Shown: one piece after another, positions 1-33,870 of the stretch
Layout of the letters: each line of letters opens with the position of its first letter
Numbering within the stretch: the first letter of the stretch is position 1
Assembly: GCA_001004665.1 (NCBI GenBank)
Contig: LCRO01000007.1
Span: 1 to 33,870 of the forward strand
DNA from: Candidatus Adlerbacteria bacterium GW2011_GWA1_54_10
Lineage (GTDB): Bacteria > Patescibacteriota > Minisyncoccia > Phycocordibacterales > SBAW01
DNA: 33,870 nt
Direction: 5' to 3'
Notes under the pieces: generated by a model
Seen by the model: only the letters and a program-made list of their open reading frames with translations
What the model was told of the DNA's origin: nothing
The model's database searches: none
Program-made: the position numbers and the translations under genes

Positions 1-1989
1 ATGCGCTCAAGGCGCGGCGAGGATTTGATATGGAACGGTTCGCCCGCCGCACCCCGCGCCGGCCGCGCCTCCGTGCGGCTTGTTTTTGACAACAGCGACC
101 GCGTGCTCGACCTCGACTTCGACCAGGCAGCGCTCGAGAGAGTGGTACACCACGGCGGGGAGAATGAATATGTTTTGAACGGATCGCAGGTACGCCTGCG
201 CGACATTGCCGGACTCCTTGCGGGAGCGAACATAGGCGCCTCCGGCCATCACATAATTTCACAGGGCGAGGCGGACAGGATCCTCTCCGCGCCTTTTCCA
301 CTGCGGCGCGAGATGGTGGAGGACGCGCTCGGCCTCACCGCGTATCTCTATAAGCGCGAGGAGGCGGAGCGCAAGCTCCAAAAGACGGGCGAGAATATAC
401 GCGAGGTGGAAAGCCTGCGCCGCGAACTTGTTCCTCATCTTAAATTTTTGGGTTCGCAAGTCAAAAAAATCGAGCAGGCGCAGACGCTCCAGGGCGAATT
501 GTCACGGCAGTATGCGGAGTATCTCTCGAGCGAGCGAGCGTACCTGCAGTACACGCAAAACACCCTTAAGGAAAACAGGGAACTTCCAGAAAGCGAGCTT
601 CGCGAGCTTAATAAAAAAGTCGAGCACCTACGAAAAGCGCTCGATAAAAAGCAGGATGTGGAGAGCGGAGAGCTTGTAGAGCTGGAGGCGCGCGGCCGCG
701 CCGCACGCGCCGCACGCGAGAAATTGGGTCGCGAGCTTGGGCGAGTAGAGGGCGAGATTTCCGCGCATACGCGACTTGCCGGCGAGAGCGGCGGCATATC
801 GGCAAAAGAAGCCCGCCAGTTCGGCGAGCAGGTGCTTGCGCTCGCGGAGAGCTCGCGATTGACGGACATAATGGCGCTCGCGCGGGAATTTTTGCAGAAA
901 ATCTCGCGGTTTATGCACAGCGGCGGCGCGGAAAAGTTTGAGGAGGAAAAAAACCGGCTTGAGCGCGAGCTGTTGCGGCTTGCAAGCGAGGAGCTTGAAA
1001 TCTCGGAGAGTACAGCGTCCATGCGCAAAAAAATGGAGAGCGAGAACGAGGCTAACCGTGCCGCGGAGCGGGAGCTGTTTGCCGCGATGGCAAGGCGCTC
1101 GGAGCTCGAGAGCATTTTCTCCGGAGTACGGGCGCAGGAGGAACTTCTCGCGCGCGAGTGTGAGAGGTTTAAGGAAGAGTTGCGCGAGGCGGCGGCGCTC
1201 CTGGGGAGGGATGCTTTGGCTTACGAGGAGCACGCCGTGTTCGATGACGAACCGCGAGGAGCCCAAGAGGAGCGCCGCCGCAAGATCGAGCGTCTCAAGA
1301 TAAGGCTTGAGGAGTCCGGCACGGCCGGAGCGGAGGATGTTTTGCGCGAGCATCAGGAAACGACCGAGAGGGACCAATTCCTCGCGCGCGAGCTTACCGA
1401 CTTGGCGAAGTCTGCGCAGTCACTGCGGGAGCTTATAGGCGACCTTACGGCGACGCTTGAGACGCGCTTCAAAGACGGGATAGAAAAGATCAATAAGGAG
1501 TTCGACGCATTCTTCAAAATACTGTTCGGGGGCGGCACCGCGTCGCTTGCGATGATAAAAGAAAAGAAATTAAAAAGAGGCGCTCCGGAAGCTGAAAGCG
1601 AAGAGAACGATAAAGAAGAGGATGTCGAAGTTGAGGAGGGAATAGACATTGTGATTTCCCTACCACACAAAAGAATAAAAGGACTCCACATGCTCTCCGG
1701 CGGCGAGCGGGCGCTTACCTCGATAGCGCTTATCTTTGCCATGTCGCAGGTCAATCCGCCCCCATTCCTTATACTCGACGAGACCGACGCGGCGCTCGAC
1801 GAGGCCAACTCTCGCCGCTACGGCGACATGCTAGAGAATTTGGCCAAAAAATCCCAGCTCATCTTGATAACTCACAACCGCGAGACAATGTCCCGCGCGA
1901 GCGCGCTTTACGGCGTTACGATGGGCGGAGACGGCGTCTCGAAACTGCTTTCGGTAAAATTCGAGGAAGCAGTAGCCGTGGCCAAGTAA
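1..1989 (+). CDS. smc: Chromosome segregation ATPase SMC, 5'-truncated by the window edge (Walker A lies upstream)
   Basis: N-terminal head segment (RRGEDLIWNGS...VRLVFDNSD), Q-loop-like HHIISQGEADRIL, coiled coil, C-terminal signature LSGGERALTSIALIFAMSQVNPPPFLILDETDAALDEAN. Confidence 0.9.
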   Translation: MRSRRGEDLIWNGSPAAPRAGRASVRLVFDNSDRVLDLDFDQAALERVVHHGGENEYVLNGSQVRLRDIAGLLAGANIGASGHHIISQGEADRILSAPFPLRREMVEDALGLTAYLYKREEAERKLQKTGENIREVESLRRELVPHLKFLGSQVKKIEQAQTLQGELSRQYAEYLSSERAYLQYTQNTLKENRELPESELRELNKKVEHLRKALDKKQDVESGELVELEARGRAARAAREKLGRELGRVEGEISAHTRLAGESGGISAKEARQFGEQVLALAESSRLTDIMALAREFLQKISRFMHSGGAEKFEEEKNRLERELLRLASEELEISESTASMRKKMESENEANRAAERELFAAMARRSELESIFSGVRAQEELLARECERFKEELREAAALLGRDALAYEEHAVFDDEPRGAQEERRRKIERLKIRLEESGTAGAEDVLREHQETTERDQFLARELTDLAKSAQSLRELIGDLTATLETRFKDGIEKINKEFDAFFKILFGGGTASLAMIKEKKLKRGAPEAESEENDKEEDVEVEEGIDIVISLPHKRIKGLHMLSGGERALTSIALIFAMSQVNPPPFLILDETDAALDEANSRRYGDMLENLAKKSQLILITHNRETMSRASALYGVTMGGDGVSKLLSVKFEEAVAVAK

Positions 1990-2037
1990 GATTCCATGAT
2001 ATAATCTATTCAGTCGATCTTAAATTAGGAGGGGCAC

Positions 2038-2307
2038 GTGAATCTAGTCAGGTTTACACGGATTCCCGCGCAGTTAAGGTGGGCCTTCGACTACTACCCG
2101 TTTGAAATCCGGCATGGTCGGGTCTCCAGTGGTAATGGGCCGCTGTTGGTCGGGGTGTGGCGGCGTAAGGGGTCTGGTCAACCATATGAGCCTGTTTCGG
2201 CTCAGTTTGTGGCCAACCATATTGCATCAAAAGTGCGTGGGAGCTACGTGCTTCCGCAAACCGACGAGGATCTAAACACTGCCCTGCGGCAACTCCAAGT
2301 GGCTTAA
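2038..2307 (+). CDS. Hypothetical protein (89 aa), GTG start
   Basis: Strong SD AGGAGGGG (2027-2034) just before GTG 2038 and TATAAT-like -10 near 2000-2005. No family recognised. Confidence 0.6.
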   Translation: MNLVRFTRIPAQLRWAFDYYPFEIRHGRVSSGNGPLLVGVWRRKGSGQPYEPVSAQFVANHIASKVRGSYVLPQTDEDLNTALRQLQVA

Positions 2308-4277
2308 GTCAGCTCGAAATCGAGCTGTCGCATAGCCAGGTCGGCCGCAATCAGGCGCACTCGGACGGAATCTCCGAGTGCGTATTTCTTTTTCTTGCGC
2401 GCTCCGACAAGCGCATATTCTTTTTGTGAATAGTTGTAATAATCGTCTCGGAGAGTGCGTACATGCACAAGACCCTCCGCGGCGCTTTCTTTTTCTTCCA
2501 CGTACAGGCCCCACTCCGTCACGCCGGATATCACGCCGTCGAAAGTTTGTCCTATCTTATCCTGCATGTACTCCACCTGCTTATAGCGGACCGACTCGCG
2601 TTCGGCGTCTACGGCCCTTGCCTCCGCCTCGGATGCCTCGATGCACATTTTTTCGAGGTTGGCATATTCTTTGCGGGTTATAGGCTTACCATTCAGGTGT
2701 GATTCCAATATGCGGTGTGCCAGCATGTCTGGGTAGCGGCGTATCGGCGAGGTAAAGTGGGTGTAATACTCGAATGCGAGCCCGAAGTGCCCGATATTTT
2801 TGGTTGAGTATATCGCCTTTGCCATACTGCGGAGAGTTGCCGTGCGTATAAGGTGCTCCTCCGGCTTGCCTTCTATCTGTTTGAGTAATTTTTGAATGTC
2901 TTTAGTGGAGAATTTTTTCTGCTTATTCTTCCCGAATTCATATCCCACGGCGCGGACGAATGTCGCCAGCTCCTCGATGCGGTCGGACTTCGGTTCGTCA
3001 TGTATGCGGTAAAGAAAGATAAGATTCTTTTCCGGCACGTTTTCCGCGAGCTTGGAAATATAGCTTGCCACCTCGCGGTTAGCGAGCAGCATGAACTCTT
3101 CTATCAGTAAATTAGTCCCCATTCTTTCTTTTCGGCGCACGGACAGTGGCTTGCCGTTTTTATCCAGTTCGAAGTGCACCTCACTGTCGCCGAAGTCTAT
3201 TGCCCCTTCTTTTTCTCTATTCTTGCGCAAGATGCGGGCCAGATTTTGTAATATTAAGAGCTCATTTGCGAAGGTCAGACCTTCGCAAGCTTGCGAAGGT
3301 CTGACCTTCGCATCCGCAGTATCGAGCACCATCTGCGCCTCCTCGTATGTAAACCGCCTGTCGGAGCGGATTACGGATTTTTGGAATTTCCGTCCCAGCA
3401 CTTCGGCGTTTTTATTCATACGAAAGACTGCCGAAAAAGCGAGCCGATCCTCCCCTGGCTTTAGCGACGCCCCCCCCGCCGAGATCTCGTGCGGGAGCAT
3501 TGGAATGGTCGCATCGACGAGGTACACACTGGTGCCGCGGCGCCTCGCCTCGTCGTCTATGGCGGTTCCGGGTCGGCAGAAGAAAGTAGCATCGGCAATA
3601 TGCACGCCGATCTCAAACTCGCCGTTCGGCATCGCTACGCAGGAGAGAGCGTCGTCGAAGTCCTTGGCGTCCGCGGGGTCTATGGTAAAGGTCGGCGTGC
3701 CACGAAAGTCAGTTCGGCGCGCCGCCTCGGACTTAAGGATTTGGTCGTGATCGTGCCCCAGAGCCTGTGCCTCGGCCAAAACATCGGTTGGAAAATCCGT
3801 CCGAAAGCCGTGCTCCAGCACTATGGCGTTCATCTCTACCCTGTGCTCGCCCGCCTTGCCTAAGTGTTCTATTACTGTGCCTTTTGCGGCAATGCCGTCA
3901 AAAAAGTCCAGATGTATCAGAACTTTCTCTCCCTCGGCGAAATCGCGCCCTTTTATCTGTATGGGGCGGTAGAATTTAATATCGTCCGGCTGGACAAAGA
4001 CGGCACCTCGAGAACCCTGTTTTAAGGCGTCGCCTTGAATAATCGTTCCAACAAAATCTTCTTTCGCGCGCGTTATGATTTTTTTGACTTTTCCTTTGGG
4101 ACGGGGAAAAAGCGCCGCAAGTTCCACTTCCACCGTATCGCCGTTAAGAGCGCCCCCCAGGTCATCAGTCCGGATTTCGATGTCTTCTTTATCTTTCTCC
4201 CACGCTACATAACCCACCGCCTTTCGCGTGAGCTCTATGATGCCGGTTATGTGTTTTTTGCCCTTGATATTGCGCAT
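2304..4277 (-). CDS. rnr: Ribonuclease R / RNase II family 3'-5' exoribonuclease with C-terminal S1 domain
   Basis: Catalytic motif TIDPADAKDFDDALS, RNB domain (GGASLKPGEDRLAFSAVF; HFTSPIRRYPDMLAHR), C-terminal S1-like FDGVISGVTEWGLYVEEKESAAEGLVHV. Confidence 0.93.
   Translation of the reverse strand: MRNIKGKKHITGIIELTRKAVGYVAWEKDKEDIEIRTDDLGGALNGDTVEVELAALFPRPKGKVKKIITRAKEDFVGTIIQGDALKQGSRGAVFVQPDDIKFYRPIQIKGRDFAEGEKVLIHLDFFDGIAAKGTVIEHLGKAGEHRVEMNAIVLEHGFRTDFPTDVLAEAQALGHDHDQILKSEAARRTDFRGTPTFTIDPADAKDFDDALSCVAMPNGEFEIGVHIADATFFCRPGTAIDDEARRRGTSVYLVDATIPMLPHEISAGGASLKPGEDRLAFSAVFRMNKNAEVLGRKFQKSVIRSDRRFTYEEAQMVLDTADAKVRPSQACEGLTFANELLILQNLARILRKNREKEGAIDFGDSEVHFELDKNGKPLSVRRKERMGTNLLIEEFMLLANREVASYISKLAENVPEKNLIFLYRIHDEPKSDRIEELATFVRAVGYEFGKNKQKKFSTKDIQKLLKQIEGKPEEHLIRTATLRSMAKAIYSTKNIGHFGLAFEYYTHFTSPIRRYPDMLAHRILESHLNGKPITRKEYANLEKMCIEASEAEARAVDAERESVRYKQVEYMQDKIGQTFDGVISGVTEWGLYVEEKESAAEGLVHVRTLRDDYYNYSQKEYALVGARKKKKYALGDSVRVRLIAADLAMRQLDFELT
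3267..3312. repeat. 46-bp perfect palindrome inside rnr
   Basis: TGCGAAGGTCAGACCTTCGCA-AGCT-TGCGAAGGTCTGACCTTCGCA equals its own reverse complement. Encodes KVRPSQACEGLTF in frame on the rnr strand. Confidence 0.97.
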
Positions 4278-4306
4278 TTTACCATATTCGTGCTACAGTG
4301 TCGCGC

Positions 4307-4684
4307 GTGCTTACCATCCGTTTAACCCGTGTCGGCAAAAAGAAGGACGCATCTTTCCGCGTTATTGTCGTGGACTCGAAGAAAAAGGTGAAGGCCGGAA
4401 ATTATTTGGAAATGCTCGGCTCCTACGACCCGCGCGTTAACAAAGCGGATATCAAGGGCGAGCGCGTAAAGCACTGGTTATCGCACGGGGCCAAGACAAG
4501 CGACACGGTGCATAATTTGCTGATCTCGCAAAAAGTAATTGAAGGGAAGAAAATAAACGTATTGCCGAGGAAGACGGTTCCCAAGCTCGAAGAGCCAAAA
4601 TCCAAAGCCGAAGAGCCTAAAGCAGATGCTACTGTTACTACGGAGGTTGCAGAAGCGGCATCTGCTGATACAATTCAGGAGTAA
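4307..4684 (+). CDS. rpsP: 30S ribosomal protein bS16 with C-terminal extension (ORF track start 4298; GTG 4307 fits the family better)
   Basis: LTIRLTRVGKKKDASFRVIVVDSKKK...YLEMLGSYDPR is the bS16 signature. TACAGT -10 at 4294-4299 lies 7 nt before GTG 4307. Confidence 0.93.
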   Translation: MLTIRLTRVGKKKDASFRVIVVDSKKKVKAGNYLEMLGSYDPRVNKADIKGERVKHWLSHGAKTSDTVHNLLISQKVIEGKKINVLPRKTVPKLEEPKSKAEEPKADATVTTEVAEAASADTIQE

Positions 4685-4707
4685 TTATATAAAATTAATA
4701 TACCGAT

Positions 4708-5064
4708 ATGGCAGAACAAGATCAGGATTTTTTGGAGTTTGTCGTTAAAGGGCTTGTTGATCATCCGGAAAGCATCAAAATCAGCCGCGTTGTGGATGAA
4801 ATGGGCGTGCTTTTGACCCTCGATCTCAATGCCGAGGACATGGGCAAGGTTATAGGCCGCAGTGGCAACACGGCGAAGGCCATCCGCACGCTTTTGCGCG
4901 TAGTGGGAATGAAGAACAATGCGCGCGTCAACCTTAAGATAAACGAGCCCGAGGGCGGCACGCGCGGTTCTGCGGATACCGGATGGGACGGCACGCATGA
5001 GGCGCCCGCCTCTCCCGCGATGAAGTCCGTCGACGAGGCGATGGAGGACCTCTCCAAGTTTTAA
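4708..5064 (+). CDS. khpA: KhpA/YlqC-family KH-domain RNA-binding protein
   Basis: DFLEFVVKGLVDHPESIKI...DMGKVIGRSGNTAKAIRTLLRV contains the KH GxxG-type loop (IGRSG). Lies between rpsP and trmD as is typical. Confidence 0.9.
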   Translation: MAEQDQDFLEFVVKGLVDHPESIKISRVVDEMGVLLTLDLNAEDMGKVIGRSGNTAKAIRTLLRVVGMKNNARVNLKINEPEGGTRGSADTGWDGTHEAPASPAMKSVDEAMEDLSKF

Positions 5065-5178
5065 GCGAAGCAAAAACCAAGTTTGAGAGAATGTTGGTAG
5101 GCGCGACGGCGCCGGACATAGAAAAATTTTCAGCAGAAAATTTTTTGCATTCGGTGCAAACTTGGTTTTTTGCGAAGC
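5065..5178. repeat. Copy 1 of a ~114-bp nested inverted-repeat element
   Basis: Arms AAAAACCAAGTTTG (5072-5085) / CAAACTTGGTTTTT (5157-5170), 14-bp perfect. Internal AAAATTTTCAGCAGAAAATTTT. Homologous to 20969-21080 in inverse orientation. Confidence 0.88.
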
Positions 5179-5182
5179 GTGT

Positions 5183-5842
5183 ATGAATTTCCATGTAATA
5201 ACGCTTTTTCCGGAGGTTATCGAGGCGTATGCTAATGTCTCGATTTTGGGGCGCGCTCAAAAAGAAAAAAAGATCAAAGTGATTGTGCATCAACTGCGCG
5301 ATTTTGCCGGAAATAAATGGGGCAAGGTGGACGAGAGGCCTTATGGCGGCGGCCCAGGCATGGTCTTGCGTGCGGAGCCTGTAATAAAAGCGGTGCAAAA
5401 GATACTAAAAACTAAAAATCCAAAACTGAAGACTAGGATTATTATCACTTCGGCTGGAGGGAAACCCTTGACCAATGCATACGCAAAGATCCTCGCAAAA
5501 AAACATCAAAATATAATTATAGTGTGCGGGCGATACGAGGGTATAGATGCGCGCGCGAAAAAAGTACTAAAAGCGGATGAGGTCTCGGCCGGACCCTACA
5601 TTTTGACCGGAGGCGAGCTACCGGCGCTCGCCATAGTGGACGCCGCCGCGCGGCAGATACCGGGCGTCCTCGGCAAATTCGAGTCGCTTGAGGAGGGCAG
5701 GGTCGCCAGCCACGACGTTTATACACGTCCGGAGATTCTTAAAGTAAAAGGGAAGTCGTATAGAGTCCCGAAGGTTTTGCTTTCGGGCCATCATGCCAAA
5801 ATAAACGCTCTGCGGCAGAAAAGGCGAAGCGCTCAAAAATGA
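5183..5842 (+). CDS. trmD: tRNA (guanine(37)-N1)-methyltransferase (true start ATG 5183, not 5162)
   Basis: MNFHVITLFPEVIEAY..., RPYGGGPGMVLRAEPV, ICGRYEG-type IVCGRYEGIDAR, TGGELPALAIVDAAARQIPGVLG. Confidence 0.96.
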   Translation: MNFHVITLFPEVIEAYANVSILGRAQKEKKIKVIVHQLRDFAGNKWGKVDERPYGGGPGMVLRAEPVIKAVQKILKTKNPKLKTRIIITSAGGKPLTNAYAKILAKKHQNIIIVCGRYEGIDARAKKVLKADEVSAGPYILTGGELPALAIVDAAARQIPGVLGKFESLEEGRVASHDVYTRPEILKVKGKSYRVPKVLLSGHHAKINALRQKRRSAQK

Positions 5843-6462
5843 GCAGACTGCCCCCAAAATGGTCCTCGGAGTGGAAAAGGCGTGAGACAGAAATAAAGGG
5901 CCGCCTCGATGAATTTTCAAGAGTTCCGGTATCGGAACATTTTTACGAGCTGTGCTTCTGCATTCTAACGCCGCAATCCAAAGCCCGACATGCCGAGCGG
6001 GTGGTCTGTGAGCTAAAGTGCGACAAATTTTATGAGCGAGGATTCGACCCGACTCCGTATCTTAGGAATCCGAAAAATTACATCCGCTTTCACAATACAA
6101 AGTCCAAGAGGCTTCTTCGGGTCCGAGCTGTTTTTCCTAAAATTGCGGCGAAAATCCACAATTCAGATTCGTCGGTTCTTTTGCGCAGGGAACTTATTGA
6201 ATTGATCCCGGGATTCGGAATGAAAGAGAGCTCGCACTTTTTGCGCAACATTGGCGTGCACGGGCTTGCTATCATTGACCGCCATGTCGCGAAGCACTTG
6301 AAGCAGTTGGGGCTAATACCCAAAATTCCTAAAACAATCTCCAAAAAGCAGTATCTGGAAATAGAAAAAAAATGGCACTCATTCGCAAAAAAAGTCGGCA
6401 TCTCGCTCGACGAACTCGACCTTCTTTTTTGGTCCATGGAGACCGGAGAGGTGAGAAAATAA
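5839..6462 (+). CDS. N-glycosylase/DNA lyase, Ogg2-like (HhH-GPD superfamily)
   Basis: HhH-GPD core ELIELIPGFGMKESSHFLRNIGVHGLAIIDRHVAKHL with candidate catalytic Lys and Asp. Overlaps the trmD stop by 4 nt. Confidence 0.82.
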   Translation: MSRLPPKWSSEWKRRETEIKGRLDEFSRVPVSEHFYELCFCILTPQSKARHAERVVCELKCDKFYERGFDPTPYLRNPKNYIRFHNTKSKRLLRVRAVFPKIAAKIHNSDSSVLLRRELIELIPGFGMKESSHFLRNIGVHGLAIIDRHVAKHLKQLGLIPKIPKTISKKQYLEIEKKWHSFAKKVGISLDELDLLFWSMETGEVRK

Positions 6463-6566
6463 GCTTGGGGACAGGGGAGTTGCGCGGGAAAGGGGATCTG
6501 ATACACTATCCGACGAAACCAACGGGCCGTGCCTTTCGTAGCTTTAGCGAAGGAGGGGCATAACGA

Positions 6567-6680
6567 ATGAGTATCGAGAAGGAGGTTTCGATACGAAATA
6601 ATAGTGGTACCAAAGGCCACCTGAAATTCAGCAATCTGGAACAGGGGCGCTTTATGCGCTCGCTCTTGTTGTGTTTTTAG
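6567..6680 (+). CDS. Predicted small ORF (37 aa) in the rpoBC leader: MSIEKEVSIRNNSGTKGHLKFSNLEQGRFMRSLLLCF
   Basis: ATG preceded by AGGAGGGG (6551-6558) at good spacing. Below the ORF-track length cutoff. Confidence 0.4.
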   Translation: MSIEKEVSIRNNSGTKGHLKFSNLEQGRFMRSLLLCF

Positions 6681-6713
6681 CCGATATCCCACTTAACCAT
6701 TAATTAAACCGCC

Positions 6714-13571
<6,858 letters not shown>

Positions 13572-13605
13572 ATCGCCACCATTCAGACGTATTGTAAAGT
13601 TAGTG

Positions 13606-13611
13606 TAAAAT
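13606..13611 (+). promoter_or_regulatory. Putative -10 box of dnaG (TAAAAT, 7 nt before ATG)
   Basis: TAAAAT-AACAGGG-ATG. Confidence 0.5.
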
Positions 13612-13618
13612 AACAGGG

Positions 13619-15241
13619 ATGGATCCTGTAGTGCAGAAAATAAAAGAGAAACTTAATATAGCGGACGTTATAGGACAATATGTGCCTTTGCGTCGCGTCG
13701 GCCGCAACTGGACCGCAAAGTGTCCCTTCCACAAGGAGCGCACGCCGAGCTTCCATGTCTCGCCGGAGCGGGGAACCTATATGTGTTTTGGCTGTGGGGA
13801 GAAGGGCGACGTTTTTTCTTTTGTTCAAAAAATGGACGGACTCGATTTTCCTACTGCTTTAAAGCAGTTGGCCGAGAAAGCGGGAGTGAAGCTGGATAGG
13901 CTCTCTCCGCAAGATTCGACCTTGCAGAGAGAAAAAGAGGAAAGACTCCACGAAGCGTGCGAAGCGGCTGCCAAATTTTTTGAATCGGAACTTAAAAAAA
14001 GAAAGGACGTACTTGGATATATAAAGACCCGCGGTGTTACTCTGGAGACGGCGGCGGTGTGGCGACTGGGGTACGCGCCGGCGGATTGGGAGCAGTTGTC
14101 GCGGCATTTGATGGCGACAGGCTTTGCAGCGGACGAATTAGTTCAAGCTGGTCTCGCAGTAAAGTCCGAAAAAACCCCCGGGACGGTCTTCGACAGATTC
14201 CGCGGGCGAATAATGTTCCCGATCTTTGACGCGGCAAATCAGGTAATAGCCTTTTCGGGGCGTTTTTTTGAAAATATTCCAAGCGCTAAAGGAGCAGAGC
14301 CGGCAAAATATGTAAACTCACCCGAGACGGAGCTGTTCAGGAAGTCGAGAGTTCTGTACGGATACGACAGGGCATTCAAGGCGATACGCAAAGCGGATTG
14401 CATTTTGCTTGTGGAGGGGCAGTTCGACCTCATTCTTGCGCATCAGTCAGGTATTCCGTTTGCCGTGGCGCTCTCCGGAACCGCGCTGACTGGAGAACAT
14501 TTGGCGCGTCTGGGGAGGCTTTCCAAGCGCCTGGTGCTCGCTCTAGACGCCGATGCGGCGGGCCTCCGAGCCGGCCTTAAATCCGCATTGATGGCGCTTG
14601 CGGCGGGATTTGACGTAAAAGTCCCTGTCTTTCCGGCGGGAAAGGACCCTGCGGATCTCGCGCGCGAAAACCCGGAGCTGTTAAAAGCCGCCGTGCGTAC
14701 AAGCAAGACTGCAGTCGAGTTCTTTCTTAACTCGCTGCAATTCTCCGCGCGTGACGGGCGCGGATATAAAAAAATAGTAGAGGCGCAAGTATTGCCTCTC
14801 ATCGCCGTCATGGAAAGCAGGATAGACCAGGATCATTTTATCGGAGTCGTCGCGCACGCGATCGACGTTTCGCCGGAGGCAGTGCGCTCGGAAGTCATTA
14901 AACTTGAGGGCTTGCCCGGCATCGCGGGAGCGATGCCGGGTTCACCGGAAATTCACGAAAAAAGTGCAGAATCTTTGCTTACCCCGCTCCAGAAAAAAGC
15001 GGGAATGCTGATATTCAAATTCGGCATAGATTCCAAAGCCGTTCGCAGGCTTTCCGAAGCGCTTGGCGAAGAGAAACTCCGCGAACTTGAGAGATCGCTT
15101 GAGCCGCATGCAGAGGAACTCCGGTTCCGCTTCGACAGGGAGCTCGGCGACCATACGAGCGAGGCTCGGATAACGGAAGACATCATAGTTGATATTATTC
15201 GGCTGATGGAGCGCGAACGTGTCAAAATGAAGTTTACGTGA
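13619..15241 (+). CDS. dnaG: DNA primase
   Basis: N-terminal zinc-binding CPFHKERTPSFHVSPERGTYMCFGCGEKGDVFSFV, TOPRIM LVEGQFDLILAHQSG...LALDADAAG. Confidence 0.97.
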   Translation: MDPVVQKIKEKLNIADVIGQYVPLRRVGRNWTAKCPFHKERTPSFHVSPERGTYMCFGCGEKGDVFSFVQKMDGLDFPTALKQLAEKAGVKLDRLSPQDSTLQREKEERLHEACEAAAKFFESELKKRKDVLGYIKTRGVTLETAAVWRLGYAPADWEQLSRHLMATGFAADELVQAGLAVKSEKTPGTVFDRFRGRIMFPIFDAANQVIAFSGRFFENIPSAKGAEPAKYVNSPETELFRKSRVLYGYDRAFKAIRKADCILLVEGQFDLILAHQSGIPFAVALSGTALTGEHLARLGRLSKRLVLALDADAAGLRAGLKSALMALAAGFDVKVPVFPAGKDPADLARENPELLKAAVRTSKTAVEFFLNSLQFSARDGRGYKKIVEAQVLPLIAVMESRIDQDHFIGVVAHAIDVSPEAVRSEVIKLEGLPGIAGAMPGSPEIHEKSAESLLTPLQKKAGMLIFKFGIDSKAVRRLSEALGEEKLRELERSLEPHAEELRFRFDRELGDHTSEARITEDIIVDIIRLMERERVKMKFT

Positions 15242-15258
15242 TATACTATTGTTGAAAG

Positions 15259-16527
15259 ATGGCTAGCAAGAAAAAAGCCAAGAACGAGACGAAGCGGCGC
15301 TGCAAAGGCGCCGTGAAAGCTAATAAATTCCGCGCGAAGGCGGCCAAGCGGAGGGCCAAACTTGCGCCTAAAACCTCAAGGCGACACCTTAAAACAAAGG
15401 CTCCCCAAAGTGTCGCCTTTAAATCCAAGTCACCGGCCGTATCTGCAAAAATAGTCAAGAAGATCGAAGAACAAAACAAAAAAGCCGAAGCTCTTATGGT
15501 ACGCGGGCGCGCACGCGGCTTTGTCACATATGACGAAATTCTAAAGAGCTTCCCGAACATAGAGGAGGACGTTTTGTTTCTTGAAGATCTGTACGAAAAA
15601 TTTTCCACCGCACACATAGATGTGCTCGAGGGTGGCGGTATGCTCGAGGTTATGGAGGAACCCGTGGAGAAGGGCTATACGCGCAGTGACAGCCAGTACG
15701 ACTCTATACAAATGTACCTTCGCGAGATAGGGAAGTATCCTCTGCTCTCGGCGCAGGAAGAGCGCGACCTGGCCAGGCGCATATCGCTGGGCGACAGGGA
15801 GGCGCGCAATCTGCTTGCACGCGCGAACCTGCGACTCGTCGTGTCGATCGCCAAAAAATACGTAGGGCGTTCGCCGGACCTTACCTTACTCGACCTAATA
15901 CAAGAAGGGAATCTGGGTCTCTTTAAAGCCGTGGACAAATTCGACTTCACCAAAGGATTTAAATTTTCGACCTATGCCACTTGGTGGATACGGCAGGCCA
16001 TAACGCGCGCGCTCGCGGACCAGAGCCGCACCATACGCATTCCTGTGCATATGGTCGAAACTATCGCCAAATACAAGCAGGTCTCGCGCCGGCTGGCGCA
16101 GGACCTCGGGCGTGACCCCTTGCCCGAGGAAATAGCGCTTGAAATGGGGCTCGACGTGGAGAAGGTTTACCAGATAGAAAAAATAGACCAGGACACGGTG
16201 TCACTCGAATCGCCGGTCGGCTCGGACGACGACGACGGCAAGTCGGTGCTCGGCGATTTTATAAAAGACGACAAGATACTCTCGCCCGACCAGGAGGTGG
16301 CTCGGCGCATATTAGCGGACCAGCTGCGCGAGATTTTGGATGAATTGTCCCCGAAGGAAAGGGAGATTTTGAAACTGCGGCACGGACTGGAAGACGGCAT
16401 TTATCACACGCTCGAGGAGGTGGGAAAAAAATTCGGCGTTACGCGCGAGCGCATTCGTCAAATAGAGGCCAAGGCGCTCGAGCGCATCCGCACGCACGAA
16501 AAAGCTAAGCGCTTGAGAAGCTATTAG
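15259..16527 (+). CDS. rpoD: RNA polymerase primary sigma-70 factor with basic N-terminal extension
   Basis: Region 2 [56 protein letters not shown]; region 4 [18 protein letters not shown]. Confidence 0.97.
15378..15419. repeat. Inverted repeat inside the rpoD N-terminal coding region
   Basis: AAGGCGACACCTT (15378-15390) ... AAAGTGTCGCCTT (15407-15419); 12 of 13 positions complementary. Confidence 0.8.
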
Positions 16528-16533
16528 AACGAT

Positions 16534-16563
16534 AAACCCCGCCTATTGGCGGGGTTTATTTTT
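16534..16563 (+). terminator. Rho-independent terminator of rpoD
   Basis: AAACCCCGCC-TATT-GGCGGGGTTT-ATTTTT, 10-bp perfect stem plus T-tract. Confidence 0.9.
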
Positions 16564-16647
16564 GCACCGGATAATGAGAGCGATGTATATGGATATCGCA
16601 AGCAGGCCGGCCAGGTACAAGAATGGATGGTCAAGCCAGTACTCCAC
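16543..16647 (-). CDS. Predicted 34-aa small membrane protein MEYWLDHPFLYLAGLLAISIYIALIIRCKNKPRQ
   Basis: GTG start with AGGAGG SD 7 nt upstream, one hydrophobic TM-like segment, TATACAAT -10-like sequence further upstream. Its 3' end lies inside the rpoD terminator hairpin. Confidence 0.55.
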   Translation of the reverse strand: MEYWLDHPFLYLAGLLAISIYIALIIRCKNKPRQ

Positions 16648-16713
16648 TGCGGCCTCCTCCTACCGACTCTGCCGGCATTGTATACCCGCGTTCGCGTAGG
16701 GCATACTGGGTGG

Positions 16714-17559
16714 GTGGGGACAACCAATTTACCGATCAAACACTGGAGCCACTCATCTTTGATGGCGTTTCTGCGCAATCCGCTGGCGTGGTATAAGCGC
16801 TATGTTGAGCTGGTTTACGATATACCGAGCAGTCCGTCGTCCATAGTTGGTCGCGCGGGGCATGTTGCGCTTCAGCACTATTATTCTGGAATAAAAAAAG
16901 AAGACACAATCGCACTTGGACTCGAATATATGCGCGGCGTGCCGGATTTCGAGATAAATTTCGGTGTCGCAAAGACCCGCGCGGCAAAGCGTAAAAAGCG
17001 CGAGCAGATGGAGCGCGAGTACATTCAGGCGATAAATTTTTATCTGGAGCGTCCGCCCCGCTACAACGTGCTCGGAGTCGAGGTCAAGGCCCTCGCAGAA
17101 GTTGCAGGATTGCCTCTGCCTCTTAAGGCGGTTTCGGACCTGGTGGTGCGCTCGCGGGTAGACAAGCGAGCGGTCGACATCGTGGACCACAAGTTCGTGG
17201 ACCACTTCAGCGGGCGCGGGGTGGCCAAATCACTCTTTGTCATACAAGCAATCTTTAATTATTACACCGTGCGGGAGTTCTTTAAAAAGCCGGTGAGACG
17301 CTTTATCGTGCAGGAGTGCAAGAAGAGCCGCAACAAGTACGGCGGGCGGCAGCTACGGCGCTATATAATTGACTTCCGCGATTGCAAAGATGAGTTCGCG
17401 CTCTTCCACAGGCTTATAAAAGATGCGACGCAAGAGATAGGTCGCGAGCGACTTTACCTGCCCAATCCGTCGGACATGTTCGAAGGGGAGAACAGTTTTG
17501 ATATTTACCGTCTAGGGCTGGTGGGGCAGAAAATCGAGGAAGACCTCGTTGACAGCTAA
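16714..17559 (+). CDS. PD-(D/E)XK nuclease superfamily protein (RecB/Cas4-like); ORF track begins at 16546 but GTG 16714 is the likelier start
   Basis: IKHWSHSSLMAFLRNPLAWYKRYV (RecB-like SxSsLxxfxxCP-type entry), VGRAGHVALQHYY, AVSDLVVRSRVDKRAVDIVDHKF (D..DxK core). Confidence 0.72.
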   Translation: MGTTNLPIKHWSHSSLMAFLRNPLAWYKRYVELVYDIPSSPSSIVGRAGHVALQHYYSGIKKEDTIALGLEYMRGVPDFEINFGVAKTRAAKRKKREQMEREYIQAINFYLERPPRYNVLGVEVKALAEVAGLPLPLKAVSDLVVRSRVDKRAVDIVDHKFVDHFSGRGVAKSLFVIQAIFNYYTVREFFKKPVRRFIVQECKKSRNKYGGRQLRRYIIDFRDCKDEFALFHRLIKDATQEIGRERLYLPNPSDMFEGENSFDIYRLGLVGQKIEEDLVDS

Positions 17560-18221
17560 GTGTCCCGCCACCGTACCAAATTTAATTTGGTACGGTGGCG
17601 GGCGGGGAGCACCACGCTCTCGCCGCCCATCGTAAGGAAGGTATACGGAGTACCTTGGCCGCCCGCGGCGACGGCCTCCTGATACTCGGTCGCGACTTTT
17701 TGCGCGAATTTGCCGCTCTGCAGACATTCGTTGAAAGCGCCAACATCAAGGCCTATCTCTTGCGCTATGACTGGCAGCTGATTCAAATCAAGGCCGTTGT
17801 TAGAAGGGGTCACTTCGTAGACTTTGTCTATATAGCGCCAGAAGGCCGCGTCGCCGCCCTGGTCTGCCGCGCACTCGGAAGCTTGCGCCTCCTGCGGCGC
17901 CTTGGAGTGTATCTGCGTAAGAGGGAAGTGGCGGAAAATCCATGCGACATTGCCCTTATCCCCGTAGTAGTCCATTATCTGGTGCATTGTTACGTGGAAA
18001 TCCTTACAGAAGCTACACTCAAGGTCGGCGTACTCGACTACCTTAACCGCGGCATTCGGATTGCCCAAAATATGGTCCTGCCCGGGCGTATATGCGCGCA
18101 CACTCTGCGGGTTGCCTCCGGTGTTCCCACCGGTGCCGCTCTTGCCGGCCCAAAAAACTGCGCCTGCGATAAGTGCTCCCGCGACCACGATAACTACAGG
18201 CAAAACATAATTTTGGTTCAT
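17556..18221 (-). CDS. DsbA-like thioredoxin-fold protein with N-terminal TM anchor; C-terminus replaced by palindrome-encoded residues
   Basis: VVIVVAGALIAGAVFWAG signal anchor, VVEYADLECSFCKDFH (CxxC), FRHFPLTQIHSKAPQEAQASECAADQG, GTPYTFLTMGG. Confidence 0.88.
   Translation of the reverse strand: MNQNYVLPVVIVVAGALIAGAVFWAGKSGTGGNTGGNPQSVRAYTPGQDHILGNPNAAVKVVEYADLECSFCKDFHVTMHQIMDYYGDKGNVAWIFRHFPLTQIHSKAPQEAQASECAADQGGDAAFWRYIDKVYEVTPSNNGLDLNQLPVIAQEIGLDVGAFNECLQSGKFAQKVATEYQEAVAAGGQGTPYTFLTMGGESVVLPARHRTKLNLVRWRDT
17564..17602. repeat. 39-bp odd-centred perfect palindrome overlapping the dsbA-like 3' end
   Basis: CCCGCCACCGTACCAAATT-T-AATTTGGTACGGTGGCGGG: 19-bp perfect arms, 1-nt centre. 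Confidence 0.96.
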
Positions 18222-18284
18222 ATGTCCTTATTCTACAAAGCTTTTTATCAACGCAACAGCCTTGACTAATACATTGATTTGTTT

Positions 18285-18863
18285 CTAAAACGGCAGGGTG
18301 TGGGTGAGTGAGGCCTGGTCCGAGGAAGTGGTTTCCCACATGGAGGTATCGAGCTTGATGTCGCGAAGGCCCTCGAAGTCTTTGTATTTGAGCAGGCTGT
18401 TCTTTATCGCGTACTCGTACAGCTCTTTGGTGATGCGCACATCGTCAAGACAGTATGCTTTTACTTTCTCAAACTCTCCGGCCGCCCACCATTTGCCGGC
18501 ATCAAGCCCGTTGCCGCTTTTTTTCTTCCCGAGCGTCGCTTCCGCGACGCTGTCGAGCCGTAATCTTCTGCCCAAAACTTGCTTGATCTCTTTCAGCAGG
18601 TCTATATGCTTTATCTTCGAAAGGTCGCCCGCGTAATATTTGTTAAGTATTGGAATGTCGAAGTGCTCCGAATTATAGCCCACCAGCATGTCCGCGCTCT
18701 CGAGCATCGGCCACAGCGCACCCAGCTCGTCTTTGGTAAAGCAGGAATATTTGTCGCCGTGCGTATCATGTATACCGACCACGGTTATTTCCAACTCGGA
18801 AAAATCGGGCAATCCGCCGGTAAAGACGCCTTCCGTCTCTATGTCGAGTGTGATGCGCCGCAT
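18285..18863 (-). CDS. RNase H-like 3'-5' exonuclease (DEDD superfamily, YprB/PolB-exo-like)
   Basis: ITLDIETEGVFTG (DxE), MLVGYNSEHFDIPIL (N..FD), YCLDDVRITKELYEY (YxxxD). Confidence 0.82.
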   Translation of the reverse strand: MRRITLDIETEGVFTGGLPDFSELEITVVGIHDTHGDKYSCFTKDELGALWPMLESADMLVGYNSEHFDIPILNKYYAGDLSKIKHIDLLKEIKQVLGRRLRLDSVAEATLGKKKSGNGLDAGKWWAAGEFEKVKAYCLDDVRITKELYEYAIKNSLLKYKDFEGLRDIKLDTSMWETTSSDQASLTHTLPF

Positions 18864-18864
18864 A

Positions 18865-20130
18865 TTACAGATTTAAAAAGAATGCGCCAAGTTCGTCGCG
18901 AGAAAGGGATTCTTCAGCACCGGTTTCCATGTCGCGCACGGAAAAACGCCCCGTCGCAATTTCATCCTGCCCAAAGACGAGGAGCCACGGTATCTTATGC
19001 TTGCCCGCAGCCTTTATCTGGTCGCCGAGCTTTTTCTCGCCAAAGTCTATGGCCGCATTAACTCCTTGCCGCCGGAGCTCTCCTGCAAGACTTTGCGCGT
19101 CTGGCGCGAGCTCGGCGCTTGTAACCGCGATATACAAGTGTGTCGGCGGCCGATACTCTGGCAGCATATTGCGCACGGCGAGGAAATCGCGCACGGTGAC
19201 GTCGCCCATTCCAAACCCCACACCCGGCAAAGGCTCGTCGTCAAAGAGCTCGGTCAGGTTATCGTACCGGCCGCCGCCGAATAGGGAGCGATTATTGTCC
19301 GGATGCGCGTCGAATACCTCAAAAACGATCCCGGTGTAGTAGTTAAAGCCGCGCACGACCTCGGGTGCGTAAATTATGTTGTTTATTCCGGCATTGCGGA
19401 AATCTTCTACTATCTTTGCGACGTCCCGAGGCTCCTCTTTGGGCGAGAGCTCGGCCTGCGCAATACCGAGCCCCATCAGTCCTTCTTTGAATTCCGCTTC
19501 GGGCGCTTTTGCGCGTCGGTCGAGGATGTAAAAAAGTTTTTTTGACTGCTCGGGAGAGAGTGAGTGTTTTTGCACCAGATCGTTAAAGTGGGCGCGGTCC
19601 CCGATCTTAATTACGAAATCCCGTTCCGTCGCGCCGAATGCCCCCATAAGCCCGTACGCCACGCCTATTATCTCGGCGTCAGCCGCAAGGGCGCGACTGC
19701 CGAAGCAATCTACGTTCAATTGCCAGTGCTCGCGCAGGCGACCGCGCTGAGGCCTCTCGTACCTAAAGACGTTCGGCATGGAATAGAGACGCAAAGGGAA
19801 ACCGAGATCGCGCCGCCGCGCGGCCACCATGCGCGCGACCGACGGAGTCATCTCCGGGCGCAAAGTCACCTCGCGCCCGCCGCGGTCGATAAAGGTATAA
19901 GTTTGGTCTTTTATTATTTCCTCATTCTCCGCGCCCTTGGCCTTGTATAGCTCGGAGGGCTCGAGGACGGATGCGTGATATTCTACATACCCGACGCGCT
20001 CGACGAAGCGCCGGCAGGTCTCGAAAAAATAATTCAGGAATGACTGATCCTCCGGATAAAAGTCGCGCACGCCCTTGTAAGGCTCCGTGGACAATCTTTT
20101 TTCTTTATTGGGCGCGGCGTTTTTACTCAT
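18865..20130 (-). CDS. hisS: Histidyl-tRNA synthetase
   Basis: GVRDFYPEDQ, TLRPEMTPSVARM, FRYERPQRGRLREHWQLNVDCFG, GGGRYDNLTELF, GVGFGMGDVTV. Confidence 0.96.
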   Translation of the reverse strand: MSKNAAPNKEKRLSTEPYKGVRDFYPEDQSFLNYFFETCRRFVERVGYVEYHASVLEPSELYKAKGAENEEIIKDQTYTFIDRGGREVTLRPEMTPSVARMVAARRRDLGFPLRLYSMPNVFRYERPQRGRLREHWQLNVDCFGSRALAADAEIIGVAYGLMGAFGATERDFVIKIGDRAHFNDLVQKHSLSPEQSKKLFYILDRRAKAPEAEFKEGLMGLGIAQAELSPKEEPRDVAKIVEDFRNAGINNIIYAPEVVRGFNYYTGIVFEVFDAHPDNNRSLFGGGRYDNLTELFDDEPLPGVGFGMGDVTVRDFLAVRNMLPEYRPPTHLYIAVTSAELAPDAQSLAGELRRQGVNAAIDFGEKKLGDQIKAAGKHKIPWLLVFGQDEIATGRFSVRDMETGAEESLSRDELGAFFLNL

Positions 20131-20140
20131 GGCGCATTTT

Positions 20141-20155
20141 CTGCTATTCTAGCAG
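20141..20155. promoter_or_regulatory. Bidirectional hisS/truB promoter with interlocking -10 boxes in a palindrome
   Basis: CTGCTATTCTAGCAG: TATTCT (+, 20145-20150) 7 nt before truB ATG; TAGAAT (-, 20151-20146) toward hisS. Confidence 0.55.
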
Positions 20156-20157
20156 AT

Positions 20158-20964
20158 ATGCAGGGCTTGTTGAATACGGATATGGCGGCAAAACGATCTT
20201 CTACAGGGCAAGTCCTAAATCTCTACAAAAATCTTGGCGAGACGCCGCGCGAGCGGCTGGAGCGTCTGCGCGGGCGCGAGCGCCATCTGGAGCACGAAGT
20301 CCTGTCTTACGCGGGGCGGCTCGACCCGATGGCCGAGGGGGTGCTCCTTTGTCTTGTGGGCTCCGCCAACAAGCGCCGCGAAGCGTACCTGGAGCTTTCC
20401 AAAGAATACATGCTCGACGTGCTCTTCGGTTTTTCCACGGACACTTACGACATTCTTGGCCGCGTGATGGAGACCGGCGATGGCGGCGGCATTGCGCGTG
20501 AGCGCGTCGTCAAAGTCCTAAATCAGTTCCGCGGCGAACTGTCGCAGCAATATCCGCCATTCTCGTCCAAAGTCGTCGAGGGTAAATCGCTTTTTGAGTG
20601 GGCGCGCAGCAATTCCCTAAGCTCGCTTGTCCTGCCGAGCCGCAGCGTGACAGTTTATGAGATCGCGCTCGAAGGGCTCTACAAAGTAGAAGAGCCGGAT
20701 TTGCTGGCGTATATACAGGAGAATATCGGTAAGGTAAACGGTGATTTTCGGCAGGAAGAAGTGTTGCGTCTTTGGGAGCGGCATCTTAAGGCATCGGGTA
20801 AGAGGAATTTCCCGTGTGCCACCGTCAAAATATCCTGCTCGTCCGGCACTTACGCGCGTTCCATATCTCACGGCCTTGGCGCGGAGCTCGGCATCCCGGC
20901 GCTTACACTCCATCTGCTTCGAACCAAAGTGGGGGATTTCAGCGTCGATAAGTCGCTAAGATAA
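20158..20964 (+). CDS. truB: tRNA pseudouridine synthase TruB family
   Basis: YAGRLDPMAEGVLLCLVG (catalytic Asp motif), KEYMLDVLFGFSTDTYDILG, QYPPFSSKVVEGKSLFEWAR, KISCSSGTYARSISHGLGAELG. Confidence 0.88.
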   Translation: MQGLLNTDMAAKRSSTGQVLNLYKNLGETPRERLERLRGRERHLEHEVLSYAGRLDPMAEGVLLCLVGSANKRREAYLELSKEYMLDVLFGFSTDTYDILGRVMETGDGGGIARERVVKVLNQFRGELSQQYPPFSSKVVEGKSLFEWARSNSLSSLVLPSRSVTVYEIALEGLYKVEEPDLLAYIQENIGKVNGDFRQEEVLRLWERHLKASGKRNFPCATVKISCSSGTYARSISHGLGAELGIPALTLHLLRTKVGDFSVDKSLR

Positions 20965-20968
20965 TCGG

Positions 20969-21080
20969 GCTCCGAAAAAATCAAGTTTGCGCCGAACGCG
21001 GAAAATTTTCAGCAGAAAATTTTCCTACTTCCGGTGCCGTCGCGCCCAGAGACTTCTCTCAAACTTGATTTTCGCTTCGC
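20969..21080. repeat. Copy 2 of the ~112-bp nested inverted-repeat element (inverse orientation to copy 1)
   Basis: Arms AAAATCAAGTTTG (20977-20989) / CAAACTTGATTTT (21060-21072), 13-bp perfect. Internal AAAATTTTCAGCAGAAAATTTT. Reverse complement aligns along its length to 5065-5178. Confidence 0.88.
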
Positions 21081-21087
21081 TATCAGC

Positions 21088-22101
21088 TTACCAATCCAGC
21101 TCACCGGTTTTGTATTCCGTAACTCTTGTCTCGAAAAAGTTTTTTTCCTTGGGCATGTCTATTATTTCCGACATCCAAGGGAAAGGATTGTCTTTGTAGT
21201 ACTGCCGAGGAAGGCCGATGCGCTCGAGGCGCCTGTCGGCGACATGCTCGACATACTGCTTTACGGTAGCCGGCACCAGCCCGACTATCCCGCGTGGCAG
21301 AGCGTCATCCACGTAACTTTTTTCCAACTCGACGCCTCGCATGATGTTTTGCGTAAGCTGCTCGCGGAACTGCGGAGTCCATATGGCTGGATTCTCCGCG
21401 ACAATGGTGTTTATAAGGTCGGCACCGAAGGCAAGATGCACCGATTCATCCCGCAAAATAAACTGGAACTGCTCGCCGATGCCGACCATTCGGCCCTTGC
21501 GTAGCATCGAGAGCGCCATTGCGAACCCCGCGTAAAAGAAAATGCCCTCCATTATCACATAGTAGCCAACGAGGTCGTGGACGAACTTCTGTATGTTTTC
21601 CGCGCCCTCTGTACTAAAGCCCGGATCGAACACGCTTCTGGTCATCTCCACGACAAAATCGTCCTTATCCTTTATAGAGGGAGTAGTGTTGTACATGCTG
21701 TATATATCGTCGGGATTCAGGCCGAGCGTGTCGCAACAGTAAATAAAGGTATCGGTATGAACCGCCTCTTCGTACGCCTGACGCAGAAGATATTGCCGGC
21801 ATTCGGGGTTGGTGATGTGCCTGTAAATCGCAAGCACGAGATTGTTTGCAGTAAGCGATTCAGCAGTGGAGAAGAAACCGAGATTCCACATTATCATCCG
21901 GCGCTCGTCCTCGCTTAGGCCGCCCGGCTTCTTCCACAGCTCGACGTCCTGCTGCATTGAGACTTCCTCGGGCACCCAGTTGTTGGCCACGCCTTTTTTG
22001 TAGTGAGTACGCGCCCATGTGTAGCGCATGGGCAAAATTTTGTTCGGGTCCGTCGTCGAAGCTCCGTTTATGACTCCCATATCAGGCGCTGCAGGACTCA
22101 C
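21088..22101 (-). CDS. nrdB: Ribonucleotide reductase class I beta (R2) subunit, class Ic-like
   Basis: FFSTAESLTANN, LLRQAYEEAVHTDTFIY, YVIMEGIFFYAGF, ILRDESVHLAFG carry the carboxylate/His ligands. Phe at the radical-Tyr site. Confidence 0.93.
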   Translation of the reverse strand: MSPAAPDMGVINGASTTDPNKILPMRYTWARTHYKKGVANNWVPEEVSMQQDVELWKKPGGLSEDERRMIMWNLGFFSTAESLTANNLVLAIYRHITNPECRQYLLRQAYEEAVHTDTFIYCCDTLGLNPDDIYSMYNTTPSIKDKDDFVVEMTRSVFDPGFSTEGAENIQKFVHDLVGYYVIMEGIFFYAGFAMALSMLRKGRMVGIGEQFQFILRDESVHLAFGADLINTIVAENPAIWTPQFREQLTQNIMRGVELEKSYVDDALPRGIVGLVPATVKQYVEHVADRRLERIGLPRQYYKDNPFPWMSEIIDMPKEKNFFETRVTEYKTGELDW

Positions 22102-24928
22102 AGGGTTCGCTTAATATGTCTATTTTTTGGGCTGACGCGCCCGGATCTTTTGAAACAACGGCGATGGTTTCCTGTATTATCACTGCCGAGGCCACTTCTT
22201 CTCCTAAAATTATGGAGGGCGCGGCAGTCTCATCCGATTTGCTGGTTGCTCCGAATTTAGAGAGATTGACCGTAGACTTCTCTACGCGGCTTGCGCCGAG
22301 CGTGCGCAGGTAGTAAGTAGTCTTGAGGCCAAGGCTCCATGCATACTGGTAAACCTCGGATAGTGCGCGTCCGGAAGTTCCGCTGTAAAAAATATTTAGC
22401 GACTGACTTTGGTCTATCCAGCGCGATCTTGCCGCGGCGGCCTTTATAAGCCATTGAGGCTCTATCTCGAAGGCTTCTTTGTACTTTTCGCGGAGCATGG
22501 GCGGTATCTCCTCAATCTGCTGTATTGAGCCGTCGTGGAATTTTATTTTTTCCAGCATGTCCTTGCCCCATAGACCGAGCTTCTTTAAATCCTCGACAAG
22601 ATACTCGTTGAGGAGCATAAAGTCGCCGGCCATGTTCGATTTAACATACAGATTTTTGTAAATGGGCTCGGTCGTCGGGTAACATCCGACTATGTTGGCA
22701 GTCGAGGCCGTCGGTGCGTTGGCCATCGTGTTGGAATTGCGCATGCCCCACTGCCGTACCGCTTCGCGCACTAGCCTCCAGTCTAGAGTTTCCGCGCGCG
22801 GGAGGTCTATTTTTTGCCCGCGCTCCTGCTCGAGCATAGAAATCGTGTCCTGCGGGAAGATACCGCGGTCCCACTTGGAACCGCCGTAGGTCTCGTAAGT
22901 GCCGCGCTCTTTGGCGAGCAGGGACGAAGAGAGTATCGCGTGATAGGCCATCTGTTCCGCCACGGAGTCGCTGAGACGCACCGCATCCTCGGTATCGAAG
23001 TTGATATCCATTTTGTATAGAGCATCCTGCAAGCCGCGAAGCCCGAGGCCCACCGGCCGGTGGCGCATATTGGAGCGGCGCGTTTCTTCCGTCGGGTAGT
23101 AATTTACGTCCACAACATTGTCGAGCATTCGCATTGCGACGGGCACAATGCGCGCCACGGCCTCGCGGTCGAAGGCGCCGTTTCGCACGAATTGCGCGAG
23201 ATTGAGGCTTCCGAGGTTGCAAACCGCGGTTTCCTGCGCGCTCGAGTTGAGGGTTATTTCCGTGCAGAGGTTGCTGCCGTGCACCACGCCGACATGGTCT
23301 TGCGGCGAGCGGACATTGCAAGGGTCCTTCCATGTTATCCACGGGTGGCCGGTCTCGAAGAGCATTGTCAGATTTTTGCGCCAGAGGTCCTGCGCGCGCA
23401 CCCGCTTGTGATGCAAAATCTCACCCGAGGCCGCCTTTTGCTCGTACGCTATGTATCTCTCCTCGAAGGCCTTGCCGTACAAGTCGTGGAGGTCAGGAAC
23501 ATCGGATGTGGAGAAAAGGGTCCAGTATCCGTCCTCGGCAAGGCGTTTCATGAACAAGTCGGGTATCCACACGGCGGTGCTTAGGTCGTGCGCGCGGCGC
23601 CGCTCGTCGCCCGTGTTCTTGCGGAGTTCCATAAAATCCTCTATATCGAGGTGCCAGTACTCCAGGTACGCCGCCGCGGCGCCGCGTCTGCGGCCTGAGC
23701 GGTTTATCGAGATGGTTACGTCATTGGCTATCTTGAGGAATGGGATCACTCCCTGGCTCTCGACGCCGGTAGTTTTTATGAGCGAGCCGGTTGCGCGTAC
23801 AGGCGTCCAGTCGGTGCCGACGCCTCCGGCATACTTAAGTAGCTGGGCGGAGCTTGCATATTCTTTGAATATTGCATGCAGGTCGTCCGGCACCGTCGAA
23901 AGGAAGCACGAGGAAAGCTGGGGCCGCAGGAGGCCAGCGTGGTATAGCGTGGGCGAGGAGGGAGTGTAATACATCGCCGACATAGCTTCGTAAAATTCTA
24001 TTGCATGGCGCTGGCGCTCCTCCGGAGTCTTTTCGGCAAGAGCGACTCCCATTGCGACGCGCATCCAGAACATTTGCGGGGTTTCAAGCAGTCGGCGGGT
24101 TTTATGCTCGCGCGAAATATAATTCTTCTCCAGCGTCTGCAGTCCCAGGTACTTGAAATCGCGGTCCCTTTCTATCTGCAGAGTCTCGCCGAGGACGGCT
24201 AGGTCATACTCAAGCATTCGCGGGTCGTATTGCCCTATGGAAACTCCTTTCCCCATGGACTCAGCAAACGCGCGCTTGTGCGCCTCCTCCAGATCGGCAT
24301 AATCAACCTTGCCGAGCACGTCGCGGTACATGGATTGCAGAAGGAGCCGCGCGGCAACCAGCGAGTGTGCAGGGTCGCGCTCTATCAAACTGCGCACGAC
24401 CATCACGAGCACGTCGTGGATGTCTTTGGTCTTGATGCTCTCGTACAGCTCGGCGCGCACGCGAGCGATTATTTCGGGCACATCGATATGACGCTCCTGC
24501 CCCAAAGCGGCGCGCAGGAGCGTGCGGGTAAGCTTGCTCTCACTGAAGTTTTCCTTGCGGCCGTCGCGCTTTTCGACAAGGAGGCGGTTTTCCGTTATTT
24601 TTTCGGCAATTTTTGCCTTGTGGTCCTCGCGGACCTTGGCGTGTTCGTAGCGGTAAATAATGTATGACTTCGCGACGTTGAAATAGCCTCGCTCCATGAG
24701 CGCGGTTTCGACCAGGTCCTGTATATTCTCGACCGTCGGGATGAATGCGGTGTTGCCGAATTTAAGGTCTATCGCGTCTACGACCGCCTTTGTAATATCA
24801 ATCGCGTCCTCATCGTGGCTGTCGCCAAGCACCGCCGCAAAGGCCTTTTGTACCGCGACTGTTATCTTTTGCGGATGGAAATCGGCTATTTCGCCGTTCC
24901 GTTTTTTTATTTTTAGCGTCACTGCCAT
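22082..24928 (-). CDS. nrdA: Ribonucleotide reductase class I alpha subunit with two tandem ATP-cone domains
   Basis: KIKKRNGEIADFHPQKI and LLVEKRDGRKENFSESKL (two ATP cones), SSCFLSTVPDD, NLCTEITLNSS, MANAPTASTANIVGCYPTTEP, C-terminal CESC. Overlaps the nrdB start by 20 bp. Confidence 0.96.
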   Translation of the reverse strand: MAVTLKIKKRNGEIADFHPQKITVAVQKAFAAVLGDSHDEDAIDITKAVVDAIDLKFGNTAFIPTVENIQDLVETALMERGYFNVAKSYIIYRYEHAKVREDHKAKIAEKITENRLLVEKRDGRKENFSESKLTRTLLRAALGQERHIDVPEIIARVRAELYESIKTKDIHDVLVMVVRSLIERDPAHSLVAARLLLQSMYRDVLGKVDYADLEEAHKRAFAESMGKGVSIGQYDPRMLEYDLAVLGETLQIERDRDFKYLGLQTLEKNYISREHKTRRLLETPQMFWMRVAMGVALAEKTPEERQRHAIEFYEAMSAMYYTPSSPTLYHAGLLRPQLSSCFLSTVPDDLHAIFKEYASSAQLLKYAGGVGTDWTPVRATGSLIKTTGVESQGVIPFLKIANDVTISINRSGRRRGAAAAYLEYWHLDIEDFMELRKNTGDERRRAHDLSTAVWIPDLFMKRLAEDGYWTLFSTSDVPDLHDLYGKAFEERYIAYEQKAASGEILHHKRVRAQDLWRKNLTMLFETGHPWITWKDPCNVRSPQDHVGVVHGSNLCTEITLNSSAQETAVCNLGSLNLAQFVRNGAFDREAVARIVPVAMRMLDNVVDVNYYPTEETRRSNMRHRPVGLGLRGLQDALYKMDINFDTEDAVRLSDSVAEQMAYHAILSSSLLAKERGTYETYGGSKWDRGIFPQDTISMLEQERGQKIDLPRAETLDWRLVREAVRQWGMRNSNTMANAPTASTANIVGCYPTTEPIYKNLYVKSNMAGDFMLLNEYLVEDLKKLGLWGKDMLEKIKFHDGSIQQIEEIPPMLREKYKEAFEIEPQWLIKAAAARSRWIDQSQSLNIFYSGTSGRALSEVYQYAWSLGLKTTYYLRTLGASRVEKSTVNLSKFGATSKSDETAAPSIILGEEVASAVIIQETIAVVSKDPGASAQKIDILSEPCESCSA

Positions 24929-25012
24929 GTTCGGGAATAGTAATTATAGGCCGCGATGCGCCGAAGTGGCTGTGCATAACGAACGACAAAATTAAATCAC
25001 CTTCAGGGCAAC

Positions 25013-25040
25013 TTGACTCATGAAAACAGTGTGCTACAAT
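25013..25040 (+). promoter_or_regulatory. Promoter upstream of the DUF1360 gene: TTGACT-16-TACAAT
   Basis: TTGACT 25013-25018, TACAAT 25035-25040. Confidence 0.6.
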
Positions 25041-25052
25041 TTCGTTCATTAT

Positions 25053-25499
25053 ATGTACCGGCCCAAAGAAGACCAGATTTTTTGGAATTTCCTGTTTTCC
25101 GCGCTTTTTACGGTCGTGCTTGCCACAGCAATGTGGATTCTTTATCGCGCGCAAGGCGGTTTCCCAAGCTCGGTCCCGGTTTTTGACGCCGTTCTTATGT
25201 CTTTTGCCGCTTTCCGTATCACGCGTCTTATAATTTATGACAAAATAACCCTTTGGTTCCGAAATTTTTTTCCGGAGGGCGGGGGACTGCGCGGTACGAT
25301 ATGCGACCTTCTTGCGTGTCCATGGTGCGTCGGCTTTTGGGGTGCACTCGCGGTGTCGTGGTTTTACTTTATGTTCCCGTGGGCGTGGTACGTTATTCTT
25401 TTTTTGGCGCTCGCCGGCATTGGATCCCTACTGCAAGTAACAGCGAACCTTATCGGGTGGAAGGCCGAGCAGCTTAAGCGCACTACTGAAAGATTATAG
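25053..25499 (+). CDS. DUF1360-like membrane protein (ORF track start 25020; the promoter position favours ATG 25053)
   Basis: DAVLMSFAAFRITRLIIYDKIT...LRGTICDLLACPWCVGFWGAL plus several hydrophobic segments. Confidence 0.72.
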   Translation: MYRPKEDQIFWNFLFSALFTVVLATAMWILYRAQGGFPSSVPVFDAVLMSFAAFRITRLIIYDKITLWFRNFFPEGGGLRGTICDLLACPWCVGFWGALAVSWFYFMFPWAWYVILFLALAGIGSLLQVTANLIGWKAEQLKRTTERL

Positions 25500-25923
25500 G
25501 TATGACAAGCTCCTCATCGTATTCCGGCAACCCGGAAGGGTTGTCTCTCTTCAGCACCACGTTTCCTTTGGAGCCTTCTGGCTGTGGAGGAAAGGATATT
25601 TGGAGATAAAATGGCACGAATTCCGCAGTCATCCATTCCCCCTGCGCTTGCGCCGGAGCCTGCGCTATAACCTCGCCTGCGACGTTGCGTATCTCGATGG
25701 GGAAACTTGCCTCGAAGTACCAGTTGCCGCGTGCCTTTCCGGATATGATGAGCGGCGGAAAAACGGCGTCTCCGATGCGCGGCGTATCAACCTCTATGCG
25801 GTCCGGTTTTTGAGCCCTTTCGTCCACCGTTGGCGCTTTTACCGGGTCGGGCAGGATAATAAGCGCCGCCGCTCCCGCGGCTATCACCACGAAAAGCGCG
25901 ATTATAATTCCCCAACGGTTCAT
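25483..25923 (-). CDS. Gmad2-like Ig-fold secreted/anchored protein
   Basis: N-terminal TM; IEVDTPRIGDAVFPPLIISGKARGNWYFEASFPIEIRN...QAQGEWMTAEFVPF resembles the Gmad2 family. Convergent 17-bp overlap with the DUF1360 gene. Confidence 0.75.
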   Translation of the reverse strand: MNRWGIIIALFVVIAAGAAALIILPDPVKAPTVDERAQKPDRIEVDTPRIGDAVFPPLIISGKARGNWYFEASFPIEIRNVAGEVIAQAPAQAQGEWMTAEFVPFYLQISFPPQPEGSKGNVVLKRDNPSGLPEYDEELVIPIIFQ

Positions 25924-25956
25924 ACGGATAGTAATCTCGATGATACCACATGAAAG

Positions 25957-26715
25957 CTATGGTCGTGAGGAGGCGCGGAGAATATCTTTTATGAGAGCTT
26001 CACTCTCTCTCGGACCGAAAACCGCATGCGTTTTGACGCCGCTCTCGAGGACTACTGCATCGTTGCCGCCTTCCTCGAGTGCGTCTCCGACATAAAGCAT
26101 GTCGGTGACCTCAATGCCCGTAAGTTCCGCGAGCCGCTTTATACCATAAGCCTTGGTAAGACCCTTGCGAGTAATGTCTATTGAAGTCAGCCCGCCGATG
26201 CCGACGGAAAAGTCCGGAAGTTTCTTGACTAGCGAGTTGCGAATACGGACCCTCGTTTGTTTTTTTGGATCCCACTTTTGCTTTTCGTCTATTGGGGCTC
26301 CCTGTCCGAGGCCGGAGAAAGTTATTTGCGCGCCGCGGTCTTCTATCCGCTCTCCCCATAGACCGCCTCGGAGCTCCATGCCGTTTTCTTCAAGAGCCTC
26401 TTTTAGCACCGCGAAAATTTTCTGTTTTTCCTGTTCCGAAAAGCAGTGATCGTACTGCGGCTTCCACCCTTCTCGGTACACATAGCATTGCGCCGCGTTG
26501 GTGGGAAATATGTACAGCCGCTCGAGTGGCGCGTCCTCGGGGAGTGCGGGCAAAAACTGCTTTTCGAACTGCTGGAATCCGGCTCCGGACATTACTGCGA
26601 CCGGCATTTTTTTTAGCAAGTCGGCTATGAGCAGGCCCATTTCGGCGCTCATACGCCATTTGCTCTCCGCAAGCGTACCGTCGAGGTCGAAGGCGATTAG
26701 TTTTGGCTTAACCAT
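25957..26715 (-). CDS. HAD-IIB hydrolase, eukaryotic-type phosphomannomutase-like
   Basis: LIAFDLDGTLAESKW, AVMSGAGFQQF, GERIEDRGAQITFSGLGQ, KGLTKAYGIKRLAEL, DMLYVGDALEEGGNDAVV. Confidence 0.72.
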   Translation of the reverse strand: MVKPKLIAFDLDGTLAESKWRMSAEMGLLIADLLKKMPVAVMSGAGFQQFEKQFLPALPEDAPLERLYIFPTNAAQCYVYREGWKPQYDHCFSEQEKQKIFAVLKEALEENGMELRGGLWGERIEDRGAQITFSGLGQGAPIDEKQKWDPKKQTRVRIRNSLVKKLPDFSVGIGGLTSIDITRKGLTKAYGIKRLAELTGIEVTDMLYVGDALEEGGNDAVVLESGVKTHAVFGPRESEALIKDILRASSRP

Positions 26716-26739
26716 GGAGGACGGTCCTTGATAAAGTAA

Positions 26740-28662
26740 TTATTGCAAATTCTCCGGCAGGAGGATATCCATCAATTTTTTCAGAGAAACTGCGGCGACT
26801 GCGACCACAGTATCCGCCGCGCCATAGTAAATTAAAAGTTTGTCTCCGCGCAACACTGCTCCGCAGGAGAAGACGGCGTTGCGCACCTGTCCCACGCGCT
26901 CATACTCCTCTGTAGGCTCCAAAATGGTGTCCACGCTGCGCGAAACGATTAGTGAAGGATTCTTCAGGTCGAGCAAGGCGGCACCAAGCCGGTAAGTGCC
27001 CGTTTTCGAAACTCCGTGATATATCATAAGCCAGCCTTTTTTTGTCTTGATAGGCGGACCGGCTATTCCTATCTTGCGGCTATCCCACATCGCCGGCCTC
27101 GGTCCCATTATCTCGATGCATCTCGATACTCGCGATTTTTTGAAATCGAGCACATCAAGATAGTCCGCGCATAACTGCGGGTCTATGCGGTGCAGAAGCA
27201 TGTATTGGCCGGATATTTTTTCGGGAAAGAGGCACGCATCCTTGTCCTGCACGAGGTCGGGCGTTATCAAAACCGGCCGTTCCCATTTGTCGAAACGTCT
27301 CGCGACGAAGTCCTTGATGGAAATTGAGGTTAGCGCCGCGCGCCACGGATTTTTTCCGTCAAAAGCCGTGTAGCAAAGATAAAGAGTGTTGCCTATGCGC
27401 GTAAGGCGCGGGTCTTCGCAGCCGGAGCTCGCGCCGGGGACTTTTTGGAGCTCGAATTCCTCGCGGGGAATATAGGCCGGCTCATTATGGCGGTAATTTA
27501 TTTTTATACCGTTCCTGCTTGAGGCGTAGCCAAGCACCGAAGTGTTGTCCTCGCCTTGCGCGCGGTAAAGGAGATGAATTTCGCCATCGATATCCACCGC
27601 CGCCGCGTTAAAAACAGCCTTGCTTTCCCATTTGTGCCCGCCTATCGGCCCCAGTATCGGATTTTCCTTTGCGCGGCATGCCAGATCCACGCGCCGCTCC
27701 GGTATCATTGCAGAGAGCAGGTCGCGCAAATTTAGCGATGCTTTTGCACAAACTGTGTCCGCCGCGCCGTAATAAAGGTCTATCCTGCCATTTTTGTCCA
27801 AAGTTGCGCCGGAAGGGAAGACGATATTCGGCACCGCGCCGTAGCGCTCGTAAATTTCCTGAGGGACTATGATAGGGCCCTTTGTCCTGCCGACTATCTG
27901 ACGCGGTTCTTTAAGATCGAGCAAAAGTGCCTCGATACCGAAGACACGCTCGCCGCCGCCGAAGTAGTTGTGTATATAGGAATAGAAAAGGAGCCACCCT
28001 TCCGGAGTCTTGAGCGGCACCGAGCCGACCTCGACATGGTCGTGCTCAAAGCGCAGGGGATTAATGGAGTGTTCCGATATTTCTGAGTGCCATTTTTCCC
28101 AAAACGAAAGATCCCAGAGCTCTTCTATCCTGTCGCACTGCGCGATTGCTATGCGCGCGGGTGGCTCATCGGTGTGTGCGGTTAAAATAAACGTGATCTT
28201 TCCGTTTACACGCTCGGGGAATAGCGCTGCCGCCTTGGCGTTGAAAGAGGTTATCAAGTGCTTGCTCTCTATCGTCTCCAGATCTTTCGATACCGCGCAG
28301 GCGACTTTTATGTTCTGTGGGCCGAATGGCATACCGCCGAGCGCGGTGTAGAAAATATAGTACTTGCCCTCGAAAAATGTCACGCGCGGATCCTCGCAGC
28401 CGTACTTGTCCCACGGCTCTGTCGGCACGATGAACTGCCGCCGGCTCTGGAAGTGCTCGCCGTCGAGCGAGAGCGCCTTGCCTATGGTCGAGATGCCCGC
28501 CGGCGTCATAAGCGCGTCAGGCCGGCCCTGTGCGCGATAGAGCAGGTGAGTTATGGTGCCTTTTTTGATTGGCGATGGGTTGAAGGTCCCGCGCGCCTCC
28601 CAGTGCCGCTCGTCCGCGGGCGCTATCAGAGGATTATGTTCGCTCCTGCGTACAACGTACAT
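26740..28662 (-). CDS. Tandem two-domain GH130-family protein (mannoside phosphorylase-like); ORF track start 29043, likely start ATG 28662
   Basis: Two repeats of the five-bladed GH130 pattern: GCEDPRVTFFEGKYYIFYTA / GCEDPRLTRIGNTLYLCYTAF and DLYYGAADTVCAKA / LIYYGAADTVVAVA. Confidence 0.85.
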   Translation of the reverse strand: MYVVRRSEHNPLIAPADERHWEARGTFNPSPIKKGTITHLLYRAQGRPDALMTPAGISTIGKALSLDGEHFQSRRQFIVPTEPWDKYGCEDPRVTFFEGKYYIFYTALGGMPFGPQNIKVACAVSKDLETIESKHLITSFNAKAAALFPERVNGKITFILTAHTDEPPARIAIAQCDRIEELWDLSFWEKWHSEISEHSINPLRFEHDHVEVGSVPLKTPEGWLLFYSYIHNYFGGGERVFGIEALLLDLKEPRQIVGRTKGPIIVPQEIYERYGAVPNIVFPSGATLDKNGRIDLYYGAADTVCAKASLNLRDLLSAMIPERRVDLACRAKENPILGPIGGHKWESKAVFNAAAVDIDGEIHLLYRAQGEDNTSVLGYASSRNGIKINYRHNEPAYIPREEFELQKVPGASSGCEDPRLTRIGNTLYLCYTAFDGKNPWRAALTSISIKDFVARRFDKWERPVLITPDLVQDKDACLFPEKISGQYMLLHRIDPQLCADYLDVLDFKKSRVSRCIEIMGPRPAMWDSRKIGIAGPPIKTKKGWLMIYHGVSKTGTYRLGAALLDLKNPSLIVSRSVDTILEPTEEYERVGQVRNAVFSCGAVLRGDKLLIYYGAADTVVAVAAVSLKKLMDILLPENLQ

Positions 28663-28664
28663 AG

Positions 28665-29732
28665 TTATAGTGTAACCGGTTCCAAAACGGCGTGTTCGTG
28701 AGATTGAAGTTTGAGGAGGAACTCGCGCAAGGAGACTCTCGCGGCGGCGACATGCTTGTAGGCGTACACGACGCCCGGCTTCCAGTCGTTCTCGTACCAC
28801 TCTTCGGGCTCCAATACCGGATAATTTGAGCGATAAAGAACTTTTGTCGGATCGCCGAGATCGAGCAACATCGCGCCGACCTTGTATCCGGGACCGCCCG
28901 CAGGGTTCATCCCGTGATAAAAAAGTAGCCACCCTGCGGGGGTTTTTACGGGCGGCGCGCCCGCGCCGCGCACAAAGGCGTCCCATTGCCCGCTCCGGCC
29001 GCCGCGGTTGTTGTTGCTTTTTATCGGCCACTCCCGCAGGCACTCCAAGTCCTCTATATAATCGATCATTATACTCGGAGTCAGCGCGTGCAGTATGGCG
29101 AATTTGCCGTTTATTTTTTCGGGGAAGAGGACCCAGTTCTTATGCATTTCATTCTTGGGCGAGAGCGGCAGGGGCGGAGGCCAGTCCCATACGCGCGCGT
29201 TAATCGCTCCTAGCGGGAGTGAGGTCAGTGCGAGCCGGAGTGACTGCCAGCTCTCGAACATCCCGAAAGAAAGATATGCGCGGCCCTCCTCTTCTATTTT
29301 GACCGCGCGCGGGTCCTCGAAGCCGCCCCATCCGCCGCCCGAGGCGTAAACATCCGGACTGTACGCACGCGGTCCATGGCGGCGCCTCGCGGCCGACTCA
29401 AGCAGGATCTCCGACGGATCGAGCGCGAGAGTACGCCCTCCAAAATTTATCCCATCGCCGCTTGTCGCATGCCCTATGCGCGAGATGCCATCGCGCCCGA
29501 GCGCGCGATAAAAAAGGTGCACGCGCTCATCGTGCACAATCGCCGCTGGATTGAATACCGCCTCGCTCTCCCACCAATTTTGCGGGTTAGGGGAGAGAAT
29601 GGGATTGCCGCGGTGCCGCGCAAGCGCAAGGGGTCGGTGCCTAAGGGAAAGCCAGTAAAAAAACAGGGAGAGTGCGGCAAGCAGAAGTCCCGCCAGTGCA
29701 AAAAAAAGGACTGGCAAGTCAGGCGCGCCCAT
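28665..29732 (-). CDS. GH130-family protein with N-terminal transmembrane anchor
   Basis: VLFFALAGLLLAALSLFFYWL TM; GFEDPRAVKIEEEGRAYLSF, LFPEKINGKFAILHALTPS, TPAGWLLFYHGMN. Confidence 0.8.
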   Translation of the reverse strand: MGAPDLPVLFFALAGLLLAALSLFFYWLSLRHRPLALARHRGNPILSPNPQNWWESEAVFNPAAIVHDERVHLFYRALGRDGISRIGHATSGDGINFGGRTLALDPSEILLESAARRRHGPRAYSPDVYASGGGWGGFEDPRAVKIEEEGRAYLSFGMFESWQSLRLALTSLPLGAINARVWDWPPPLPLSPKNEMHKNWVLFPEKINGKFAILHALTPSIMIDYIEDLECLREWPIKSNNNRGGRSGQWDAFVRGAGAPPVKTPAGWLLFYHGMNPAGGPGYKVGAMLLDLGDPTKVLYRSNYPVLEPEEWYENDWKPGVVYAYKHVAAARVSLREFLLKLQSHEHAVLEPVTL

Positions 29733-30090
29733 AGCGGTCCTCTAGGCGGGTGATATCAGCCTCGTCAAAATTGCCAAACGCTATCTCCAGTATGCGCAAC
29801 CCCTCGGGGCTGGCCGCGACGCGGTGCCGCGCGCCGCGTTTGCTAAAAAAGTTTTCTCCCGCATGCGCATCATGCTCCGCGCCCTCTATGGTAATAACGC
29901 CGGAGCCGCCGAGAACGCGCCAAAACTCGTCGCGGACCTCGTGAGTCTGGAGAGAAATAGCCTCGTCTGGATTTACCGTAACCAATTTGACCGTTGTCTG
30001 CTCATTGAGGGTGAAGCGCTCAAAATTTCCCCACGGTCTAACTTCCTTCTCATAATTAGAGAGACCCTCCATGACTTTATTGTAGTGCAT
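29719..30090 (-). CDS. Cupin-domain phosphomannose isomerase type II-like protein
   Basis: EVRPWGNFERF...VTVNPDEAISLQTHEVRDEFWRVLGGSGVITI...RHRVAASPEGLRILEIAFGNFDEADITRLEDRYGRA. Confidence 0.85.
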   Translation of the reverse strand: MHYNKVMEGLSNYEKEVRPWGNFERFTLNEQTTVKLVTVNPDEAISLQTHEVRDEFWRVLGGSGVITIEGAEHDAHAGENFFSKRGARHRVAASPEGLRILEIAFGNFDEADITRLEDRYGRA

Positions 30091-30096
30091 AAAATG

Positions 30097-30104
30097 TTTA
30101 TACT
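30097..30104. promoter_or_regulatory. Interlocking divergent -10 boxes for the cupin operon (-) and nucleotidyltransferase pseudogene (+)
   Basis: TATAAA on - (30102-30097), 6 nt before cupin ATG; TATACT on + (30099-30104), 6 nt before GTG 30111. Confidence 0.5.
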
Positions 30105-30110
30105 GGCACT

Positions 30111-30470
30111 GTGTCCACAGGCAAAAAAGTTATCGCGGTGTCGGGAGGTTTTGACCCGTTACATATGGGTCACATACGGTTCTTTGAGGGGCCAATATAC
30201 TCTATGACGAGCTTATGGTGATACTCAACAACGACAAATGGCTCCGCGAGAAGAAGAATTCATCTTTATGCCGCAAGCAGAGCGCGCCGAAATCATCGCG
30301 GCGCTTCGCGCCGTAGATCGAATGATACTAACCGACCACGCCGAGGACGATGAGGATAGGAAAGCATATGCCGAATGTTGCAGGAGGTCCGGCCGCATAT
30401 CTTTGCCAACGGCGGGACCGTCCGCGGCAATATCTCCGAGCATGCGCTTTGTCGCCGATAACTTAAAATA
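30111..30470 (+). pseudogene. Decayed cytidylyltransferase-like nucleotidyltransferase
   Basis: VSTGKKVIAVSGGFDPLHMGHIRFFEG in frame 1, then LYDELMVILNNDKWLREKK in a second frame, FMPQAERAEIIAALRAVDRMILTDHAEDDED in a third, MLQEVRPHIFANGG in another. At least three frame changes. Confidence 0.8.
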
Positions 30471-30490
30471 ATCGCGAGTATCTAGAGGTT

Positions 30491-30513
30491 GTCTAGAGGT
30501 GACACCTCTAGAC
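30491..30513. repeat. RAYT-flanking palindrome, left copy
   Basis: GTCTAGAGGTG-A-CACCTCTAGAC, 11-bp perfect arms. Partial copy TCTAGAGGTT at 30481-30490. Confidence 0.95.
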
Positions 30514-31185
30514 AAGCGTTGGGGTGCGCGTACGGTAGAATTCCTGAGCATTACAAAGCATTTCAGTAAAATCGGGATTTGGATAAAATTCTCGCAACAT
30601 ATTACCGGTTATCGCACCCTCCGGCCGATTTTGGCCAAAAAAATCAATAAGGCTGGAATATTGATATTGAAACAATTTATTTTCAATTTTTTTTAATTCG
30701 CCGCTTCCGGTTTTCCATTGAGGTTCGAAAAGCTCTATCGGATTAAACAGCACATATGGCACGACTTGCTTGAAGTAAATATTGTCGGAAATATGCTTTG
30801 AGCGAAAAGGCTTTACAAACAAATTACCCACCCTTGCCCTTTTTACATTGAAGTACATCGTATAACCAGTGCTGAGCTTACGCATGAATTTTGTTATTCC
30901 TCCTTCTGTCAAGGCTTTTAAAATCAAATGAAAATGAGATGGCATCAGGCAGTAGGCTCCTATTGCAACAATAAGCTCTTTTCTGGGTAAGGATAATATT
31001 TCTTCGTGAGTTATGTCGCGATCAAAAGAACTGCGCTCGACAGGGGCAACATTATTGGCCAGATAAAGCATCTGTGTAAAACGCAAATAATCACTTGTTG
31101 TCTCAAAGACTTTTCTTTTTTCGACTCCGCGGCTATAGCAATGGAACCATTCATTAGGAGCAAGGGGAATACGCCGGTAGGTCAC
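30508..31185 (-). CDS. REP-associated tyrosine transposase (RAYT; Y1_Tnp / IS200-like HUH family)
   Basis: NEWFHCYSRGVEKRKVF, AYCLMPSHFHLILKA (HUH), FMRKLSTGYTMYFNVKRARVGNLFVKPFRSKHI, VVPYVLFNPIE. Stop codon lies inside the left palindrome. Confidence 0.9.
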   Translation of the reverse strand: MTYRRIPLAPNEWFHCYSRGVEKRKVFETTSDYLRFTQMLYLANNVAPVERSSFDRDITHEEILSLPRKELIVAIGAYCLMPSHFHLILKALTEGGITKFMRKLSTGYTMYFNVKRARVGNLFVKPFRSKHISDNIYFKQVVPYVLFNPIELFEPQWKTGSGELKKIENKLFQYQYSSLIDFFGQNRPEGAITGNMLREFYPNPDFTEMLCNAQEFYRTRTPTLV

Positions 31186-31201
31186 AAGGTAAGTATACCC
31201 T

Positions 31202-31224
31202 GTCTAGAGGTGACACCTCTAGGT
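31202..31224. repeat. RAYT-flanking palindrome, right copy
   Basis: GTCTAGAGGTGACACCTCTAGGT; perfect core CTAGAGGTG-A-CACCTCTAG at 31204-31222. Confidence 0.93.
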
Positions 31225-31226
31225 GC

Positions 31227-31265
31227 GCCGAGGGGCCCCGGCGCCTTGGCGCGGGACCCCTCGGC
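31227..31265. repeat. GC-rich hairpin next to the right RAYT palindrome
   Basis: GCCGAGGGG (31227-31235) / CCCCTCGGC (31257-31265), with inner near-complementary CCCCGGCGCC / GGCGCGGGA. Confidence 0.85.
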
Positions 31266-31416
31266 TGGATCTTGCCGTACTCCACAGTGCTTGACCTAAG
31301 GTTAGCCACTAAATACTGTCCTTAACCGATAATTGCTAACCGATTTTCAGAGAGTTAAGTGACAGCGGCTCGCCGAGCTCCATTGCCGTCTTGTTTTTCT
31401 CTCTCGCGTGCATATA

Positions 31417-32532
31417 CTAACGCATCTGCACTGAACCAAAAGTGAACCGTGAGTCATTAATTTTAGCGGCATGAGGATGTTCTCCCGTAAAATCAATTGA
31501 CGCCTCGCTATATGTCCTGCCTCCGATTCTGCTGTCCGCAATGCCCGCCGAGCTTCGAGCGTGTCGGGCAGCGCCGCCCATCGGCAGATACACAGAAACT
31601 TCGGTTCCTTTGCGTTTTTGGCTTTGGATGCGGATCTTGCCGCCGTGCGCCCTTACCATCTCACTTACAATAGTGAGCCCCAGACCCGAACCCGCCTTTT
31701 TAACTTTGCGGACGCGCGAAATGTCCGCGCGGTAAAAGGGTTCAAAGATGTGGGAAAGGTCATCCCGCGACATTCCTATGCCTGTGTCCGTTACGGAAAA
31801 AAGCACCATGTCCTCACTCGGCCGAAGTTCGACCAGGGCAGTGCCTTGCGCTCCTTTGGGCGTGTAATAAAGTGCGTTTTTTACAAGATTGTCCATTATC
31901 TGTTCGAGCGCCGCGCCGTTGCCCCAAACTACGCATCCGGTTTCCTTCCGCATGGATATGCGGATGCTCCTCTCGCGGGCAAGCGGCAGATTTCGCTTTA
32001 CGACAGCCTCGGCCAGCGGAGCGAGGTCTACGCTCTTGAACTGCATCCGCTCGGGGCGCGTCAAATTTTCGAGCGAAAGAAGGTTGTTGATTATCTCGGA
32101 AACGCGGCCGAGTTCCTCGATAGTCTCGAGAAAGATTTTGCGGGTGCTCCTTGGAAGCTTTTCGTCAATGAGTGCGACCTCGCTCGAAGTTTTTATCGTA
32201 GATAGAGGCGTACGCAACTCGTGCGCGACGTCGCTTATAAACCGCTTCTGGTACCTCAAGGTCTCGTGCGCAGGCTTCAAAATCGCGCGGGTAACGATAA
32301 AACCGAACAACGCCGCAGCCGCTATGATGGCGCCGAAGATAAGCCAGCTTTGTCGGGTAAAGATAAGTGCGAGAAAAAGCGCCGCGAGTGTAAGCAAGAC
32401 GAATCCGACCTGTAGCGCGATTATATTGACCGAGGTGCGGAAAAAAAGGTCCTCGCGATATTTACTCGCGTACTTCGCCCACAAGGCGATAACCGACGCC
32501 GCGTACCGTCTCAAAAATGGGTATGTCGTCAT
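31417..32532 (-). CDS. Sensor histidine kinase (start uncertain; the track start overlaps the RR by 71 bp)
   Basis: FISDVAHELRTPLSTIK (H-box), DNLVKNALYYTPKG (N), VTDTGIGMS (G1), GSGLGLTIVSEMVRAHGG (G2), two TM segments. Confidence 0.93.
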   Translation of the reverse strand: MTTYPFLRRYAASVIALWAKYASKYREDLFFRTSVNIIALQVGFVLLTLAALFLALIFTRQSWLIFGAIIAAAALFGFIVTRAILKPAHETLRYQKRFISDVAHELRTPLSTIKTSSEVALIDEKLPRSTRKIFLETIEELGRVSEIINNLLSLENLTRPERMQFKSVDLAPLAEAVVKRNLPLARERSIRISMRKETGCVVWGNGAALEQIMDNLVKNALYYTPKGAQGTALVELRPSEDMVLFSVTDTGIGMSRDDLSHIFEPFYRADISRVRKVKKAGSGLGLTIVSEMVRAHGGKIRIQSQKRKGTEVSVYLPMGGAARHARSSAGIADSRIGGRTYSEASIDFTGEHPHAAKINDSRFTFGSVQMR

Positions 32533-33145
32533 GGCCGAGCTTCTTTCTCAAATTCTTCATATGCACGTCAAGCACGTTGCTCCACGACAGCGAATTGAAG
32601 TTCCACACGTGGTCGAACAGCTTCTCTCGCGACAGAACCTCGTTCGGTTGCCGCATAAAGCACTCGAGGAGTGCGAACTCCTTAAGTGTGAGAGGAATTT
32701 CCTCTTTCTCCTTGCGCACGACGCGCGTCGCCATGTCCATTTCAAGAGGACCCACTTTAAGAACTACCGGCTTTTGCTCCGCCGGCCGGCGCAGAACCGC
32801 GTTGATGCGCGAGAGCAGCTCCTCGAAGGAGAACGGCTTGACGATATAATCATCAGCGCCCTTGTTCAAGAGGTCAACTTTGTGCTCGGTCTCATTGCGG
32901 GCGGTGAGGACGATAATCGGAGTGGTTACGTTCTCTTTACGGACGCGCTCTGTTATCTGGGCTCCATCCATACCGGGGAGCATGAGATCGAGCAGGACGA
33001 GATCATACTCGTTTCGGTACAGTAAAATGCGGTTTAGCGCTTTCTCGCTGTCCGCGAGCCAGTCTACGGCATAGCCTTTAAGCTCCAGTCCTTTTTTTAG
33101 GGCTTTAGCGAGACGTTCCTCATCCTCGACGATTAAAAGGTGCAT
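32462..33145 (-). CDS. OmpR/PhoB-family response regulator
   Basis: LLIVEDEERLAKALKKGL, DLVLLDLMLPGMDG, PIIVLTARNE, GADDYIVKPFSFEELLSRI; winged helix LTLKEFALLECFMRQPNEVLSREKL...VRGVGYRL. Confidence 0.96.
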   Translation of the reverse strand: MHLLIVEDEERLAKALKKGLELKGYAVDWLADSEKALNRILLYRNEYDLVLLDLMLPGMDGAQITERVRKENVTTPIIVLTARNETEHKVDLLNKGADDYIVKPFSFEELLSRINAVLRRPAEQKPVVLKVGPLEMDMATRVVRKEKEEIPLTLKEFALLECFMRQPNEVLSREKLFDHVWNFNSLSWSNVLDVHMKNLRKKLGHDDIPIFETVRGVGYRLVGEVRE

Positions 33146-33251
33146 AGATGAATAGTTTATATTGGCAATATCGACCTAAGACAGTATCAATATTGTAACC
33201 TGAATGGTTAATGAAGCCTAGTTCAGATTTTGTGCATAGTATAATAACTGT

Positions 33252-33719
33252 ATGCTCGATTCGTTGTTTATCTTCGGGGCGGTATGGCTTGTGTGGGTGC
33301 CGCCTGTCGCTCTGGGGATATATTTTCTGTCTTCGTCGCGCGCGGAAAAAATGCGCCTCGCGGCGCTGGCGGCGATAGCCCTGCCAGCCGCATTCGCGCT
33401 ATCCCGTATTGCAAGCCTTTTTTACTACAGTGAGAGGCCTTTTGCGGATGGCGGGATCATGCCGCTCGTTACGCACGCCGCCGACAACGGTTTTCCGTCC
33501 GACCACGCGCTTCTTGCGTTTGCGGTTGCTTTTGTAGCGCTTGAGCGCAACCGCACGCTCGGCTCGGCGCTCGTTCTTATCGCTATTTTAGTTTCCGTTT
33601 CGCGCATATGGGCCGGGGTGCACAATCCCATAGACATTGCAGGTTCCATCCTTGTCGCGGCGCTTGGGACGCTCATGGCGATTTCAGCGCGCCGCTACAT
33701 ACTGAAGCCGGTCTATTGA
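33252..33719 (+). CDS. PAP2-family phosphatase (undecaprenyl-diphosphatase-like)
   Basis: [45 protein letters not shown] at 33240-33245, 6 nt before ATG. Confidence 0.85.
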
Positions 33720-33868
33720 GCCTTTATTTCGATTTCGGCGAGGAGGGCTTCTATGTCGGCGACGGAAACAGGTTTGACAAGATGGTGGTCGAAGCCCGAC
33801 TCGCGCGCTTTTTGCTTGTCGCTGTCCTGGCCGTAGCCCGTAAGTGCGATGAGTGTCGCTCGAGAACC
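33713..33868 (-). CDS. C-terminal part of a response-regulator receiver (REC) domain, truncated by the window end
   Basis: Reverse strand reads [51 protein letters not shown] (LTG, conserved K in VKP). Confidence 0.82.
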
Positions 33869-33870
33869 GC

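Follow-up and report, generated by a model that had tools for sequence, protein, structure and literature searches.

The window, by which we mean the whole 33,870-nucleotide stretch of DNA analysed, carries khpA (4708-5064, forward strand; Pfam KH_KhpA-B) followed by trmD (5184-5842, forward strand; Pfam tRNA_m1G_MT), whose start was set by comparing relatives. The spacer between the two genes is almost completely filled by a 107 bp palindromic element, copy 1 (5071-5177, forward strand; covariance model match 5062-5182, E=1e-28). A second copy lies on the reverse strand at 20970-21074 (model match 20965-21083, E=4e-23), in the spacer of the convergent truB and ribonucleotide reductase small subunit genes. 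Copy 1 is 83% identical to the reverse complement of copy 2 (107 nt, E = 1e-25).

Copy 1 is predicted to fold into a three-way junction, with covariation supporting its outer stem and both hairpins, all read on the forward strand. The outer stem joins GCAAAAACCAAGTTTG (5070-5085) to CAAACTTGGTTTTTTGC (5157-5173). Hairpin 1 is GGCGC-GACG-GCGCC with a constant GACG loop (5100-5113), and hairpin 2 has an AT-rich stem and a constant AGCA loop (5121-5146). The minimum free energy is -45.6 kcal/mol (z = -5.6); copy 2 folds with z = -3.2. Terminal motifs of the form GNAG, here GAAG, are present at the 5′ (5067-5070) and 3′ (5174-5177) ends on the same strand.

A sequence-only reading had placed two copies at these loci, described nested inverted-repeat arms in copy 1 and reported a compensatory arm change between the copies (CCAAG/CTTGG versus TCAAG/CTTGA). 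All three claims held, the arms being borne out by the fold energy of copy 1 and the arm change confirmed in both copies. That reading had overlooked the third helix (hairpin 1), and with it the true three-way shape, as well as the GNAG motifs directly outside the outer stem. Its statement that no named family fits held for Rfam, which gave 0 matches above the gathering score in the window; eight related loci gave tRNAs only. Nothing singles out trmD among the contexts of the element. A second trmD-like gene in the same assembly (G000:C12:598-1278), 55% identical to that of the window, is either a paralogue or a contaminant (estimated assembly contamination, 4.5%).

Fold, ends and distribution of the family

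Across copies, the junction comprises a variable outer stem with an inner extension and two hairpins whose loops, GACG and AGCA, are constant. With 20 copies aligned without constraint, 24 of 30 pairs showed two-sided changes. When 115 copies were aligned, 92.7% of cells paired (72.2% when shuffled), double changes numbered 653 (163 in shuffles), and two-sided changes were present in 29 of the 30 pairs. The larger alignment was fitted to the model and is therefore biased towards it, whereas the 20-copy alignment was not fitted. Sliding the pairing partners abolished the signal. Further copies and covariation past the first two, which the earlier reading had proposed to look for, were thus both found, the copies in the same genome and across the order.

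The covariation is strong and of the RNA type, G-U pairs included. Stems vary and loops stay constant; the outer arms differ among copies by paired changes, leaving the loops and the direct GNAG ends as the constant parts. These ends take the form GNAG-C-stem ... stem-GCGNAG, with both GNAG motifs on one strand and the N often unlike between left and right. No classical target-site duplication was recognised at element copies; GNAG flanks both ends.

Variants with GACGG and CAGCAG loops adjoin or separate tRNA genes (L034, L061, L027, L028, and L060); their outer structure differs, and L060 has the two hairpins in swapped order. Three copies of G004 (L049, L050, and L058) contain a similar 60-75 bp insert (...CTCGGAATCAAAAGTAAAC...) that splits hairpins 1 and 2, possibly another mobile repeat nested in the element. 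Head-to-head pairs of copies, with 5′ ends facing and a few to ~30 bp apart, were observed in G004 (L039, L045, L046) and G016 (L223, L230).

A covariance model (R1) was built from 20 copies. The genomes are draft assemblies. The genome of origin (596 kb) gave eight model matches at E <= 0.1, and its locus C5:6142-6247 has the same ends and a similar fold with a different interior sequence. Matches were obtained in 33 of the 35 genomes of the genus, with 45 in G004 and 13 in G012. At E <= 1e-6, 94 of 297 genomes and 60 of 165 genera matched in a sample of the order. A phylum-wide sample yielded matches in 10 of 380 genomes, nine within the order (genome of origin included) and one outside. This sole out-of-order match in the phylum sample (G510:C65:1364-1480, E = 2e-10) may represent transfer or a binning error. 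In the genomes sampled, the family is nearly confined to a single order of Paceibacteria (Parcubacteria). Records with the strict core pattern were named Nomurabacteria, Taylorbacteria, Paceibacterota, Parcubacteria, Patescibacteria, or merely "bacterium". An exact search of IMG/VR with this strict core pattern gave no match and so no support for phage carriage. The literature searched, which lacks most subscription papers and preprints, contained nothing relevant on palindromic repeats in CPR/Patescibacteria. The family appears to be undescribed; earlier mention elsewhere is not excluded, and no dedicated IS/MITE library was compared.

Element sites in spacers and within genes

The khpA-trmD gap is only 4-13 nt in ten relatives. 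The element is present in this spacer in G007 and G027 in reverse orientation, and G004 has another palindrome there. Long open frames enclose roughly one in four of the 115 copies; a length-based criterion, which may let in a few spurious frames, gives 31. Nineteen copies were found in frame in genes recognisable by ortholog alignment, solved-structure alignment, or Pfam, the inserts being called by comparison with insert-free orthologs or solved structures. Host proteins include IF-2, a LepA-like GTPase (three genomes), RecG, an M50 protease (RseP-like), UvrC (four genomes), MnmA (three genomes, including the genome of origin), TsaD (two), PolA, RecJ (genome of origin), and a type IV coupling protein (T4CP; two copies in one gene). 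In-frame copies occur in both orientations, and several of the host genes, those of IF-2, MnmA, TsaD, UvrC, and RecJ among them, are essential. RuvC copies were left out of this count, since there the first conserved motif comes after the element, and L040 is called holA-like only, as Pfam gave no domain. Of six frames, 2.39 are open in non-coding copies, compared with 1.27 in shuffles. Pairing is as good in coding copies (93.0%) as in non-coding ones (92.6%). Inserts in CPR IF-2, UvrC, MnmA, TsaD, or RecJ may be repeat-derived and call for caution. The family also bears on the route by which reduced CPR genomes acquire protein inserts.

The LepA-like genes (L088, L249, and L253) share an identical insertion point and family. 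The copy in G021 has the opposite orientation to those in G023 and G026, which are identical to each other.

A cis-acting RNA maintained by selection for its effect on expression, such as a terminator, an attenuator, or an mRNA stabiliser, could account for the strong RNA-type covariation with G-U pairs, and for the many copies directly 3′ of genes, divergent flanks being rarest (6 of 51). However, the downstream gene is not shared, and the khpA-trmD spacer has both orientations. Copies lie within coding sequences, often antisense, and pair as well there as elsewhere. The element is also missing from the same spacer in relatives. No transcription data are available, and we consider this explanation unlikely.

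For 51 of the 115 copies the nearest relative lies in the same genome, against a shuffled mean of 9.6 and maximum of 25, and in G012 the infB (IF-2) and rseP copies share 99% identity. Dispersal, presence or absence at sites, per-genome clustering, conserved fold and ends, and in-frame insertion are shown by our data. The sequence-only reading had offered selection on structure or a mobilising enzyme; this was supported, and the second branch is favoured because of occupied and empty sites, per-genome clustering, near-identical copies in unrelated genes, in-frame insertions in both orientations, and the lack of a common gene context. The element is thus probably best read as a mobile palindromic repeat rather than a regulatory RNA, and copy 1 is likely to be a member of a ~107-bp non-autonomous mobile palindromic family of one order of Paceibacteria. 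Against mobility, the transposase has not been identified and movement has never been directly observed.

We infer that a trans-acting enzyme would recognise the folded single strand, through its loops and GNAG, and move the element. As such an enzyme would read the fold, only foldable copies would spread. Coding insertions would persist because most copies can be read through without a stop in one or more frames and are placed in loops or linkers; the host protein would tolerate ~35 extra residues, an inference made without protein data. Copy 1 would be such an insertion, into a spacer once a few nucleotides long.

Sister species with unlike palindromes at shared sites

Only one sister pair, G012 and G001 (~80% nucleotide identity in flanks), was compared in depth. 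At infB, rseP, the holA-like gene, recG, and one intergenic site, G012 has the element and G001 a different palindrome at the identical position. These five G001 palindromes have the same kind of GNAG ends, and their stretches give z values of -2.8 to -6.0. Three more sites were unclear and one was not mapped. Such differences between sister species at one site are not expected under a simple insert-once model. An initial interpretation, in which the infB and rseP copies of G012 had newly inserted into empty sites, was abandoned, since G001 holds another palindrome there.

The G001 palindrome of infB and rseP defines family B. A third site in G001 also carries it; G012 lacks the family and has yet another hairpin at that site. 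Within G001, family B copies differ by paired arm changes (AAAAATCC/GGGTTTTT, AAAGATCC/GGGTCTTT, and AAAAGCCC/GGGCTTTT). Family C has the core CGTCCCCT...CCTGCAG and arms that vary by site yet remain complementary; at one orthologous site, neither arm is the same in G012 and G001, yet pairing is kept. Four sites hold family C in both species, and the family is present also in G021, G025, and G028. The UvrC loop is occupied by the three-way element in four species and by other palindromes in six. At the RecJ site, G012 has a family C palindrome and G001 none, the G001 stretch keeping one CGGAG; this single case would fit an insertion next to a motif already present. Because bulges lower the score, most family-A copies escape a scan for long perfect inverted repeats, and the GNAG counts of that scan were not used.

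Palindromes also lie back to back within an RNase R-like (RNB) gene of the window (3266-3312; TTGCGAAGGTCAGACCTTCGCA / TTGCGAAGGTCTGACCTTCGCA). Similar GGTCNGACC palindromes occur in G012.

The same sites have been refilled or rewritten with different palindromes, and our data do not distinguish target preference, exchange, and template switching. Under template switching, replication would copy one arm onto the other and produce paired changes without selection on the fold. The paired arm changes of family B in G001, the arms of family C that differ between orthologous sites and remain complementary, and the good pairing of coding copies all agree with this. However, dispersal, constant loops, and constant ends remain unexplained, such that template switching accounts for only part of the pattern, and we consider it less likely than not.

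Slot exchange supposes a limited set of GNAG-C ... GCGNAG sites at which an enzyme reading both structure and ends swaps palindromic cassettes from several families in and out. It refines the mobile-element reading and does not exclude it. In its favour are the five sites with the element in G012 and a different palindrome in G001, the third family B site with another hairpin in G012, and the varied occupants of the UvrC loop. However, strong target preference with independent insertions could yield an identical picture. The unclear and unmapped sites and the single sister pair compared in depth also weigh against it, as do the four family C sites that keep their family in both species. On balance, we regard slot exchange as possible and less likely than not. 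A bolder version posits a cassette-exchange system with in-frame slots in essential genes, in which unrelated palindromes would interchange through an unidentified structure-reading enzyme, frame and foldable hairpin being kept. We regard this version, too, as possible and less likely than not.

Comparison with known repeat systems

For the mobile palindromic repeat that we favour, the nearest known kind by analogy is the Rickettsia palindromic elements (RPEs; PMC10969869), although no RPE sequences were compared. RPEs are dispersed palindromes of ~100-150 bp whose mover is unknown (Ogata et al. 2000, 2002, summarised in PMC10969869). The element falls in this size range (107 bp) and is likewise palindromic and dispersed, with 8 to 45 copies in several genomes. 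Both are found in spacers and in frame in unrelated genes, with several families per genome and no known mover. In contrast to RPEs, the element belongs to an unrelated host lineage, has a three-way fold with GACG and AGCA loops and GNAG at both ends, and occupies sites with different palindromes at the same position in sister species. In the tagged RPE families, CGTC stands at one end (PMC3733652). In-frame palindromic insertions into protein genes are, in the literature searched, peculiar to Rickettsia and relatives, and what moves them has yet to be identified. An unrelated second lineage, with up to dozens of copies per genome, conserved ends, replacement at the same site, and many sequenced species, provides strong comparative material for identifying the mover.

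MITEs, including ERIC and Correia elements (PMC10969869), are similarly small, non-autonomous, dispersed, and bounded by inverted repeats, with occasional in-frame fusions. Here, however, the outer arms are not constant, no target-site duplication was recognised, and no cognate transposase was found; the lack of constant terminal inverted repeats rules out classical MITE membership. The ends of IS200/IS605 elements carry hairpins and short cleavage motifs, on one strand and at both ends. The element resembles them in its hairpins and short motifs at both ends on one strand, but it has no internal transposase open frame and no linked full-length element was found.

REP, BIME, and REPIN sequences (PMC3733652) share with the element a GNAG-type tetranucleotide by a hairpin, head-to-head pairs, dispersal, and some copies in genes. 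REPs, however, are single hairpins of 20-40 bp tagged at one end (PMC3733652), as opposed to a 107 bp three-way junction, and no RAYT was found to be linked to the element or to track its presence (32 Y1 loci; 35 genomes of the genus). The element fails REP membership because of its length and the absence of a linked transposase.

REP/REPIN-type movement, in which a RAYT (Y1 HUH transposase) would cut at GNAG beside a hairpin, remains a possibility. In known REPs, GTAG degenerates to GYAG and similar, and the E. coli RAYT cuts GTAG (PMC3733652); both fit the motif. GNAG at both ends on one strand, head-to-head pairs as in REPs, and Y1_Tnp genes in 26 of the 35 genomes of the genus are further support. 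In contrast, G010, G016, G020, and G034 have elements and no detected Y1_Tnp, G002 has nine Y1_Tnp and only one weak element match, 0 elements lie within 1.5 kb of 32 Y1_Tnp loci, and the element is 3-4 times REP length with a three-way fold. A linked or co-occurring Y1/RAYT transposase is therefore unsupported; divergent RAYTs below threshold and MAG gaps are not excluded.

The window itself contains a Y1_Tnp (RAYT-like) gene (30508-31185, reverse strand, within 30490-31222) that scores 22.4 bits, slightly under the Pfam cut-off. Two identical copies of TGTCTAGAGGTGACACCTCTAG flank this gene, and the arrangement looks like a separate REP-type unit.
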